A model generated the notes under the pieces. That model was given only the letters and a program-made list of their open reading frames with translations. It was not told the origin of the DNA and did no database searches. This document shows, piece after piece, positions 1 to 64,000 of a DNA stretch of 64,000 nucleotides. The stretch is from an uncultured Bacteroidales bacterium (GTDB lineage: Bacteria; Bacteroidota; Bacteroidia; Bacteroidales; Muribaculaceae). The stretch spans positions 1 through 64,000 of the forward strand of contig CADCFN010000011.1 of assembly GCA_902800715.1 (NCBI GenBank). Direction: 5' to 3'. The stretch's first letter is position 1. Every line of letters begins with the position of its first letter. Position numbers and translations under genes: made by a program.

Positions 1-2
1 TG

Positions 3-1889
3 GGCAACCGCACCAACACCATCCTGCAGAGCGCATTCTTCCGCATCACCGAGGTTATCCCCGTTGACCTGGCTATCGAGCAGATGAAGAAGTTCATCGT
101 GAAGTCCTATGGCCGCAAGGGTGAGGACGTGGTGAACAAGAACTACCAGGCCGTTGACCGTGGCAACGAGTACACCGAGCTGGCCGTTGATCCCGCTTGG
201 AGCAACCTGACCGTTGAGGGTCCCGCTGCCGACAACGCTCCCGCATTTGTACACAACGTGGTACGTCCCATCAACGCCCAGAACGGCGACCTGCTGCCCG
301 TGAGCGCATTCAAGGGCCGCGAGGATGGTACTTGGGATGCCGGCACCGCTGCCTATGAGAAGCGCGGTGTGGGTGCCTTCGTTCCCGTCTGGAAGGCCGA
401 GAACTGTATCCAGTGTAACAAGTGCGCGCTCGTCTGCCCGCACGCTGCTATCCGTCCCTTCGTTATGGACGAGGCCGAGGCTGCCGCTTCTCCCTTCAAG
501 GAGAGCGACAAGCTCAAAGCCATCGGCAAGGGCTTCGAGGGCATGACCTTCGTACAGGTTGTTGACGTGATGGACTGCTTGGCTTGCGGCAACTGCGCCG
601 ACGTTTGTCCGGGCAAGAAGGGCGAGAAGGCTCTCGAGATGGTTCCCATGGAGGGCCACGAAGAGGACCAGAAGCTCTGGGACTATGCCATCAACCATGT
701 CAAGAGCAAACAGCACCTCGTAGACGTCAAGGCTACCGTCAAGAACTCGCAGTTCGCTCAGCCGCTGTTTGAGTTCTCGGGTGCTTGCTCGGGTTGCGGT
801 GAGACTCCCTATGTGAAGCTGATCAGCCAGTTGTTCGGTGACCGTCAGATTGTTGCCAACGCTACCGGTTGCTCCTCTATCTACAGTGCATCTGTTCCCT
901 CGACTCCTTACACCGTTAACGAGAAGGGTCACGGTCCCGCTTGGGCCAACTCATTGTTCGAGGACTTCTGCGAGTTCGGTCTGGGTATGACCATCGCCGA
1001 CGAAAAGATGCGCACCCGCGTTCTGGGCTTCGTCAAGGAGGCCATCGAGGATGCTACCGTTGCTGCCGACGTGAAGGCTCTGTACAAGGAGTGGATTGAG
1101 AACTTCAACGACGGCGACAAGACCCGCGAGTTGAGCGACAAGATTCTCGAGGCTATCGAGCACAGCGACAATCCCGCCGACATCAAGGTTCGCGAGCTGG
1201 GTCAGTACCTGGTTAAGCGTTCACAGTGGATTATCGGTGGTGACGGCGCCAGCTATGATATCGGCTTCGGCGGTCTGGACCACGTGATTGCCAGTGGCAA
1301 GAACGTCAACATCCTCGTGCTCGACACCGAGGTTTACTCTAACACCGGTGGCCAGGCCTCTAAGGCTACCCCGATTGGTGCTATCGCCAAGTTTGCCGCT
1401 GCCGGCAAGCGCGTCCGCAAGAAAGACCTTGGTCTGATTGCCAGCACCTACGGTTATGTATATGCCGCACAGATTGCTATGGGCGCCGACAATGCTCAGT
1501 GCCTGAAGGCCATCCGCGAGGCTGAGGCCTATGACGGTCCTTCGATCATCATCGCCTACGCTCCCTGTATCAACCACGGCATCAAGGCCGGTATGGGTAA
1601 GGCACAGGCCGAGGAGCAGGCAGCCGTAGCTTGCGGTTACTGGCACCTGTGGCGTTACAATCCTCAGCTCGAGGCCGAGGGCAAGAACCCCTTCACCCTC
1701 GACAGCAAGGAGCCCAACTGGGACAACTTCGAGAACTTCCTCAAGGGCGAGGTGCGCTACGCATCTGTATTGAAGCAGTATCCCGACGAGGCTGCCGAAC
1801 TGTTCGCTGCCGCTAAGGAGAACGCTCAGTGGCGTTACAACAACTACCGCCGTCTGGCTCGCCAGCAGTGGGGTGTTGCCGAGGACTAA
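3..1889 (+). CDS. nifJ: Pyruvate:ferredoxin (flavodoxin) oxidoreductase, C-terminal part
   Basis: This enzyme oxidatively decarboxylates pyruvate with CoA to acetyl-CoA and CO2 and reduces ferredoxin or flavodoxin in the cytoplasm. The frame is open to the window edge: 27 in-frame codons precede the first ATG at 84, so the start lies outside. The visible 628 residues are about half of the usual ~1,180-residue single chain. They show two ferredoxin-type cysteine clusters, CIQCNKCALVCP (near 406-441) and CLACGNCADVCP (near 576-611). The thiamine-diphosphate domain follows, with CSGCGETPYVK, GDGASYDIGFGG and SNTGGQASKATP. A strong terminator follows the stop, so the gene ends its transcript. Family identity is secure; only the 5' half is missing. 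Confidence 0.97.
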   Translation, partial: GNRTNTILQSAFFRITEVIPVDLAIEQMKKFIVKSYGRKGEDVVNKNYQAVDRGNEYTELAVDPAWSNLTVEGPAADNAPAFVHNVVRPINAQNGDLLPVSAFKGREDGTWDAGTAAYEKRGVGAFVPVWKAENCIQCNKCALVCPHAAIRPFVMDEAEAAASPFKESDKLKAIGKGFEGMTFVQVVDVMDCLACGNCADVCPGKKGEKALEMVPMEGHEEDQKLWDYAINHVKSKQHLVDVKATVKNSQFAQPLFEFSGACSGCGETPYVKLISQLFGDRQIVANATGCSSIYSASVPSTPYTVNEKGHGPAWANSLFEDFCEFGLGMTIADEKMRTRVLGFVKEAIEDATVAADVKALYKEWIENFNDGDKTRELSDKILEAIEHSDNPADIKVRELGQYLVKRSQWIIGGDGASYDIGFGGLDHVIASGKNVNILVLDTEVYSNTGGQASKATPIGAIAKFAAAGKRVRKKDLGLIASTYGYVYAAQIAMGADNAQCLKAIREAEAYDGPSIIIAYAPCINHGIKAGMGKAQAEEQAAVACGYWHLWRYNPQLEAEGKNPFTLDSKEPNWDNFENFLKGEVRYASVLKQYPDEAAELFAAAKENAQWRYNNYRRLARQQWGVAED

Positions 1890-1913
1890 TCACAACCTCG
1901 ACTGAATGATATT

Positions 1914-1951
1914 GCGGGGCAGGGACACGATTCCTGCCCCGCATTTTCTTT
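1914..1951 (+). terminator. Rho-independent terminator of nifJ
   Basis: A 10-bp G+C-rich stem (GCGGGGCAGG at 1914-1923 with CCTGCCCCGC at 1933-1942) and a 9-nt loop are followed by a T-rich tract (1943-1951). It lies 25 nt after the nifJ stop codon. Confidence 0.93.
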
Positions 1952-2021
1952 ATCGGCGGCAGACATTGAAAAAAAGTTCTTTAATGTTCATCGCTTTCTT
2001 TTTTGTCTGCTACATTATTTG

Positions 2022-2029
2022 TATTTTTG
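2022..2029 (+). promoter_or_regulatory. Bacteroidetes -7 promoter element
   Basis: TATTTTTG matches the TAnnTTTG consensus and sits about 50 nt before the lipoprotein start at 2080. A TTTTTTG run ending at 2005 could be the -33 box, but the spacing (16 nt) is short. Confidence 0.6.
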
Positions 2030-2079
2030 CAGTGATTTAATCCGCATTTTTCAATTCATTCAACATCAATTCAATTCTT

Positions 2080-2577
2080 ATGAAACTTAACATCTCCCCA
2101 AAGGCTACTACGAAGCATTGTTTCTTTGGTATGCTGGCAGCACTGCTGGCAGTCGGCAGTTTCTCATCCTGCTCCAACGACAAGAGTGAACAAAACACGG
2201 TGACCGTTCAAAGCCTGAACGACAGCACAGACCAATTGCCAGTCGACACCGTCAGCGCAAAACCCGCCGACACCACGGCTACCGCCACGACTGTTGCTCC
2301 CGCCGATACTGCCATCCAGGACATCAAAGGCCAGGAAGACCCGGCACTTGAGGGCGAGAAGCAGTTTATCGTCGTGACAGGTTCCAACGTGCGCCTGCGC
2401 AAAACGCCTGAAATCAAGGACGACAACATCATCAAGGACAAGAGCGGCAAGCCCGTTTATCCCAAGAAGGGTGAGCGCCTGCAGTTCTACCGTGAGGAAG
2501 GCGACTTCTGCTTCGTAAGCTATAATGACGAACTGGTCTATATCGCCAAGAAGTTCACTGCTCCTGCCAAAAAGTGA
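2080..2577 (+). CDS. Lipoprotein with SH3-like C-terminal domain
   Basis: A 165-residue predicted lipoprotein. The N-terminus carries a hydrophobic segment ending in a lipobox-like SFSSC (Cys near residue 31), so the mature protein is probably anchored in the envelope. A low-complexity Thr/Ala/Asp linker (about residues 35-90) is followed by a compact domain (about 95-160) containing GSNVRLRKTPEIKDD and YREEGDFCFVSYND. These match the bacterial SH3 (SH3b) pattern, often used to bind cell-wall material. It is followed after 67 nt by a YkuD transpeptidase, suggesting a shared cell-wall role (inference). The exact substrate is unknown. Confidence 0.8.
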   Translation: MKLNISPKATTKHCFFGMLAALLAVGSFSSCSNDKSEQNTVTVQSLNDSTDQLPVDTVSAKPADTTATATTVAPADTAIQDIKGQEDPALEGEKQFIVVTGSNVRLRKTPEIKDDNIIKDKSGKPVYPKKGERLQFYREEGDFCFVSYNDELVYIAKKFTAPAKK

Positions 2578-2590
2578 TATAACCACCAAC

Positions 2591-2623
2591 GGAGGGGGCA
2601 ATCCCATAATGGGATGCGCCTCC
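2591..2623 (+). other. Intergenic hairpin between two lipoprotein genes
   Basis: A two-part stem (GGAGG with CCTCC, then ATCCC with GGGAT) fills the gap between the SH3 lipoprotein and the transpeptidase. No T-tract follows, so it looks like an mRNA-processing or partial-termination structure rather than a full terminator. Confidence 0.5.
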
Positions 2624-2644
2624 ACCTAATAAATATCATTCAAG

Positions 2645-3397
2645 ATGAAGCATTTCATAGTGAAATTGCTGACGGTCGCCGTATTCACGGCTCTGTGGAC
2701 GGCGTGCGGGTATAATGGAGGCGACAAACACGTCTCTGAAGCCCCCGACACAACTGCCACGACGATTGATTCGCTTGCTTTGCAGAACGATAGCCTTGCG
2801 CCCAACAATGTTGTGGATTCTACTGCAGCCGCAACAGACACTTTGCCGCAAATCGTCATCAGCGGGGACAGCGTGCCCTACGTCAATAGCAGTTCATTCA
2901 TTGTCGTTTCCAAGAAAGACCTGCGCCTCATCGTCTATGCCCGCAGCAACCGTGGCGACACCATCGCTTTGGCTTCCTACCCCGTGTGCATGGGCAAGAA
3001 CAAGGGCAACAAACAGGGTAAGGGCGACATGCGCACTCCGGAGTCACCGGCTGGCAAACCTTTCACTATCACTATGATTCAGGACGCCTCGACCTGGAAA
3101 CACGACTTCGGTGACGGGCGCGGCAATATCCTGTCCTACGGGCACTGGTTCCTGCGCCTCGACACTCCAGGGCATAACGGCATCGGCATCCACGGTAGCA
3201 CCAACAACGAGAACACCGTTCCCGGACGTGCCAGCGAGGGTTGCATCCGCTTGCTTGACAAGGACATCATCACCCTCAAGGAGCGTTACGCCCGCGTGGG
3301 CATGCCTGTCATCGTCAAGGCCGAGGAGCAAGGCCTGCTCCCCTTCGAGCAGAAATGCCTTTCATCCAGGCCCCGCCCGATTGATAAAAAAGATTAA
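2645..3397 (+). CDS. L,D-transpeptidase (YkuD family) lipoprotein
   Basis: A 250-residue envelope enzyme of the YkuD family, which makes 3-3 peptidoglycan cross-links or attaches proteins to meso-diaminopimelate. The N-terminus has a hydrophobic stretch and lipobox LWTAC (Cys at residue 21). A linker follows, then the catalytic domain from about residue 75. The active-site signature is visible as GIHGSTNN and, about 20 residues on, SEGCIRL, giving the catalytic His, Ser/Gly and Cys. The length fits a single YkuD domain without LysM repeats. It sits behind the SH3-like lipoprotein, probably in one transcription unit. Anchoring in the outer rather than inner membrane is inference. Confidence 0.92.
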   Translation: MKHFIVKLLTVAVFTALWTACGYNGGDKHVSEAPDTTATTIDSLALQNDSLAPNNVVDSTAAATDTLPQIVISGDSVPYVNSSSFIVVSKKDLRLIVYARSNRGDTIALASYPVCMGKNKGNKQGKGDMRTPESPAGKPFTITMIQDASTWKHDFGDGRGNILSYGHWFLRLDTPGHNGIGIHGSTNNENTVPGRASEGCIRLLDKDIITLKERYARVGMPVIVKAEEQGLLPFEQKCLSSRPRPIDKKD

Positions 3398-3411
3398 ACC
3401 AGGTCATTTAG

Positions 3412-3443
3412 TTTGGATTTATCACAAATATAGACTATATTTG
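3412..3443 (+). promoter_or_regulatory. Promoter of the Gln-rich small protein
   Basis: TTTG at 3412-3415 and TATATTTG at 3436-3443 are separated by exactly 20 nt, the standard Bacteroidetes -33/-7 geometry. The coding start at 3504 gives a leader of roughly 50-55 nt. Confidence 0.88.
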
Positions 3444-3503
3444 TCGAATCATTCACACTGGCTATTTTGCCAGCTATTATTACGACATAAAACAATCACT
3501 ATT

Positions 3504-3839
3504 ATGGGATTACTTGATGAACTCCAGAGAAAGTTAGAAGAGGCCGCACGCCAGGCGCAGCAGGGCGGTGGGCAGTCCACAGGTGGTAACGATATCCCCA
3601 ACCCCTGGGATCAAACCCCGCAACAACCGCAGCAGCAACAGCAACAAGTGCCTAACTATCCTCCCGGCTACCAACAGCCACAACAACCCAACCAGCAGCA
3701 GTATCAGCAGCAATACCAAGCCATCATGCAGCAGATGCAGCAGCTCGTACAGCAGGCCTACCAGCTGGGTTACCAGTATGGCGTGCAGGTTGCCCAGGCT
3801 GGCGGCTATCGTGCCGGCTTGATGGACGAAGAGAAGTAA
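3504..3839 (+). CDS. Small glutamine-rich protein of unknown function
   Basis: The frame is open much further upstream, but a strong promoter at 3412-3443 places the true start at the ATG at 3504, giving 111 residues. The N-terminus (MGLLDELQRKLEEAARQ) is an amphipathic helix. A Gln/Pro-rich disordered middle (about residues 24-75) contains many QQ and QQP runs. The C-terminus is a helical segment rich in Gln, Tyr and Gly (QLVQQAYQLGYQYGVQVAQ). There is no signal peptide or transmembrane segment. I do not recognise the family. It has its own promoter and terminator, so it is an independent, probably expressed unit. The repetitive composition suggests self-association or scaffolding, which is only a guess. 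Confidence 0.75.
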   Translation: MGLLDELQRKLEEAARQAQQGGGQSTGGNDIPNPWDQTPQQPQQQQQQVPNYPPGYQQPQQPNQQQYQQQYQAIMQQMQQLVQQAYQLGYQYGVQVAQAGGYRAGLMDEEK

Positions 3840-3864
3840 GCCATCGGCTTACATCCATATCACT

Positions 3865-3907
3865 ACACCACTAATCTGCCTAACATTTACAGGCAGATTG
3901 GTGGTGT
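3865..3907 (+). terminator. Terminator of the Gln-rich gene
   Basis: A 17-bp stem (3865-3881 with 3891-3907, one G-T pair) and a 9-nt loop lie 25 nt after the stop codon. The downstream T-tract is weak (GTCTTATCT). Confidence 0.78.
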
Positions 3908-3916
3908 GTCTTATCT

Positions 3917-3975
3917 AAAAAACAAAAAAACAAGAAATAAAAAACAAGGACAACACCGATGATGTGTTGTCCTTG
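3917..3975 (-). terminator. Terminator of glutamine synthetase
   Basis: A perfect 12-bp stem (3945-3956 with 3964-3975) and 7-nt loop are followed, on the minus strand, by a long T-rich tract. On the plus strand this tract is the A-run at 3917-3944. It lies 34 nt beyond the glnA stop. Confidence 0.93.
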
Positions 3976-4009
3976 TTGTTGATAATGTTGTCTTGACAAA
4001 CAGGGCGGT

Positions 4010-5518
4010 TTAGCCGCACTGGAAGTACTCGTTCACGAGTTGGCTGGTGCGCTTGGGATCATGCTCGATGTCGTGGCGCAGGGTGCGGTCATCAAACGAG
4101 CGCAGCTCGGCGATGATACCGTCAATCATGTGAGAGCTGAAGACATCCTTCTCCTCGAAGGCGGCACGCAGCTTGTCCAGGCAGTCGGCACTGGCGACAC
4201 AGCTGTCGGGCAGGCAATCGAGCTCGTTGAGGCGTGCAGCGTTGGCGGCATCGTGGATGTTCACGTCAACATAGGTCTTAGCAGCCAGTTCAAGAGCATT
4301 TTCCATCTCGAAGCCGTGGCGGCAAGCTACGCACAGACCGGCAAGCAGCTGATAGATGTCGGCCGAGCCGTCCGGTGAACGCATTTCGACGGTCTGCTTC
4401 TGAGTCGTGTCAAAGTTGCTGGCAGGCTCCAGCGGGTTGGCAGCGCGGCACATGTCGGCACCAGCGGTCCAGCCCAGAGGCACGCGCACGAGCACCGAGC
4501 GGTTGCGGTCGCCCCAGCACACGTTGGTGGGAGCCTCCTGGTGGGGAACCAAGCGGAAGTAGGACATCGGATTCTTGTTACCGAAGGCCGTGATGGCGGG
4601 AGCCAAGTCCATCATTCCGGCGATGGCCTTGCGGGCCTCGTCGCTCAGGACGCCCTTATCGTTAATCATCATGTTGCGGCCATCCTTCATCATGCGCATG
4701 TGGATGTGGAGACCAGAACCAGCCTTGCCGGTAGTAATCTTGGGAGCGAAGGTCACATTCAGGTTGGCACGGAAAGCCAGGTTCCTGATGACCCACTTGG
4801 CAACCATCAGCTGGTCGGCAGCATCGAGCACGGGAACGGGCAGGAACTCGATTTCGTTCTGCTCATAGACCACGCCGTCCTGCTCAAAGTTGCCCACCTC
4901 GCTGTGACCGTACTTAATCTGGCCACCGGCCTTGGCGATGTAGTCCATGCAACGCTGGCGGAAGTCGTTGGTCTTGGCATAAGGCATTGACTCGTGGTAG
5001 CCGTGCTGGTCGCGGGCGGGATAGTAGTCCACCGAAGGACGGATGACGTAATACTCCAGCTCACCCATGGCCTCATATTCCATACCGGTTACCTCGCGGA
5101 AAGCCTGAGCGGCCTTGCGCAGTGTCTGCTCGGGAGAGCTCTCCAGCGGGTTGCCGTCCTTGTCAAAGAACGAGCACAGCAGGCACAGGGTGGGAATCTC
5201 GGCGAACGGGTCGAGGAAAGCGGTGCTGAATCGAGGCAGCACATACAAGTCACTGGAACTAGCCTGGATAAAGCTGAACAAGCTCGAACCGTCAACGCGC
5301 TCACCACATGACAGGATGGTGCGCAGATAATCCTTGCTGCTGATGACAAAATTCAGGGTTTTCAACTTGCCGTCACCGCCGGGGTACATGAAATTGACCA
5401 TACGGATGTTGTTCTCCTCAATGAAGCGGATGATGTCGGCCTTAGTGAACTCGTGCGGCTCTTTCTGCAGGTAGGCCACAACCTGATTGGCGTTCAACGC
5501 CAGAATCTCGTTTTCCAC
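4010..5518 (-). CDS. glnA: Glutamine synthetase, type I-like
   Basis: Condenses glutamate and ammonia with ATP to glutamine in the cytoplasm. At 502 residues it is slightly longer than typical GSI. The N-terminal beta-grasp part contains NFMYPGGDGKLKTLNF. The catalytic domain shows ELEYYVIRPS (metal-binding Glu), GSGLHIHMRMMKDG (nucleotide/metal site), RLVPHQEAPTNVCWG and RNRSVLVRVP (substrate Arg). At the position of the adenylylation loop (usual NLYDLP) the protein reads ELDCLP (residues 432-437), so the regulatory tyrosine is absent and control by GlnE-type adenylylation is unlikely. It is a single-gene unit with a terminator at 3917-3975 and a -7 promoter at 5606-5613, giving an ~80-nt leader. 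Confidence 0.93.
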   Translation of the reverse strand: MENEILALNANQVVAYLQKEPHEFTKADIIRFIEENNIRMVNFMYPGGDGKLKTLNFVISSKDYLRTILSCGERVDGSSLFSFIQASSSDLYVLPRFSTAFLDPFAEIPTLCLLCSFFDKDGNPLESSPEQTLRKAAQAFREVTGMEYEAMGELEYYVIRPSVDYYPARDQHGYHESMPYAKTNDFRQRCMDYIAKAGGQIKYGHSEVGNFEQDGVVYEQNEIEFLPVPVLDAADQLMVAKWVIRNLAFRANLNVTFAPKITTGKAGSGLHIHMRMMKDGRNMMINDKGVLSDEARKAIAGMMDLAPAITAFGNKNPMSYFRLVPHQEAPTNVCWGDRNRSVLVRVPLGWTAGADMCRAANPLEPASNFDTTQKQTVEMRSPDGSADIYQLLAGLCVACRHGFEMENALELAAKTYVDVNIHDAANAARLNELDCLPDSCVASADCLDKLRAAFEEKDVFSSHMIDGIIAELRSFDDRTLRHDIEHDPKRTSQLVNEYFQCG

Positions 5519-5605
5519 TATTTCTCTTAAGATTTTAGGCTTTCGCCATCAGCTAATAGCTAACGGCGGAAAAGCAGGTTAATTAATGGTTTTAGTTCTT
5601 TGGGA

Positions 5606-5636
5606 CAAAGGTAGTGCAAGTCGAGCACAATGGCAA
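5606..5636 (-). promoter_or_regulatory. Promoter of glnA within the repeat array edge
   Basis: On the minus strand TTG (5634-5636), a 20-nt spacer and TACCTTTG (5606-5613) form a promoter facing glnA. The -7 box overlaps the first copy of the tandem repeat that begins at 5610. Confidence 0.72.
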
Positions 5637-5935
5637 GAAAAAAACTATTTTTTCTTCCATTGTCGAGGCGCAGCCTACCTTCGCCAAAGAGCAACGGTAG
5701 TGCAAGTCGAGCACAATAGCAAGAAAAAAAACTTTTTTCTTCCATTGTTGAGACGCAGCCTACCTTCGCCACAGAGCAACGGTAGTGCAAGTCGAGCACA
5801 ATGGCAAGAAAAAACACTTTTTTCTTCCATTGTTGAGACGCAGCCTACCTTCGCCACAGGGCAACGGTAGTGCAAGTCGAGCACAATGGCAAGAAAAAAA
5901 ACTATTTTTTCTTCCATTGTTGAGACGCAGCATGC
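5610..5935. repeat. Four tandem ~85-bp repeats with internal palindromes
   Basis: Copies begin at 5610, 5696, 5781 and 5866 (periods 86, 85, 85). Each starts GGTAGTGCAAGTCGAGCAC. Each contains an A/T-rich palindrome built from CAATGGCAAGAAAAAA and TTTTTTCTTCCATTG and ends near GCAGCCTACCTTCGCC; the last copy is cut after CGCAGCATG. The outer GGTAG and CTACC also pair, so each unit can fold into one long hairpin. Short open frames across the array are low-complexity translations of the repeat and not genes. Related units occur at 24040-24170 and 25553-25720. Apart from the two flanking promoters I see nothing else in the 5519-6036 gap. Confidence 0.93.
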
Positions 5936-5972
5936 TTCCAGCATTTTTCGTAAACATCAATTCCCGTGGTTA

Positions 5973-6003
5973 TTGCAACTATAAACTATTATTTCTACCT
6001 TTG
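5973..6003 (+). promoter_or_regulatory. Promoter of the dockerin-like secreted protein
   Basis: TTG at 5973-5975 and TACCTTTG at 5996-6003 are separated by 20 nt. The start codon at 6037 gives a leader of about 27 nt. Confidence 0.85.
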
Positions 6004-6036
6004 TGACTTGGTATTGTCTTTAAGTGCTCGATTATC

Positions 6037-6732
6037 ATGAAACGAACAATTCTCCCGATATTCTTGGCATTGCTGGCACTCACCGCGAGCGCCCAGCTGC
6101 CCCAGTTCACCAGCGACGACTATGATAGCTGGACCTACAGCAATCCCAATATCCCCCTGTCGCCCAGCACCATTGCTGGCGGACGCGTCGTTTTCTACGT
6201 CAATAGCCTAGGGGTGGCACTCACACTGACGTCCTCACAATTCAACTGTCAGGGCATCAACAAGATTGATACCGATGTGATATGGTACACCAAGTACTTC
6301 AACGACAACAAGTTTGACCTAGACAAGGCAACACTGACACTCGTCATCGAGGACGGGGAGGGGCATCCGCTGGACTCGGTCACCTGTGTGCCGACCACAC
6401 CCGGAATAAGCACCCATTACTTATCACTGTCCTTACCTGTGCCCACTGGGCTGACTACCGCTAGGCTGCGCTTCGTGTCGTGGACTGGAGATGTCATCAG
6501 TAGTGGAGGCATCAAGAGTGCTACTTTCACCGCCTCAGGCACACAGCCCGGGACCACGACAGGCGATGTAAACGGCAACGGTTATGTGGACATTTCGGAT
6601 GTCACCATCCTCATCGACTATCTGCTGAACGGCAGTGGCAACATCCAGGTTGACGCCGCCGATGTGGACCATGACGGCAACGCCAGCATCAGCGACATCA
6701 CCGCCCTCATCGATATATTACTAGGGAATTGA
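6037..6732 (+). CDS. Secreted protein with C-terminal dockerin-like repeats
   Basis: A 231-residue exported protein. Residues 1-19 (MKRTILPIFLALLALTASA) are a clear signal peptide. A beta-rich domain follows (about 20-170) that I cannot assign; its pattern resembles beta-sandwich or carbohydrate-binding modules. Residues about 176-231 hold two calcium-loop segments, GDVNGNGYVDISDVTILIDY and ADVDHDGNASISDITALIDI. This is the dockerin-type EF-hand pair common at the C-termini of Bacteroidales surface proteins. No cohesin is visible in the window, so the pair may act as a calcium-stabilised tail or sorting signal (inference). The convergent fucP gene ends 3 nt downstream. It has its own promoter at 5973-6003. 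Confidence 0.82.
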   Translation: MKRTILPIFLALLALTASAQLPQFTSDDYDSWTYSNPNIPLSPSTIAGGRVVFYVNSLGVALTLTSSQFNCQGINKIDTDVIWYTKYFNDNKFDLDKATLTLVIEDGEGHPLDSVTCVPTTPGISTHYLSLSLPVPTGLTTARLRFVSWTGDVISSGGIKSATFTASGTQPGTTTGDVNGNGYVDISDVTILIDYLLNGSGNIQVDAADVDHDGNASISDITALIDILLGN

Positions 6733-6735
6733 CGA

Positions 6736-8052
6736 TTAATTCTTGTGGCGCAGGCTGTAGAGCAATACAACGACAAAGCAAACGACGGGCACGACAAACG
6801 ACAGATTGACAGCGGGCAACACTTGCACATTGCTGTCGATAATCATTGCCTGTAAGGCAGGCAACACACTACCGCCCAAGATTGCCATAATCAATCCTGC
6901 CGACCCCAACTCGGTATCTTCCTTCATTCCGCCCAGGGCGATGCCGTAGATTGTGGGGAACATCAGACTCATGCAGGGCGAAACGGCAACAAGGCAGCAC
7001 ATGCCCACGCGACCTCCTATGAAAATGACTCCACATAGCAGCAACAACGCCACAGCGGCAAAGAAGGCCATCAAACGCCCCGGCTTGATATATTTCATCA
7101 GATAGATATTCACGAAGCGCATCAGGCAGAACAGCACCATTGCCACAATGTTATAGCGCTGGGAGAGCACCTCGGCAGCTTGTTCGCCCATACCTTCGGC
7201 CATAAAGACGCGTGTGCCGTATTGGATGATAAACGTCCAGCAGGTAATCTGTGCGCCCACATAGAAGAACTGTGCCACCACGCCCCAGCAATAGGGCTTG
7301 TTGGCCGTCAACCGCTTGACAGCGGGCCACAGCGGCTCATGGCGCTCACGTGCCGACTGGCGCACGGCAGGGATGGGCGTAAACAGCATGACCACCAACA
7401 GCAACACGAGCACACTCCCCAGCAGGGCATAAGGTTGGATCAGCACGCCCAAGTCGCTTTGCTTCAAGGCCTCGAACTGCGCATCATCGAGCACGGCACG
7501 CTGGGTGGTGTCGAGCGGCGAGAGCCGTGCCTGGATGAAATTCATTGCTACAAACATGCCCGCCAGCGACCCGATGGGATTGAACGACTGGGCCAGATTC
7601 AGGCGCCGCGTGGCAGTCTCGCGGTCGCCCATGAGCAGGATGTAAGGATTGGCAGTCGTTTCAAGGAACGACAAGCCGCAAGTGAGAATGAAATAAGCTA
7701 CAAGGAAAGGGGCAAAACTGCCCATCGACCGAGCGGGAATAAACAGGAGCACGCCCAGGGCATATAGCGCCAATCCCATAATAATGCCGCTCTTGAACGA
7801 GTGGCGGCGGATAAACATCGCCGCAGGCAGTGCCATACAGAAGTAGCCACCGTAGAAAGCGACCTGGACCAGCGTCCCGTCGGTCACGCTCATGCGGAAA
7901 ATCTTGGAAAATGCTTTCACCATCGGGTTGGTGATATCGTTAGCAAAGCCCCACAGGGCAAAGCAGCACGTCACCACGATGAAGGGGAGCACGTAACTCA
8001 CGCCCTCGCGCGTCACCAGCAATCGGGATTTATTGTCTTGATCGGTTGTCAT
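6736..8052 (-). CDS. fucP: L-fucose:H+ symporter (FucP, major facilitator superfamily)
   Basis: A 438-residue inner-membrane transporter with about 12 hydrophobic segments, matching the length of the FHS/FucP family. It imports L-fucose, and related members import other sugars, by proton symport. Family signatures include CCFALWGFANDITNPMV in helix 1, YGGYFCMALPAAM in helix 2 and GLSFLETTANPYIL, whose Glu corresponds to the proton-coupling Glu of E. coli FucP, plus the LNLAQSFNPIGSLAG stretch. Nearby on the same strand are a sugar mutarotase and a nucleotidyltransferase/GHMP protein, which suggests use of fucose or a related deoxysugar. Fucose isomerase, kinase and aldolase are not in the window, so substrate preference is inferred. 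Confidence 0.93.
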   Translation of the reverse strand: MTTDQDNKSRLLVTREGVSYVLPFIVVTCCFALWGFANDITNPMVKAFSKIFRMSVTDGTLVQVAFYGGYFCMALPAAMFIRRHSFKSGIIMGLALYALGVLLFIPARSMGSFAPFLVAYFILTCGLSFLETTANPYILLMGDRETATRRLNLAQSFNPIGSLAGMFVAMNFIQARLSPLDTTQRAVLDDAQFEALKQSDLGVLIQPYALLGSVLVLLLVVMLFTPIPAVRQSARERHEPLWPAVKRLTANKPYCWGVVAQFFYVGAQITCWTFIIQYGTRVFMAEGMGEQAAEVLSQRYNIVAMVLFCLMRFVNIYLMKYIKPGRLMAFFAAVALLLLCGVIFIGGRVGMCCLVAVSPCMSLMFPTIYGIALGGMKEDTELGSAGLIMAILGGSVLPALQAMIIDSNVQVLPAVNLSFVVPVVCFVVVLLYSLRHKN

Positions 8053-8090
8053 TCTGTTTCAAATTATTCAAACAACTTGGCTGTTTTCAA

Positions 8091-8573
8091 TCAATCTTTT
8101 ATGGTATAAACATTAAAACGGCAAGTATCCATTTCCGATTTTGATGCCACCCCATAGAAATAGAATATAGTTGGAGTATAGATTTTATCCCCCTTGATAA
8201 TGATAGGACCATATTCTCTTGAAGGGAATGTGTGCTTCCATCCATTCGATTTATTGATAACTACTTTATCATTAACCCAAGGTAATATTCTATTTTGCTT
8301 TCTTTCTAAGACATAATTGTTGGTGAAATCAATAAAATCAATAGGCGCCGTAGTTTCATGTACCCAATATTCGTTTATAGATTCAACATATTCTGTATCA
8401 ACAGTCACCTTTTTATAATCATGGTACCAGATAGCAAACAGGGTGTCTTGTATTTCCTTGTCCAGTTCTGTGAATCTTACGGTAGAAGGCTCTTTTACAA
8501 CCGAAGAACAAGAACTGTTAAAGACGATTACACCAATAATCAAAATACAAATCAATAACAAAAACTTTTTCAT
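8091..8573 (-). CDS. A+T-rich orphan lipoprotein
   Basis: A 160-residue protein with a lipoprotein signal: hydrophobic MKKFLLLICILIIGVIVF followed by NSSC (Cys near residue 22). The rest is a hydrophilic domain with many aromatic residues and no motif I recognise. Base composition is strikingly different from its neighbours: the line at 8281-8340 contains only about 15 G or C in 60 bases, while flanking genes are much richer. It sits between fucP and the mutarotase gene on the same strand and could be a recent arrival. Function is unknown. Confidence 0.7.
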   Translation of the reverse strand: MKKFLLLICILIIGVIVFNSSCSSVVKEPSTVRFTELDKEIQDTLFAIWYHDYKKVTVDTEYVESINEYWVHETTAPIDFIDFTNNYVLERKQNRILPWVNDKVVINKSNGWKHTFPSREYGPIIIKGDKIYTPTIFYFYGVASKSEMDTCRFNVYTIKD

Positions 8574-8703
8574 AATCTAATATGTTATTTCTTCTTGATG
8601 ATGAGAATGATGCCAATCTAAAATAATCCCAGGATTATCTGCCCTGATGTCTTCACCATCAGCCGGGATTTGTTGTGATTATCAGTTTCTCTCATTCCTC
8701 ATT

Positions 8704-9039
8704 TCACATTCCTAACTTGAATATTCGCTCCATCAGTTGCCACTTGGCAGTGGAGGGCGCAGACGGGTCACAGCCCTGGAAGCGGGCGACATAGGCTTCC
8801 CACTCGGCCTGCCGGGGCAATTGGGCCAAGCGGGCGTTGTCGGCTTCCCAGTCAAAGTCATCGGTCGTGTCACATATCATGAACAGGCGGTTGCCGAGGA
8901 TATAAATCTGCATGTCGAGGATGCCCACACTGCGGATGCCCGCTTGGATTTCGGGCCACACGTGGGCGTGGGCCTCTACATATTTCTCTATCAGCTCGCG
9001 GTCGTTGCGCAGCTCGAGGGTTTGGCAGTAACGTTTCAT
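8704..9039 (-). CDS. L-rhamnose/L-fucose mutarotase (RhaM family)
   Basis: A 111-residue cytoplasmic protein of the RhaM (DUF718) family, which interconverts alpha and beta anomers of 6-deoxyhexoses. The length is typical (about 104-115). The N-terminal MKRYCQTLELRND, the EAHAHVWPEI segment with the catalytic His (H24 or H26), and the C-terminal KWQLMERIFKL fit the family. In Bacteroidales such genes are annotated as rhamnose or fucose mutarotase; the neighbouring FucP favours fucose (inference). Downstream on the same strand are the orphan lipoprotein and fucP; upstream is a tract of simple repeats. Confidence 0.9.
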   Translation of the reverse strand: MKRYCQTLELRNDRELIEKYVEAHAHVWPEIQAGIRSVGILDMQIYILGNRLFMICDTTDDFDWEADNARLAQLPRQAEWEAYVARFQGCDPSAPSTAKWQLMERIFKLGM

Positions 9040-9066
9040 CGTTTTTTAGTTTCTAGTTTCTAGAAT

Positions 9067-9158
9067 CATTAAAGTCATTAAAGACATTAGGGTCATTAAA
9101 GTCAAACCCCTAATTCCTAACTTCTAATTCCTAATTCCTAATTCCTAACTCCTAATTT
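9067..9158. repeat. Simple 9-mer and 7-mer tandem tract
   Basis: Four near-copies of CATTAAAGT (about 9067-9102) are followed by about seven copies of a TAATTCC heptamer with single-base variants (about 9111-9157). The tract supplies the TAG stop (9145-9147) and last residues of the adjacent cytidylyltransferase gene. Similar tracts occur at 18901-18928 and 37681-37720. Confidence 0.85.
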
Positions 9159-10311
9159 TCAAAGTAATGGCTCCCTCAGGGAAACTCTCGCGGTCACGGC
9201 AAACAAGGGCCAAGTAGCCACCACCGCCCGCGCCGGGCATCTTCCACGCCAGCACGCCAGGCATGGCGCTATAGCGGTCGATGTAGTCCTGCACACCAGG
9301 CTGTATCATCGCGGGGAACATCGCCACCTGGGCGTTGAATGAGGCCTTGTAGGCTGCAGCAAAAGCGTCTAGATCACATCGCTGGATGGCATCCCAGCAA
9401 CGGTCGGCAGCAGCAGCCAGTGCCTCTACCTTCTCTCGGGTGATGTCCTTGCCAACCACCACGCTGCAACCGGGGCGACGTGGGAACATGGGAATCATGC
9501 ACAGGTGGTCTTCCAGCCAGCCGAGCAAGGTGGGGTCACAAGTATATTCTATCTTCTCGGGCCAATAACTGCCATTATAATAATGTCGGGCAAGACCAGG
9601 AACGCAGATACCGATGGCATCCTGAGCACCGCTCACGATGCCGTCGCTGCGCTCGGGGTCATTCTCGAGGCAAAAGACCAGACGTGCCAGCATCTCGGGG
9701 TCCATGTTGGGCAACTGTATGGGCCACACGCGCTTGATGGTGTTGCGCGTGCTGGTGGATAGGCCGCATCGCTCACGTATCTCAAAAGTGGGTTCCAGCG
9801 AGATGGTCAACGCCCAACCGGGGGCATAACATGAGACATAGGGCTGGTCAATCCATGTACCCGCCAGGTCCAGGCGTGTGGGCAACTGGCTGGGCAACTT
9901 TTTCAGGTCGGTGCTGCTGCGAGCGGCAAGGCCATCGCTTGGGACCCGCTTGAGCACAATGTACTCCATGCCGCGCTCGCGGCACAAGGCGCGTTTCTCC
10001 TCGCGGTCACCGTCCTCGTTGACCACAAGGCAGTCGGGCCGCACGATGTCCAGTGTGGGCAGGAAGTCGAGGTAGCCGTCACCCTGATTGATGTAGGCCT
10101 CCTTGACATAGCGGATAGCTCGCACCATGAACAGGCGTTCCTGCTCGCTGTACATCGTCTTGTGCCCTTTCAAGGCCGCGATGGTATTATCACTGCCGAT
10201 GCCCACATACAGGTCGCCATACTGCGCTGCCTGCCTGAAGAACTCCACATGGCCCGAGTGCAGCAGGTCATAGCACCCCGACACAAACACTTTCTTTTTC
10301 AGTTCAGCCAC
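9145..10311 (-). CDS. Cytidylyltransferase fused to GHMP-kinase-like domain
   Basis: A 388-residue two-domain protein. Residues 1 to about 138 are a nucleotidyltransferase of the RfaE/TagD (HxGH) type: FVSGCYDLLHSGHVEFF with the catalytic HSGH, and SSTDLKK at the domain end. From about residue 142 the sequence resembles GHMP sugar kinases: LPTRLDLAGTWIDQP (motif 1), SDGIVSGAQDAIGI and PGAGGGGYLALV (motif 3). The glycine/serine ATP-binding loop (motif 2, usual form PxxxGLGSSAA) is absent between motif 1 and GAQD, so this half may bind sugar without phosphorylating it. Next to a mutarotase and FucP, a role in activating a deoxy- or heptose sugar is plausible but unproven. Confidence 0.85.
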   Translation of the reverse strand: MAELKKKVFVSGCYDLLHSGHVEFFRQAAQYGDLYVGIGSDNTIAALKGHKTMYSEQERLFMVRAIRYVKEAYINQGDGYLDFLPTLDIVRPDCLVVNEDGDREEKRALCRERGMEYIVLKRVPSDGLAARSSTDLKKLPSQLPTRLDLAGTWIDQPYVSCYAPGWALTISLEPTFEIRERCGLSTSTRNTIKRVWPIQLPNMDPEMLARLVFCLENDPERSDGIVSGAQDAIGICVPGLARHYYNGSYWPEKIEYTCDPTLLGWLEDHLCMIPMFPRRPGCSVVVGKDITREKVEALAAAADRCWDAIQRCDLDAFAAAYKASFNAQVAMFPAMIQPGVQDYIDRYSAMPGVLAWKMPGAGGGGYLALVCRDRESFPEGAITLKIRS

Positions 10312-10340
10312 TTCGTGTTTTCAATTAGTTTCTAGTGCCA

Positions 10341-10348
10341 CAAAGGTA
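10341..10348 (-). promoter_or_regulatory. -7 promoter element for the cytidylyltransferase gene
   Basis: TACCTTTG on the minus strand lies 30 nt before the start codon at 10311. No convincing -33 box is seen at the usual distance. Confidence 0.6.
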
Positions 10349-10374
10349 CAACATCCCGTCCACAGGAGCATCAT

Positions 10375-10403
10375 GAAGGGCGGAAAAATGCTCTCCGCCC
10401 TTC
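10375..10403 (-). terminator. Hairpin after trpB
   Basis: A perfect 10-bp stem (GAAGGGCGGA with TCCGCCCTTC) and 9-nt loop lie 40 nt beyond the trpB stop. No T-tract follows on the minus strand, so termination would be weak or factor-assisted. Confidence 0.55.
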
Positions 10404-10442
10404 ACAATCCAATTCCATATTGTTTAACCAATCCTTTCGTTC

Positions 10443-11807
10443 CTATTCTGGCACACTCTTGAGTGTCCTGGCGATATCTACATCCGAGACTTGATAGTTC
10501 ATCAAGTCGCCATTCAGGTATTGTTCATAGGCGCTCATGTCAATGAGGCCATGCCCTGAGAGGTTGAACAAGATGACCTTTTGCTCTCCAGTCTGTTTGC
10601 ACTTTTCTGCCTCGCGGATGACAGCGGCAATGGCATGCCCGGACTCGGGGGCGGGAATGATGCCCTCGGTGCGGGCAAAAAGCATCGCTGCATCAAACGA
10701 CTCCAACTGCGGGATATCCACACCACGCATCAGTCCGTCTTTCAGCAACTGGGAAATAATCATGCCGGCGCCATGATAGCGCAGGCCACCCGCATGGATG
10801 TTTGCAGGCTTGAATTTGTGGCCCAACGTGAACATCGGCAACAACGGGGTGTAACCAGCCTCGTCGGCAAAGTCATAACGGAACTCGCCCCTTGTCAATT
10901 TGGGACAACTCTCGGGCTCGGCAGCGATAAACTCGGTCTGCTTGCCGTCCTTCAGATTGTGACGCATGAACGGGAAGGCGATACCGCCAAAGTTGGAGCC
11001 ACCACCAAAGCAAGCAATCACCACGTCAGGATACTCGCCAGCCATCGCCATCTGCTTCTCGGCCTCCAAGCCGATAATCGTCTGATGCAGGGCCACATGG
11101 TTGAGCACCGACCCCAGGGTGTACTTGCAGTTAGGGGTCGTGGTGGCCAGTTCCACAGCCTCGGATATGGCTGTTCCCAGCGATCCGGGGTGTTGCGGGT
11201 CACGCGTGATAATGTCCTTGCCGGCACGAGTCGACATCGAGGGCGACCCTGTCACAGCAGCGCCGAAGGTACGCATAATGGACGAGCGGTAAGGCTTCTG
11301 CTGCATCGAGATTTTCACTTGATAGACCGCTGATTCCAATCCGAAGACCGAGGCGGCATAGGCCAAGGCTGCGCCCCATTGCCCGGCACCGGTCTCGGTA
11401 GTGACGTTGGTCGTTCCTTCTTGCTTGGCATAGTAACACTGAGGCAACGCCGAGTTGACCTTGTGTGAGCCCAACGGGTTGACCGACTCATTTTTGAAAT
11501 ATATGTGAGCTGGCGTCTGCAACACCTCCTCGAGCGCATAAGCGCGAACGAGCGGCGTAGAACGATAGGCCTTATATTTATCCATGACCTCGTCGGGGAT
11601 GGGGATGAAGTCATGCTCGTTGTCCAGTTCCTGAACACAACACTCACGCGGAAAGATGCGTGCCAAGTCGTCCACACCCAGGGGCTGCTTGGTGGCAGGA
11701 TGGATGAGCGGCATGGGCTTGTTGGGCATGTCGGCTTGGATGTTATACCATGCAGTGGGTAACTCGTTCTCTTGCAGAATAAATCTCTTTTGTTTCATTT
11801 TGGTCAT
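10443..11807 (-). CDS. trpB: Tryptophan synthase beta chain, TrpB2 type
   Basis: Joins indole and serine to make tryptophan, using pyridoxal phosphate, in the cytoplasm. At 454 residues it belongs to the longer TrpB2 branch (usual TrpB1 is about 400). The PLP lysine is K116 in NPLGSHKVNSA. The substrate loop ETGAGQWGAAL and the cofactor phosphate loop CFGGGSNFGG are intact. No trpA or other trp gene lies beside it, so it stands alone, as TrpB2 often does, perhaps salvaging indole. Upstream on the same strand are a promoter, an 18-codon leader with three consecutive Trp codons and a terminator. Expression is therefore probably controlled by tryptophan-dependent attenuation (inference from sequence). 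Confidence 0.95.
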   Translation of the reverse strand: MTKMKQKRFILQENELPTAWYNIQADMPNKPMPLIHPATKQPLGVDDLARIFPRECCVQELDNEHDFIPIPDEVMDKYKAYRSTPLVRAYALEEVLQTPAHIYFKNESVNPLGSHKVNSALPQCYYAKQEGTTNVTTETGAGQWGAALAYAASVFGLESAVYQVKISMQQKPYRSSIMRTFGAAVTGSPSMSTRAGKDIITRDPQHPGSLGTAISEAVELATTTPNCKYTLGSVLNHVALHQTIIGLEAEKQMAMAGEYPDVVIACFGGGSNFGGIAFPFMRHNLKDGKQTEFIAAEPESCPKLTRGEFRYDFADEAGYTPLLPMFTLGHKFKPANIHAGGLRYHGAGMIISQLLKDGLMRGVDIPQLESFDAAMLFARTEGIIPAPESGHAIAAVIREAEKCKQTGEQKVILFNLSGHGLIDMSAYEQYLNGDLMNYQVSDVDIARTLKSVPE

Positions 11808-11828
11808 GTATTATTATTAATAATGTTT

Positions 11829-11860
11829 AAAAGGCCTGTCGCGAGAACGACAGACCTTTT
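11829..11860 (-). terminator. Attenuator terminator before trpB
   Basis: On the minus strand a stem of AAAAGG plus CTGTCG with their complements (one mismatch) and a 6-nt loop ends in CCTTTT. It lies 22-53 nt upstream of the trpB start and 43-74 nt after the Trp-rich leader peptide. GGTC in its 5' arm can alternatively pair with GACC at 11892-11895, a possible antiterminator. Confidence 0.75.
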
Positions 11861-11902
11861 ATTCTATTTTGTTATCCTAATGATTCCAAATGGTCATGCG
11901 AC

Positions 11903-11959
11903 TCACGACTTTTTCAATCTTGAGTTGCACCACCACCAATATGCTGAAAACATTGACAT
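11903..11959 (-). CDS. Trp-rich leader peptide (trpL-like)
   Basis: An 18-codon frame, MSMFSAYWWWCNSRLKKS, starts about 20-25 nt after the predicted transcription start and ends before the attenuator hairpin. An internal ATG at 11953 would give 16 residues. Three consecutive TGG codons (11930-11938) are the hallmark of ribosome-mediated tryptophan attenuation. When charged tRNA-Trp is scarce, stalling here would favour antitermination and trpB expression. This is inferred from arrangement and codons; no homology is claimed. There is no clear Shine-Dalgarno site, which is normal in Bacteroidetes. Confidence 0.78.
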   Translation of the reverse strand: MSMFSAYWWWCNSRLKKS

Positions 11960-11986
11960 TAATATCTCATATTTATGTTGACGTTG

Positions 11987-12018
11987 CAAATATATAAACA
12001 TAATTTGATTGCAACCAA
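11987..12018 (-). promoter_or_regulatory. Promoter of the trp leader-trpB transcript
   Basis: On the minus strand TTG (12016-12018) and TATATTTG (11987-11994) are separated by 21 nt. Transcription would start near 11981, just before the leader peptide. Confidence 0.8.
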
Positions 12019-12130
12019 GAAAAATCAGGAAAAAGTAATCGTTAGACATAAAGAACTACGAAAATCGGTCAAAACAGGTCATCTATTCCGGGTCCGTAAC
12101 GCGGGAAAAACAATGTAATTGCAGATTTGA

Positions 12131-12162
12131 TTTGGATTTATGCAGATAAAAGCTTAATTTTG
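12131..12162 (+). promoter_or_regulatory. Promoter of the DUF853 ATPase gene
   Basis: TTTG (12131-12134) and TAATTTTG (12155-12162) are separated by exactly 20 nt. The start codon is at 12216. Confidence 0.88.
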
Positions 12163-12215
12163 TGACCAAGTAACGTGAAAGAAAACAAATAACCAATAAT
12201 TATAGCAACACGACT

Positions 12216-13796
12216 ATGTACACTCAAGAGAACGGATTCTATATTGCTCACGGACCCAACGGGCCCATCAGCATCCTGGGCAACATGGCCAACCGCCACG
12301 GCTTGATTGCCGGAGCTACGGGAACAGGTAAAACGGTGACGCTGCAGGTGATTGCCGAGAGTTTCTGCAAGGCGGGCGTGCCCTGCTTCATGGCCGACAT
12401 GAAGGGCGACCTGTCGGGCATCAGCCAGCCAGGCAAGCTGTCGGGCTTCATCGAGAAGCGACTGCCCGAGTTCGGCATCGACAAGGAGAGCCTCACCTTT
12501 GAGGGCTGTCCCGTCAGGTTCTATGATGTCTTTGGCGAACAAGGTATCCCCATGCGCGCCACCATCGGCGAGATGGGCCCTGACCTGATGGGCCGCATCC
12601 TGGGGCTGAACGATACCCAGACGGGCGTGCTCAACATCCTGTACCGCATTCTCGACGAGAAAGGCATCCTGCTCGACGACCTCAAGGACCTGCGTTCGGC
12701 TCTGGACTGGCTGTCCAAGCATGCCAAGGAATACACCACCCAATATGGCAACGTGGCTCCTGCCAGCATCGGCGCCATCCAGCGTGCCCTGTTGCACCTT
12801 GAGAACCAAGGCGCTGACAAGTTCTTCGGCATCCCGTCGTTCAATATCCAGGACCTGATGGACACACGCGATGGCATGGGCGTGATGAGCGTGCTCGCTG
12901 CCGACAAACTGATGCTGCAGCCCAAACTCTACTCGACCTTCCTGCTGTGGCTCATCAGTGAGCTGTACAGCACCCTGCCCGAGGTGGGAGACCTGGAGAA
13001 GCCCAAGCTGGTATTCTTCTTTGACGAGGCTCACATGCTGTTTGAGGACACGAGCAAAGCGCTCACCGACAAGATTGAGCAGGTCATCCGCCTCATCCGC
13101 AGTAAGGGCGTGGGCATCTTCTTCATCTCACAGCTGCCCACCGACATCCCCGACATCATCCTGGGCCAATTGGGCAACCGCGTTCAACATGCCCTGCGAG
13201 CCTACACGCCGCGCGACCAGAAGGCCGTCAAGGTGGCTGCCGAAACTTTCCGTGCCAACCCCGACTTCAAGACCGAAGACGCCATACTCGAGTTGGAAAC
13301 AGGCGAAGCGCTGGTATCATTTCTTGACGAGAAGGGCGCTCCTAGCGTAGTAGAACGCGCCAAAGTCCTCTTCCCGCTGAGCCAAATCGGCGCCATCACC
13401 GAGGGCCAACGCCTGGACATCATGAATGCCGCCAAGGACATCAACAACAAGTACAAGGAAGCACAGGACCGCGAGAGCGTCTTTGAGGTCTTCGCCCGTG
13501 AAGCCGAAGCCGAGGCTAAAGCCGCCGAAGAGGCCGCAGCAGCCAAGGAGGCCGAGAAAGAGGAGAAGTCCAAGAAGAAAGAGAAAACCATCTGGAGCAA
13601 GGTCTGGAAAGCCGTCGTCACAGCTGTGACAGGCACGGTGGCTACTATCCTGGGCAAAACCGTCTCGGATGCCATCACTGGCAAGAAGAGCAAGAATACC
13701 AGCGTCAAGGATGCCGCAGGGCGAGCCGTGAAGAACGCCACCAGCGCAGCAGGGCGCCAAATCCTGCGTGACATCCTGGGCAACGCGACCAAGTAA
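12216..13796 (+). CDS. HerA/FtsK-like ATPase of the DUF853 (YjgR) family
   Basis: A 526-residue predicted helicase or translocase ATPase. The Walker A motif GATGTGKT lies at about residues 32-39 and the Walker B LVFFFDEAH near residue 270, followed by an RSKGVGIFFISQLPTDIPD segment typical of the HerA/VirB4 fold. The core ends near residue 400 in a stretch diagnostic of DUF853 (ALRAYTPRDQKAV). A highly charged Ala/Glu/Lys coiled-coil segment (about 425-460) and a C-terminal tail with a hydrophobic patch complete the protein. The DNA or protein substrate of this family is not established. It is a monocistronic unit with its own promoter and terminator. Confidence 0.9.
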   Translation: MYTQENGFYIAHGPNGPISILGNMANRHGLIAGATGTGKTVTLQVIAESFCKAGVPCFMADMKGDLSGISQPGKLSGFIEKRLPEFGIDKESLTFEGCPVRFYDVFGEQGIPMRATIGEMGPDLMGRILGLNDTQTGVLNILYRILDEKGILLDDLKDLRSALDWLSKHAKEYTTQYGNVAPASIGAIQRALLHLENQGADKFFGIPSFNIQDLMDTRDGMGVMSVLAADKLMLQPKLYSTFLLWLISELYSTLPEVGDLEKPKLVFFFDEAHMLFEDTSKALTDKIEQVIRLIRSKGVGIFFISQLPTDIPDIILGQLGNRVQHALRAYTPRDQKAVKVAAETFRANPDFKTEDAILELETGEALVSFLDEKGAPSVVERAKVLFPLSQIGAITEGQRLDIMNAAKDINNKYKEAQDRESVFEVFAREAEAEAKAAEEAAAAKEAEKEEKSKKKEKTIWSKVWKAVVTAVTGTVATILGKTVSDAITGKKSKNTSVKDAAGRAVKNATSAAGRQILRDILGNATK

Positions 13797-13847
13797 GCGT
13801 CAGTAAAGCCCGACTGCAACCAGACACTAATATTGTGCAACAAACTT

Positions 13848-13886
13848 ATCGGCCCAATGGTGGGGGATTCCCGCCGTTGGGCCGAT
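13848..13886 (+). terminator. Terminator after the DUF853 gene
   Basis: A 10-bp stem (ATCGGCCCAA with TTGGGCCGAT) continues into an inner GGTGGG/CCCGCC stem. It lies 52 nt after the stop; the following T-content is modest. Confidence 0.78.
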
Positions 13887-13956
13887 TGCTTGCTTAGTAA
13901 TGGATGCTTGTTATTGCACTTGTAATGGTTGTTTTATCACTTGTTGTCTCGTCTTC

Positions 13957-14105
13957 TTAATTCACTGTCAAGGCTTGCCGGCCGCATCGATAGCAATGGT
14001 TCGTTTAATTATTAAGTATGGTTTGTTTTATCAATATTAATGTGCGGCAAAAGTCGTTGTTATTAAGTGTGTTTCGCGACCGGCTAAGCCTGACTAGTGA
14101 ATTAA
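13957..14105. mobile_element. MITE-like element with ~28-bp inverted ends
   Basis: Two imperfect inverted repeats of about 28 bp face each other: 13958-13985 (beginning TAATTCACTGTCAAGGC) and 14076-14104 (ending GCCTGACTAGTGAATTA). They differ by one or two indels and a few substitutions. Both ends carry TTAA, which could be part of the ends or a target duplication. The ~90-bp interior has no gene and repeats ATTATTAAGT-like words. It lies between two convergent genes. No transposase is present, so a mobile origin is inferred; a very large regulatory hairpin is the alternative. Confidence 0.5.
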
Positions 14106-14127
14106 CATTATTATTACTATCATTTAT

Positions 14128-14664
14128 TTACTTGTTTGCTGGGCTGAATTCGTCAAAGCGGCCATCACTGTAGAAGACCACGATGTTGATCACGCGACGC
14201 GGGTCGGAGGCATCACCACCTCGTGACGGTACCCGGCCAGCAGTGTTGCGCATGAAGGTGCGCAAGGTCTCACTCATGGGTGCGCTGGACTGCACACGCT
14301 GGGCAGGCTTTGATGACGAACCATAACCGTTCGGCTGATCATCATCAAACGTGATGGAACGATGCTGACCCATATCATCAGGGAGGCTTTCAGCGCCCGA
14401 TTGGGAAACTGACATTTTGTCATTGTTCGCCTGGGCATCCGAACCGTTGAGCAACATCTCTCCATCACCGAACATGAGCCACATCACGTTCAGGGAGGGA
14501 TACGCACGATGGATCTTGCCGATGACTTCATCACTGACTTTCTTGTTGCGACCATTGAGCAACTGTGAGAGCGTGGGACGAGGAATGTCACACGTGTCTG
14601 CAAATTGGGAACTCGAAATTCCCGCATTGTTCATGAATAATTTCAGTCTCGATACAATATCCAT
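14128..14664 (-). CDS. XRE-family helix-turn-helix regulator
   Basis: A 178-residue DNA-binding protein. Residues about 1-65 form an XRE/Cro-like domain with the recognition region SSSQFADTCDIPRPTLSQLL and NPxW-like end LNVMWLMFGDGEML. The remaining ~110 residues are polar and probably disordered (PDDMGQHRSITFDDDQ), ending in a short hydrophobic strand INIVVFYSDGRFDEF. This layout recurs in Bacteroidetes phage-repressor-like regulators. A perfect 12-bp palindrome lies 20-31 nt upstream of the start, suggesting autoregulation. About 1.3 kb of noncoding A+T-rich DNA lies beyond it. Target genes are unknown. Confidence 0.85.
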   Translation of the reverse strand: MDIVSRLKLFMNNAGISSSQFADTCDIPRPTLSQLLNGRNKKVSDEVIGKIHRAYPSLNVMWLMFGDGEMLLNGSDAQANNDKMSVSQSGAESLPDDMGQHRSITFDDDQPNGYGSSSKPAQRVQSSAPMSETLRTFMRNTAGRVPSRGGDASDPRRVINIVVFYSDGRFDEFSPANK

Positions 14665-14683
14665 TTAGAACACTTTTTTTAGT

Positions 14684-14695
14684 GCGCTTAAGCGC
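14684..14695. promoter_or_regulatory. Candidate operator palindrome upstream of the XRE gene
   Basis: GCGCTTAAGCGC is a perfect 12-bp palindrome in otherwise A+T-rich DNA, 20 nt upstream of the XRE start codon. The position fits autoregulatory binding; this is inference. Confidence 0.5.
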
Positions 14696-15785
14696 GCGAG
14701 AGTACCATAAATCAGAACAAAAAATTTTCTGACCCAAAATATCGATTTGGAAACGCTCCCAAAATCGCCCTCAAACTCAAAAAACGCTATTTACGTTTTT
14801 TAATTTTGGGATTGCAAATTTAAAACGAATAATTGAATTGACCAAATTTAAAAACGAAAATTTTATAGTTTGCAATTAATATTTCCAAAAAATGACAATT
14901 TTTGACCAATTTCAAAAGTAAATAGATTTAGTTATACTTGTACTTTAATATATATCTTGTACCTTGTTGTATTTTAGTTATTTATGTATTACATTTTCTA
15001 GCAAGACAAACAATACCAGGCGGGTTGTTGTTTTATTTTAAGCAATACTATAATTATTTAGCGTAATTCATTGGAAATGAGTTAATTGTAGCTTTTGTAA
15101 ATAATTGTTAATGCGATTTTTTGGTGATTTTGTAAACTTTACGGGTGCAAATTCGTATTTTTTAAGCCATGAGCACAATTGCAAACTGCCCCTGGAGGTC
15201 AAAAACCGGGATCAGGCACCCCTAGCCCATCATTCAAAAACGCAAATGAGATGCTGTTTTCAAAGCCGAATATTGTGTTGGTAAAATACCAACTTTGATT
15301 TTTCTGGAGCTCAACTCGATTTCCTTGTGATATTTTCCAGCAAACCCTAAATCACTCCGAAATACTAAAATTTAATCCACTCATACCAATTCACATTATT
15401 GTCAAATATTGACAATAATATAGTATTTATCGGTGGTTTAGAAGAAAAACCATCCTAAAAATGCTCATTTCTACCCTATCCAAAAAACTAAAAAAACGGT
15501 CAAAATCGCGATTTTTGTTGCATTTTGCCTCAAAATAGAAAAATAAGCCAAAATGAGGAAATTTAGAACACTTTTTCCTATAGAAAACTCAACTCGAAAT
15601 GTTGCTTCTTTCCCACTCTTCAAGCATTTAAGGCCACAAAAAGCAGCTTCCCAAAAATACGTTTTCTCCTATTCCCGGCATCAGATTTTGGCATTATCGG
15701 GTGACCTGTGACTGCTATAGAGCAAATTTTTCTGACCCAAAAATCATGCAAAAGTTGAAAAAGTTCATTTATACCCCACCCAACC
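14696..15785. other. A+T-rich noncoding region with palindromes
   Basis: About 1.1 kb without a credible gene on either strand. Two perfect short palindromes stand out: TTGGTA-AAA-TACCAA at 15278-15292, and an 11-bp-arm palindrome beginning ATTATTGTCAA at 15395-15419. Two words near the XRE start recur about 0.9-1 kb away in the same orientation: ATTTAGAACACTTTTT at 14663 and 15561, and TTTTCTGACCCAAAA near 14725 and 15728. I see no tRNA, rRNA or known riboswitch. Confidence 0.6.
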
Positions 15786-15964
15786 AAGACAAAAAACCTG
15801 ACACAAGACCTCCAATCGGCACCCACATCCAAGGCCAAAAACATGACACGAAATCTCCAATCGGCACCCACATCAGAGGACAAAAAAGCTGGCAAGAAAC
15901 ATCCAAGTGGCACCTCAGTGAATGCAAAAAATATGACACAAAAAATCCGGCACTCCTTTTTCGG
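15786..15964. repeat. Four imperfect 45-bp tandem repeats
   Basis: Units begin at 15786, 15831, 15876 and 15921 (lengths 45, 45, 45, 44). They share a core of the form GACA, a short A-run, then CCAATCGGCACCCACATC; the last units are more diverged. The 45-bp period keeps reading frames open on both strands, which explains the overlapping open frames here. None has a start, codon use or family pattern that supports a protein. The array lies just beyond the 3' end of uvrA. Confidence 0.8.
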
Positions 15965-16001
15965 GGGGTGACGGATGATACAAAAAAACTGATGTGATGA
16001 A

Positions 16002-18830
16002 TTACAGTTCCGACTTGAGGAAACGTGCCGTGATGGAATCCGGACATGTGATGACTTCCTCGGGGGTACCCTGGGCGACCACCTGACCGCCGCCTCGCCC
16101 ACCCTCGGGCCCCATGTCGATGATATAGTCAGCACACTTGACGACATCAAGATTGTGCTCGATGACAATCACAGTGTTGCCCTTATCGACAAGACGGTTG
16201 AGCACACCTAGCAAGACCTTGATGTCCTCGAAGTGCAAACCCGTCGTCGGTTCGTCCAGGATATAGACTGTCTTGCCTGTATCCTTCTTGGAGAGCTCAC
16301 ACGCTAATTTCACACGCTGGCACTCGCCGCCCGAAAGGGTGCTTGAAGGCTGTCCCAACTTGATATAGCCCAATCCCACATCCTGCAGCACCTTGATCTT
16401 GCGCAATATCGCAGGCACAGCATCAAAGAATTCAACCGCCTGGTTGATGGTCATGTCAAGCACATCGGCGATAGATTTCCCTTTGAACTTGACTTCGAGG
16501 GTCTCGCGGTTATAGCGTTTACCGGCACAAGCCTGGCAGGGCACGAGCACATCGGGCAAAAAGTTCATCTCCACGGCATTGTAGCCATTACCATTGCACA
16601 CCTCACACCTGCCGCCACTGGTGTTAAACGAGAAACGCCCGGGCTTATACGCCCTGATTTTGGATTCGGGCAGGTTAACGAACAGGTTGCGGATATCGGT
16701 AAACACGCCAGTATAAGTCGCAGCATTTGAGCGCGGGGTGCGCCCCAATGGGGTCTGGTCGACAGTAACCACCTTGTCAACGTGCTCCAGCCCCTGCACG
16801 CTATCGTATGGCATGGGAGCCGTGAGCGAACGGTAGAGCCTCTGACTCAAGATGGGTTGCAGCGTGGCATTGATCAACGTGGACTTGCCACTACCGCTCA
16901 CACCCGTGACACAGATGAATGTCCCCAAGGGCAAGGTCACATTGACCCCCTTGAGGTTATTGCCACGACAGCCATAGAGCGACAAGAACTTACCATTACC
17001 CGGGCGGCGTTCGCGCGGGACCTCGATAACGCGGGTTCCATTCAGGTAATCGGCGGTGAGCGTGTGCTGACGCAGCAGTTCCTGAGGTGTGCCGGCAAAC
17101 ACGACGTGTCCGCCCTTGCGTCCTGCAAGTGGACCGATATCGATGATGTAATCGGCCTGCAGCATCATTTCCTTGTCATGCTCAACCACCAGGATGGTAT
17201 TGCCGTCATCGCGCAGGATTTTCAGAGAATCGATGAGGCGCTGATTATCTCGCTGATGCAAGCCGATTGACGGTTCATCGAGGATATACAGCACATTGAC
17301 CAGTCGAGACCCTATCTGCGTTGCCAACCTAATGCGCTGACTCTCACCGCCCGAGAGCGATGCCGAGTTGCGGTTGAGTGACATGTAGTCCAGCCCCACC
17401 TCGAAGAGAAAGTCCAATCTTGAGCTGATTTCCTTGACGATTTCGCGAGCGATTTCCCATTGGACCGGCGTCACGTGATTCTGCAGGTCTTGAATCCAGT
17501 CGCGCAACTCGCTGATGTCCATCGCTGCCAATTCTGCGATATTCTTGCCATTGAGCCTGAAATGCAACGCCTCGCGGTTGAGGCGCGCGCCCTGACAATC
17601 GGGGCACACAGCACGCGAGAAGAACTGTCCCGCCCACTTCTGGGCCTGGCTTGTGGCTGTATCATCCTGCTGCATCTCGATATACTTGACCAGTCCATCG
17701 AACGACAGGAAATAGTTGCTCGTGCTCAGTGTCTCGGTGCGCAAGTTCAGACGCTCGGGAGTGCCGTTCATGATATCGTTAAGCGCCTCCTCGGGCAGTT
17801 CACACAAGGGTGTGTCGAGGGTGCAGCCATATTTCTCACAGATAGCGGCTATCTGCCAGAAAATCTGCACATTCTTATATTTTCCCAACGGCAAGATGCC
17901 GCCAGCACGGATGCTCAGCGACATGTCGGGGATGATTTTGTCACGGTCGATGAGGTTCACATAGCCCAAGCCCTTGCAGCGTGGACAAGCGCCCAGGGGA
18001 GAATTGAACGAGAAATTGTGGGGCGCTGGCTCCATATAGGACAACCCCGTGGCGGGATCCATGAGCGAACGGCTGTAGTAACCCACACTGCCGTCATCGT
18101 CATCAAGAACCATTAACTGGCCGTTTCCCTGCTTGAAAGCCAGGTCCACCGTGTCGGAAAGACGCTTGCTGTCCTTGTCCGACACCTTCAGGCGGTCCAC
18201 CACCAGTTCCACACTGTGGTTGACATATCGGTCCAGCTTCATGCCGAAGGTAATCTCACGCAAAGCGCCGTCAACACGCACGTTGATGTATCCCTTCTTG
18301 CGCAGGTTTTCAAACAATTCCTTATAGTGTCCCTTGCGGTTCTTGACCAATGGAGCCAGAATGTAAACCTTGTGATTATTGTAGCGCTGGAGTATCAGTT
18401 CCAGGATTTTTTCGACTGTGTATTTGACCATACGCTCCCCCGACACATAGGAATAGGCATCGGCGGCGCGGGCATAGAGCAGGCGCAGGTAGTCATAGAC
18501 TTCGGTCGTGGTTCCCACTGTGCTGCGGGGATTACGGTTGACGCCTTTCTGCCCTATCGAGATGACGGGACACAGGCCTGAAATCTTGTCCACGTTGGGA
18601 CGTTCCAGCATACCAAGCATGTTGCGGGCATAGGAAGAAAATGTCTCGAGGTAACGACGCTGCCCCTCGGCAAACACGGTGTCGAATGCCAGCGACGACT
18701 TGCCGCTGCCACTCAATCCCGTCACTACCGTCAACTTGTAGTGGGGAATCTCCACGTCGATGTTCTTGAGGTTATGGACACGCGCGCCCAGCACCTCAAC
18801 ACTCTCGATATCCTGCCCGTTCAGTTTCAT
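16002..18830 (-). CDS. uvrA: Excinuclease ABC subunit A
   Basis: The damage-sensing ATPase of nucleotide excision repair, acting with UvrB and UvrC on DNA. At 942 residues it has the usual length. It has two ABC ATPase halves: Walker A GLSGSGKSS near residue 39 and GVSGSGKST near 650, with signature sequences LSGGESQRI and LSGGECQRVKLA. Zinc-binding cysteine pairs are seen as CPRCKGLG, CPDCQGAR and CEVCNGNGYN/CQACAGKRYN. Helix-turn and D-loop elements (ILDEPSIGLH, ILDEPTTGLH) are intact. No uvrB lies nearby. The minus-strand 3' end runs into a short stem followed by T7 (15985-16013), a weak candidate terminator. Confidence 0.97.
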   Translation of the reverse strand: MKLNGQDIESVEVLGARVHNLKNIDVEIPHYKLTVVTGLSGSGKSSLAFDTVFAEGQRRYLETFSSYARNMLGMLERPNVDKISGLCPVISIGQKGVNRNPRSTVGTTTEVYDYLRLLYARAADAYSYVSGERMVKYTVEKILELILQRYNNHKVYILAPLVKNRKGHYKELFENLRKKGYINVRVDGALREITFGMKLDRYVNHSVELVVDRLKVSDKDSKRLSDTVDLAFKQGNGQLMVLDDDDGSVGYYSRSLMDPATGLSYMEPAPHNFSFNSPLGACPRCKGLGYVNLIDRDKIIPDMSLSIRAGGILPLGKYKNVQIFWQIAAICEKYGCTLDTPLCELPEEALNDIMNGTPERLNLRTETLSTSNYFLSFDGLVKYIEMQQDDTATSQAQKWAGQFFSRAVCPDCQGARLNREALHFRLNGKNIAELAAMDISELRDWIQDLQNHVTPVQWEIAREIVKEISSRLDFLFEVGLDYMSLNRNSASLSGGESQRIRLATQIGSRLVNVLYILDEPSIGLHQRDNQRLIDSLKILRDDGNTILVVEHDKEMMLQADYIIDIGPLAGRKGGHVVFAGTPQELLRQHTLTADYLNGTRVIEVPRERRPGNGKFLSLYGCRGNNLKGVNVTLPLGTFICVTGVSGSGKSTLINATLQPILSQRLYRSLTAPMPYDSVQGLEHVDKVVTVDQTPLGRTPRSNAATYTGVFTDIRNLFVNLPESKIRAYKPGRFSFNTSGGRCEVCNGNGYNAVEMNFLPDVLVPCQACAGKRYNRETLEVKFKGKSIADVLDMTINQAVEFFDAVPAILRKIKVLQDVGLGYIKLGQPSSTLSGGECQRVKLACELSKKDTGKTVYILDEPTTGLHFEDIKVLLGVLNRLVDKGNTVIVIEHNLDVVKCADYIIDMGPEGGRGGGQVVAQGTPEEVITCPDSITARFLKSEL

Positions 18831-18900
18831 TTCCAGAATCTTAACTGATTAATGATGAAAGACCGCTTTTCAAGTATTTACAAGAAGCGTCACATTCACC

Positions 18901-18964
18901 TCTAAACTCTAAACCCTAAACTCTAAACTTCAAGTTGATAAAGTCTATACTTTACCAACTTGAA
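18901..18964. repeat. CTAAACT heptamer tract and adjoining hairpin
   Basis: Four near-perfect heptamers of the CTCTAAA type (18901-18928) abut a 15-bp inverted repeat (18929-18943 with 18950-18964, one wobble). The hairpin lies 4 nt beyond the stop of the lytic transglycosylase gene on the minus strand and may act as its terminator, though a T-tract is lacking. Confidence 0.65.
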
Positions 18965-18967
18965 TAC

Positions 18968-19933
18968 TTAATCGATGACCCACTCCTTATTATAAACTGT
19001 ATAGGTGCGCTTACTGCGGTACAGCTCGCTCTGCTTGGGCACGCGCACCTTGTAGGTCTTACCCGACGTATTGGTCAGCTTGGTCGAACGTATCCACGGG
19101 TTGGCCTCGCGCAACTGGGCATAGGTGATGCCCTTGCCCTTAGCCCAATCTATCCAGCTGGCAACACTGCCTGTAACGTCAACAGTGGTATAGGATACCG
19201 GCTGATACAGGTGTTTGCGGGAAAAACGGTAACCGTAGCGCTTGGGGTTTTCCATCAGCAGTTTATAAGCGATGATGCGAAACACATATCTTGATGTTTC
19301 CTGTACCAGAAACAGGTCAAACGAATTATCCACCTTTTGTTTTGACAGCTCACTTGTAATGCGCTGCATGCCAGCATTATAACTGGCGGCAACAGTGGGC
19401 CAGTGCCCATATTTCTTATAGGCGGCCCTGAGGTACTTGCATGCGGCAACGGTTGACTTCTCGGGGTCAAACCGCTCGTCCACCTCGTCATTCACCTCCA
19501 AGCCGTAGTCCCTGCCCGTGCCAGCCAACAACTGCCACATTCCAGCCGCTTTGGCGCTGGAATAGGCATTATAGTCCATTGAACTCTCGGTCACAGCAAG
19601 ATACAAGAAATCCAGTGGCACACCCTGTTCTTTCAAAATCTTGGATAATGCGGGGAAATAGCGATTAGCGCGCTTGAAGCACAATTCCGACGTCGTTTGT
19701 CCATAAATGACTCCGGTCAGCTCGCGGTCAAGGCGCTCAGCCATGTCGAGTCGGTCAAAGCTGATGGTCTCACCAGCGAATGTAACACTAGTGGGTATGT
19801 CCGGACTTGCCGTCGTGCTAAACACCGGCGACGGAGTGCTCTTGTTGCTGTATTCTCGCTTGAGTTGGGCTTGCGCCATACTGGACCATACCATCACCAG
19901 CGCAGCCATCACAATAATTCTCTTCATAGCCAT
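18968..19933 (-). CDS. Membrane-bound lytic murein transglycosylase, MltD-like
   Basis: Cleaves the glycan strands of peptidoglycan in the periplasm. Of 321 residues, about 1-22 are a signal peptide (MKRIIVMAALVMVWSSMAQA). The lysozyme-like SLT domain follows: AVTESSMDYNAYSSAKAAGMWQ contains the catalytic Glu (E116), and AASYNAG the later family motif. The C-terminal ~90 residues replace LysM repeats with a short domain ending YKVRVPKQSELYRSKR. Its start codon overlaps the stop of the upstream CHU_C gene (TAATG at 19931-19935), so the two are probably translationally coupled. A second in-frame ATG at 19927 is equally possible as the start. Confidence 0.9.
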   Translation of the reverse strand: MAMKRIIVMAALVMVWSSMAQAQLKREYSNKSTPSPVFSTTASPDIPTSVTFAGETISFDRLDMAERLDRELTGVIYGQTTSELCFKRANRYFPALSKILKEQGVPLDFLYLAVTESSMDYNAYSSAKAAGMWQLLAGTGRDYGLEVNDEVDERFDPEKSTVAACKYLRAAYKKYGHWPTVAASYNAGMQRITSELSKQKVDNSFDLFLVQETSRYVFRIIAYKLLMENPKRYGYRFSRKHLYQPVSYTTVDVTGSVASWIDWAKGKGITYAQLREANPWIRSTKLTNTSGKTYKVRVPKQSELYRSKRTYTVYNKEWVID

Positions 19934-21324
19934 TAAAATCCGGTACCTCCTGCTGTGCTGTTCGAAGTACCAGCGGCACCCCTCTTGTAATTCAAGATGG
20001 TGATGTCGCCACGTTTCTTGTATTTCACGCCGTCGGTACCCGTTGCGGTCACCACATAATAGTAGACACCAGTATCCACAAGTTTGCCGTGGTAAGTGCC
20101 GTCCCAGCCACCGTCTGGGTCGGTGTACTCATACACCAGATTGCCCCAACGGTTAAAAATCCAGCAATGGAATTCAGCAAGTGACTTATAGGTAACTTTC
20201 CAGACGTCATTCACATCATCTTTATTACCAGGTGTGAACACATTGGGAAGGTCCCCTCTCGGCCCTTCACCCAGCGAGCTCTCGCTCACGGTAATCTGGA
20301 AGGTTTCGCCATAGGACTCGCAGGTGCCCGACTCATTGGCTACCATAAAGCGCACGAAATAGGTTTCCGCATCCATGAGCGTGTAATCCACCTCTTCCTG
20401 GTTAAATTGCAGGATGACGTTTTCAAAGTCGATATCCGTTGCAAATTCCCACTTGCAAAAGACCGCCGCATCAGAGGGGTAGCCGGCGAACACGAGGTGT
20501 AAAGGGGCAGAGCCACTCGGTAATCCTCCTTCTTCCAACTTCGACTTATTGCCATCATCGTCTACAAGAAAGACAGCAGAGCCACAGTCCACGGCCTGGG
20601 TTGTGAAATATGCGTGACGAGAAGGCACCGTGTCGCCCCACTGTTTAATGAAACGGTCGCCGCTGAGAATGAAGTCTGTACTGCACAACGGAGGTTCCAC
20701 CTGGATAACCCCTTCTAGGCTCTCAAAAGTCTCTACTACAGGGACCTGTTCCCATTTACCGCTGACCGTGTCTTCCTCGAGGACCAAATCATTGTATTCC
20801 AGTTTGATATCACGGTCAAGCACCATCTGGTGGCCGTTGAGCGTCGTATAGGGGATTTTGCTGCCATGCCCGTCAACCGTAATTCTCACGAGCGTACAAG
20901 GCGCGTCGTTGTTGATGGAGATGCCATTGATTTTCAGATAGTAGTCGGCATAATTGACCACCCAGCAGTAGTATGGCTGGTTGTTGCCCTCCTGAATTTT
21001 GTAACCGACGTTAGGTATAATTTTATCCAGCGTGGTCGACACCCCGTTCCAGCGGATACCTGGAACAGGCTCCATAACCAGGTTGCCGTCAAGATAGTAA
21101 AAGCTTTCCCATTTTGCAGGTTCACCGGTTGTCGAATTGACGGACATACTCACCCCTTCGGTATCGTACACGACATATATCTTTTTCAAGCCAGTGTTCA
21201 TATCGGGAGTCACCTCAATAACAGGGTGATTTCCAACACCGGTAAACTCCACTTGGCCGCTCGCCGACAACAAAGCCAGCGCGGCTGCCATGAGCGAAAT
21301 CATTCTCTTGTTCATAGTGCGCAC
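19933..21324 (-). CDS. Secreted protein with gliding-motility/T9SS type B C-terminal domain
   Basis: A 463-residue exported protein. A signal peptide (MNKRMISLMAAALALLSASG) is followed by about 350 residues of beta-rich, immunoglobulin-like sequence. The last ~90 residues match the CHU_C family: PNVFTPGNKDDVNDVWKV, FNRWGNLVYEY, and GTYHGKLVDTGVYYYVV. In Bacteroidetes this domain directs secretion through the type IX system or marks related surface proteins. No other T9SS gene is in the window. The downstream lytic transglycosylase start overlaps its stop, linking the two in one unit. The exact role is unknown. Confidence 0.87.
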   Translation of the reverse strand: MRTMNKRMISLMAAALALLSASGQVEFTGVGNHPVIEVTPDMNTGLKKIYVVYDTEGVSMSVNSTTGEPAKWESFYYLDGNLVMEPVPGIRWNGVSTTLDKIIPNVGYKIQEGNNQPYYCWVVNYADYYLKINGISINNDAPCTLVRITVDGHGSKIPYTTLNGHQMVLDRDIKLEYNDLVLEEDTVSGKWEQVPVVETFESLEGVIQVEPPLCSTDFILSGDRFIKQWGDTVPSRHAYFTTQAVDCGSAVFLVDDDGNKSKLEEGGLPSGSAPLHLVFAGYPSDAAVFCKWEFATDIDFENVILQFNQEEVDYTLMDAETYFVRFMVANESGTCESYGETFQITVSESSLGEGPRGDLPNVFTPGNKDDVNDVWKVTYKSLAEFHCWIFNRWGNLVYEYTDPDGGWDGTYHGKLVDTGVYYYVVTATGTDGVKYKKRGDITILNYKRGAAGTSNSTAGGTGF

Positions 21325-21434
21325 TTGATATTACGTTATTTATATAATATATAACGAGTAGCCACGCTGGTTATTGCCCGACCAGGAAACAATAGTGCAA
21401 GCCGAAAGGCGCCAGACTTGAGATATGCCACAGC

Positions 21435-24002
21435 CTAAAGGATATAGGCAATGACGGCGTTGATGTCGGCGATAGTTACCTCGCCATCGCCGTTCACATC
21501 GGCTCGGCCTTCATAGATGTCAGGATGTCCCAGAATGATGCTGATAACACAATTCACATCGGCGATGCTCACCTCGCCATCAGCGTTCACGTCACCCTTG
21601 AGTGAATCAACTTTTCCCGTGAGATAGCCAGGACTGCTTGGTCCGCGGTCAATACGGGCATAAGTGGCATCCACATGTTTCTCATCATAAACTGTGCCCT
21701 TGCCACCGACAAGACTAGTGCAGCCAGCAAACATTTCACTGGACTCTGTCACGTTACTTGTACTCCAGCCCTTGCCAGCGAATATTGTTTCCAGATGCTT
21801 GCAGCCAGCAAACATGCCTCCCATGTCGGCCACACTTGAGGTGTTGAAGCGACTCAAGTCAAGGGATGGCAGGGATTCGCAGCCCTGGAACATATATTCC
21901 ATCTCGGTCACATTCCTAGTATTGAAACCGCTCAAATCAATATCATTCAAGGACTTGCAGCCACTGAACACATAACCCATGTATTTCACATTCGAGGTAT
22001 TGAAGCCGCTCAAGTCAATAGAGGTCAAATATTTGCAGCCAGCGAACATGCCAGCCATGTCTTTCAGATTATCTGCCTTGAAGCCTCTCAGGTTAAGGGA
22101 GGTCAAAGTATCGCAATCCGAGAACATGCGCGCCATATTTGTTACTCTTGAAGTATTAAAACCGCTCAGGTCAAGCGAAGTCAAAGAATCACAGTCACTG
22201 AACATCGCCCACATGTTTGTCACATTCTCGGTATTGAAATTGCTCAAATCAATGGATTTCAACGATTTACAACCAGCAAACATTCTTCTCATATCGGTCA
22301 CTGAACTGGTGTTTAAATAGTTGATTCCTGTAATGGAATCCAGCTCAGCCATTCCGCTAAACCAACCGTAGGTGGAAGTGGGGCGCGCAGCGACAAATGT
22401 GCTGTCTATCAGCACACGGGTGATACTCTCGGCATTCTCTGACCAACCAGGACTGGTTGTTCCGGTATTCAGCAAATAGCTGGTGCCTTGGCGGATGATG
22501 CGCTTGCTGTCGTTGTACAACGTCAGCGTCATGTTTTCGGGCATGTAGCAGGCATAAGCCTCCTTCCATTCAGTCAGGTAACCTGGATTGGCTAAGCCAC
22601 CGTCGATATGGGCATAGGCAGCATCCACATGATTCTCATCATAGAATGTTCCTTTCTCACCCACAAGCCTGGTGCAGCCATAAAACATATTCTCTGACCC
22701 AGTTACAGAATCAGTAGACCAACCACTGCCAACATAAATTGTTTCCAAAAGATAGCAATTAGTGAACATCTCACTCATGAGGACCACACTCGAGGTGTTG
22801 AAACCATTCAAGTTAATAGATGTCAAGGATTCGCAGCCATTGAACATGCCTCCCATTAATGTCACATTAGAGGTATTAAAGCTGCTCAGGTCAATGGATG
22901 TCAGAGAATTACTGCCCTCGAACATGTATCTCATGTCTGTCACATTAGAGGTGTTGAAGGCGCTCAAGTCAAGAGAAGTCAACGCCCGGCATACAGCAAA
23001 CATGCCATTCATGTCTGTCACATTGGAGGTATTGAATCCACTCATGTCAAGGGTAGTCAATGACTGGCATCTAACGAACATTGCCCTCATGTTTGTCACA
23101 TTAGATGTGTTGAAATTGCTCAAGTCAAGGGTAGTCAATGAAGAGCAATTATAGAACAAGCCTTCCATAGTTGTTACATTGGAGGTGTTGAAATTGCTCA
23201 AGTCCAGGGTTTTCAAGGCTCGGCAACCATAGAACATGTAACTCATGTCGGTTGCCGCAGAGGTATTGAAACCACTCAAGTCAAGGGAATCCAATTCATC
23301 GCAATTCATGAACAAACATCTCATGTATGTCACATTCGAGGTATTGAAACTACTCAAGTCAAGAGATTTCAATCTGATACAGTCAGCAAACATGAATCCC
23401 ATTTTAGTCACACTGGAGGTGTTGAATCCACTCAGGTTAAGGGAATCCAATGAAGAGCAGTGATAAAACATGCCTTCCATGTCTATCACCTTTGCAGTGT
23501 TGAATCCACTCAAGTCCAGGTATTTTAACTGTGAGCACTCCTGGAACATGCTCATGAAGTCTGTCACGTTAGATGTATTGAACCCGCTCACATCAATGGA
23601 AACCAATGATTTGCACCCCTGGAACATTTTGCTCATGTCAGTCACCGAGTCGGTATTCAGATAATTGATTCCTTCAATAGAGTAAAGCTTTAGCATCTCG
23701 CGGAACCAAGCCAACGTGGAAGTGGGACGGGCGTCGACAAATGTGGTGTCAAACACCACTTTGGAGACATTGCCCCTGTTCTCATACCAACCGGGAACGC
23801 TATCCGTTATCATCAACGAATAGGAAGTGCCCGGGCGGGAACTGCGCTGGTCATCATAGAAGAATGTCAGCGTGCTGTCGGCCTCGGTAAATATGGTGTA
23901 AGCCTCCTGTGCCCTCGCTGCAAATGATACAAACATCAACAACAGCAGCATCAAGCATCGGCCAATGGATTTCTTGAAATATAATGGTCGTCTCATCATC
24001 AA
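21435..24002 (-). CDS. BspA-like DUF285 repeat surface protein with dockerin-like tail
   Basis: An 855-residue secreted protein. After a signal peptide (about residues 10-31) come two blocks of 26-residue repeats of the form FNTSNVTDMxxMFxxCxxLxxLDLSG, about 12 in the first block and 7 in the second. Each block is preceded by a related ~80-residue domain (YDDQRSSRPGTSYSL in one, YNDSKRIIRQGTSYLL in the other) and closed by a GWST...MFxGCTxLVGxKGT segment, so the protein is an internal duplication. It ends in two EF-hand-like segments (GDVNADGEVSIADVN and ADVNGDGEVTIADIN). Such proteins mediate adhesion or surface binding in related bacteria. A dispersed repeat carrying a -7 box lies directly upstream. 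Confidence 0.92.
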   Translation of the reverse strand: MMMRRPLYFKKSIGRCLMLLLLMFVSFAARAQEAYTIFTEADSTLTFFYDDQRSSRPGTSYSLMITDSVPGWYENRGNVSKVVFDTTFVDARPTSTLAWFREMLKLYSIEGINYLNTDSVTDMSKMFQGCKSLVSIDVSGFNTSNVTDFMSMFQECSQLKYLDLSGFNTAKVIDMEGMFYHCSSLDSLNLSGFNTSSVTKMGFMFADCIRLKSLDLSSFNTSNVTYMRCLFMNCDELDSLDLSGFNTSAATDMSYMFYGCRALKTLDLSNFNTSNVTTMEGLFYNCSSLTTLDLSNFNTSNVTNMRAMFVRCQSLTTLDMSGFNTSNVTDMNGMFAVCRALTSLDLSAFNTSNVTDMRYMFEGSNSLTSIDLSSFNTSNVTLMGGMFNGCESLTSINLNGFNTSSVVLMSEMFTNCYLLETIYVGSGWSTDSVTGSENMFYGCTRLVGEKGTFYDENHVDAAYAHIDGGLANPGYLTEWKEAYACYMPENMTLTLYNDSKRIIRQGTSYLLNTGTTSPGWSENAESITRVLIDSTFVAARPTSTYGWFSGMAELDSITGINYLNTSSVTDMRRMFAGCKSLKSIDLSNFNTENVTNMWAMFSDCDSLTSLDLSGFNTSRVTNMARMFSDCDTLTSLNLRGFKADNLKDMAGMFAGCKYLTSIDLSGFNTSNVKYMGYVFSGCKSLNDIDLSGFNTRNVTEMEYMFQGCESLPSLDLSRFNTSSVADMGGMFAGCKHLETIFAGKGWSTSNVTESSEMFAGCTSLVGGKGTVYDEKHVDATYARIDRGPSSPGYLTGKVDSLKGDVNADGEVSIADVNCVISIILGHPDIYEGRADVNGDGEVTIADINAVIAYIL

Positions 24003-24037
24003 AATTATATGGCTGGTTAATTATTCTATTGAAACTG

Positions 24038-24045
24038 CAAAGGTA
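24038..24045 (-). promoter_or_regulatory. -7 element of the DUF285 gene inside a dispersed repeat
   Basis: TACCTTTG on the minus strand lies 36 nt before the start at 24002. The box overlaps the GGTAGTGCA end of a dispersed repeat unit. Confidence 0.65.
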
Positions 24046-24170
24046 GTGCAAAATTCCGATTAAGCGAGAACAATGAAAGCTTGTTTTCATTGTCGAGCGT
24101 GAGGAATTTATCCAAGCCGAAGACAATGCCAAATTTATTTGAGCATTGTTAAGGCGCCGCCTACCTTCGG
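24040..24170. repeat. Dispersed palindromic repeat, copy 1
   Basis: Two consecutive hairpin units. Unit A runs from GGTAGTGCAAAATTCCG to GAGGAATTTATCC and contains the palindrome ACAATGAAAGC/GTTTTCATTGT. Unit B runs from AGCCGAAGACAATGCC to GGCGCCGCCTACC and contains CAATGCCAAATT/TTGAGCATTG. Nearly identical units in reverse orientation lie at 25553-25720. The frame GGTAGTGCAAG...GCCTACC is shared with the tandem array at 5610. Nothing else is seen in the 24003-24302 gap except the promoter and terminator. Confidence 0.85.
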
Positions 24171-24242
24171 CAAACACCTGAAGCCAAATTTTCTTGTCAT
24201 CTCTTGTGAAACGTCCCCCAATGAGGCGACAAACAACGGCAC

Positions 24243-24279
24243 AAAAAAACTCCACACCCTCGAAAACGAGGGCGTGGAG
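24243..24279 (-). terminator. Terminator of the 177-residue lipoprotein gene
   Basis: A 13-bp stem (24250-24262 with 24267-24279) and AAAA loop are followed on the minus strand by seven Ts. The single mismatch becomes a G-U pair only on the minus strand, supporting that direction. Confidence 0.9.
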
Positions 24280-24302
24280 AGTCCTTTTAGGTTGCAAAGC
24301 TA

Positions 24303-24836
24303 TTATTTCAGCTTCAGCGATTCCATTACCTTCAGTACGACCTCGTTGTCGGCAGTCTTCACGTTGGTAGTGTTTACCTTGATGATGCCGTTCTCGCCGT
24401 CGCCAATCTTCAGGATGGCAGAGAAGGCGTCGCCCGCTTCCTGTTTCCAGAGGAATGTGGCATAAGTGTTGTTGCCGAGGGTCTTTTCTCCAAGGTCTTC
24501 CATGCCTTTGATGTCCATCTCGATCTGTTGCGACTGCTTGTAGTTGGCTTGCTCGTCATAGACGAAATTCAAACCCTCTTTATATTCCTGGCCGGCACTG
24601 ATTTCGTTATCCTTGATGACACGAACCTCCCATCCCTCGGGGATGTTGATGCTGAACTTCTCACAGGAAACGGTGCAGGGGCCTTGGCTCCCCTCTTTCA
24701 CCTCACCGGTTGCCTCGGCAGTTTGTTCTGTTGCCGCACCTTCGGCATTTTCGCCGTCCTGGGCCGTCTTGTTGCCACAAGCTGTGAAAGCAATGGCTGC
24801 TGCAATCATAATCGCGAATAGATAAACTTTTTTCAT
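24303..24836 (-). CDS. Small lipoprotein of unknown function
   Basis: A 177-residue lipoprotein: signal MKKVYLFAIMIAAAIAFTAC with lipobox FTAC (Cys20). A Glu/Ala/Thr-rich linker follows (about 21-50), then a folded domain containing FSINIPEGWEVRVIKDNE and the C-terminal NEVVLKVMESLKLK. The pattern resembles domains that begin with an -IPEGW- strand (PsbP/DUF1795-like); that is suggestive only. A second lipoprotein with a similar leader and Glu/Ala linker lies 52 nt upstream on the same strand, so the two probably form an operon ending at the terminator 24243-24279. Confidence 0.8.
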   Translation of the reverse strand: MKKVYLFAIMIAAAIAFTACGNKTAQDGENAEGAATEQTAEATGEVKEGSQGPCTVSCEKFSINIPEGWEVRVIKDNEISAGQEYKEGLNFVYDEQANYKQSQQIEMDIKGMEDLGEKTLGNNTYATFLWKQEAGDAFSAILKIGDGENGIIKVNTTNVKTADNEVVLKVMESLKLK

Positions 24837-24888
24837 TATCTCAATGATTAACAGGTTACTTTCTTATTTGCTTATCATTAGGTCACTC

Positions 24889-25323
24889 TTACAACTCGGG
24901 TATGCCAAGCTCCTGCATGGTAGTCTGGATCCATTCGTCGGTGATAACCTTGCCACCTTCAGATTGCTTGGCAAGACTTGCCAATTCCTCCATCAACGCG
25001 GGGACATCGGCATATTTCTTGGTGACTTCTTCCAGCTCTGCGGGCTGGGCCTCGTTCATTGCCACGGCAAAAGACTTATAGCCCTCCAATGCCGTCTTAA
25101 ACTGTGCCTTCCACTCGTCAGCGCTCCAATTGGCACCTTCGGCCTTGGCTTTTGCCACAATGTCGGCAAGTGATGCCGGCTGTTCGGCCTCTGCTGCGGG
25201 AGCCTCTTCTGCTACCTGCTCGGTCTGTTCAGCCTCTGTGGCGGTTTCTGCACTCTTGTTGCCACATGAGGTCACAAACACACCTGCAGCAACGATGATA
25301 AAACTGAATAATAACTTTTTCAT
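24889..25323 (-). CDS. Small Glu/Ala-rich lipoprotein
   Basis: A 144-residue lipoprotein with signal MKKLLFSFIIVAAGVFVTSC (Cys20). A disordered Glu/Ala/Thr/Pro linker (21-52) is followed by a mainly helical domain (about 53-144: SLADIVAKAKAEGANWSADE, then a C-terminal TTMQELGIPEL). I do not recognise a named family. The leader and linker resemble the downstream lipoprotein gene at 24303, with which it is probably co-transcribed. Function unknown. Confidence 0.8.
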   Translation of the reverse strand: MKKLLFSFIIVAAGVFVTSCGNKSAETATEAEQTEQVAEEAPAAEAEQPASLADIVAKAKAEGANWSADEWKAQFKTALEGYKSFAVAMNEAQPAELEEVTKKYADVPALMEELASLAKQSEGGKVITDEWIQTTMQELGIPEL

Positions 25324-25552
25324 AAATCTAAATGGTTTAAAAAATTAATAATGTAGTTCTTTGTTCGTCTGTCATTTTTTTCATCAACTTATGTTGATAT
25401 TGATGCAAAGATAGTATAAAAAGTGCTAATTTTGGTTGATAAAACTACAAAAAAGGATGAATTATTTATTTTATCTTCCAAAATGCGGAAAAACAAGGTC
25501 CACTCAGACTAAATAGGCTCCGCACATGGCCGGAAACGGCGAAATAACTGAA

Positions 25553-25720
25553 GATGAATTTGGCATTGTGTTCGGGTTGGATAAATTCCTCACGCTCGAC
25601 AATGAAAACAAGCTTTCATTGTTCTCACTTATCGGAATATTGCACTACCGTTCGCTCCGCGCAAGGTAGGCGGCGCCTTAACAATGCTCAAATAAATTTG
25701 GCATTGTCTTCGGGTTACAC
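25553..25720. repeat. Dispersed palindromic repeat, copy 2 (inverted)
   Basis: On the minus strand the units read B-A-partial B, whereas the copy at 24040 reads A-B. The segment from TTGGATAAATTCCTCACG (25577) to ATTGCACTACC (25650) is the near-exact reverse complement of unit A. The segment from AGGTAGGCGGCGCC (25664) to GGCATTGTCTTCGGG (25714) is that of unit B. The -33 box of the promoter at 25697-25728 lies in this copy and its -7 box at the edge. The rest of the gap (25324-25552) is A+T-rich with only a small GCCG/CGGC hairpin near 25532. Confidence 0.87.
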
Positions 25721-25728
25721 TACCTTTG
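25697..25728 (+). promoter_or_regulatory. Promoter at the edge of dispersed repeat copy 2
   Basis: TTTG (25697-25700), 20 nt, TACCTTTG (25721-25728): exact Bacteroidetes geometry. The -33 box lies inside the repeat unit and the -7 box at its edge. The gene start at 25762 gives a ~28-nt leader. Confidence 0.87.
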
Positions 25729-25761
25729 CAGGAACAAAATTCACATTAATATATAAGAGAC

Positions 25762-26160
25762 ATGGAACAGAACGAGATGAACGGAATGCCGCGCCGTGAA
25801 CGCGCGGTGATGTTTAAACGCGACCATAACTGCTGCCAGGCAGTGCTGCTGGCCTTCGCTCCCGAACTGCAGTTGCCTGAAGAAAAATTGCTGGCGATGG
25901 GGGCCTGTTTCGGTAGCGGAATGGGCTGCATGGAAGAGACGTGCGGTGCCTTGTGCGGCGCCCAAATAGCGCAGGGGTTGCTAAAATTTGACAACCGCCG
26001 CATGAACCCTCAGGCAAGCCAGTTGAGGGCTGAATTTGAGATGCGGTGCGGAGCCACCCGATGCAAGGACCTGAAGGGCGTGGGCAGCGACCGTGGCGTG
26101 CTGTGCTCCTGTGAGGATTGCGTGCGCCATGCAGTGGACTCGCTTGAAGAAATGCTGTAA
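25762..26160 (+). CDS. C_GCAxxG_C_C family cysteine-rich protein
   Basis: A 132-residue cytoplasmic protein named for its cysteine pattern. Visible are NCCQAVLLAF, GACFGSGMGCMEETCGALCGA, RCGATRCKDL and LCSCEDCVRHAV. Members are thought to be redox or metal-binding proteins; the true activity is not established. The length is typical. A promoter at 25697-25728 drives it. Downstream after 165 nt is mreB with its own -7 element, so it is probably a separate unit. Confidence 0.88.
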   Translation: MEQNEMNGMPRRERAVMFKRDHNCCQAVLLAFAPELQLPEEKLLAMGACFGSGMGCMEETCGALCGAQIAQGLLKFDNRRMNPQASQLRAEFEMRCGATRCKDLKGVGSDRGVLCSCEDCVRHAVDSLEEML

Positions 26161-26250
26161 CACGACATCCCCCTCTACCCCGTCAAGCCAAAACATATCA
26201 TACTCAAAAAAACTATACAAAAACATAGCAATCAATTGGCGAAATTTAAG

Positions 26251-26258
26251 TAATTTTG
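26251..26258 (+). promoter_or_regulatory. -7 promoter element of the mreB operon
   Basis: TAATTTTG lies about 68 nt before the mreB start. A -33 box at the standard distance is not obvious. Confidence 0.65.
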
Positions 26259-26325
26259 CAGTCCAATTAACGCGAGTATTTTACAAGATTTTTATAACTA
26301 TCACACTTACATATAGATAACAATC

Positions 26326-27348
26326 ATGGGATGGTTTTCATTCACTCAAGAAATCGCTGTCGATTTAGGAACAGCCAACACCATTATCATCCATAACGAC
26401 CGCATCGTCATCGACGAGCCTTCGGTCGTAGCACTCGACTCCAAGACCAACAAGCCTATCGCTGTGGGTGAACGTGCCCGCGAGATGCACGGCAAGGTCC
26501 ATGAGGGTATCCGCACCGTTCGCCCCTTGAGCGATGGTGTAATTGCCGACTTCAACGCCGCCGAGCACATGATTCGCGGCATGATTAAGAAAGTGAGCGC
26601 CAAGAACCACTGGTTCTCGCCCTCGCTGCGCATGGTAGTATGCGTCCCCTCGGGTTCGACCGAGGTCGAAATCCGTGCCGTCCGCGACTCGGCAGAACAC
26701 GCCGGTGGCCGCGACGTCTATATGATTTATGAGCCCATGGCTGCAGCACTGGGTATCGGTCTTGACGTCCTCGCTCCCGAGGGCAACATGATTGTGGACA
26801 TCGGTGGCGGTACGACCGAAATCGCTGTCATCTCGCTGGGCGGTATCGTGAGCAACAAGAGCATCCGCACTGCCGGTGACGACTTGACCGAGGACATCCA
26901 GGAGCACATGCGCCGCGCCCACAACGTGCGCGTGGGTGAGCGCACTGCCGAGGCCATCAAAATCAACGTCGGCTCGGCATTGACCGACCTGGGCGCTGAG
27001 GCCCCCGAGGACTTCATCATCCACGGTCCCAACCAGGTGAACTCCCTGCCTCTGGAGGTCCCCGTGACCTATCAGGAAGTGTGCCACTGCATCGAGAAGT
27101 CGATTTCCAAGATTGAGGCTGCCGTGCTGAGCGCCCTGGAACAGACTCCTCCCGAGCTGTATCAGGATATCGTCCACAACGGTATCTTCCTGACTGGTGG
27201 CGGCGCCCTGCTGCGTGGTCTGGACAAGCGCTTGACCGACAAAATCGGCATCGAGTTCCATGTCGCAGAGGATCCCTTGCACGCTGTCGCCAAGGGTACC
27301 GGTATCGCTTTGAAGAACATCAAGCACTTCAAGTTCCTCATGCGCTAA
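26326..27348 (+). CDS. mreB: Rod shape-determining protein MreB
   Basis: The bacterial actin homologue that guides side-wall peptidoglycan synthesis at the inner face of the cytoplasmic membrane. The 340 residues match the family. N-terminal MGWFSFTQEIAVDLGTANT gives the phosphate-1 motif, VDIGGGTTEIAVIS phosphate-2 and LTGGGALLRGLDKRL the adenosine motif. It is the first gene of mreB-mreC-mreD-mrdA-rodA, a complete elongasome operon. An intergenic gap of 60 nt precedes mreC. Confidence 0.98.
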   Translation: MGWFSFTQEIAVDLGTANTIIIHNDRIVIDEPSVVALDSKTNKPIAVGERAREMHGKVHEGIRTVRPLSDGVIADFNAAEHMIRGMIKKVSAKNHWFSPSLRMVVCVPSGSTEVEIRAVRDSAEHAGGRDVYMIYEPMAAALGIGLDVLAPEGNMIVDIGGGTTEIAVISLGGIVSNKSIRTAGDDLTEDIQEHMRRAHNVRVGERTAEAIKINVGSALTDLGAEAPEDFIIHGPNQVNSLPLEVPVTYQEVCHCIEKSISKIEAAVLSALEQTPPELYQDIVHNGIFLTGGGALLRGLDKRLTDKIGIEFHVAEDPLHAVAKGTGIALKNIKHFKFLMR

Positions 27349-27408
27349 TGTTGAGACTTTAGTTGGTTTCCGCGAGGGGCTAATGGCTAAAAGCTAAAAG
27401 CTCATCTG

Positions 27409-28437
27409 ATGAATAATCTGCTCAACTTTTTCGTCAAACACAGTGCGTGGTTCATTTTCGCTATCTATGTGATATTGAGCCTCGTGCTGCTGTTTAAGGA
27501 TAATCCCTACCAGCAGAGCGTCTATCTGACGTCGGCCAACTCGGTGAGCGCCGCCGTCTATAAGGCGTTCAACGGTGTCACGTCCTATTTCCACCTGCGT
27601 GACATCAACGAGAGCCTGCAAGAACGCAATGCCGCGCTGGAGATGGAACTGATTGAGCTGCGCAACCAGATGAGCGAGCTGGAGTTGCTCTCTCCCGACT
27701 CCCTTCACCAACCTGCCTTGCAGCAATACACTTTTGTGATGGCTCAGGTCATCAGCAACAGCATTGCCCAGCCCAACAACTACATCACTATCAATCGTGG
27801 ACACATGGACGGTATCAGACCCGAGATGGGCGTTATCGACCAGAATGGCGTCGTGGGCATCGTCAATGTCGTGGGACCTCACGCATCGAGAGTCATTTCG
27901 CTGCTCAACCCGCACGTCAGATTATCATGCAAGCTGCGTAGTTCCAACTTCTATGGCAGTCTTGTGTGGGACGGTAAAAGCCCGCAATATGCTGTGCTCG
28001 AGGAGTTGCCCAAGCATGTGAAATACCATACCGGCGACACCATCGTCACCAGTGGCTATTCGGCAGTATTCCCGCCGGGCATCATCGTGGGCACCATTCA
28101 AGGCATAGCACGAGGCACTACCGACAGCTTCGTGTCGTTGCGCATCAAGCTGACAACCAATTTCAGCCAGCTGAGCAGCGTGCGCGTCATCACCAACAGC
28201 ATGAAGGAGCAGATTGACGCCCTAAGACGTGCCGAACAAGGCATCGACACTGCTGCCAACATCGAGACGCGTCCTGAAATCAAGCCCGAAATCATCGACG
28301 TGGTCCCCGACCAGGAGAAGCCCAAGAAGGCGGGCTCCAGGCACGACCAGCATGCCCAACCCATCCAGGGCCAGTCGCCGCAACCCGTCCAAGCCGTCGA
28401 ACCCGATAATAACCAAGGAGGAGAAGAACAGCCATGA
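27409..28437 (+). CDS. mreC: Rod shape-determining protein MreC
   Basis: A bitopic membrane protein of the elongasome. Of 342 residues, one N-terminal membrane segment (about 12-30) is followed by a coiled coil (about 62-90, ESLQERNAALEMELIELRNQ) and the periplasmic beta domains (GVVGIVNVVGPHASRVISLL; GYSAVFPPGIIVGTI). The C-terminal ~60 residues are a disordered Pro/Gln/Glu-rich tail not needed in shorter homologues. It overlaps mreD by 4 nt (ATGA), indicating translational coupling. Confidence 0.96.
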   Translation: MNNLLNFFVKHSAWFIFAIYVILSLVLLFKDNPYQQSVYLTSANSVSAAVYKAFNGVTSYFHLRDINESLQERNAALEMELIELRNQMSELELLSPDSLHQPALQQYTFVMAQVISNSIAQPNNYITINRGHMDGIRPEMGVIDQNGVVGIVNVVGPHASRVISLLNPHVRLSCKLRSSNFYGSLVWDGKSPQYAVLEELPKHVKYHTGDTIVTSGYSAVFPPGIIVGTIQGIARGTTDSFVSLRIKLTTNFSQLSSVRVITNSMKEQIDALRRAEQGIDTAANIETRPEIKPEIIDVVPDQEKPKKAGSRHDQHAQPIQGQSPQPVQAVEPDNNQGGEEQP

Positions 28438-28952
28438 CCAAGACCGTACTGCAATTCATAGCCCTCTTTTTCGCCCTCGTGGTGGTGCAACTGGTGTGCA
28501 ACAAGATTGTGTTGTTCAACGTGGCGATGCCTGTGGTGTTCATCTATCTCATCCTGCGCCTGCCGGTTAACCTGCATGGCGGTTGGGTGCTGACCATCGC
28601 GTTTTTCTCGGGATTGATTATCGACATCTTCAATAACACACCCGGCATGAATGCACTGGCATGCACCATCATCGCTGCTGTGCGCCGCCCCGTGTTCAAC
28701 GCCTTTATCTCTCGTGAAAACGACATGAACATCCCCATCCCATCGGTAGACTCGATGGGCGTGGGCGACTATTTCAAGTACATGGCAACGCTGGTGACGC
28801 TCTATTGCACGCTGATTTTCCTCATCCAGGCATTTACGCTCCACGATATCGTGCTTACCCTGGCACGCATCGCCGCCAGCAGTGTGCTGTCAATCATTAT
28901 CATCTTTGGGTTGGACACTCTAGTGAGCACACGCCGTGAGAAAAGATTATAA
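28434..28952 (+). CDS. mreD: Rod shape-determining protein MreD
   Basis: A 172-residue integral membrane protein with about five hydrophobic segments, partner of MreC in the elongasome. The family is poorly conserved, so the assignment rests on size, hydrophobicity, the LPVNLHGGWVLTIAFFSGL region and position between mreC and the PBP2 gene. It overlaps mreC by 4 nt at its start and mrdA by 17 nt at its end. Confidence 0.93.
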   Translation: MTKTVLQFIALFFALVVVQLVCNKIVLFNVAMPVVFIYLILRLPVNLHGGWVLTIAFFSGLIIDIFNNTPGMNALACTIIAAVRRPVFNAFISRENDMNIPIPSVDSMGVGDYFKYMATLVTLYCTLIFLIQAFTLHDIVLTLARIAASSVLSIIIIFGLDTLVSTRREKRL

Positions 28953-30864
28953 CCTGGAGAAGCGCAAACTGGTCATCGGTGGCTTTATCGTGGCGATTGT
29001 CATCATCTACATCATTCGCCTGATACAGCTGCAGGTGCTTGACAGCACCTATAAGGCCCACGCCGACAACAACGCCTTCATGGAGAAGGTCATCTATCCG
29101 TCGCGAGGGCTTATCTATGACCGCAACGACTCGCTGGTCGTCTATAATGTGCCCGAATACGACCTGGTAATCATTCCCAAGGATGTGACGCCGTTTGACA
29201 CGGTGGACTTCTGCAACACGGTGCGCATCACCCGCGAGGAGTTTGACCATCGCTGGCAGGAAATGAGAAAAGGACGCAGTTTCTCGGCATTCACCCAACA
29301 GGTGTTCATGAACCACCTCACACCCGAGGATTACGGGCGATTGCAGGAGAAACTGTACCGTTTCCCCGGCTTCTATGTCGTGCAGCGCATCCTCAGACAA
29401 TACAACTACCCGGTCGCTGCCAACGTGCTGGGCGACATCCGCGAGGTCAACGCCCGAGACATCGAGAATGACGACTACTACCGTCCCGGTGATTACACGG
29501 GCGACCTGGGCATCGAGAAGAGCTACGAGACCTGGCTGCGCGGTGTCAAGGGTAAAGAAATCCTCATCCGCGATGCGACGGGTAAAATCAAGGGCCATTA
29601 CAACGACGGTGCCGATGACGTCTCGCCGGTAGCGGGCAACAACCTGAAATTGAGCATTGACATCGGTCTGCAGGCCTATGGGGAATTGCTCATGCAGGGC
29701 AAAGTGGGCGCCATCGTCTGCATCGAGCCCAAGACTGGCGAAATCCTGGCACTGGTTTCCAGCCCCAGCTACGATCCGGCACTGCTCATGGGAAAGGAGC
29801 GCGGCAAGAACTACCGCGACCTGGTCAACAACAGACTCAAGCCGCTGTATGACCGCTCCATCATGGCGGCCTATCCTCCTGGCTCGACTTTCAAGCCCAG
29901 TCAGGGTCTGATTTTCCTGCAAGAAGGCATTATCACCACCAGCACCATGTTCCCTTGCCACCACGGCTATGTCAATGCCGGATTGCGTGTGGGCTGCCAC
30001 GGCCACGGCTCGCCCATCAACCTGAAACCCGCCCTACAGACATCGTGCAACGCCTACTTCTGCTGGGGATTCAAGTACATGATGGACAAGCGCAGTAAGT
30101 ATGGCTCAACGGGCAAGGCATTTGAGGTGTGGAAGAACCACATGGTGTCGATGGGCTACGGGTACAAACTGGGCATCGATATGCCCGGCGAGAGCCGCGG
30201 TTTTATCCCCAACACGGCGTTCTATGACAAAATCTATGGTGCCGGGCAATGGGTGGGACAGACCATCATCAGCGATGCCATCGGTCAGGGCGAAATCCTT
30301 GCAACACCGCTCCAAATCGCTAACCTGAGTGCTACCATCGCCAATCGCGGCTACTTTATCACCCCGCACGTTGTCAAGAGCATTGAGGGCGTCGGCGTAC
30401 TCAAGAGGAACATCGAGCGCCATGATACAGACATCGACAAGCACTACTATGACGACATCGTCCAGGGTATGCGCATGGCGGTATTGGGCGGCACCTGTAC
30501 CCGCGCCAACATCCCAGGCCTCGACGTGTGCGGCAAGACCGGTACGGCTCAGAACCCCCATGGTCGTGACCACTCGGTATTTATGGGCTTTGCGCCGATG
30601 AACGACCCGAAAATCGCCATCTGCGTCTATGTCGAGAATGCCGGCTTCGGCGCCGCGTTCGGTGTGCCCATCGGGGCGCTGATGATTCAGCGCTACCTGC
30701 GCGGCAACTCGCCAGGACTGCAGGCACAGGGACGTGCGATGGCAAGCCGCCACACCATCACCTATCCCAAGGTGAAGAAAGCTACCACCGGCACTAAGGC
30801 CGACAACAATAAGACCAATAACAAGTCATCAAAACCCGTTTCTAGCGATGGAAGTAAGGAATGA
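28936..30864 (+). CDS. mrdA: Penicillin-binding protein 2 (elongasome transpeptidase)
   Basis: Class B PBP that cross-links side-wall peptidoglycan. Its 642 residues begin with a GTG start (28936) inside mreD; no ATG fits better. A membrane anchor lies at about 13-33, a dimerisation domain follows, and the transpeptidase domain has PGSTFK (catalytic S317, K320), TSCN (S370, N372) and CGKTGTA (K534). A polar Lys/Asn-rich tail follows the domain. It overlaps mreD by 17 nt upstream and rodA by 17 nt downstream, so the cluster is tightly coupled. Confidence 0.96.
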   Translation: MRKDYNLEKRKLVIGGFIVAIVIIYIIRLIQLQVLDSTYKAHADNNAFMEKVIYPSRGLIYDRNDSLVVYNVPEYDLVIIPKDVTPFDTVDFCNTVRITREEFDHRWQEMRKGRSFSAFTQQVFMNHLTPEDYGRLQEKLYRFPGFYVVQRILRQYNYPVAANVLGDIREVNARDIENDDYYRPGDYTGDLGIEKSYETWLRGVKGKEILIRDATGKIKGHYNDGADDVSPVAGNNLKLSIDIGLQAYGELLMQGKVGAIVCIEPKTGEILALVSSPSYDPALLMGKERGKNYRDLVNNRLKPLYDRSIMAAYPPGSTFKPSQGLIFLQEGIITTSTMFPCHHGYVNAGLRVGCHGHGSPINLKPALQTSCNAYFCWGFKYMMDKRSKYGSTGKAFEVWKNHMVSMGYGYKLGIDMPGESRGFIPNTAFYDKIYGAGQWVGQTIISDAIGQGEILATPLQIANLSATIANRGYFITPHVVKSIEGVGVLKRNIERHDTDIDKHYYDDIVQGMRMAVLGGTCTRANIPGLDVCGKTGTAQNPHGRDHSVFMGFAPMNDPKIAICVYVENAGFGAAFGVPIGALMIQRYLRGNSPGLQAQGRAMASRHTITYPKVKKATTGTKADNNKTNNKSSKPVSSDGSKE

Positions 30865-32320
30865 AGATGAAAATACCAACCTATTGAGGTCAGTGGACTG
30901 GTTTACCATTGTCCTGTACCTTATCATGGTCGTTGCGGGAGCGGTGAGCATCTATGCCGCTACCTATGACTATGACAAGGCGAGCATGTTTGACCTGAGC
31001 GAATTCTCGGGCAAGCAGTTCATGTGGGCTGGATTGTCGTTCCTTATCGGTTTCTCGTTGCTGCTCATCGACAGGCGCATCTATGAAGCCTACGCCTACC
31101 CCATCTACGGCTTCATGATATTGCTGCTGATTGCCACTATCTTTGCCGCTCCCGACATCAAGGGCTCCCGTTCTTGGCTCGTGTTTGGCCCCGTGAGCCT
31201 GCAACCGGCAGAGTTCGCCAAGGCGGCGACGGCTCTGGCACTTGCCAAGCTGTTCAGCACCTACGGCTTCACGCTGAGCGGCTGGCGCAACTATGCCATT
31301 GCCATCGGCATCATCATGCTGCCTATCTTATGTATTATCTTGGAGCGAGAAACAGGTACGGCGCTGGTCTATACTGCACTGGTATTTGTCCTTTATCGTG
31401 AAGGCATGTCGGGCTTCGTGTTGTTTGCAGCATTGATGGCAGTGGTCTATTTTGTTGTGGTTCTCAAGTTTGCCGCTATAACCTTCATGGGCATCCCGCT
31501 GGGCATGGTCATCGCCTTTATCATGGCGATGACACTCATCGTGGGTATGCTGCTGGTTTTTTGCCGTTCATGGATTTTGGGACGTAACGTCCTCATCGGC
31601 TATCTCGTGGCAGGAGCCATCGCCGTGGGTTTGTCGTTGGCTGGCGTGAACGTCAACGGTTATGCCTTCTTCCTGACCGTCATCATTCTGTCGCTGCTCT
31701 ATCTGTTGTGGGGCATGTTGCATGACATCAACCTCAAGAAAGTGCTCATGACCGTCTGCTTTGCTGCTGCTTCAGTGATGTTTATGTTCATGGTGAACAT
31801 CGCGTTTAACAAGGTGCTGGAACCGCATCAGCAAACGCGCATCAAGGTCACCCTGGGCATCGAGGAGGACCTGCGGGGAGCGGGTTACAACGTCAACCAG
31901 AGCAAAATTGCCATCGGCAGCGGCGGCATCACGGGCAAAGGCTTCCTACAGGGTACCCAAACCAAGCTCAAATATGTGCCCGAGCAGCACACCGACTTCA
32001 TCTTCTGCACCATCGGCGAGGAACAGGGCTTTGTGGGCAGCGTGACTGTGCTGATATTGTTCTTGGCGCTCATCCTACGCGTCATCACCCTTGCCGAGCG
32101 CAACCACTCCACTTTCACTCGTGTGTATGCCTATTGCGTCGCGTCCTACCTCATCTTCCACCTAGCCGTCAACATCGGCATGGTCATCGGTCTATGTCCC
32201 GTCATCGGCATCCCGCTACCCTTCTTCAGCTACGGTGGCTCCTCACTCTGGGGCTTCACCTTCCTCCTGTTCATCCTGCTGCGCCTCGACGCCGACCGCG
32301 GCAACTACGGCTCCTGGTAA
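30848..32320 (+). CDS. rodA: Peptidoglycan glycosyltransferase RodA
   Basis: SEDS-family membrane polymerase that extends glycan strands with PBP2. The 490 residues are longer than E. coli RodA (370), with extra hydrophobic segments in the middle (about 200-310). Conserved parts include GSRSWLVFGPVSLQPAEFAK, ERETGTALVYTALVF and, near the end, GLCPVIGIPLPFFSYGGSS. It is the last gene of the mre operon; no clear terminator follows before the convergent gene at 32343. Confidence 0.96.
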   Translation: MEVRNEDENTNLLRSVDWFTIVLYLIMVVAGAVSIYAATYDYDKASMFDLSEFSGKQFMWAGLSFLIGFSLLLIDRRIYEAYAYPIYGFMILLLIATIFAAPDIKGSRSWLVFGPVSLQPAEFAKAATALALAKLFSTYGFTLSGWRNYAIAIGIIMLPILCIILERETGTALVYTALVFVLYREGMSGFVLFAALMAVVYFVVVLKFAAITFMGIPLGMVIAFIMAMTLIVGMLLVFCRSWILGRNVLIGYLVAGAIAVGLSLAGVNVNGYAFFLTVIILSLLYLLWGMLHDINLKKVLMTVCFAAASVMFMFMVNIAFNKVLEPHQQTRIKVTLGIEEDLRGAGYNVNQSKIAIGSGGITGKGFLQGTQTKLKYVPEQHTDFIFCTIGEEQGFVGSVTVLILFLALILRVITLAERNHSTFTRVYAYCVASYLIFHLAVNIGMVIGLCPVIGIPLPFFSYGGSSLWGFTFLLFILLRLDADRGNYGSW

Positions 32321-32342
32321 AAACGCCATCTCCGCAAAATGT

Positions 32343-33224
32343 TTAGTCTTTGCTCTTGGCCATGAGCAGGGCTACGCAGATGAAGAAATGAATGACCAGG
32401 TACAAGGTGGTGAACAGGACATTAGGACGTGCATCGGCACCAAGTCCCACATCGTGAAATTCCTCGATGATGGGCGGCAGGGACTCCACTTGATAGAGCG
32501 AGTCGTTCATGTACTGTGACGAGTTTTCTACAGCATTGACATACTTGTCATAGCTCGCGTGATTGTAGGCAAAGATGCGACGATAGGTATGGCACTGGTT
32601 GTCATTGCGGTGATCGGAAACCTTTTGTAGCAGTTTATCCTGTGCATCGTCATCGGCATCTTCAATCTCATTGCTATTTTTCCATCGGGTTTCATAGTAG
32701 ACTCTGTCATCAAAGGCCAAATAAACGCCATGGCTATCCCTGATTGGGGCAACAACACGGGCTGTATATTTTCTCCGTCCCCTTCTCTCATGGGATAGAC
32801 TCACATCATAGCCACGGCAATTATCCATCACATCGATTTCCTGCTCACTCATTATATACTCAGCATCGCCGATGCTCTCGCGGGTGATGCTCTTGCAGTG
32901 ATGATAGGACGAGGTGGCTCGGTGGACATATTGATCAATGACCAAAAGCCCGCTGCCAATGCTCATGCCGAAAAAGAGATAGGCCACAAAACGATAGTTG
33001 TCCTTTTTAGGTATTGCACTGAACTGTTTCCTCAAGAGGAAAACCGTCATCACCACCCACGCTAGACCGACAAAGAAACCCATCGAGCGCCTCTGATACT
33101 TCAGGTCGGTACAATTCACGCCCCAACATAGCAGTGCAAACAAGGCCACCGACAACAGCGAGCCCACCGTAACAACCAGGACCCTTTGCCACCCCTGTGA
33201 CCAATCATGTTTCTTTCTTCCCAT
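32343..33224 (-). CDS. Membrane protein paralogous to the rhomboid's N-terminal domain
   Basis: The frame is open to 33281, but starts there would overlap the upstream ATPase gene; the MMGRKKHDW start (33224 or 33227) leaves a 22-nt gap and about 293 residues. Three hydrophobic segments (VVTVGSLLSVALFALLCW, GFFVGLAWVVMTVFLL, YLFFGMSIGSGLLVI) precede a ~150-residue extracytoplasmic domain. A final membrane segment follows. The whole chain aligns by eye with the first ~320 residues of the rhomboid protein at 34690-36273, for example TVGSLLSVAL, ...HR..SSY...C.S(I/L)TR, and PPIIEEFHDVGLGADARPNV. Function is unknown; the extracytoplasmic domain could be a sensor. Confidence 0.78.
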   Translation of the reverse strand: MGRKKHDWSQGWQRVLVVTVGSLLSVALFALLCWGVNCTDLKYQRRSMGFFVGLAWVVMTVFLLRKQFSAIPKKDNYRFVAYLFFGMSIGSGLLVIDQYVHRATSSYHHCKSITRESIGDAEYIMSEQEIDVMDNCRGYDVSLSHERRGRRKYTARVVAPIRDSHGVYLAFDDRVYYETRWKNSNEIEDADDDAQDKLLQKVSDHRNDNQCHTYRRIFAYNHASYDKYVNAVENSSQYMNDSLYQVESLPPIIEEFHDVGLGADARPNVLFTTLYLVIHFFICVALLMAKSKD

Positions 33225-33246
33225 CATGAAAAAATGAATGATATTA

Positions 33247-34374
33247 CTACCGCTTGAGCCAGAGGGCAAAGAATCGGTCATAGACCTGATAAGCGCCTTG
33301 GGCGTCCAAAACCAGTTCCTTTTCTACTAACGTCTTGACAGCTGAGCTGATTGTGCTGGTAGCTCCCAGCTGATATTGACTGATAAAAGATTGACCTAAA
33401 ACTTGCTGCACTGATCCCTCTTTAGCTATCGCTCTAAGCAGCTTAGCTTGAGCAGGTGTCACCAATCGCATGAATGTCTGGAATGTAGCTTCGTTTTCAT
33501 CGACAATACTCGTCAAAACTTTATCGACGACTTCTCGTGTGACCAACGTATCTCCAGACTCATACACGCGATTCAGCAACATCTGGACATACCATGTGTG
33601 ACCAGCAAGTTTTTTATATAGGAACCCAAACACATCAGCATTCAACTGCTGACCATGAGCCTCCAGTTTCTTTTTGGCAAATTCATAATAAGGCCCTTCC
33701 TGTATCTTATAAAGGTTCATGATTTGTGTGCTCTGGTAAAACGGACGGTTAGCCGAAGCAAACATGTTTTCCAGTACATGGCGTTGGCTGCCCGAGAAGA
33801 CGAAATGTACAAATGTGAGCTGCTGGATGTGGGAACGCAGCAATGCTTCTACATTCTTGTCTCCATAATCAGCAATAGACTGAAATTCGTCCATTGCAAC
33901 GACACATTGCTGGCCCGACTGCTCCATATAAGAAAAAATCTCGGCTAGGGAATGCTCAGCCAATTCCGGCTTGACATCAACCATGAATGTCGGTGCACCC
34001 GCCAAGGTGTCATAGCTAAATAACGGACGCAGGGATTTGAAAAATGTAGTAACTTGCTTTACTATCTTGCTTTTAGTCGTGTCCAATGATCCCAACACGA
34101 CATTAGCTAACTGTTCAACAAGAGAGGCCAAGCTATCGGTTTTATACAAATCTACATAGTAACATCTTGTTTGTTTATCGGCTCCTAAACGATGAAAAAC
34201 ATGGTGAATTAGACCCGTTTTTCCCATTCGACGAGGGCTTATCAGGGTCACATTTCTTCCATTTCGTAATGCCGAAACCAGTTTATTGGATTCTTGCTCT
34301 CTGTCACAGAAATAAACTGGAGACATATAACCTGTTAAAAGAAAAGGATTTAAAGGAGTCTTCTTCTTATTCAT
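33247..34374 (-). CDS. STAND-like/archaeal-type ATPase with C-terminal winged helix
   Basis: A 375-residue ATPase. The Walker A is SPRRMGKTGLI (near residues 46-53) and the Walker B is QQCVVAMDEFQSI, followed by FVFSGSQRHVL (sensor 1 type). The C-terminal ~100 residues look like a winged helix (AKLLRAIAKEGSVQQVLGQ; LGATSTISSAVKTLVEKELV). Such proteins are abundant in Bacteroidetes and archaea and their role is unknown. The gene is visibly A+T-richer than its flanks (two 60-base lines I counted gave about 37% and 42% G+C). It separates two paralogous membrane-protein genes, consistent with insertion. A perfect palindrome lies 42-76 nt upstream. Confidence 0.86.
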   Translation of the reverse strand: MNKKKTPLNPFLLTGYMSPVYFCDREQESNKLVSALRNGRNVTLISPRRMGKTGLIHHVFHRLGADKQTRCYYVDLYKTDSLASLVEQLANVVLGSLDTTKSKIVKQVTTFFKSLRPLFSYDTLAGAPTFMVDVKPELAEHSLAEIFSYMEQSGQQCVVAMDEFQSIADYGDKNVEALLRSHIQQLTFVHFVFSGSQRHVLENMFASANRPFYQSTQIMNLYKIQEGPYYEFAKKKLEAHGQQLNADVFGFLYKKLAGHTWYVQMLLNRVYESGDTLVTREVVDKVLTSIVDENEATFQTFMRLVTPAQAKLLRAIAKEGSVQQVLGQSFISQYQLGATSTISSAVKTLVEKELVLDAQGAYQVYDRFFALWLKR

Positions 34375-34415
34375 ATTTTCATTAATTCAAAATTTATTGC
34401 GAAAATATCGTTGCG

Positions 34416-34450
34416 AATTTTGCATTGCGAATTTTTCGCAATGCAAAATT
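34416..34450. promoter_or_regulatory. Perfect 16-bp-arm palindrome upstream of the ATPase gene
   Basis: AATTTTGCATTGCGAA at 34416-34431, a TTT spacer, and its exact complement at 34435-34450. The word TTGCGAA also occurs twice just downstream on the ATPase side (near 34397 and 34411). It could be an operator, an insertion end or a hairpin. The rest of the 34375-34689 gap is A+T-rich with nothing I recognise. Confidence 0.72.
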
Positions 34451-34689
34451 AAATGATTATTCTCAAGCAACCAAATATCAGTTCAAAAAAGTATCTTTTC
34501 TCGATATAAAATACTATTGGGGGTCTCGTTAATTTATTGCAAGTTGGCATCATTCTTTCCAAATCCGAAATTTTTACCACTTTAGGTGGGTTTTTGACCG
34601 AAAACAGTGGTTTTTCCCTCTTGTGGGATCCTTTCAAATTGTAAAGGAGATTGATTTCATGAAGGTTCAGCGAGGGTTCTCAATCGCCA

Positions 34690-36273
34690 CTATTCATCTT
34701 CATCACCGGGAAGACCCCTCTGCATCCACTGGACATGGACCGCACCAGCAAGGCCTCCACTCATGAAGCCGGCAAGATGGGCCAATTGGCTCACGCCGGG
34801 CTTCCACCCCGACATCATCGAGAAACCTATAAAGATAATGGCCACCGTGAACGACACTCTAACGGTCCTAAAGGTCATGCGCCACGCACGGGTCTTATCA
34901 AAGAAGATGGCACTGATACAGTAGCCGTACATGCCCATTATGGCCCCCGAAGCGCCAGTGACAATGCCGTCGCTGTGGATGGCACCGCACAAGACTCCCA
35001 CGATGCCCGTCCCGAAAAACACCAGCAGGGCACGCCACCCTTGCAGCAACTTGCCGAAAAAGGCCAGCGCAGCGCCCAGGGCAACCAGGTTCAGGCCCAG
35101 GTGGATGAAGTCGGCGTGCATGAGCATTGATGTGAGCAACCGCCACCACTCACCCAGCGTTATCAAGTGATAGCCTGTGATGGCCCCATAGTCGAGAAGC
35201 ATCGATGAATGAGTATAGCCCATAGCCATTGCTGTCACATAATAGGCCACAAGCAGGATGACAATCAGCACGCCAGACCAGTTGGCGGGTGTCTTGACAA
35301 ACCTGATGACCTCGTCAATCAGGTCGGCATCCCATTCTGCTACATCTTTCCCCTTTCTTGACAGAGCATGGGATAAAAACAAGGCCAACCACACTAGCAA
35401 CTGGCTGATGATAAACCCAATCACATACCCGACATCTATACGAGCCTGCGAGCCAAGTTGCACATCATAAATGGGCTCGATGATGACGGGGTTGCTCTGG
35501 ACAGAGAGGGCTGTGTCGTTGCTCATCATGGACGCATCCTCGACGGCCCGCATGTAATGTTCGTAGTCATCATCATCGCTGTTCTGGGGAGTGATGAGGC
35601 GGTATGTCCTGCACTGGGCATCATAATGGTGGTTGTGCAACGTGTCACACAAGGCGTCACAGAAGTCATGATGAAACTCCTCCACCTTGTCCTGATCGAA
35701 TTTGAAGTATTTTTGTTCCTGACCCTCGAATTGATAGACCGTATAGACGCCCTTGCTGCCCTTGACTGGCGCAGCGATACAGGCCTTGAAAGTAATATGA
35801 TTCGAGTCTCTACGTGTATAAGAACGGATATCATAATAATAGAAATAGCCCACCTTGTCAGTGTCTACCTCTACTGGCTGCCGCGTCTGGATATACTCGT
35901 GACCGGCAATGGCGTCCCTGGTGAGGCTATCGCACAGGTAGAAGGACGACATGCTACGATGAGCCCAATCACCGACGCTTGTAAGTCCAGCGAACAAACC
36001 AAGAGCCCACACGAAGTAGATGACATAGCGGAAGCCTATCGCTCTTCTCGAACGAACCTTATGGCGCACCTCCCGGACCGATTTCCTCAACAGGATGACG
36101 GTGGCAACCGCCCAAGCAATTGACACCACCATCCTTATCGAGTAACGGATGTTGCCAAGGCCGACCGCCCAATACAGCAACCCGTATAGAGCCACCGACA
36201 GCAGTGAGCCCACCGTGATCGAGAAGGCATCCTTCCCCACCCTTGCCCAGTCTCGTCTATTGCCTGTCGTCAT
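34690..36273 (-). CDS. Rhomboid intramembrane serine protease with N-terminal sensor-like domain
   Basis: A 527-residue membrane protein. Residues about 1-320 have three membrane segments, a ~150-residue extracytoplasmic domain and a fourth segment, and are paralogous to the protein at 32343-33224. Residues about 340-527 are a rhomboid protease. The HADFIHLGLN motif gives the HxxxxHxxxN signature, GIVTGASGAIMG contains the catalytic Ser (S442), and SQLAHLAGFMSGG the catalytic His (H499). Rhomboids cleave transmembrane substrates within the membrane. The fused domain may recognise a signal or substrate, and the free-standing paralogue could be a partner or substrate (inference). Confidence 0.9.
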   Translation of the reverse strand: MTTGNRRDWARVGKDAFSITVGSLLSVALYGLLYWAVGLGNIRYSIRMVVSIAWAVATVILLRKSVREVRHKVRSRRAIGFRYVIYFVWALGLFAGLTSVGDWAHRSMSSFYLCDSLTRDAIAGHEYIQTRQPVEVDTDKVGYFYYYDIRSYTRRDSNHITFKACIAAPVKGSKGVYTVYQFEGQEQKYFKFDQDKVEEFHHDFCDALCDTLHNHHYDAQCRTYRLITPQNSDDDDYEHYMRAVEDASMMSNDTALSVQSNPVIIEPIYDVQLGSQARIDVGYVIGFIISQLLVWLALFLSHALSRKGKDVAEWDADLIDEVIRFVKTPANWSGVLIVILLVAYYVTAMAMGYTHSSMLLDYGAITGYHLITLGEWWRLLTSMLMHADFIHLGLNLVALGAALAFFGKLLQGWRALLVFFGTGIVGVLCGAIHSDGIVTGASGAIMGMYGYCISAIFFDKTRAWRMTFRTVRVSFTVAIIFIGFSMMSGWKPGVSQLAHLAGFMSGGLAGAVHVQWMQRGLPGDEDE

Positions 36274-36407
36274 GAAATAAAAATATCCTCTAAATATTCA
36301 TTGCAAAATTACACATTTAATCTAGAGCGGCAAAAAAATGGGAGAGGACATAGGCGTAAATATACTATCGCGCACGGGTTTCACGTTATTGAATTGTCAA
36401 TTGGCAT

Positions 36408-36415
36408 TATTCTTG
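36408..36415 (+). promoter_or_regulatory. Near-consensus -7 element before the DUF4105 gene
   Basis: TATTCTTG differs at one position from TAnnTTTG and lies 19 nt before the start at 36435. It sits within a small ATTGGCA...TGCCAAT palindrome. Confidence 0.45.
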
Positions 36416-36434
36416 CCAATATATTAATGTATAG

Positions 36435-37682
36435 ATGCAACGGCTGCTGAAAAAATATGGCTTGACAATGGTGTTGTGTGCCCTGTGTGCTACGGGCACA
36501 CTTGAAGCTGCGCCCGAACTTCCTCTGCCAAAATCGGCCCCGGCTCAAGAGGAACAACAGGAGGATTCGGTGCGCGTGAGCCTTGTCACATTCTATCCTG
36601 GCAGTGAGCCGCACAACATCTGGGGACACAGCGAGATACGTGTCCATCAAGGTCCTGTGGACCTGTACTTTAACTACGGAGTGTTTGACTTCCAGGCGCC
36701 TGCATTCATGTGGCGTTTTATGATGGGAGAGACCGATTATATGTGCCAGCCCGTGCCCCGTTTCTATGCCACAGTGGGCATGGAGGAGCGGCGCATGGTA
36801 GAACAGGAGCTCAACCTGTCACAGGACAGGGCCATCGCCGTCAGAGACTTCCTGTGGAACAATGCCCAACCCGAGAACTGCACTTACCGCTATAAATTCC
36901 TGAGCGACAACTGCTCCACCCGCCCCCGCGACATCCTCGAGATGGCGGCTGGCGAAGGACTAAGATATCCCGCGATGGGCGACACGACTGTCACCTATCG
37001 TGACATTTTGGCACACTACTGCCGCAACTATGCATGGGAACGCTTCGGCATCGACCTGGTGCTGGGATGGGATGTGGACACAGTGCTTGACCAGCGCGCC
37101 ACGATGTTTATCCCCATGCTGCTCATGGATGCCGTGGCGGGAGCCACCATCCAGACCGACAGCGTGGCCATTCCCTTTGTCAAGGCAACTACAGTGCCCA
37201 TCGACAAGAGCACCGAGGGCAACGTGAGGCCGCCCACGCCGTGGTACCTCTCGCCCATGGCCTTTGCCCTGCTCGTGCTGGTGCTGACGCTGCTTGTGAC
37301 GTGCCACGACTGGCGAGTTAAGGACGTGTCCCGCTGGCTCGACACCGTGCTGTTCACCGCAGGCGGCTTGGCAGGTTGCCTCTTGTTTTTCCTCATATTC
37401 TTCTCCACACACGAAGCTACTTCACCCAACATCAATATCGTGTGGCTCAACCCGCTGTTGCTGTTGCTGGCTGTGCTGCCCTGGTTCAAGAAAACCCGTA
37501 GTGCAGCCCGCTGGCTCCATGCCCTCAATGCCGTTATCGTGGCGTTGCTCATGCTGGCATGGCCGTGGCAACCACAGGTGGGCAACATCGCCTTCTTCCC
37601 GCTGATGGCTGCGCTGGTGATGCGTTCCATCACCAACGTGTGGCTCTTGGGCAAGCCCACACGCGGCCCCACCCTTTCCTAG
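36435..37682 (+). CDS. DUF4105 membrane protein
   Basis: A 415-residue protein of the DUF4105 family, common and uncharacterised in Bacteroidetes. A signal or anchor segment (about 8-26) is followed by an exported domain with SLVTFYPGSEPHNIWGHSEI and KFLSDNCSTRPRDIL. The conserved His and Cys in these segments resemble an NlpC/P60-like papain fold, which suggests an amidase- or peptidase-like activity (inference). The C-terminal ~140 residues contain four or five membrane segments (LSPMAFALLVLVLTLLV and later). The TAG stop (37680-37682) coincides with the start of a heptamer repeat tract. Confidence 0.85.
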   Translation: MQRLLKKYGLTMVLCALCATGTLEAAPELPLPKSAPAQEEQQEDSVRVSLVTFYPGSEPHNIWGHSEIRVHQGPVDLYFNYGVFDFQAPAFMWRFMMGETDYMCQPVPRFYATVGMEERRMVEQELNLSQDRAIAVRDFLWNNAQPENCTYRYKFLSDNCSTRPRDILEMAAGEGLRYPAMGDTTVTYRDILAHYCRNYAWERFGIDLVLGWDVDTVLDQRATMFIPMLLMDAVAGATIQTDSVAIPFVKATTVPIDKSTEGNVRPPTPWYLSPMAFALLVLVLTLLVTCHDWRVKDVSRWLDTVLFTAGGLAGCLLFFLIFFSTHEATSPNINIVWLNPLLLLLAVLPWFKKTRSAARWLHALNAVIVALLMLAWPWQPQVGNIAFFPLMAALVMRSITNVWLLGKPTRGPTLS

Positions 37683-37720
37683 TTAGGAGTTAGGAGTTAG
37701 AAGTTAGGAGTTAGGAGTTG
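37681..37720. repeat. TTAGGAG heptamer tract
   Basis: Five to six head-to-tail copies of a TTAGGAG heptamer (one variant TTAGAAG) begin at the stop codon of the DUF4105 gene. It is the reverse-complement type of the tract at 9111-9157. Confidence 0.88.
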
Positions 37721-37867
37721 GCATCCGCATCATTTAATCCACATCCTCTAATCTGCATGCCAAAAACCATAAGTCTGACAACTAACGACAAACAACTAAA
37801 ATTGCCATTTTTGCATACAAGTGGTGATTTATGCCTGTATCATAGGCTATAATCGGCTAAAAAAGTG

Positions 37868-37875
37868 TATCTTTG
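37868..37875 (+). promoter_or_regulatory. -7 promoter element of secA
   Basis: TATCTTTG lies 57 nt before the secA start. A -33 box is not obvious. Confidence 0.68.
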
Positions 37876-37932
37876 CCGTTTGAATTGAAAATAACAACAA
37901 AAACATAAATACATCCAACAACAAACCAACAA

Positions 37933-40900
37933 ATGGGACTTAGTGACTTTTTGAAATCAATGTTTGGCAATAAGTCAACGCGTGACCTCAAGAGAATCAC
38001 GCCTATTGTCAACCAAATCAAAGCAATTTATCCCGAGATCGACGCGCTGGACATTGACAGCCTGCGCCAACGCACTGCCGACATCCGTCAGCAACTCAAC
38101 GACTCGGTACAAGACAAACGCGACGAAATCGAACGCATCAAGGCTGAAATCGAAACCCTCGACTACGAGGAGCGTGAACCGCTGTGGAAGAAAGTCGATG
38201 ATATCCAGAAGGAGATTCTCGACGTCCTCGAGGACAAACTCAACGAGGTGCTTCCCACCGTGTTTGCCATCGTGAAATCAACGGCTAGGCGTTTCGCTGA
38301 GAACGAAACCCTCACCGTAACCGCCACCCAGCTCGACCGCGACCTGGCAGCCCAAGGTAAAGACTTTGTTTCCATCGACGGCGACAAGGCCATCTACACC
38401 AACCACTGGATTGCCGGCGGCAACGACATGAAATGGGACATGGTACACTATGATGTACAGCTCATCGGTGGTATCGTCCTGCACGAGGGTAAAATCGCCG
38501 AGATGGCGACTGGTGAAGGTAAGACCCTGGTGGCTACCCTACCCGTCTTCCTCAACGGCTTGACCGGCAACGGTGTCCATGTCGTGACCGTCAACGACTA
38601 CCTCGCCAAGCGCGATAGCGAGTGGATGGGTCCCTTGTACATGTTCCACGGCATGACCGTCGCCTGTATCGACAAGACCGAGCCCAACTCTCCCGAACGC
38701 CGTGCCGCCTACAACTGCGACATCACCTTCGGTACCAACAGTGAGTTCGGTTTCGACTACCTGCGTGACAACATGGCGATGCGTCCCGAGGACATGGTGC
38801 AGCGCCCCCACAACTTCGCCATCGTCGATGAGGTCGATAGCGTGTTGATTGACGATGCCCGTACTCCTCTTATCATCTCAGGTCCCGTGCCCAAGGGCGA
38901 GGACCAGATGTTCAACGACTTCAAGCCTAACGTGGAGCGCGTCTATAACGCCCAGCGCCAACTGGTAACCGGCCTGCTCGCCGATGCCAAGAAGATGATG
39001 GCCAGCGACGACGAGGCTACCGTCAAGGAAGGTACCCTGAGGCTCTACCGCGCCTTCAAGGGTCTGCCCAAGTACAAACCACTGATTAAGTACCTGAGCG
39101 AAGAGGGCGTCAAAGCCGCCATGCTCAAGACCGAGGCGTTCTACATGCAGGACAACAACCGCGAGATGCCCACGGTGACCGATCCCCTGTTCTTCATCAT
39201 CGATGAGAAGAACAACACGGTGGAGATGACCGATAAGGGTATCGACGTGCTCACCAGGGGTACCGACGACCCCGAATTCTTCATCCTGCCCGATATCGCC
39301 TCTCAGCTGTCGGCAGTGACCAACGAGCCGCTCACCGACGAGGAGAAGACCAACAAGAAGGACGAGTTGCTCGCCAACTACTCTGTCAAGGCCGAGCGCG
39401 TACACACCGTCACCCAGCTCTTGAAGGCATACACCCTGTTCAACCGTGATGACGAGTATATCGTTGACGCCGAAGGCAAGGTAAAGATTGTCGATGAGCA
39501 GACAGGTCGTGTGATGGAAGGCCGCCGTTACAGTGACGGTCTGCACCAGGCTATCGAGGCCAAGGAGGGTGTGAATGTCGAGGCTGCTACCCAGACATTC
39601 GCTACTATCACACTGCAGAACTACTTCCGTATGTACCACAAGTTGGCAGGTATGACCGGTACCGCCGAGACCGAGGCTGGTGAGTTCTGGGACATCTACA
39701 AACTCGATGTCGTTACTATCCCCACCAACAAGCCCGTTATCCGCAACGATATGTCGGACCGTGTGTACAAGACACAGAAGGAGAAATTCAATGCCGTCAT
39801 TGCCGAAATCGAGGAGATGCGCAACTCGGGACGTCCCACCCTGGTGGGTACCACGAGCGTGGAAATCAGTGAGATGCTGAGCCGCATGCTCAACCTGCGC
39901 CACATTCCCCACAACGTGCTGAACGCCAAGCTGCACCAGAAAGAGGCCGACATCGTTGCCCAGGCTGGTCAGTCGATTGACGGCAAGGGTGTCGTGACCA
40001 TCGCCACCAACATGGCAGGTCGTGGTACCGATATCAAGCTGTCGCCCGCTGTGAAGGAGGCTGGCGGTCTTGCTATCATCGGTACCGAGCGCCACGAGTC
40101 ACGTCGTGTGGACCGCCAGCTGCGCGGTCGTGCCGGTCGTCAGGGAGACCCGGGTTCGTCAGTATTCTTCGTGTCGTTTGAGGACAAGCTGATGCGTCTG
40201 TTCGCCCCCGAACGCACCGTCAAGATGCTCGACCGCATGGGACTTAAGGACGGCGAAGCCATCGAGAGCGGCATGGTGACCAAGAGCATCGAGAACGCCC
40301 AGAAGCGCGTTGAGGAGAACAACTTCGGTATCCGTAAGCACCTGCTCGAATATGATGACGTGATGAACGCCCAGCGTAAGGTGATTTACACCCGCCGCCA
40401 CCACGCACTCATCGGTGAACGCATCGGTCTGGACCTGATTAACACGCTCTATGACAGTGTGGAAGACATGGTCGAGAAATACGGTCCCGACGACTACGAG
40501 GACTTCCAGATGCAAGTGCTCAAGACCTATGCCATCGAGCCCCCGTTCAACGAGGAGGAATATCGCCGCATGGACGACGGCAAGAAGCAGGAAATCCTGT
40601 ATGATGCCGTTCTCAAGGCGTTTAACCGCAAGATGGAACGTCTGAGCGAAGTTGCCGACCCCATCATCCAACAGATTGTCCAGAACCAGATTGCCGAGGG
40701 CTTGGAGCCCCAAGGCCTCATCCGCGTGCCCATTACCGACGGCAAACGCACCTTCGGTATCGTTATCGACATCAAGGAGGCTGCCGAAACCCATTGCAAG
40801 TCGCTCACCAAGTCCTGGCAGAAGGCTGTCATGCTGCTCACCATCGACGAGAACTGGAAAGAGCACCTGCGCGAAATGGACCAGTTGAGGCAGAGCGTGC

Positions 40901-41268
40901 AGAACGCCAGCTATGAGCAGAAAGACCCGCTCGTTATCTACAAGACCGAGGCCTTTAACATGTTCAAGCAGATGGTCGCCATCATGAACGGCAAGTCTAT
41001 CGCTGTGCTCATGCGCGGTCAGATTCCTGAGGCACCGCCCCAACAGAACGTGTCACAGAACGAGCCCCAGCAGCGTCGTCCCCGCTACAGCGAGAGCCGT
41101 GGCGGTGAACCCGATGCCACCAAGCCGGGCGCACCTCCCGTTGGTCCCAGGCCCCAAGGTCCTGTAGGCCCCATCCGCAACGAGGGTCCCAAGATTGGCC
41201 GCAACGACCCCTGCCCCTGTGGTAGCGGCAAGAAGTACAAGAACTGCCACGGTCGCGGACTGGCATAA
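37933..41268 (+). CDS. secA: Protein translocase subunit SecA
   Basis: The ATPase motor that drives preproteins through SecYEG. At 1,111 residues it has the longer size usual in Bacteroidetes. Visible are [14 protein letters not shown] (Walker A), [33 protein letters not shown] (DEAD-like Walker B), [12 protein letters not shown] and [12 protein letters not shown] (motif VI). The C-terminus has a Pro/Gln-rich linker and the zinc-binding [14 protein letters not shown] that contacts SecB or ribosomes. An Asp/Glu-rich insertion near residues 45-105 extends the N-terminal region. It is monocistronic with its own promoter and terminator. Confidence 0.98.
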
Positions 41269-41291
41269 GGTCCAGCCGACGACAACCAAAT

Positions 41292-41330
41292 AAAAGACGT
41301 GCCATCCGCAAAAGGATGACACGTCTTTTT
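41292..41330 (+). terminator. Bidirectional terminator after secA
   Basis: A 10-bp stem AAAAGACGTG/CACGTCTTTT with a further ATCC/GGAT inner stem ends in T5. The complementary A-run gives a T-tract for the convergent gene at 41363. Confidence 0.92.
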
Positions 41331-41362
41331 CTATGCAAAACCCTGCTAATCAGTCATATCAT

Positions 41363-42109
41363 TCAGGGCAATTCATCGTCAACAATCAGTTTGAGCCATT
41401 GGGCAGTGGTCAGCGGGATGGGACCGGCAGGATGGGTGGACATCAGTCGCTCGTTGAGTTCCTGCAGCAACGGGCGGGCATCGCCCTCACCCGTACGGGC
41501 AATAATGGCATGTGCCTCGGGCATGGCGCGCTCCATCACGGCCTGAGACGACGGCCGCAACAGGAAACTGCGCCAGTAAAGCCAGTAGGCGTAGTCATAG
41601 ATGCGCTGGGCATCCTGGGGATTGTCCAAATCAACCTCACTAGCTATGCAGAATTGACGCGGCACGGGTGCCTTTTCATATTCCTCGTCAAGCAGCAAAA
41701 AGAAAGCCGTAGCCAATGCCTCGAGTTCAGCATCGTGCGGGTCAAGGACATCAGCGCCTTGCTCTCCGGCTATCGTCCACCACATCACATATCGCACATC
41801 CTCAAGGTTGAGTTCATATTCTATATAACTCTCGCTGCAGCGATAATGAGGCACTGGGGAGCCGTGCCTGCCGCTGTGCAGACGCGTGAACGAGCGCCAC
41901 ACGCCGGCATCGGCCACCACATCCTGAAAATAGCCTGTCACAGCAAGCACCACATCGCGGCGCGCATCATCTTCCAGCCCCCGCAGCCATGGTGACTCAT
42001 CCCACAACTTGGCCAACCGCAAAGCAATCCACAGGTAGAACTGGTCGGTTTCGGCGACCTTGGGATTACCCGGCTGCCGCTCCATGTAATCTTTTACGCT
42101 GATATTCAT
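41363..42109 (-). CDS. Conserved hypothetical cytoplasmic protein
   Basis: A 248-residue soluble protein without signal or membrane segment. The start MNISVKDYMERQPGNPKV and FYLWIALRLAKLWDES recall the DUF3843 family of Bacteroidetes, but I am not certain. The protein is acidic and helical, rich in Trp and Tyr (VMWWTIAGEQ; YDYAYWLYWRSFLL). It is convergent with secA and shares its terminator. The upstream DUF4270 reading frame ends 1 nt before its start, but a terminator (42123-42162) lies between the units. Function unknown. Confidence 0.75.
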   Translation of the reverse strand: MNISVKDYMERQPGNPKVAETDQFYLWIALRLAKLWDESPWLRGLEDDARRDVVLAVTGYFQDVVADAGVWRSFTRLHSGRHGSPVPHYRCSESYIEYELNLEDVRYVMWWTIAGEQGADVLDPHDAELEALATAFFLLLDEEYEKAPVPRQFCIASEVDLDNPQDAQRIYDYAYWLYWRSFLLRPSSQAVMERAMPEAHAIIARTGEGDARPLLQELNERLMSTHPAGPIPLTTAQWLKLIVDDELP

Positions 42110-42110
42110 G

Positions 42111-43679
42111 TCATCTCTCCTTAAAAATCAAAAAAACGGGAAAACCTGATTGTCTTCCCGTTCTGTCGGAGCCGCGAGCGGGACTCGAACCCGCGACCTT
42201 TTCGTTACGAATGAAATGCTCTACCGACTGAGCTATTGCGGCTTGGTGCACTGCGATGATTTGCAAATCGACAATTTGTTTGCTGTACGTTATCCTTATC
42301 TTCGCCTTATCCAATAGCAAACGGACTACAGCTGGCCGCGATACCATCGGCGATATCTTGGTCACAATCGAGGTGGGATTACTGTAATAGTAGCTATAGG
42401 ACTGCGGATAGGTATAATTGGTCACATCAACGGGCGTAATGGTGAAGTTGAAGTCCTCCTCGGTGGCTATACCGCCTTGATTCTTAAGAATATTGAGGAC
42501 AAACGCACGCATTCCCGAGAAGATATATTTCTTGCTGCTAGCATCATAAGTGGCATAGAATGAGTCCTTGTTGTTGACAAGGCTGTCGCCATTGATAAAG
42601 GCGTCCTTCTTGGATGTCTTCACCATGAGCAGATAAGTGGGTGGCTGGATGTTGTACTGGGTGGGAGGAACGCTCACCGGCAATTCCAGCGACAAACTGT
42701 TGATGACCGCCTGGCTGGTACCCACATTGGACTTGTACTTGTCGAGAATTTCCTGGATGGGGAAACGCAGCTGGACATCATAGCCTGCAGGCGCAGCAAT
42801 GATAGCCTGGCCGCTGTTGACCATAGCCGACAATTCATCATCGACATCAAAGTGGATAATATTGTTGGAAACAACCTCGGGCGTTGATGCCAGGTAGGTC
42901 TGGCAACGCGCCGAATCTATCTTGATGGTATCGGCATCCACCGTCTGTCTCCTGTAGTACACATCCAGGTCGGTAGCCTTGATGTTCATCACATGACCAC
43001 TGCCGTAGCTGTTAGTAATATAGATACCCGGAAAGATATCGGTAAATGACTTGGGGCTGGCGAACTTGGAAGGGTCTTTCACATAGGCATTGAAAAGCTC
43101 GCGGCCTACCTCTACCGGCATGGGCACCGAAATCACCTTGACGGTATCACGGACGAGGCTACCGGTGACATAAGAATCAGAAATCTCACGCCAACCTGAT
43201 GACGGTGAATAGGACTCCGATGCCAACAAGTCATCGGGATCATAATAACCAGTGGGGTCAAAGTCGCTATAGATGGGGCTGGGCAACGCCTTGTTCAGGC
43301 GATAGACCTTCAGGCGCATCGGTGCAAGCGAGTCACCCGTGAAACCGCTGCGATAAGGCAGACGCAGTTTCAAGCGGCAAGAGTCAATCCATTCCGGCTT
43401 GACGCCTACGGTGTCGATACTCATCGACGGCATCCACATCGTCACGGCTTCGGCAGAGATGTGTCCAAAACCGTCGGCGGTTATCGAACCCAGCATCTTG
43501 GTGGTCGTTCTCATCTGCACCCGGTCGTTACGAACCGATTTGCCCACGAGGACAAATGACGAGTCCTCGACAATCGACGAGACGCTATCGGTTATGGAAA
43601 CGCCGATGGACTCATCGGTGCATGCCGACAGGCCAAGCAGCGCCGCCACTGCCAGTATCACATAAAAGAAATGCTTCAT
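42111..43679 (-). CDS. DUF4270 family lipoprotein; frame runs through tRNA-Thr
   Basis: A 522-residue predicted lipoprotein (signal MKHFFYVILAVAALLGLSAC, Cys20) of the DUF4270 family, an uncharacterised Bacteroidetes outer-surface group. The family's usual end is reached at AKIRITYSKQ, but no stop follows. The frame continues for about 55 residues through the entire tRNA-Thr gene (giving AIAQSVEHFIRNEKVAGSS, a typical tRNA-derived translation) and its terminator. Either the natural stop was lost or the annotated end is an artefact of a small indel. The adjacent glycogen-synthase-like gene upstream is its usual neighbour in Bacteroidales. Confidence 0.85.
   Translation of the reverse strand: MKHFFYVILAVAALLGLSACTDESIGVSITDSVSSIVEDSSFVLVGKSVRNDRVQMRTTTKMLGSITADGFGHISAEAVTMWMPSMSIDTVGVKPEWIDSCRLKLRLPYRSGFTGDSLAPMRLKVYRLNKALPSPIYSDFDPTGYYDPDDLLASESYSPSSGWREISDSYVTGSLVRDTVKVISVPMPVEVGRELFNAYVKDPSKFASPKSFTDIFPGIYITNSYGSGHVMNIKATDLDVYYRRQTVDADTIKIDSARCQTYLASTPEVVSNNIIHFDVDDELSAMVNSGQAIIAAPAGYDVQLRFPIQEILDKYKSNVGTSQAVINSLSLELPVSVPPTQYNIQPPTYLLMVKTSKKDAFINGDSLVNNKDSFYATYDASSKKYIFSGMRAFVLNILKNQGGIATEEDFNFTITPVDVTNYTYPQSYSYYYSNPTSIVTKISPMVSRPAVVRLLLDKAKIRITYSKQIVDLQIIAVHQAAIAQSVEHFIRNEKVAGSSPARGSDRTGRQSGFPVFLIFKER
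42123..42162 (-). terminator. Terminator of tRNA-Thr
   Basis: On the minus strand AACGGGAA (42155-42162) pairs with TTCCCGTT (42135-42142), followed by T6, a G, and a further T-rich tract. It lies immediately after tRNA-Thr. Confidence 0.85.
42170..42242 (-). tRNA. tRNA-Thr (anticodon CGT)
   Basis: A 73-nt cloverleaf: acceptor GCCGCAA/TCGCGGC, D-arm GCTC/GAGC, anticodon loop TTCGTAA (CGT, reads ACG), T-arm GCGGG-TTCGAGT-CCCGC. Two A-C mispairs occur, at 6-67 in the acceptor and 31-39 in the anticodon stem. CCA is not encoded. It lies within the 3' end of the DUF4270 frame on the same strand. Confidence 0.92.
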
Positions 43680-43750
43680 ATTCCCGAAATGATAATAAAA
43701 CGATTTAAGAATATCGAAAAAGCAGTTTATTTGTCAATCAAACGAAGGGG

Positions 43751-44548
43751 TTACAGCGAGGCATAGAATTCCGTTACCTTATTGACATCATCGCCATCGA
43801 TAAACGACAGCATGGGCTTATCCTTAACAGCCTCCAGTACCTGGTCGCTCACCCCGTCCTCACACTGGATGACGGCATCGCTGTATTTCAAGGTATAGGC
43901 CAACAGGTCGTCACAGGTGAGTTCCTTGCCAGCGATAGGCTTGAGGGCGTTCTTGGGGATGCCGTCCATGTGCATCTTCTCGCTCAAGCGGGCATCCAGC
44001 GGTGCTGCAATCTGCTCGTTGAACAACGCACTGACAATCTTGGCATCACGGAATGACGGGTCGTCGCCATAGAGCGTGCGGATGTAAACCGGAGCCAGCG
44101 CCGAAATCCAACCCGTACATTGGATAATGTCGGGCACCCAACGCATCTTGCGTATCGACTCAATGACGGCACGCACATAGAACATGCTGCGCTCGTCATT
44201 ATCAGCGGGAGAGCAGTTCATCTCCAGTTCATCTATACGATTGCTTGCAAAATAGTCCTCGTTGTAGATGAAATACACTTGAAAATGAGCCTGTTGCAGG
44301 GTTGCCACCTTGATAATAAGGGGGTGGTCGGTATCATCGATAATCACATTCATGCCCGACAGCCTGATCATCTCGTGCAACTGGTTGCTGCGCTCGGCTA
44401 TCATACCGTACTTGGGCATAAAGGTGCGCTCCTCAAGACCCTGCTCCTTAATACCTTGCGGAAAAATCCTGCCAATCTGCGACAATCGACGCTCAGGCAC
44501 ATAGGGCGCTATCTCCTGCGATATAAATAAGACTTTCTTTACATCCAT
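43751..44548 (-). CDS. Glycogen/starch-synthase-like protein (GT5 N-terminal domain only)
   Basis: A 265-residue cytoplasmic protein resembling the N-terminal catalytic domain of glycogen synthase: KKVLFISQEIAPYVPERRLS at the start and the ADP-glucose region DIIQCTGWISALAPVYIRT. The C-terminal nucleotide-binding half of a normal synthase (about 480 residues) is missing, and so are the usual KTGGL residues of the glycogen-binding loop. Such short forms are conserved in Bacteroidales beside DUF4270, as here. Catalytic activity is doubtful; a regulatory or divergent role is more likely (inference). The gene runs toward DUF4270, with 71 nt between them. Confidence 0.82.
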   Translation of the reverse strand: MDVKKVLFISQEIAPYVPERRLSQIGRIFPQGIKEQGLEERTFMPKYGMIAERSNQLHEMIRLSGMNVIIDDTDHPLIIKVATLQQAHFQVYFIYNEDYFASNRIDELEMNCSPADNDERSMFYVRAVIESIRKMRWVPDIIQCTGWISALAPVYIRTLYGDDPSFRDAKIVSALFNEQIAAPLDARLSEKMHMDGIPKNALKPIAGKELTCDDLLAYTLKYSDAVIQCEDGVSDQVLEAVKDKPMLSFIDGDDVNKVTEFYASL

Positions 44549-45098
44549 GATAGTTTCTTCTTAATTTAAATGCAAAGATAGCAATTTTTTTTCATTTTCG
44601 CCCCATTTTTTAGTCCCTGGTAGGACTTTTTTAAGTAAAATCACTACCTTTTTAACATCTTCTAATCTTTTTTGGAGTCCGTGTCACCCATCAGCCAAAC
44701 GCATCCCACATGATGCCACAGCCCACTATGAATTATGTTGCATGAGCGGTTTTGCATAGCCTTTTAAGCTCGCCAATTGGCTGAAAAGAAAATGGAGGGT
44801 ACTTCCTTCTATCAGGAAACGCCCTCCCACTTTCAAAACACACACACGATTAAATCAATTATCCAAGTTCGGCAGACGCAATAGTCCGCGAACTAGACAC
44901 AAAGTAACACATAAAATTTGGATTAGAAAAGAGGCGCATCGCCTCTTAGGGACTAACTGCCCAATCTTAGGGACAAATCTCCCGATAATCAAGACGAAAC
45001 ACTAGAGGCATTCATGTATCTGGCCAAGGAAATCTCAAAATTCTTGTCAATAAATCAAAAAAAATGTAATAAAAATATCAAACGTGAAAAAAACTGAT
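44549..45098. other. Noncoding gap with three hairpins
   Basis: About 550 bp without a gene between two divergent genes. Three stem-loops are visible. AGTCC/GGACT followed by T6 (44612-44632) is terminator-like on the plus strand though no plus gene ends there. GGAGGG/CCCTCC with an inner TTCCT/AGGAA lies at 44794-44827. AAGAGGCG-CAT-CGCCTCTT lies at 44929-44947. A small RNA is possible but I cannot support one. Confidence 0.5.
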
Positions 45099-45106
45099 TA
45101 TATTTG
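45099..45106 (+). promoter_or_regulatory. -7 promoter element of nagA
   Basis: TATATTTG lies 28 nt before the ATG at 45135. Because it falls inside the longer open frame that begins at 45084, it argues that 45135 is the true start. Confidence 0.75.
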
Positions 45107-45134
45107 CACTCTTGTAAGAACAAAAGAATTGGGA

Positions 45135-46325
45135 ATGTTGACTCAGATTTATAACGGTCAAGTGCTAACCCCCGAAGGCTGGATCAAAGGAGGCTCGGTC
45201 ATCATCGAGGACAGCCGCATCAAGGAGGTGAGCAAGAGCAGCCGCCTGCTGGATGGCATGGACAAGGCCATTGACGCCCACAACATGTATGTGGTGCCCG
45301 GTGGCATAGACCTGCATTGCCATGGCGGCGGAGGCAGCGATTTCCAGGAATGCACCCGAGAAGCATTTGAAACCGCGGCCATAACCCACCTTAAACACGG
45401 TACCACGGCCATCTTTGCCACACTATCCTCATCTCCCCTCGATATGATGGAGCGGGCTTGCCAAACATGTGATGAACTCATGCGTGAGCCCCGTTCCACT
45501 ATCATGGGTATGCACATGGAAGGGCCCTATTTCAACCCTAGTAGGGCTGGAGCCCAGATGCCCGAGGTCATCCGCATTCCCGACCCCAACGAGTATCGGC
45601 ACATCGTCGAAGATTTTGACTGCATGAGGCGCTGGTCGAGCGCCCCCGAGTTGCCCGGTGCCGTCGAAATGGGTAAATACATCACCGACAAGGGCATCAT
45701 TGCCGCCATCGGCCACACCGCAGCCGAGTATCCTGAAGTCAAGAAGGCATGGGATGTGGGCTACACACTGGCAACACACTTCTATAACGGAATGCCGGGT
45801 TTCCACAACGTGCGCGAGTTCAAGCATGCCGGCACCGTCGAGAGTGTCTATCTGCTCGAGGAGATGTCTGTCGAGGTGATTGCCGACGGCATCCACGTCC
45901 CCTCTACCCTGCTCAACCTGGTGTATCACATCAAGGGCGTGGAGCACACTGCCCTCTGCACCGATGCGCTAGCTGTTACCGATAGCGACAGCGAACACGC
46001 GTTCGACCCGCGCGTCATCATCGAGGATGGCGTGTGCAAACTGTCGGACCGCAGTGCCCTCGCCGGCAGCATCGCCACGATGGACCGCCTTATCAAGACA
46101 ATGGCACGCGTGGTGAATGTGCCCCTGAACGATGCCGTGCGCATGGCGAGCGAAACACCAGCCAGAATCATGGGTATCTATGACCGTAAGGGCTCGCTGC
46201 AGCGTGGCAAGGACGCCGACGTGCTGTTGCTCGATGATGACATCAACCTGCGCGGAGTGTTCTCAATGGGCGAGTTTGTCAAGGGAAGCGACCGCATCGC
46301 CCCCGCCATCATCGAAAAACGCTGA
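45135..46325 (+). CDS. nagA: N-acetylglucosamine-6-phosphate deacetylase
   Basis: Removes the acetyl group from GlcNAc-6-phosphate for amino-sugar catabolism or cell-wall recycling. The longer frame starting at 45084 contains the promoter, so I use MLTQIYNGQ at 45135, giving 396 residues, normal for NagA. Metal and active-site motifs are DLHCHG (H61, H63), MHMEGPYFNPSRAGA (Glu ligand), IGHTAAEYPEV, ATHFYNGM and LCTDALAV (catalytic Asp), with LAGSIATMD near the end. No nagB or regulator lies beside it. It is probably monocistronic; a GGGGC/GCCCC hairpin (46331-46348) follows the stop. Confidence 0.95.
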   Translation: MLTQIYNGQVLTPEGWIKGGSVIIEDSRIKEVSKSSRLLDGMDKAIDAHNMYVVPGGIDLHCHGGGGSDFQECTREAFETAAITHLKHGTTAIFATLSSSPLDMMERACQTCDELMREPRSTIMGMHMEGPYFNPSRAGAQMPEVIRIPDPNEYRHIVEDFDCMRRWSSAPELPGAVEMGKYITDKGIIAAIGHTAAEYPEVKKAWDVGYTLATHFYNGMPGFHNVREFKHAGTVESVYLLEEMSVEVIADGIHVPSTLLNLVYHIKGVEHTALCTDALAVTDSDSEHAFDPRVIIEDGVCKLSDRSALAGSIATMDRLIKTMARVVNVPLNDAVRMASETPARIMGIYDRKGSLQRGKDADVLLLDDDINLRGVFSMGEFVKGSDRIAPAIIEKR

Positions 46326-46405
46326 CCAATGGGGCTGACAGATGCCCCACACAAAGCATTTAACCCATTATTCAAAAGAAAAATCAAGATTTTTTCGCTT
46401 AATTC

Positions 46406-46436
46406 TTGCACAAGAACAAAATTGGCATTATCTTTG
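46406..46436 (+). promoter_or_regulatory. Promoter of tRNA-His
   Basis: TTG (46406-46408), 20 nt, TATCTTTG (46429-46436). The tRNA begins at 46467. Confidence 0.85.
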
Positions 46437-46466
46437 CACCCGCATTTGAGAGAAAATGCGTTACAT

Positions 46467-46544
<78 letters not shown>

Positions 46545-46554
46545 TAAGTGAATA

Positions 46555-46594
46555 AAAACCTGCATTGCAGATTGCGATGCAGGTTTTCTTTTTT
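46555..46594 (+). terminator. Terminator of tRNA-His
   Basis: An 11-bp stem AAAACCTGCAT/ATGCAGGTTTT, extended by a wobble and two pairs, is followed by a CTTTTTT tract. It can also serve the convergent skp gene at 46610. Confidence 0.92.
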
Positions 46595-46609
46595 CCCTAA
46601 CTGGTTTAT

Positions 46610-47116
46610 TTATTTCAGCCCCAACAGGAGTTTGACCATCGGCATGAGGTCAACGGTAGCAGGACCGGTATAGGCAACAGGGGTGACAGCGGTGTCAAGC
46701 ACCAGGTCAAAGGCGCCCTGCTCTCCTGCAGTGCGAATGGCGGCCTGCACCTTGTCGGCAATGGGACGGGTGAGGGCTTCGCGCTGAGCAGCCAGGTCAT
46801 CGGCGGCACGACGCTCAAACTCCCTGATTTTCTTGTCCCCTTCCTGGAGTTCCTGCACCCGGCGCTCCTTGATGGTCTCGGGGATGGATGGGTCGGCTGC
46901 CACGGTCTGGTAGTCGGCATACTTCTTGTCAAACTCACTCTGCAGCAGTTCATACTCGGCATGGTACTTGTCACTCAGACTCTTGAGCTGGGCCTCGGCT
47001 GCTATCTTCTCGGGCATGAGGTCAAACAACTGCTTGGAATTGACAATACCAATCCTGGCCTGTGCCATGAGCAACAGCGGCATCAGTGCCGCTACAATGA
47101 TTATCACTCGTTTCAT
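46610..47116 (-). CDS. Skp/OmpH-like periplasmic chaperone, paralogue 3
   Basis: A 168-residue periplasmic protein: signal peptide MKRVIIIVAALMPLLLMAQA, then the Skp/OmpH pattern with N-terminal RIGIVNSKQLFDLMPE, a long central coiled coil (about 40-125) and a C-terminal strand AFDLVLDTAVTPVAYTG. Skp trimers hold unfolded outer-membrane proteins for BamA. This is the most diverged of three tandem copies and the only one with its own promoter (47156-47186), being separated from the other two by a strong terminator. Confidence 0.88.
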   Translation of the reverse strand: MKRVIIIVAALMPLLLMAQARIGIVNSKQLFDLMPEKIAAEAQLKSLSDKYHAEYELLQSEFDKKYADYQTVAADPSIPETIKERRVQELQEGDKKIREFERRAADDLAAQREALTRPIADKVQAAIRTAGEQGAFDLVLDTAVTPVAYTGPATVDLMPMVKLLLGLK

Positions 47117-47155
47117 TACGCTTCTGATTGATTTAATACATTAGATATAACACGG

Positions 47156-47186
47156 CAAAGGTAGTCACTTTTTTTCATTTCCGCAA
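47156..47186 (-). promoter_or_regulatory. Promoter of skp paralogue 3
   Basis: On the minus strand TTG (47184-47186), 20 nt, TACCTTTG (47156-47163); the start codon at 47116 gives a ~35-nt leader. Confidence 0.87.
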
Positions 47187-47202
47187 CAAGGGCTGAGGAA
47201 AG

Positions 47203-47243
47203 TGAAAACCCCTTGCGGCAATCACGCCGCCAAGGGGTTTTCA
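47203..47243 (-). terminator. Terminator after skp paralogue 2
   Basis: A perfect 13-bp stem (47203-47215 with 47231-47243) contains an inner CGGC/GCCG stem and ends in TTTTC on the minus strand. It lies 35 nt beyond the stop at 47278. Confidence 0.9.
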
Positions 47244-47277
47244 GCATCTTAACATTATCGTATTGTGTGCATTGGTT

Positions 47278-47790
47278 TTACTTAATGCCTAACTTTGCTT
47301 TCACCTTGGCACTCACGTCCTCGGCATTGGTACCCGTGTAGATAATGGCACCGGCAGCCTGGTCAAAGATGAAGGTGTAACCGCCCTCGGCACCAACAGC
47401 CTGAATGGCGTTCTGGAGCTTCTGGGTGATGGGGGCGAGCAATGTCTCCTGCTGGCGCTGCAAGTCCTGGGCAGCAGTCTGCTGGAAGTTCTGAATCTTC
47501 ATGTAATCATCCTGCAGTTCCTGGTTATGACGGTCCTTGATGGCCTGAGGGGTAGTGGCATCCTTGTCGGCGGCCTCATAGTCGGCCATCTTCTTCTGGA
47601 ATGCATCCTGCAGATTCTTGAATTCGGTCTCATACTTGTCGCTAACTCCCTTGAGGGTGTTCTCGGCGGTGGCCTTCTCGGGCATCACGTTGAAAATCTC
47701 ACTGGTGTTCACGTAACCGAACTTCTGAGCTTGTGCAGCGAAGCACATCATAGTAGCCGTAACGGCTAAGAGCATAAATCTTTTAAACAT
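47278..47790 (-). CDS. skp: Skp/OmpH periplasmic chaperone, paralogue 2
   Basis: A 170-residue periplasmic chaperone for outer-membrane proteins. Signal peptide MFKRFMLLAVTATMMCFAAQA, then KFGYVNTSEIFNVMPEKATA, a coiled coil (about 45-130) and the closing YTFIFDQAAGAIIYTGTNAE typical of the family. It follows paralogue 1 by 72 nt and precedes a terminator, so it ends the bamA transcript. Confidence 0.92.
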   Translation of the reverse strand: MFKRFMLLAVTATMMCFAAQAQKFGYVNTSEIFNVMPEKATAENTLKGVSDKYETEFKNLQDAFQKKMADYEAADKDATTPQAIKDRHNQELQDDYMKIQNFQQTAAQDLQRQQETLLAPITQKLQNAIQAVGAEGGYTFIFDQAAGAIIYTGTNAEDVSAKVKAKLGIK

Positions 47791-47862
47791 GTCTAAAAAA
47801 TGATTTTCTTGTTATTATAAAATGTTCTTTTTCTTAATAAAAACACTGGAGTAAATCCTGGT

Positions 47863-48387
47863 TTACTTGTAACCCATCTTCTCGAGCACCTCGTTGCTCA
47901 CATCGATGCGCGGCGATGCAAAAATGATGCTCTGGCTGCTGGCACGGTCCATAATCAACTGGAAACCACGCTCGTCACACACCTTCTTGCATGCATTGTA
48001 AATATCGTCCTGGATGGGCTTGATGAGCGACTGACGCTTCTTGAACAGTTCACCCTGGGGACCAAAATACTTGTACTGCAACTGCTGGGCCTCTTTCTCC
48101 TTCTCGGTAATCTCGGCCTCTTTCTTCTTCTTCTGGTCATCGGTCAGGAAGACCATATCACTCTGGTAGTTCTTGTACATGGTGTCGGCCTCCTTCTTGA
48201 GCTCGTCCACCTCACGCTGCCAGCGTTGAGACACCTGGTTCAATTGCTCATTGGCCATCTCGTAGGCGGGAATGTTCTTCAGTATGTATTCCATATCCAC
48301 GAGAGCAAACTTCTGCGCGTTGGCGGCCATAAAGCCGACAACAAGCGCGACTGCGATTAAAGCGATTCTCTTCATATTTCTTATCAT
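47863..48387 (-). CDS. skp: Skp/OmpH periplasmic chaperone, paralogue 1
   Basis: A 174-residue periplasmic protein with signal MKRIALIAVALVVGFMAANA; ATGs at 48387 and 48375 are both possible starts. It has KFALVDMEYILKNIPAYEMA, a long Lys/Glu-rich coiled coil (VFLTDDQKKKKEAEITEKEK) and a C-terminal ERGFQLIMDRASSQSIIFAS. It is placed directly downstream of bamA (67 nt), the conserved order bamA-skp-skp of Bacteroidales. Confidence 0.92.
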   Translation of the reverse strand: MIRNMKRIALIAVALVVGFMAANAQKFALVDMEYILKNIPAYEMANEQLNQVSQRWQREVDELKKEADTMYKNYQSDMVFLTDDQKKKKEAEITEKEKEAQQLQYKYFGPQGELFKKRQSLIKPIQDDIYNACKKVCDERGFQLIMDRASSQSIIFASPRIDVSNEVLEKMGYK

Positions 48388-48453
48388 TTATGGTTAAATT
48401 CGACTTTTAGACTCCGTTTCGGGCAAATCGTTTATTCGATTAACTTAACTTTG

Positions 48454-51123
48454 TTAAAATTCTTGACCCAGCACGAAGTGGAAGTTGCTGCCACCCTTCT
48501 GACCATAGACGGTATCGAAACCGTAGCCCCAGTCAATACCCATCATACCAATCATCGGCAGGAAGATGCGGGCACCCACACCGGCCGAGCGTTTGATGTC
48601 AAACGGGTTGAAGTCCTTGATATCGGTCCAGGCGTTACCGCCCTCGATGAAGACAAGGGGATAGATGGTGGCACTCTGCGACAGCATCAACGGGAAGTGC
48701 AGTTCCACAACAAAGCGGTCATAGGCGTAACCGTCGCTACGGGGAGTAAAGGCACCGTTCTCATAACCACGCAGGGCGATAGTCTCGGTAGCATAGGTGT
48801 AAGAACCCGACATACCGTCACCACCGACATAGAAAGTCTCGAACGGTGACTTCAGCCACTTGTTCCAGCTGCCCAGCAGACCGAAGTCGGCACGCGTCAT
48901 CAGCACGAGGGTCCAACGGCCATCGGGGTCGGTGAGCGGCGTGTAGGTGCGGGCCTGGAACTTCAGCTTCCAGTATTCAATCCAGCGGTAGAGCTCTTTC
49001 TTAGCCTGATCGGTATTGCTCTCGGTCAGCGCCTTCCAGTTCTTCTTGCCGAACAGGCTGGCAGGCGGTGTGGCGTTGAAGCTCAAGGTAAAGCTACTGC
49101 CCCTACGGGTATAGAGCGGGTTATCGATACTGTTGCGCGACAGGGTCAATCCGAGCACAAGCGAGTTGGATACACCGTTCTGCATATAATAGAGGTATTC
49201 CCATTTCTTGAGGCTGTACCACTGGTAACTCAGGCTTGCCATGAAGGTGAAGTAGTCATCGGGCCACTTCAGGCGCTTACCAAAGCCAACGGTAAGACCT
49301 GCCATCTGCAGGTACTTGTTGGGGTCGTAAGCGTTCTCATAGTAATTATAGCCACTGTAACCACCTAACATACTATTGGGGTACATACTATTATAATACA
49401 TCGAGTTGGCGTAGTTGTACATGTAATTCTGGTACTGCTGCTGATAGTAGGACGAGTTGATACCCGTCTGGCGGCTATAGAATGCCGATACCGACAGCGA
49501 GTTGGGACGCTTGCCGCCAAACCACGGGTCGAGGAACGACACGCTGTAGGCCTGGTAGTACTTGGCGTTGGTCTGGGCGCTGATGGTGAAGGTCTGGCCC
49601 TCGCCCTGCGGGATGATGCCCTTATAGGACGACGGGTGCAGCAGGTTCTGCATCGAGAAGTTGGTGAACTTCAACGATGCCTTGAGGATGACACCAGTCT
49701 GTCCCCAACCGGCGCTCAGCTCGACTTGGTCGTTGGCCTTGCTCTCGAGGTTAAGGATGATGTCCACAGTACCGTTGTCGGGGTTGGGTTCGGGGCGGAT
49801 GTCCATCTTCTCGGGGTCGAAATGACCGGTCTGGGCAATCTCACGCACCGAGCGCATGAGGTCTTCCTTGGAGAACAGGTCACCGGGGCGCACGCGCAAC
49901 TCGCGGCGTACGACCTTCTCATACAGGCGGTCGTTACCGTTGATGACGACCTTGTTGATGCGGGCTTGCTTGCCCTCAAACATGCGCATCTCCAACGAGA
50001 TGCTGTCGCCCTCGATTTTCCTTTCAACGGGGATAAGGTTATAGAAGAGGTAACCGTTGTTGAGGTAGAGGTTGGCAACGGCGTCATCGTCATCCTGGGT
50101 GCGCTTGTTGAGGAGTTTCTGGTTATACACGTCACCCTTCTTGATACCGAGCACTTCACTCAGCACCGGCGACGGATATACAGTGTTACCCACCCAAGAG
50201 ATGTCAGAGATGTAATAACGCTTGCCCTCGCTGACCTTGAGATAGACGTCCACCGTCTTCTCGTCATACGGCACTACGCTGTCGCTCACGATGATGGCAT
50301 CACGGTAACCCTTCTCGTTATACTTGTCGATAATGAGCTGTTTATCGTCCTCGTAATCGCTCTTGACGAACTTCTTCTGCGAGAAGATTTTCCAAATGTT
50401 GTTCTTCTCGTTGGTCTTCTTCATGGTGCGCTTGATCTTGTTGTCACTCAGCACCTCGTTGCCGTCGATATAAATCTTGTGGACCTTGATTTTCTCGTGC
50501 TTGTCCACGTTGATGTTGACGATGACCTCGTTCTGCTTGCTCAAGTCAGGAATCGTGACGACTTCACAAGTCGCCTGACCAAATCCCTTTGAAGCATAGT
50601 ACTTCTCCACGATGAGTTTGATGCGGTCAGCGATATTTGGCGACATCTGGCTACCGGGCTGAAAACTCAGTCGCTCGATAATGTCCTTCTTCTCGCCACC
50701 CTTCATGCCGTTATAGTTCACTTGGGACACTCGGGGCTGCTGACGCAAGTTGAACACCAGCCATGCCTGGTCATGATAGATTTTCTCTACCAGAATCTGC
50801 ACCTTGGAGAACAGGCCCTGACGCCAGAAACGCTTGGCAGCCGACTTGATGTCGTCGCCAGGGATATCCACCCGCTGACCTATCGACAGGCCCGAATAAC
50901 CGATAATCATGTTCTCATCGTAGTTCTCGATGCCTTCGACACGGATGCCTGCAATCACATACTGGTTAGGCGATGCCGTGAAAACGACCTTGGGGTTGTA
51001 TATGGTATCGTTGACCATTCTCGTCTCCTGTGCCCTGCCCGCCAAAGGCGAGAACATGGCCATCGACAATACAGCCAACAACAAATGCTTGACATTCATA
51101 TTTGGTGATTTCTTTCTCTTCAT
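48454..51123 (-). CDS. bamA: Outer membrane protein assembly factor BamA
   Basis: The beta-barrel insertase of the outer membrane. At 889 residues it has a signal peptide (about 10-32), five POTRA-like domains (about 50-450; for example [40 protein letters not shown]) and a C-terminal barrel ending in the aromatic [10 protein letters not shown] Tyr/Asn/Met-rich insertion of about 45 residues (near 575-620, including [20 protein letters not shown]) lies in a predicted outer loop. Its start overlaps the uppS stop by 4 nt, so translation is coupled. Two skp genes follow. Confidence 0.97.
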
Positions 51124-51881
51124 TGTTCGTCATTAACCTGTTCGCTCGTTTTACCATAACGGCGCTCTCGTGCCTGGTAATCGGCTATCGCGTCAACAAA
51201 ATCTTCCTTGGTAAAATCGGGCCAATATTTGGAGGTGAAGTAAAGTTCACTATAGGCTATCTGCCACAGCAGATAGTTGCTCACGCGCAAATCGCCGCCC
51301 GTGCGGATGAGCAGGTCGGGATCGGGCATCTCACGCGTCGCCATGTGCGCCGAGAGCATCTCGTCGTCAATATCATCGGGGCTCACGGCACCACTTGCCG
51401 CCTCTTGTGCCAACTGGCGACATGCCTCGACAATCTCCCAGCGTGATGAGTAACTCAACGCCAGGCACAGCACCAGACCGCTGCAGTGGCTCGTATCCTC
51501 CATACACTTGTTGAGGCGGCTCGCAGCAAACTCAGGCATACGGCTCATGTCACCGATGGTCGTCAGGCGCACGTTGTTCTTAATCAAGTCGGGCGTCTGT
51601 TTCTCGATGCTCACCACGATGAGGTTCATCAGGGCGTCGACCTCTTCCTGAGGACGGTTCCAATTCTCGGTCGAGAAGGTGTACAACGTCAAGTACCCTA
51701 CACCCACCTCGCTGGCGATTTCGGTCACCTGACGCACGGTAGAAACACCGTTCTCATGGCCGAAACTGCGTTCATGACCATGCTGCTTGGCCCAGCGGCC
51801 GTTGCCGTCCATGATGATGGCGACATGCCGCGGGATGCGCGTCGGGTCGAGCTGTTGGATTTTATCGCTTAGTGATGCCAT
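51120..51881 (-). CDS. uppS: Isoprenyl (undecaprenyl) diphosphate synthase
   Basis: Makes the C55 lipid carrier for peptidoglycan and surface polysaccharides by adding isopentenyl units in cis. The 253 residues match the family. Visible motifs are [17 protein letters not shown] (catalytic Asp), [23 protein letters not shown] and [19 protein letters not shown]. It overlaps bamA by 4 nt and follows the DUF6089 gene by 14 nt, an arrangement conserved in Bacteroidales. Confidence 0.97.
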
Positions 51882-51895
51882 AGCGTTATTCTTCT

Positions 51896-52573
51896 TTATT
51901 CAATGTAATTGCACTTGATACAGCGCTTACCGAACTCATAGGACACGGTGAAAGCCGCAAACGAGTACCAGTCTGTGTTCTTGCCAAACTTGTGCTTGAT
52001 GCCGAACAGGTCACTCTTGCCGTCAATGCGGTCGCTGAACTCCTTGCGCATCGTGAACTCAAAGTTCAGGTTCAACCGGTCTTTAAATTTGTATTTCACG
52101 CCGATACCCAGAGGGATGGTGAATGAGGCCTGATTGTGTCCGTTACAGATGGCGAACACAAAGCCCACACCGGCAACCATATAAGGCGTGATGGGTTTAT
52201 ATTTCTTGTAGGCAGGGCCACGACCGAAATTCAAGAAATTGAATTCGGCAGTCAAGCCCAAGTCAATCAGACTTGAGGAGAACTTGTACATAGCGCCGTC
52301 GGGATAGACGTTATCATCGTTCTTGCTGTCGCCCCTGATATTTGCATAGTTGAGATTAGCCTTGAATGCCCAACGACTGTTATGGGCATAGCGGAAAATG
52401 CCGCCAACCGTGAAACTAGGATGCTTCAACAGGTTGCTGCTGTTGCACTCGCCCAAATAACCAGTCATACCGACCACCGGACCCACCTCATACTTGTATT
52501 GCTGAGCCGATGCGGTCATGGTAACAACCAGCACGAGTAAGACTATGAACAGGGATTTCTTCATTGGGCTCAT
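51896..52573 (-). CDS. DUF6089-type outer-membrane beta-barrel protein
   Basis: A 225-residue exported protein: signal peptide [20 protein letters not shown], then a small beta-barrel with alternating strands ([51 protein letters not shown]). The position between DUF6242 and uppS fits the DUF6089 family of Bacteroidales, whose role is unknown. An ATG at 52573 directly abuts the upstream TAA stop, and the ATG at 52564 is equally likely as start. Confidence 0.82.
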
Positions 52574-54073
52574 TTAATAAACGGGGGTATGGGTCAAGCG
52601 ATTATACACACCGCGCCACACCCAAGGCAGTAACTGGCCCTGTTCATCGTAGCCACCAAACAGGTAAATATAGGGACAGTTCCAAGTGATGATAGGCGAT
52701 GCCACGCGACGCGGTGCGGCACCGATATTGGCCGTCATGGTCTCATTGCTCACAAAGGCCTGGGCGCCGTAGAAATCGGGCGTTCCATCGGGCTGGTTCA
52801 GAATCGCGCCACCCGACGTCCATGTGATACCCTGGGTATTAGACACATAGATGGTGCTATTGAGCGTACCGTCAGCAAGTCGGCCACCCATCAAATACCA
52901 CGTCTGCTGCTTGGCGTAATGGCGCACACCAGGCAGAGACTTAAAGGTGTAGTAAGAAAAGAGTGTTGCATCGGCAATAGCAGGCATTGTCTTGCTGTGG
53001 ATGTTGTTGATTCTGCCCCAGGTATTGCCGTCATAGCCCCACACGTCACTCAACATATTGCCGTCACTGTCAATGCCACCGACAATCATCGCTTGTTGAG
53101 AGATAGTCCACTTATTGTCGGTTTCAATCATGTCCGAGGCATGAGCCACGGGGAAGCCGTCCTCAACCTCGGAAACAACGAAGCTCTCGCTACGGGGATA
53201 CTCATCGTGATAATATCCCTGTTCATCGTCGCCCATGATTCCTAACAGTTTGTCACCGAAAGCGCCCAACACACTATGCCATATCACGCCACAGGGCACC
53301 CACTCCTCGCCATTGCTCGAGAAATAGAGCGTGCCGTCATCACCCAGGATGTAAAGAAGGTCTTCGACAGCAGTGAGCGACTGCACCTGGGGGGTGAAGG
53401 GCAGACTGATTGTCTTCTTATCCCATGTGCCTTGATTGGGGCTGTCGGCCGCCAATACATTACATTCCACACCATTATAGGTCATGATGAAATAACTGCC
53501 TCCCACCCTCACGGCTTTGTGGCGGATGGTGCCATTTTGGTAGCCCGGCAGGTCACGACGCCATGATTCTGGCCAGACAAGCGTATCGGGATTCTCTTTG
53601 TGAACCAGCACCTTGACCTGATATTCCTTGGTTTGGGTTTGGTCAGCCGATGTCACCTTGAGGACTGTCTTGCCAGTGAAATCCAGCTTCGTATTCATGG
53701 CGGCGGTATATTCGATGGTGGTATCAGCTCGCTCGGTAGCGCCCGTGATGGTAAACACCGACGATGATACCGTATTCAAAAATCTTATCGACACCTTGAG
53801 TCCCGTAATTTTGGTTCCCTTAGGCAACGAGTCGGCATTATAAATCAATCCATTGTCATAGTCAATCGTGAAATGAACTGAATCCAGATTAGCCAACACT
53901 TCGGCATCAGATTGGAGGGAAAATCTCGTTATCAAGGTCGTTTGCCGACTTGTGCTATAGGTATATACTTCGTCGTCTTTATCATCGCTTTTATTGCATG
54001 ATACCAACGCAGGAATTGACGACAACAAGACTGCCATCGTCAACACAAAATATAGCGGTGTTTTATTTATCAT
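52574..54073 (-). CDS. DUF6242-type Kelch-like lipoprotein
   Basis: A longer frame opens at 54112, but a -7 box overlaps it at 54110-54117, so MINKTPLYF at 54073 is the likely start (499 residues). The signal ends in a lipobox ALVSC (Cys near 27). An N-terminal Ig-like region (about 40-150) is followed by a beta-propeller-like part with Kelch-type turns (YLMGGRLADGTLNSTIYVSN; YIYLFGGYDEQGQLLPWVW). The gene heads the DUF6242-DUF6089-uppS-bamA-skp block, suggesting a role in envelope assembly, but none is established. Confidence 0.84.
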   Translation of the reverse strand: MINKTPLYFVLTMAVLLSSIPALVSCNKSDDKDDEVYTYSTSRQTTLITRFSLQSDAEVLANLDSVHFTIDYDNGLIYNADSLPKGTKITGLKVSIRFLNTVSSSVFTITGATERADTTIEYTAAMNTKLDFTGKTVLKVTSADQTQTKEYQVKVLVHKENPDTLVWPESWRRDLPGYQNGTIRHKAVRVGGSYFIMTYNGVECNVLAADSPNQGTWDKKTISLPFTPQVQSLTAVEDLLYILGDDGTLYFSSNGEEWVPCGVIWHSVLGAFGDKLLGIMGDDEQGYYHDEYPRSESFVVSEVEDGFPVAHASDMIETDNKWTISQQAMIVGGIDSDGNMLSDVWGYDGNTWGRINNIHSKTMPAIADATLFSYYTFKSLPGVRHYAKQQTWYLMGGRLADGTLNSTIYVSNTQGITWTSGGAILNQPDGTPDFYGAQAFVSNETMTANIGAAPRRVASPIITWNCPYIYLFGGYDEQGQLLPWVWRGVYNRLTHTPVY

Positions 54074-54109
54074 TATCGTTTTTGGTTTCCTTTGCTTTTT
54101 TACAAACGG

Positions 54110-54117
54110 CAAAATTA
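54110..54117 (-). promoter_or_regulatory. -7 promoter element of the DUF6242-uppS-bamA block
   Basis: TAATTTTG on the minus strand lies 36 nt before the ATG at 54073. No convincing -33 box is seen. Confidence 0.65.
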
Positions 54118-54306
54118 CAAAAAAATTGGGTCTCAGAGCCGATTTTCTCTATAAATAATGAGAGAGACCGCATTTTTGGGGGTAAAGATACTACTTCAAG
54201 GCCATTTGGGACCTACCCGTTAAATATAATAAACGATAATATGCGGTTTTTTACACCTTTTTAACGAACATGGACAACGAAAAACCAGTAAGTGGCTATA
54301 CTGGTG

Positions 54307-55341
54307 CTAACGGCGGCTGAACCACACGATGGTGTTGCCGTCGATAAGGTATTGGGCGGTTGGTGCCAGGTCAATGACGGGCGCTTTTACGCCCTGCCCT
54401 ACCCTGCGCGGACTGATTTCGACACGGGCTTCATCCCAGGCGCCGGCGTCAATAAGTCCTTGCAAAACCTGTGTTCCGCCCTCGACCATGACACTGGTCA
54501 CACCCCGGCGGTATAAATCTTCAAGCCAAGCATCGGGTTTGTAGGTATCCAACTTGACATATTCCACGACACCGTTCACCTCGTTTTTCACGCCGTTATA
54601 GATAATTGTGGGCAGCCCATCATGAAGCAGATTCAGGTTTCCGCCAATTGACAACTTGCCCGATAGCACCACGCGCAACGGCGATTGTCCTGGCCATTGG
54701 CGGGTGGTCAGCGACGGGTTATCGATGCGCGCCGTGGCAGCACCCACAACGATGGCATCGCACAATGCCCGCTGGCGGTGCATCAGCCGCATGGTCACAG
54801 GGGTGGACATGCGCAGGGGATTCTCACCCGCATCAGGCGGCATTGCGATAAAGCCGTCGACGGTCTGTGCCCACTTGAGCTGCACCCAAGGGCGGCCTGT
54901 CGTATGAGCGGTGATGAAACGGCGGTTCAACTGACGGCATTCGCGCTCCAGCACGCCCACCACGACCTCGACACCGGCGTCACGCAGCAGTTTCACGCCA
55001 CGACCAGCAACCTTGACAAACGGGTCCAAGCATCCCACCACCACACGGGGGATGCCACACTCGATAATCAGTCGGGCACATGGGGGTGTCTTGCCATAGT
55101 GTGAACATGGTTCAAGAGTGACATATAGTGTGCTGTCTTTCAACAGATTGGCATCTTCAACTGCAGCAACGGCATTGACCTCGGCATGGGCTTCGCCGCA
55201 CTTGCGGTGCCAGCCCTCGCCGATGATGGCACCGTCAGCACCGACAATCACAGCACCCACCATGGGATTAGGCGACGTGTGCCCTGCCCCAAGACGAGCC
55301 AGCTGCAAGGCACGACGCATATATTTCTCGTCAATTACCAT
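54307..55341 (-). CDS. ribD: Bifunctional riboflavin biosynthesis protein RibD
   Basis: Deaminates the riboflavin pyrimidine intermediate and reduces its ribose. The 344 residues have the usual two domains. Residues about 1-145 are a zinc deaminase with HAEVNAVAA and TLEPCSHYGKTPPCA (zinc ligands His, Cys, Cys). Residues about 150-344 are the reductase with QLKWAQTVDGFIA, VGAATARIDNPSLTTR and VMVEGGTQVLQGLID. It follows prmC by 29 nt and is probably co-transcribed with it. No other rib gene is adjacent. Confidence 0.96.
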   Translation of the reverse strand: MVIDEKYMRRALQLARLGAGHTSPNPMVGAVIVGADGAIIGEGWHRKCGEAHAEVNAVAAVEDANLLKDSTLYVTLEPCSHYGKTPPCARLIIECGIPRVVVGCLDPFVKVAGRGVKLLRDAGVEVVVGVLERECRQLNRRFITAHTTGRPWVQLKWAQTVDGFIAMPPDAGENPLRMSTPVTMRLMHRQRALCDAIVVGAATARIDNPSLTTRQWPGQSPLRVVLSGKLSIGGNLNLLHDGLPTIIYNGVKNEVNGVVEYVKLDTYKPDAWLEDLYRRGVTSVMVEGGTQVLQGLIDAGAWDEARVEISPRRVGQGVKAPVIDLAPTAQYLIDGNTIVWFSRR

Positions 55342-55370
55342 TCAAAAAAGGAAGACAAGCTGCTGCTTGA

Positions 55371-56210
55371 TTATTTGACGGCAGCGGCAAAGCGCGTCTT
55401 GCCGTAACTGTCCTCGATGATACGCACCTCGTCAAAGCCATTGCCCTCAAGCAAGCGCTTAACCTCGTTACCGAAGCGCTGATTGATTTCAAGATACAGA
55501 CGTCCGCCACGCTCCAGCGATTGGGCGGCATAGGCAGCGATCGCCTTGTAGAACAACAGTGGGTCGTTATCGGGAACAAACAGTGCTTGTCCAGGCTCGT
55601 AATCCAACACATTTCGCTCCATCGATTCACGCTCGCTCCAGCACACATAGGGCGGATTGCTCACGATAATGTCATAACGGGCAGGAGGCTGCGGGGACAA
55701 CATGTCGCTCTCGAAAAAACGCACCTTTACCTTCAGCAAAGCGGCATTCTCCCGCGCCACAGCGAGGGCGTCGCGCGAGACGTCAAGGGCATCGAACTGA
55801 GCAAACTTCAGCGCCCGGGCCAGTGATATGGCGATGCAGCCGCTCCCCGTGCCCATGTCGAGCACCCGCAGGTCGCTGGCGGGGTTCTCGTCTACAATCA
55901 TGTCTATAAGTTGCTCTGTTTCAGGGCGCGGGATGAGCACGGCAGGAGTCACCTTGAAACGGTGTCCATGAAAACGTGCACTGCCCACGATATACTGCAA
56001 CGGCTCGTGACGACGCAGCCTAGAAATAATGTCAGTAATACGCTCCTGAGCAAAATCCGGCAATTCGCTCTCCTGACGCAGGGCGACATCCACCTGATCA
56101 TAATTAAAAATATCCTCACAGATGATGCGTATCATCGCCTGCACTTCCTGGGGCTCGGCAACACCGGCAAGCCCGTTCCTGAGTTGTTCTATTGCTTCCT
56201 TGAGTTTCAT
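55371..56210 (-). CDS. prmC: Peptide chain release factor N5-glutamine methyltransferase PrmC
   Basis: Methylates the GGQ glutamine of release factors with S-adenosylmethionine. The 279 residues match the family. Motifs are LIPRPETEQLID, VLDMGTGSGCIAISLA (SAM-binding) and IIVSNPPYV (NPPY, substrate glutamine). A promoter (56215-56243) ends only 5 nt before the ATG, so the transcript may be leaderless. ribD follows. Confidence 0.96.
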   Translation of the reverse strand: MKLKEAIEQLRNGLAGVAEPQEVQAMIRIICEDIFNYDQVDVALRQESELPDFAQERITDIISRLRRHEPLQYIVGSARFHGHRFKVTPAVLIPRPETEQLIDMIVDENPASDLRVLDMGTGSGCIAISLARALKFAQFDALDVSRDALAVARENAALLKVKVRFFESDMLSPQPPARYDIIVSNPPYVCWSERESMERNVLDYEPGQALFVPDNDPLLFYKAIAAYAAQSLERGGRLYLEINQRFGNEVKRLLEGNGFDEVRIIEDSYGKTRFAAAVK

Positions 56211-56214
56211 GCTA

Positions 56215-56243
56215 CAAAATTACTAAAAAAACACCACTTGCAA
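56215..56243 (-). promoter_or_regulatory. Promoter of prmC, implying a leaderless start
   Basis: On the minus strand TTG (56241-56243), 18 nt, TAATTTTG (56215-56222). The predicted start of transcription falls at about the A of the prmC start codon. Confidence 0.55.
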
Positions 56244-56420
56244 GCCATCTTCCCACACAAAAGAAATCGCTTTTAAACCTGCCATGAAGCAATAGAGCAT
56301 AATATCAATTCCACATTAATTTATGGCAAATCCGCAACATTCAAATGAGTAAAAAATGTGATATGAGAAGATTTTTTTAAAATTTTATTATAATTTGTCA
56401 CTTATTTAAGAAATTAATAT

Positions 56421-56428
56421 TATATTTG
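56421..56428 (+). promoter_or_regulatory. -7 promoter element of the Lrp-family gene
   Basis: TATATTTG with an upstream TTTG (56394-56397) at a somewhat long 23-nt spacing. The coding start is 108 nt further on. The rest of the 56211-56536 gap is A+T-rich without other recognisable features. Confidence 0.6.
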
Positions 56429-56536
56429 TGGCGTCAATTACAAGCGATAATCGTCTAACGACCGTTTTTATCGTGTAAACGAATGATTTAAGAAGAATAT
56501 TTATTAAAGATATATCCATTAAAAACTATAAATATT

Positions 56537-57019
56537 ATGGCTTCAAAACTTGATTCACTGGACTATAAAATCTTAAAAATGTTGTCTCTGAATGCCCGCA
56601 AACCCTATCTTGAGATTGCACGAGCATGTAACGTATCGGGTGCCGCTATCCATCAGCGCATCCAGAAGTTGTATAATATGGGTGTCATCAAAGGCTCCAT
56701 TTCGCTTATCAATCCGGCTTCGGTGGGTTATCAGACCTGTGCCTACATTGGCTTCTTCCTGAACGACCCCTCCAAGTTTGACGAGGTAGTGGCAAGGCTC
56801 AAAACTGTTCCCGAAGTTGTAGAATGCTACTTCACCACTGGCAAGTATGACCTGTTCATTAAACTGTATGCACAGAACAACGACCACCTGCTGCAAGTAA
56901 TCCATGACCGCTTCATGAAGATGGGCCTGGGACGTAGCGAGACGCTGATTACATTCAAGGAAGTGTTTAAGCGCCAAATCCCCATAGCACCTGACGGTGA
57001 AGAGGCAACAGTTGAGTAA
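56537..57019 (+). CDS. Lrp/AsnC-family transcriptional regulator
   Basis: A 160-residue regulator that senses amino acids. Residues about 1-60 form the HTH domain (LDYKILKMLSLNARKPYLEI; RACNVSGAAIHQRIQKLYNM). Residues about 70-150 are the RAM ligand and oligomerisation domain (VVECYFTTGKYDLFIKLYAQ). The length is normal. It has a long ~100-nt leader, which may carry autoregulatory sites. Targets are unknown; it is divergent from prmC. Confidence 0.93.
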   Translation: MASKLDSLDYKILKMLSLNARKPYLEIARACNVSGAAIHQRIQKLYNMGVIKGSISLINPASVGYQTCAYIGFFLNDPSKFDEVVARLKTVPEVVECYFTTGKYDLFIKLYAQNNDHLLQVIHDRFMKMGLGRSETLITFKEVFKRQIPIAPDGEEATVE

Positions 57020-57092
57020 CGTAAAGTAAGGGGGCGAGACAATCGCTCCCTTTTTAATAAGTTTCAATTTAGGTAAAAAAGATTTCAGGTAT

Positions 57093-57890
57093 ATGGAAAA
57101 CATGACAACAACAGCATTCAGCCAGCAAGAGACACAATGGCTGGCGAGCGCAAGACAGATGGGCCGAGAGGCGGGCGAAGTGCTGAAAAAACACTTCCGC
57201 TGCCGCAATCTGGACATCGAGGACAAGGGCAACGCATTTGACATCGTCACCGAGGCCGACAAGGGCAGCGAGCGCATCATTCTGGACTTTATCCACAGCC
57301 ATTTCCCCGGTCATGCCATCCTGAGCGAGGAGAGCGGGGATGACCATCGGCAAGCCCGCTTCCAGTGGGTCATCGACCCGCTGGACGGCACAGTGAATTA
57401 CAGCGCGGGCATTGCCACCCACTGTATATCCATCGGATTGAAAGTGGATGGAGAGACACGATTCGGTTATGTGTATGCTCCAAAACTAGACGAGGAGTTC
57501 TTTGCCATCAAGGGCAAGGGCGCCTATGGCCCTTATGGGCGCTTGCAGACCAAGACAACTACTGAGTTGCAGCGCGCCGTCATCTCCACAGGTTTCCCCT
57601 ACGATAAGGCGACCAACTCCGACAACAACTTTGATACCTTGGGCCGTGTGATGCCTCGGGTGAGGGGAGTCAGGCGCCTGGGCTCAGCAGCCATGGATAT
57701 GTGCTATGTCGCCGCCGGCTGGCTCGACGGCTACTGGGAACTGAACCTTAAGGAGTGGGATGCCTGTGCCGGCGAACTCATCGCAATTGAAGCTGGAGCC
57801 TTCGTCAAGCGTTACCGTGAGGACCACGGCATCTGCATCCTCGCGGCATGCCCCGGCATTGCCCAGCAATTGCTGGAGATGGTCGAGTAA
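57093..57890 (+). CDS. Inositol-monophosphatase family phosphatase (SuhB-like)
   Basis: A 265-residue Mg2+-dependent phosphatase. The metal-site motifs are ILSEESG (Glu), WVIDPLDGTVNYSAGI (DPLDGT) and WELNLKEWDACAGELI (WDxAAG-like, with Cys for the first Ala). The substrate could be myo-inositol-1-phosphate or another sugar phosphate; this family cannot be told apart by sequence alone. An alternative start lies at 57102 (MTTTAFS). It follows the Lrp-type gene by 73 nt, possibly in one transcript. Confidence 0.92.
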   Translation: MENMTTTAFSQQETQWLASARQMGREAGEVLKKHFRCRNLDIEDKGNAFDIVTEADKGSERIILDFIHSHFPGHAILSEESGDDHRQARFQWVIDPLDGTVNYSAGIATHCISIGLKVDGETRFGYVYAPKLDEEFFAIKGKGAYGPYGRLQTKTTTELQRAVISTGFPYDKATNSDNNFDTLGRVMPRVRGVRRLGSAAMDMCYVAAGWLDGYWELNLKEWDACAGELIAIEAGAFVKRYREDHGICILAACPGIAQQLLEMVE

Positions 57891-57945
57891 ACGGCACTAC
57901 GCCATCGCACGCACGGGCTTTAACGATGTTTAACAAATTCGCTCG

Positions 57946-57975
57946 TTGTTGAACATTGGGCGCTGCGTATCTTTG
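57946..57975 (+). promoter_or_regulatory. Promoter of the FKBP gene
   Basis: TTG (57946-57948), 19 nt, TATCTTTG (57968-57975); the start codon at 58015 gives a ~33-nt leader. Confidence 0.83.
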
Positions 57976-58014
57976 TAACATCAATCATCATGATTTAAAA
58001 ATGTCCATAATACT

Positions 58015-59247
58015 ATGATGAAAAGACTCCTTTGCTCTGTTGTGATGATCCTTGTGGCATTCACAGCCTTTGGCCACACCACTCAACAAATCACCCATGA
58101 CGAGAACCAAAATACTGAATACCAATCCATTTCGCCCGAAGCAACCAGGGCCGCCGACTCGCTGAGTATTATTCTTGGCAACGTTAATGGTATCGTATTA
58201 GGCCAGCAATTGCGCAGTATTCTAGATGCTGACTTCGATATCGCGCAAGTCACCAAAACCATCAACCAGATGTTCAATTGCCAAGAAGGCAAAGATTTCA
58301 TCACCGGAATGCAGTTCGGACTAATGGTAGCCCAAATAAATCAGGAGTTCAGGAATAACCATGGCTGCAATCTCAACAAACAACTGCTTTTAGAGCATCT
58401 GAAGGCTGAATTATTGACCGAGAACCCCATTGACGACCACACAGCATACGCCATGGAAGTAAAAATGAATGATTTCTGGGAGCAAATCAATTCCAACGGC
58501 GAGGACTCAAGCGACACTTTAATCGACTCGTTAAGCAGCACAATGGGCGCTGTGAATGGCTCCAAGATGCGCAACTACCTTAGGATGATAGACTCAGACT
58601 TTGAACAGATCTTCAAAGGCATTGAATACGGCTTTGAACAGGAAGTCGATAATATCTCCTTGGTCTGTGAACAAGCAGGAATCCAAATCGTTCAATCATT
58701 TGATTCTTTCCAGGGGCAAGCACGCATGCCGCTTAACAAAGGCCTCTTTATGGAGCACTTGACCCGTGGACTGTGTGTTGAAACCTTTGACGAAGAAGAG
58801 TATCTAACACTGTATGAAAAAATTGACCCGTTGATCGAAAGGGTCGCTGGACTTTCTCCCGATGGTATCGCCAATAAAAAAGCCGGCGAGGCCTATATGG
58901 AACAATTACGCAAGGACAAGAGTTTCAAGTTCACCAAGAGCGGTCTGGCCTATAAAATGCTGAAGGAGGGCAAGGGCAAGATTTCTACCGAAGATGATGT
59001 GGTAAACTATGTGGGCAAGCACCTTGACGGCACCGTGTTCGACTCGAGCGATGGCGAACACATGCCCCTAACAATCGGAATTGGGATTGAAGGCGTTTCC
59101 GAAATGCTGCAACTCATGAAGCCCGGCGGCAAGGCAATCGTTGTCATCCCCAGCAATATGGCCTATGGTGCCATTCCTATCAACGACGCAATCGGCCCCA
59201 ACGAAACCCTCATCTTCGAAATTGAAATCATCGACAGCCTGAAATAA
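58015..59247 (+). CDS. FKBP-type peptidyl-prolyl isomerase with duplicated N-terminal domain
   Basis: A 410-residue exported folding catalyst. A signal peptide (about 1-21) is followed by two related FKBP_N-like helical domains: SLSIILGNVNGIVLGQQLRS (from about 48) and DSLSSTMGAVNGSKMRNYLR (from about 167). The C-terminal FKBP domain (about 300-410) contains LAYKMLKEGKGKISTEDDVV, LDGTVFDSS, PGGKAIVVIPSNMAYG and GPNETLIFEIEIIDS. Several family positions are altered (the usual GW is replaced, SNMAYGA for PxxLAYG), so catalytic strength is uncertain. The duplicated dimerisation domain is unusual. It has its own promoter. Confidence 0.88.
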   Translation: MMKRLLCSVVMILVAFTAFGHTTQQITHDENQNTEYQSISPEATRAADSLSIILGNVNGIVLGQQLRSILDADFDIAQVTKTINQMFNCQEGKDFITGMQFGLMVAQINQEFRNNHGCNLNKQLLLEHLKAELLTENPIDDHTAYAMEVKMNDFWEQINSNGEDSSDTLIDSLSSTMGAVNGSKMRNYLRMIDSDFEQIFKGIEYGFEQEVDNISLVCEQAGIQIVQSFDSFQGQARMPLNKGLFMEHLTRGLCVETFDEEEYLTLYEKIDPLIERVAGLSPDGIANKKAGEAYMEQLRKDKSFKFTKSGLAYKMLKEGKGKISTEDDVVNYVGKHLDGTVFDSSDGEHMPLTIGIGIEGVSEMLQLMKPGGKAIVVIPSNMAYGAIPINDAIGPNETLIFEIEIIDSLK

Positions 59248-59308
59248 TTTGCTTCGGACTGCCTATAATTTAGGATAGCGTCAATTGAAAATCTCATGCA
59301 CTTATACA

Positions 59309-59337
59309 TTGTATTGACAATATTTGCATTACCTTTG
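59309..59337 (+). promoter_or_regulatory. Promoter of trpS
   Basis: TTG (59309-59311), 18 nt, TACCTTTG (59330-59337). It lies downstream of an in-frame ATG at 59324 or overlaps it, so that ATG cannot be the start; the ATG at 59372 is used. Confidence 0.78.
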
Positions 59338-59371
59338 CAGTCTATTTATTGAAAATACAAAAAATCAGAAT

Positions 59372-60448
59372 ATGGATAACAAGAAGATTGTTTTAAGCGG
59401 AATCCGCCCCACGGGACAGTTGCACTTGGGCAACTACCTGGGCGCCTTGAGTAACTTTGTGAAAATGCAGAACGAGGGTAAGTATGACAGTTATTACTTC
59501 ATTGCCGACCTGCATGCCCTCACGACCAACCCCGACCCCAAGGAACTGCACACCAACGTGCGTCATATCCTGGCCGAATATTTGGCCGCTGGTTTGGACC
59601 CCGAGAAGTCCACCATCTTTGTGCAGAGTGATGTGCCCGAGGTGAGCGAGATGTACCTGCTGCTCAACATGCACGTGGGTATCGGCGAACTGATGCGCAC
59701 CGCTGCCTTCAAGGATAAGGCCCGCAAGGCCCTGGGCATCACGGCTCCCACTCAGGGCGATGATGACGAGGACGTGGCTAAGGAAATCATCGGTGCCAGC
59801 ACCAACAAGCGCGTCAATGCCGGTCTGTTGACCTATCCCACGCTGATGGCAGTGGATATCCTTATCCAGCGCGCCGACTTTGTGCCGGTGGGCAAGGACC
59901 AGGAGCAGCACCTCGAGTTGACCCGTAGGTTTGCCCGCCGCTTCAACTCGTTCTATAAGACAGAATATTTCAAGGAGCCGCAGAACTTCAACTTCGGCAG
60001 CGCACCCGTCAAGGTGCCCGGCCTGGACGGCAGCGGCAAGATGGGCAAGAGCGAGGGCAACTGCATCTACCTCGTTGACGAGGAGAAGGCCATCCGCAAG
60101 AAGGTGATGCGCGCCGTGACCGATGGCGGTCCCACCGAGCCCGATATGCCTATGGCCGAGCCGGTGCAGAACCTGTTTACCATCCTCAAGCTCGTCGGCA
60201 CACCCGACAAGGTCGAGTTCTTCACCGAGGCCTATAACAACTGCTCCATCCGCTACGGCGACCTCAAGAAGGAGATTGCCGAGGACATCGTGGCGCTGAC
60301 CACGCCCATCCGCGAGCGCATCCTGGACATCGAGAACGATGACGCCTATCTGCACCGCGTCCTGGAGATGGGTGCCGAGCGTGCCCGCGCCCGTGCCAGC
60401 AAGACGCTTGCCGACGTGCGCGAAATCATGGGCATCACCAAGTTCTGA
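59372..60448 (+). CDS. trpS: Tryptophanyl-tRNA synthetase
   Basis: Charges tRNA-Trp. The start MDNKKIVLSGIRPTGQLHLG at 59372 gives 358 residues; a longer frame from 59324 begins upstream of the -7 box. The class I signatures are PTGQLHLGNY (HIGH-like) and GSGKMGKSEGN (KMSKS-like). GLLTYPTLMAVDILIQRADF marks the tryptophan pocket. It is monocistronic, with a large imperfect hairpin after it. No Trp-rich leader precedes it, unlike trpB at 10443. Confidence 0.96.
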   Translation: MDNKKIVLSGIRPTGQLHLGNYLGALSNFVKMQNEGKYDSYYFIADLHALTTNPDPKELHTNVRHILAEYLAAGLDPEKSTIFVQSDVPEVSEMYLLLNMHVGIGELMRTAAFKDKARKALGITAPTQGDDDEDVAKEIIGASTNKRVNAGLLTYPTLMAVDILIQRADFVPVGKDQEQHLELTRRFARRFNSFYKTEYFKEPQNFNFGSAPVKVPGLDGSGKMGKSEGNCIYLVDEEKAIRKKVMRAVTDGGPTEPDMPMAEPVQNLFTILKLVGTPDKVEFFTEAYNNCSIRYGDLKKEIAEDIVALTTPIRERILDIENDDAYLHRVLEMGAERARARASKTLADVREIMGITKF

Positions 60449-60452
60449 TCTA

Positions 60453-60522
60453 TTTTAAAAACTACAAATTACACGAATTAACGAATTATTATTAGTTTAA
60501 TTAGCGTAATTCGTAGTTTAAA
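60453..60522 (+). terminator. Long imperfect inverted repeat after trpS
   Basis: AAACTACAAATTACACGAAT (from about 60459) pairs imperfectly with the segment ending GTAATTCGTAGTTTAAA (about 60506-60522). The A+T-rich stem fills the gap between trpS and the metalloprotease gene. It may terminate or separate the units. Confidence 0.55.
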
Positions 60523-60527
60523 AAGCC

Positions 60528-61238
60528 ATGAAGGGCTATATCGAGGATAAAGAATTCGGAAAGATACATGTGGAACTGCGCCGGGGGATGACCTCGGTGC
60601 GGTTCACTTATCATACCGATGGTCTGCTGTTAATGCGGGCGCCCTTGGGCGTGTCGGTTGCCGACCTGCAACGCATGGTGGACATGAACCGTGAGCAGTT
60701 GCGCAAATTTCCACGACCAGACTCGGTAGCTTTCCACTTGGGACAAGTCATCGAGTGCTACAAGTGCCGAGTCATCATTGAGTCACAGAGCCGCATGCCA
60801 GGCTATATACTCAACCACTGGGAAGGCGACACGTTGCATCTGCAAGTTCATGAGAGTGCCAATCTTGACGACGACAACGTCAAGCACACCCTTTCCAGTG
60901 TGATTGGGCGTGCCATGGACGTTCAAGCCCATGCCGTCCTATTGCCGTTCGCCCAACGCGTGGCTGACGAGTTGGGACTTAAGCCTGCAGGCTTGGAGGT
61001 GGGGCGCGGGATGCGCAAGTTGGGGCATTGCACCACCAAGAAGGTCATTCAACTATCCCGCAACCTCATGTTCCTGCCCGAATCGCTCATCCGTTACGTC
61101 ATCTGCCACGAGCTTGCACATCTCACCCACATGAACCACTCCCCGCAGTTCCACGCCCTGTGCAACCAATACTGCGACGGCAAAGAAAAAGAACTGGAAC
61201 GCCAACTGCGCCAGTTCCGTTTCCCCATCCTCAAGTAG
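60528..61238 (+). CDS. YgjP-type (DUF45) zinc metallopeptidase
   Basis: A 236-residue soluble protein of the YgjP/M48-like family. The zinc motif is VICHELAHLTHMNHSPQFHA (HExxH plus a downstream His), preceded by the family signature GHCTTKKVIQLSRNL. The usual form, GSC, is here GHC. The substrate of this family is not established. The start at 60528 lies just after the trpS hairpin. It converges with the DUF2027 gene. Confidence 0.9.
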   Translation: MKGYIEDKEFGKIHVELRRGMTSVRFTYHTDGLLLMRAPLGVSVADLQRMVDMNREQLRKFPRPDSVAFHLGQVIECYKCRVIIESQSRMPGYILNHWEGDTLHLQVHESANLDDDNVKHTLSSVIGRAMDVQAHAVLLPFAQRVADELGLKPAGLEVGRGMRKLGHCTTKKVIQLSRNLMFLPESLIRYVICHELAHLTHMNHSPQFHALCNQYCDGKEKELERQLRQFRFPILK

Positions 61239-61261
61239 CAAGCAGACATAAGGAAAACAAC

Positions 61262-61326
61262 AAGTACAATAAACACAATTATCTGATTACCAATAATTTG
61301 TATTTATTGTGCTTATTGTTTTTCCT
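61262..61326 (+). terminator. Terminator between convergent genes
   Basis: A ~20-bp A+T-rich imperfect stem (61262-61282 with 61293-61314) is followed by ATTGTTTTTCCTTTT. It lies after the metallopeptidase stop. Confidence 0.75.
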
Positions 61327-61367
61327 TTTATTATTGTTGTACGAGTTGTTGTAGTTGTCTTTAAAAA

Positions 61368-62441
61368 TCAGTGGATGGTAATCTGGGTGGCGCCGAAGCC
61401 GTACTCGCGGAAGCTGGCGTCCTGGGCGGTGCAGCGCGGGTAGCGGCGCTTGAGTTCGCTCAGCAGGTGCTGGCGCAGCTTGCCCTCACCCTTGCCGTGG
61501 ATAAAGACGATGCGCTGGCCGTGCTTATTGATGTTGGCATCCATCACCTCGCGGAACTTGTCCATCTGGTACTCGAGGATAGCGCCGGGCGTCATGCCGT
61601 TGAGGTTGTCAAGAAGTGAGGAGATGTGCAGGTCCTGCACAATGATGCCGTTGTTATCAACCTTCTGCACGGGCTTGCGCTGCGGACGGTCCATGCGCTT
61701 TTTCTCTTTCATGGCACGTTCCAACTCGCCGCTGTCGATGTGCATCTGTCGCGCGGGACGGTCATTGGTAACGATTTCCACAGCAATGACGGGCACGTCA
61801 AAATAGGGATTCTCGTGGAAACAGTGTACCTTGTAGAACTTGGTCACATCGAGACGTTGCTCGACGAGAGCGGGATTCTTCAGTTTAAAACCTTTGCCCT
61901 GCTTGAAAGCGACATACTGCACAGCGATGTGCGTCATATCGTTCAGGTCATCGTGACCGAACTCCTCGAGTTGCACCTGGATGTTGGGCTCGACGATGCC
62001 GTGGTAGCGTGTCTGCCACTCCCCCTCGCCATCGCCGCGCGTCATGTAGGTGAAATAGAGGAAGTAGTTGGAGTCATTGACCAGCGAGGCATAGAATGTG
62101 GTCGTGTTCAAGTGCTTGATTTCGCGGGCCTCATAGCCCAGCACGACATTGAGCACCTCGCCCTCGGGTGTCTCCTCGATGGGCAAGGTCACCTCTGGCT
62201 CCACTTTGGGCCTAGGTGCCGGCTTGTCGGGCTCGACCTGACGGGTGCGCACGTCCAACGGACGTTCGTAGGCCGATGCCTTGGTACCCGCTTGCCCCAC
62301 GACAACCAGGTCGCGTTCCAACGCCGGGCGCTCGAAGCCGTCCTCATCTTCCACATAGACGGTCTTGCCGTCAATCCTGGACACTCTGCCGCCTCCCACA
62401 TCATTCAGGAAGCGCACGATATCGTTAATCTTTACATTCAT
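61368..62441 (-). CDS. DUF2027 protein with C-terminal Smr domain
   Basis: A 357-residue soluble protein of the DUF2027 family of Bacteroidetes. Residues about 1-60 are an SH3/KOW-like strand region (VKINDIVRFLNDVGGGRVSR). A ~200-residue beta-rich middle domain follows (VVLGYEAREIKHLNTTTFYA). The Smr domain (about 275-357) has QRIVFIHGKGEGKLRQHLL and the final GFGATQITIH. Smr domains of MutS2 and SMR proteins bind or cleave nucleic acids, often branched DNA or mRNA. The function of the DUF2027 fusion is unknown. Its promoter is at 62468-62498. Confidence 0.9.
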   Translation of the reverse strand: MNVKINDIVRFLNDVGGGRVSRIDGKTVYVEDEDGFERPALERDLVVVGQAGTKASAYERPLDVRTRQVEPDKPAPRPKVEPEVTLPIEETPEGEVLNVVLGYEAREIKHLNTTTFYASLVNDSNYFLYFTYMTRGDGEGEWQTRYHGIVEPNIQVQLEEFGHDDLNDMTHIAVQYVAFKQGKGFKLKNPALVEQRLDVTKFYKVHCFHENPYFDVPVIAVEIVTNDRPARQMHIDSGELERAMKEKKRMDRPQRKPVQKVDNNGIIVQDLHISSLLDNLNGMTPGAILEYQMDKFREVMDANINKHGQRIVFIHGKGEGKLRQHLLSELKRRYPRCTAQDASFREYGFGATQITIH

Positions 62442-62467
62442 GATTTCAGTGTCATTGTTTTAGGCTG

Positions 62468-62498
62468 CAAAGGTACATATTATTGGCAAATTAGACAA
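62468..62498 (-). promoter_or_regulatory. Promoter of the DUF2027 gene
   Basis: On the minus strand TTG (62496-62498), 20 nt, TACCTTTG (62468-62475); the start at 62441 gives a ~20-nt leader. Confidence 0.86.
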
Positions 62499-62560
62499 CA
62501 CACCAAACGAAACTCACCCCAGGGGTGAGTCTCTAATTCTAATACTATCTTTCAGTCTAT

Positions 62561-63001
62561 TTACTTAATGCTGTCTATTGTGGTGTTATAAACGCCCCAA
62601 CCATCTTCCCAGCCTTGTAGATATTTCTCAAGAGCTTTCTCATAGACTGCCTTTGCCTCATCATTATTAGGGGTGCCATAATAATAATTCCACTGTTCCT
62701 TGAAATTGGATTCGGCGCCTTCTAATAACTTTTCCTTTGAGTACTTACTTGGCGATTTATCATACAATGACTTTTTGGCTTTACCCGTTGAGACGCCTTC
62801 TTTGTACATTCTTTTCATCACCATTTTGACGTCATAAGTGCCCTTGGACGTTGTTACGGCAGTAGGCAAAACAGTGGCTTTGGGCTCTGCCTGCTCGGTT
62901 TTAACTTCTTCGGCATTCTCATTCGTTGCTGTTTCTCCGCAGCTGCTGATTACAGCAACGAAACCGACTGCCAATACTAATGAAATAAATATCTTTCTCA
63001 T
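62561..63001 (-). CDS. Small lipoprotein of unknown function
   Basis: A 146-residue lipoprotein: signal MRKIFISLVLAVGFVAVISSC (Cys21) and a Glu/Asn/Thr-rich linker, then a Lys-rich helical domain (about 50-146: MKRMYKEGVSTGKAKKSLYD, WNYYYGTPNNDEAKAVYEKA). The layout, though not the sequence, resembles the two lipoproteins at 24303 and 24889. It is more A+T-rich than its neighbours. It lies downstream of cydB on the same strand (72 nt), but nothing ties it to respiration. Confidence 0.78.
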   Translation of the reverse strand: MRKIFISLVLAVGFVAVISSCGETATNENAEEVKTEQAEPKATVLPTAVTTSKGTYDVKMVMKRMYKEGVSTGKAKKSLYDKSPSKYSKEKLLEGAESNFKEQWNYYYGTPNNDEAKAVYEKALEKYLQGWEDGWGVYNTTIDSIK

Positions 63002-63073
63002 TATTGTTTAAACTTAGAAATTAATCAATAATCATCTATAAACTCATGATTGTTCCTGTTTGAGGGGATTCTT

Positions 63074-64000
63074 TCAATACTTGTGGTCGGTGTTGTTGAG
63101 TTCGTCGCTGGTGAGTTTCTTGTGGTCCATCTTGTACCAGCAGTAAGCGATGTAAGCCAGCACGAAGGGCACGAGGATGCTCACAACGCTCATCACCGTG
63201 AGGGTAAACTCGCTGGACGAACTGTTGCGCAGCGTGAGTGAACTCTGCACGTCGAGCAGCGAGGGCAAGTAGGCAGTGTTGTTGTAGCCCATAACCCAGA
63301 ACAGTGTCATCACCACCAGCACCGTGCCGATGCCTGCGGGCCAGATGCCGCTGCGGTAATCAGCCTTCCACAACGTCTTGCCAATGCCGAACAGCACCAT
63401 CACAACACCCAGCAGCAGGATAACCAGTGCCCACCACATTGCCAGGTAATTCTTAAGATACTTCATGGGCACCCACTGCACATTGCCGCTATCATCATAA
63501 CCCACGCCCGATGCGGTGAGAATGACTGCCACTGTAGCCAGAAACAGCACGACGAACACGGCGGCATTGACCAGCAACAGCTTGTGCTGACTCTTGTTGA
63601 CCTCATCATCATCGATGTTGTTGATGAAATATAGGGATGCCAGCGTGCGAGCCAGGAAGAACACCATGAAACCGAACAACAGGCACTTCCAGCAAGCGAT
63701 AGCCTCCAGGCCATGGCTCGGTCCCCACTGTGAAATGGTCGCTGCCTGCACATTGAGGATGTTGCTCTTGGTCACAGTGAACTCGGCACCGAAGAACATC
63801 GTTGCCACTGCCACACCTAGCAGGACGGGACCCACGATACCGTTAATCAGCAACAGCGTGTCATAGAAACGTGCCCCGTAGATGTTGCCAGGCTTGGAAC
63901 GATACTCGTAGCTAATAGCCTGAATCACAAAGCTGAACAGGATAAGCATCCACAGCCAATAGGCACCGCCGAAACTCGTGCTGTAAAACAGCGGGAACGA
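63074..64000 (-). CDS. cydB: Cytochrome bd ubiquinol/menaquinol oxidase subunit II, 3' part
   Basis: Subunit II of the oxygen-scavenging terminal oxidase in the inner membrane. The frame stays open to the window edge with 17 residues (including FPLFYSTSFGGAYWLW) before the first internal ATG at 63949, so the start lies outside. The visible 308 residues include about seven membrane segments; typical CydB has about 380. Subunit I (cydA) is expected just upstream beyond the window. The C-terminus YCWYKMDHKKLTSDELNN is typical of Bacteroidales. Presence of bd oxidase with PFOR fits a nanaerobic gut organism. Confidence 0.95.
   Translation of the reverse strand, partial: SFPLFYSTSFGGAYWLWMLILFSFVIQAISYEYRSKPGNIYGARFYDTLLLINGIVGPVLLGVAVATMFFGAEFTVTKSNILNVQAATISQWGPSHGLEAIACWKCLLFGFMVFFLARTLASLYFINNIDDDEVNKSQHKLLLVNAAVFVVLFLATVAVILTASGVGYDDSGNVQWVPMKYLKNYLAMWWALVILLLGVVMVLFGIGKTLWKADYRSGIWPAGIGTVLVVMTLFWVMGYNNTAYLPSLLDVQSSLTLRNSSSSEFTLTVMSVVSILVPFVLAYIAYCWYKMDHKKLTSDELNNTDHKY

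Follow-up and report, generated by a model that had tools for sequence, protein, structure and literature searches.

In the analysed stretch of DNA (64,000 nucleotides, hereafter the window), the minus strand was found to carry a short leader frame with three tryptophan codons and with stems that are conserved and co-vary in relatives, placed ahead of trpB2; the genome itself yielded no TrpA and no IGP synthase. Judged from these sequence features, the leader is very probably a ribosome-mediated transcription attenuator that ties trpB2 expression to charged tRNA-Trp, and it is put forward here as a candidate regulation. The architecture of trp attenuation on a lone TrpB2 had been proposed in an earlier note on this DNA, and is supported by the conserved Trp codons and stems, by two co-varying helices and by Trp frames in 17 family-level groups. 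The elements described in that note, namely a minus-strand promoter, an 18-codon frame with three consecutive TGG codons, a stem-loop ending in TTTT and then trpB, were all confirmed by reading the sequence, and are arranged as follows.

11987–12018, minus strand: promoter, with TTGG (12018-12015) 20 nt upstream of the TATATTTG box (11994-11987), read from the sequence.
11849–11982, minus strand: match to Rfam RF01692 Bacteroid-trp, 37.7 bits, gathering threshold 49.
11903–11959, minus strand: leader peptide frame MSMFSAYWWWCNSRLKKS, from ATG 11959 to TGA 11905-11903, 18 codons plus TGA, read from the sequence and aligned with 26 other distinct leaders.
11930–11938, minus strand: three consecutive Trp codons, TGG TGG TGG, read from the sequence.
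11890–11936, minus strand: 1:2 hairpin spanning the Trp codons and the stop codon, from folding and the RNAalifold consensus.
11892–11895, minus strand: GACC of region 2, candidate antiterminator partner of GGTC 11856-11853.
11829–11860, minus strand: terminator-like hairpin (3:4) with a 14-bp stem, a 4-nt loop and a TTTT end, from folding and RNAalifold.
10443–11807, minus strand: trpB2, standalone TrpB-like PLP enzyme, likely start 11798.

The TATATTTG box is presumably a Bacteroidota promoter box of the TAnnTTTG type, and boxes like it precede the leader in many relatives too. For trpB2, the ATG at 11798 (MKQKRF...) is the more likely start when compared with 11807, the MKQKRF start being shared by many relatives; the hairpin 11860-11829 ends about 30 nt before this likely start, and the start codon lies outside the hairpin. 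With tryptophan in ample supply, the translating ribosome would pass the three TGG codons, reach the stop (11905-11903) and cover region 2, upon which the hairpin 11860-11829 would form and transcription would end ahead of trpB2. With tryptophan scarce, the ribosome would stall on the TGG codons and cover region 1, and the freed region 2 would hinder the terminator, allowing trpB2 to be read. TrpB2 would then turn external indole into tryptophan, the indole coming from outside because the indole-making pathway is mostly gone from the genus. Stalling, the antitermination step and the direction of the response are what we infer from this arrangement, the direction depending on the footprint of the ribosome on its message.

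The stretch 11985-11829 was predicted to fold with −51.6 kcal/mol (z −5.98), a value equalled by none of 200 shuffles. Together, the genus and near relatives in the named collection yielded 34 leader copies, seven of which were dropped for more than 95% identity to another; the alignment of the 27 distinct leaders (A1) contains the window's own. Across these 27 leaders the terminator, the Trp codons and the hairpin spanning them were conserved, with the Trp run being WWW in most and WCW or WW in a few, and RNAalifold recovered both the 1:2 hairpin and the terminator from the alignment. Absence of the leader frame or hairpin from relatives was the outcome named in the earlier note as speaking against attenuation; both are present. 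Compensatory changes in the stem, also suggested there as a check, were evaluated by a swap test in which the 5' strand of each row was paired with the 3' strand of another. The terminator and the outer helix, in which the leader start pairs with the stretch after region 2 and extends the 1:2 hairpin, were both found to co-vary, with 0/1000 swaps as good in each case and again 0/2000 after declustering to 13 less-alike rows. The signal of the inner 1:2 pairing was weaker (44/1000 swaps as good). Four controls for the outer helix gave 1865 and 857 (flat), 120 (borderline) and 5 (beating the swaps) of 2000 swaps as good, the last at −5.8 kcal/mol versus −9.8 kcal/mol for the real helix; since one control also beats the swaps, part of the co-variation signal may reflect relatedness.

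The alternative pairing of GGTC with GACC fared less well than the stems. Of the 27 leaders, 21 retain GGTC along with GACC or GGCC, but the swap test gave no co-variation for GACC:GGUC (318/1000 swaps as good, and 411/2000 with 13 rows). With a ribosome stalled at Trp (region 1 masked), the mean upstream pairing of the terminator 5' arm was 0.44, in no excess over shuffled spacers (0.45), and 0.43 was obtained with no ribosome, so that in the folding of alternative structures the proposed antiterminator pairing performed no better than chance. With the ribosome at the stop the value was 0.24, the direction of which fits the classical model, whereas the other values give no support. A thermodynamic switch in the leader was sought and not found in these pairing values (0.44, 0.45 and 0.43). 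As to the terminator, the run after the stem of 11860-11829 has just four U (CCTTTTAAAC). In a simple scan that requires at least 5 T in 8, the hairpin appeared as a plus-strand site (11836-11853) and had no minus-strand entry; over 9000-15000 the scan returned six sites, the same as in shuffles (5.7). Similarly, the T-rich-tail rule used for the order-level leaders rejected the window hairpin on account of its four-U tail.

The protein encoded by trpB2 passed the cut-offs of TIGR01415 (587.8 bits, cut-off 518.85) and NF009057 (682.3 bits, cut-off 366), and scored 146.6 bits with the canonical TrpB model TIGR00263 against a cut-off of 392.45; its best solved chain was 6hul_B (E 1.1e-125). No trp genes were seen adjoining trpB2 in the window. 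Downstream of it stand 9145-10311 and 8704-9039, with domain-level or weak matches to nucleotidyltransferases and a rhamnose mutarotase, and 6736-8052, an L-fucose permease above cut-off. On the other side, divergent from trpB2 over one intergenic region, lies an ATPase-like gene (12216-13796) for which the CedD/HerA model matches were far under their cut-offs. Elsewhere in the window, two tandem arrays were observed, one at 5606-5931 (85-bp unit repeated 3.8 times with 94% matches), flanked by the larger frames 4010-5518 and 6037-6732, and the other at 22921-23363 (78/156-bp period) within the frame 21435-24002. Genes for TrpB2 in Bacteroides were already noted in 2007, as stated in part of the text of PMC1854888, and the B. 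thetaiotaomicron TrpB2 BT_RS23500 is described, in the portion of PMC11535334 that concerns it, as giving a cross-feeding benefit to an E. coli trpA mutant, attributed there to indole. By analogy with this Bacteroides relative, from which the reaction is carried over, the window TrpB2 likely makes tryptophan from indole.

The genus sample comprised 61 genomes, own included, and was searched with a model (R1) built from A1. Matches at E up to 0.01 were obtained in 24/61 genomes and scores of at least 100 bits in 20; the window leader, one of the 27 in the model, scored 156.4 bits. No TrpA was found in any of these 20 genomes. By coordinates, 19 of the 20 leaders immediately precede TrpB2 and share its strand, and in the remaining genome (G020) the leader is at one contig's end and TrpB2 at the start of another contig. 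TrpB2 was above cut-off in 37/61 genomes, TrpA in 2/61 and IGP synthase in the same two, with the other 59 showing neither. The own genome, 88.87% complete, gave no TrpA and no IGP synthase, and its sole TrpB match is the window TrpB2; at this completeness a single missing gene counts for little, a limit that does not apply to the genus-wide pattern. A search for IOR alpha, of the indoleacetate route, gave some match in 61/61 genomes and passed the cut-off in 0/61.

Canonical trpB1 was present in three genus genomes, G042 (TIGR00263 538.4 bits, over cut-off), G004 and G060, those of the latter two being pieces for which TIGR00263 was best by far over the TrpB2 models. Short Trp frames were found upstream of all three (YWWWRNSEFK..., IMWWRAW and IAWWRLSGF..., respectively); R1 gave 51 bits on the G042 leader and did not detect the G004 and G060 ones at E up to 0.01. 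The G042 gene (L233, on contig C104) is an orphan trpB1 with its own YWWWRNSEFK leader and hairpin, and trpA was not found in that genome (86% complete).

The named collection gave 589 relatives; of the best 80, 15 had a leader within 400 nt. For L008 and L020 the sequence available upstream was shorter than that, and L008 was left out for this reason. At two loci, L068 (2864-2981) and L067 (2811-2955), trpB2 has no Trp frame and a promoter-like box with a terminator-like hairpin is kept immediately upstream; the leader frames look to have been lost there. These remnants without a Trp frame indicate that decay seems to occur, and the same might be supposed of the window, with the leader inherited, the regulation gone and trpB2 in effect constitutive, a reading with which the four-U tail and the weak antiterminator would agree. 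Against it, the window retains its Trp codons, stop position and both stems intact, and its leader reaches the above score with the 27-leader model (to which it belongs), which makes decay of this attenuator quite improbable.

Over the order, 198 genomes were sampled, TrpB2 was above cut-off in 65, and 63 upstream regions were used (the own gene and one partial gene being excluded). A strict rule was applied, which asked for a frame 8-45 codons long, containing three Trp in a stretch of five residues and lying no more than 420 nt upstream of the HMM match. Such frames were found upstream of 19/63 TrpB2 genes, in 17 family-level groups and beginning at −196 to −276, and were absent by this rule from the other 44. 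In dinucleotide shuffles the mean expectation was 0.025 (40 rounds, maximum 1), and the controls were empty on the other strand (0/63), in the next 420 nt upstream (0/63) and at the gene start (0/30). The Trp runs vary over the order (WWW, WRWRWW, WWCW, WWLW and WWRRW), and it is therefore the Trp content, not one sequence, that is kept. A chance frame beside an unrelated hairpin would be in line with the short frames and stems common in AT-rich intergenic DNA, and with terminator-like sites being no commoner than in shuffles, but it is contradicted by the conservation, by 19 frames where 0.025 were expected and by leaders of at least 100 bits in 20/61 genus genomes, and it is left with almost no probability.

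A hairpin with a T-rich tail was found in 18 of the 19 order-level leaders; pairing of the Trp region with the spacer exceeds that of shuffles in these 18 (Stouffer −5.58), and the antiterminator is marginal (Stouffer −1.99). These tails bear on the possibility of translational control, in which the hairpin 11860-11829 would hinder ribosome access to the trpB2 message, or its stability, and stalling on the Trp codons would bring relief without antitermination. Such control would suit a stem followed by four U only and missing from the minus-strand terminator list, an antiterminator that appears neither in the swap test nor in ribosome-masked folding, and a hairpin end some 30 nt from the likely start. 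However, the start codon is free of the hairpin, and the tailed hairpins of the 18 leaders count against translational control because it is transcription termination that needs such a tail. Translational control is thus considered unlikely, if less so than decay, and transcription attenuation is preferred. The idea that the presence of the leader merely accompanies loss of the trp operon was also considered and rejected, as 8/19 of the strict leader-bearing order genomes have TrpA over cut-off and 11 do not; it is also contradicted in the genus, where several leaderless TrpB2 genes sit in TrpA-less genomes.

At the gathering threshold, Rfam returned two tRNAs only over the whole window. At a relaxed threshold, RF01692, entitled 'Bacteroidete tryptophan peptide leader RNA', aligned over model positions 1 to 131 at an E value of 0.0056, its score being under gathering; a second match in the own genome (contig C3, 23.6 bits, E 4.8) is without a Trp run and was set aside as chance. 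None of the 61 genus genomes reached the RF01692 gathering score. Over the order, sites at E up to 0.01 were found in 28 of 198 genomes, with 10 over the cut-off, and the gene that follows, named by eye from sequence features and not by HMM, was trpB1 in 16, trpE in nine, TrpB2 in one and unreadable in two. On these 28 sites of other families, R1 gave 19.3 to 74.2 bits; 20/28 exceeded the best opposite-strand match (42.2 bits, opposite-strand matches sharing the hairpin only) and 14/28 exceeded the best other-family TrpB2 leader (48.3 bits). From these scores, the window leader is a diverged relative of the known element. The two are alike in phylum, part order, YWWW run, hairpin over the Trp codons, start of the terminator arm and full-model alignment, and differ in that the window stays below threshold (37.7 bits against 49) and that RF01692 sites stand mostly before trpB1 or trpE. 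The Bacteroidetes motif was marked 'y' both for RNA and for cis-regulation by Weinberg and others in 2010, in the part of PMC2864571 that lists it.

This likeness in sequence points to a leader of trp-operon type near the window, re-used before TrpB2, in a comparison where RF01692 sites were picked by likeness and TrpB2 leaders by position. On a TrpB2 tree of 83 rows, the leader state needs 12 changes, at least five of them forced by starred branches, with gain and loss indistinguishable and a long-branch warning attached; the leader labels were partly assigned by a looser rule, and L008, L020 and most even-numbered leaderless loci above L026 were left out.

The enterobacterial trpL shares with the window a leader peptide with Trp codons, a 1:2 hairpin and a terminator (in the window, a candidate one), as well as a stop codon sited so that the terminating ribosome would cover region 2. 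It differs in that the window leader precedes one likely salvage gene and not a biosynthetic operon, and in that the window antiterminator is weak; the Rfam Trp leader family of enterobacteria gave no match in the window at either the gathering or the relaxed threshold. In Corynebacterium diphtheriae, a Trp attenuator has been predicted before trpB2A, according to the relevant part of PMC1262725, and is similar in standing ahead of a second trpB gene. The C. diphtheriae gene, however, stands with trpA, whereas the window TrpB2 is alone, with no trpA found in the genome. Among the matches listed, this attenuator is the nearest in print, and none of the titles and abstract starts listed from open-access papers dealt with attenuation ahead of a standalone Bacteroidota trpB2. 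The type of switch is already known; here a candidate of this type precedes a probable indole-salvage gene in various related bacteria.

More tentatively, and with somewhat less than even probability, the Bacteroidales Trp attenuator may be a portable module that accompanies whichever TrpB a lineage relies on. In the genus, after loss of the trp operon, an operon-type leader would then stand before the salvage TrpB2 (in one genome, before an orphan trpB1), and the cell's own shortage of tryptophan alone would switch on the scavenging of indole from its neighbours. Related leaders before trpB1, trpE and trpB2 offer test material for the re-use of leaders after operon loss. If the attenuator works as proposed, trp attenuation in Bacteroidota would be wider than RF01692 detects (1/28 of its sites before TrpB2 versus 19/63 TrpB2 genes by the frame rule), and indole salvage, a cross-feeding trait, would come under a sensor that reads the cell's own tryptophan state directly. 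In a survey of gut genomes, tryptophan synthase (TrpA, TrpB) alone was treated as a variant of Trp auxotrophy that may use indole precursors, as given in the pertinent part of PMC9026213. Genomes scored as Trp auxotrophs that carry the leader and trpB2 as a unit may be conditional users of indole.
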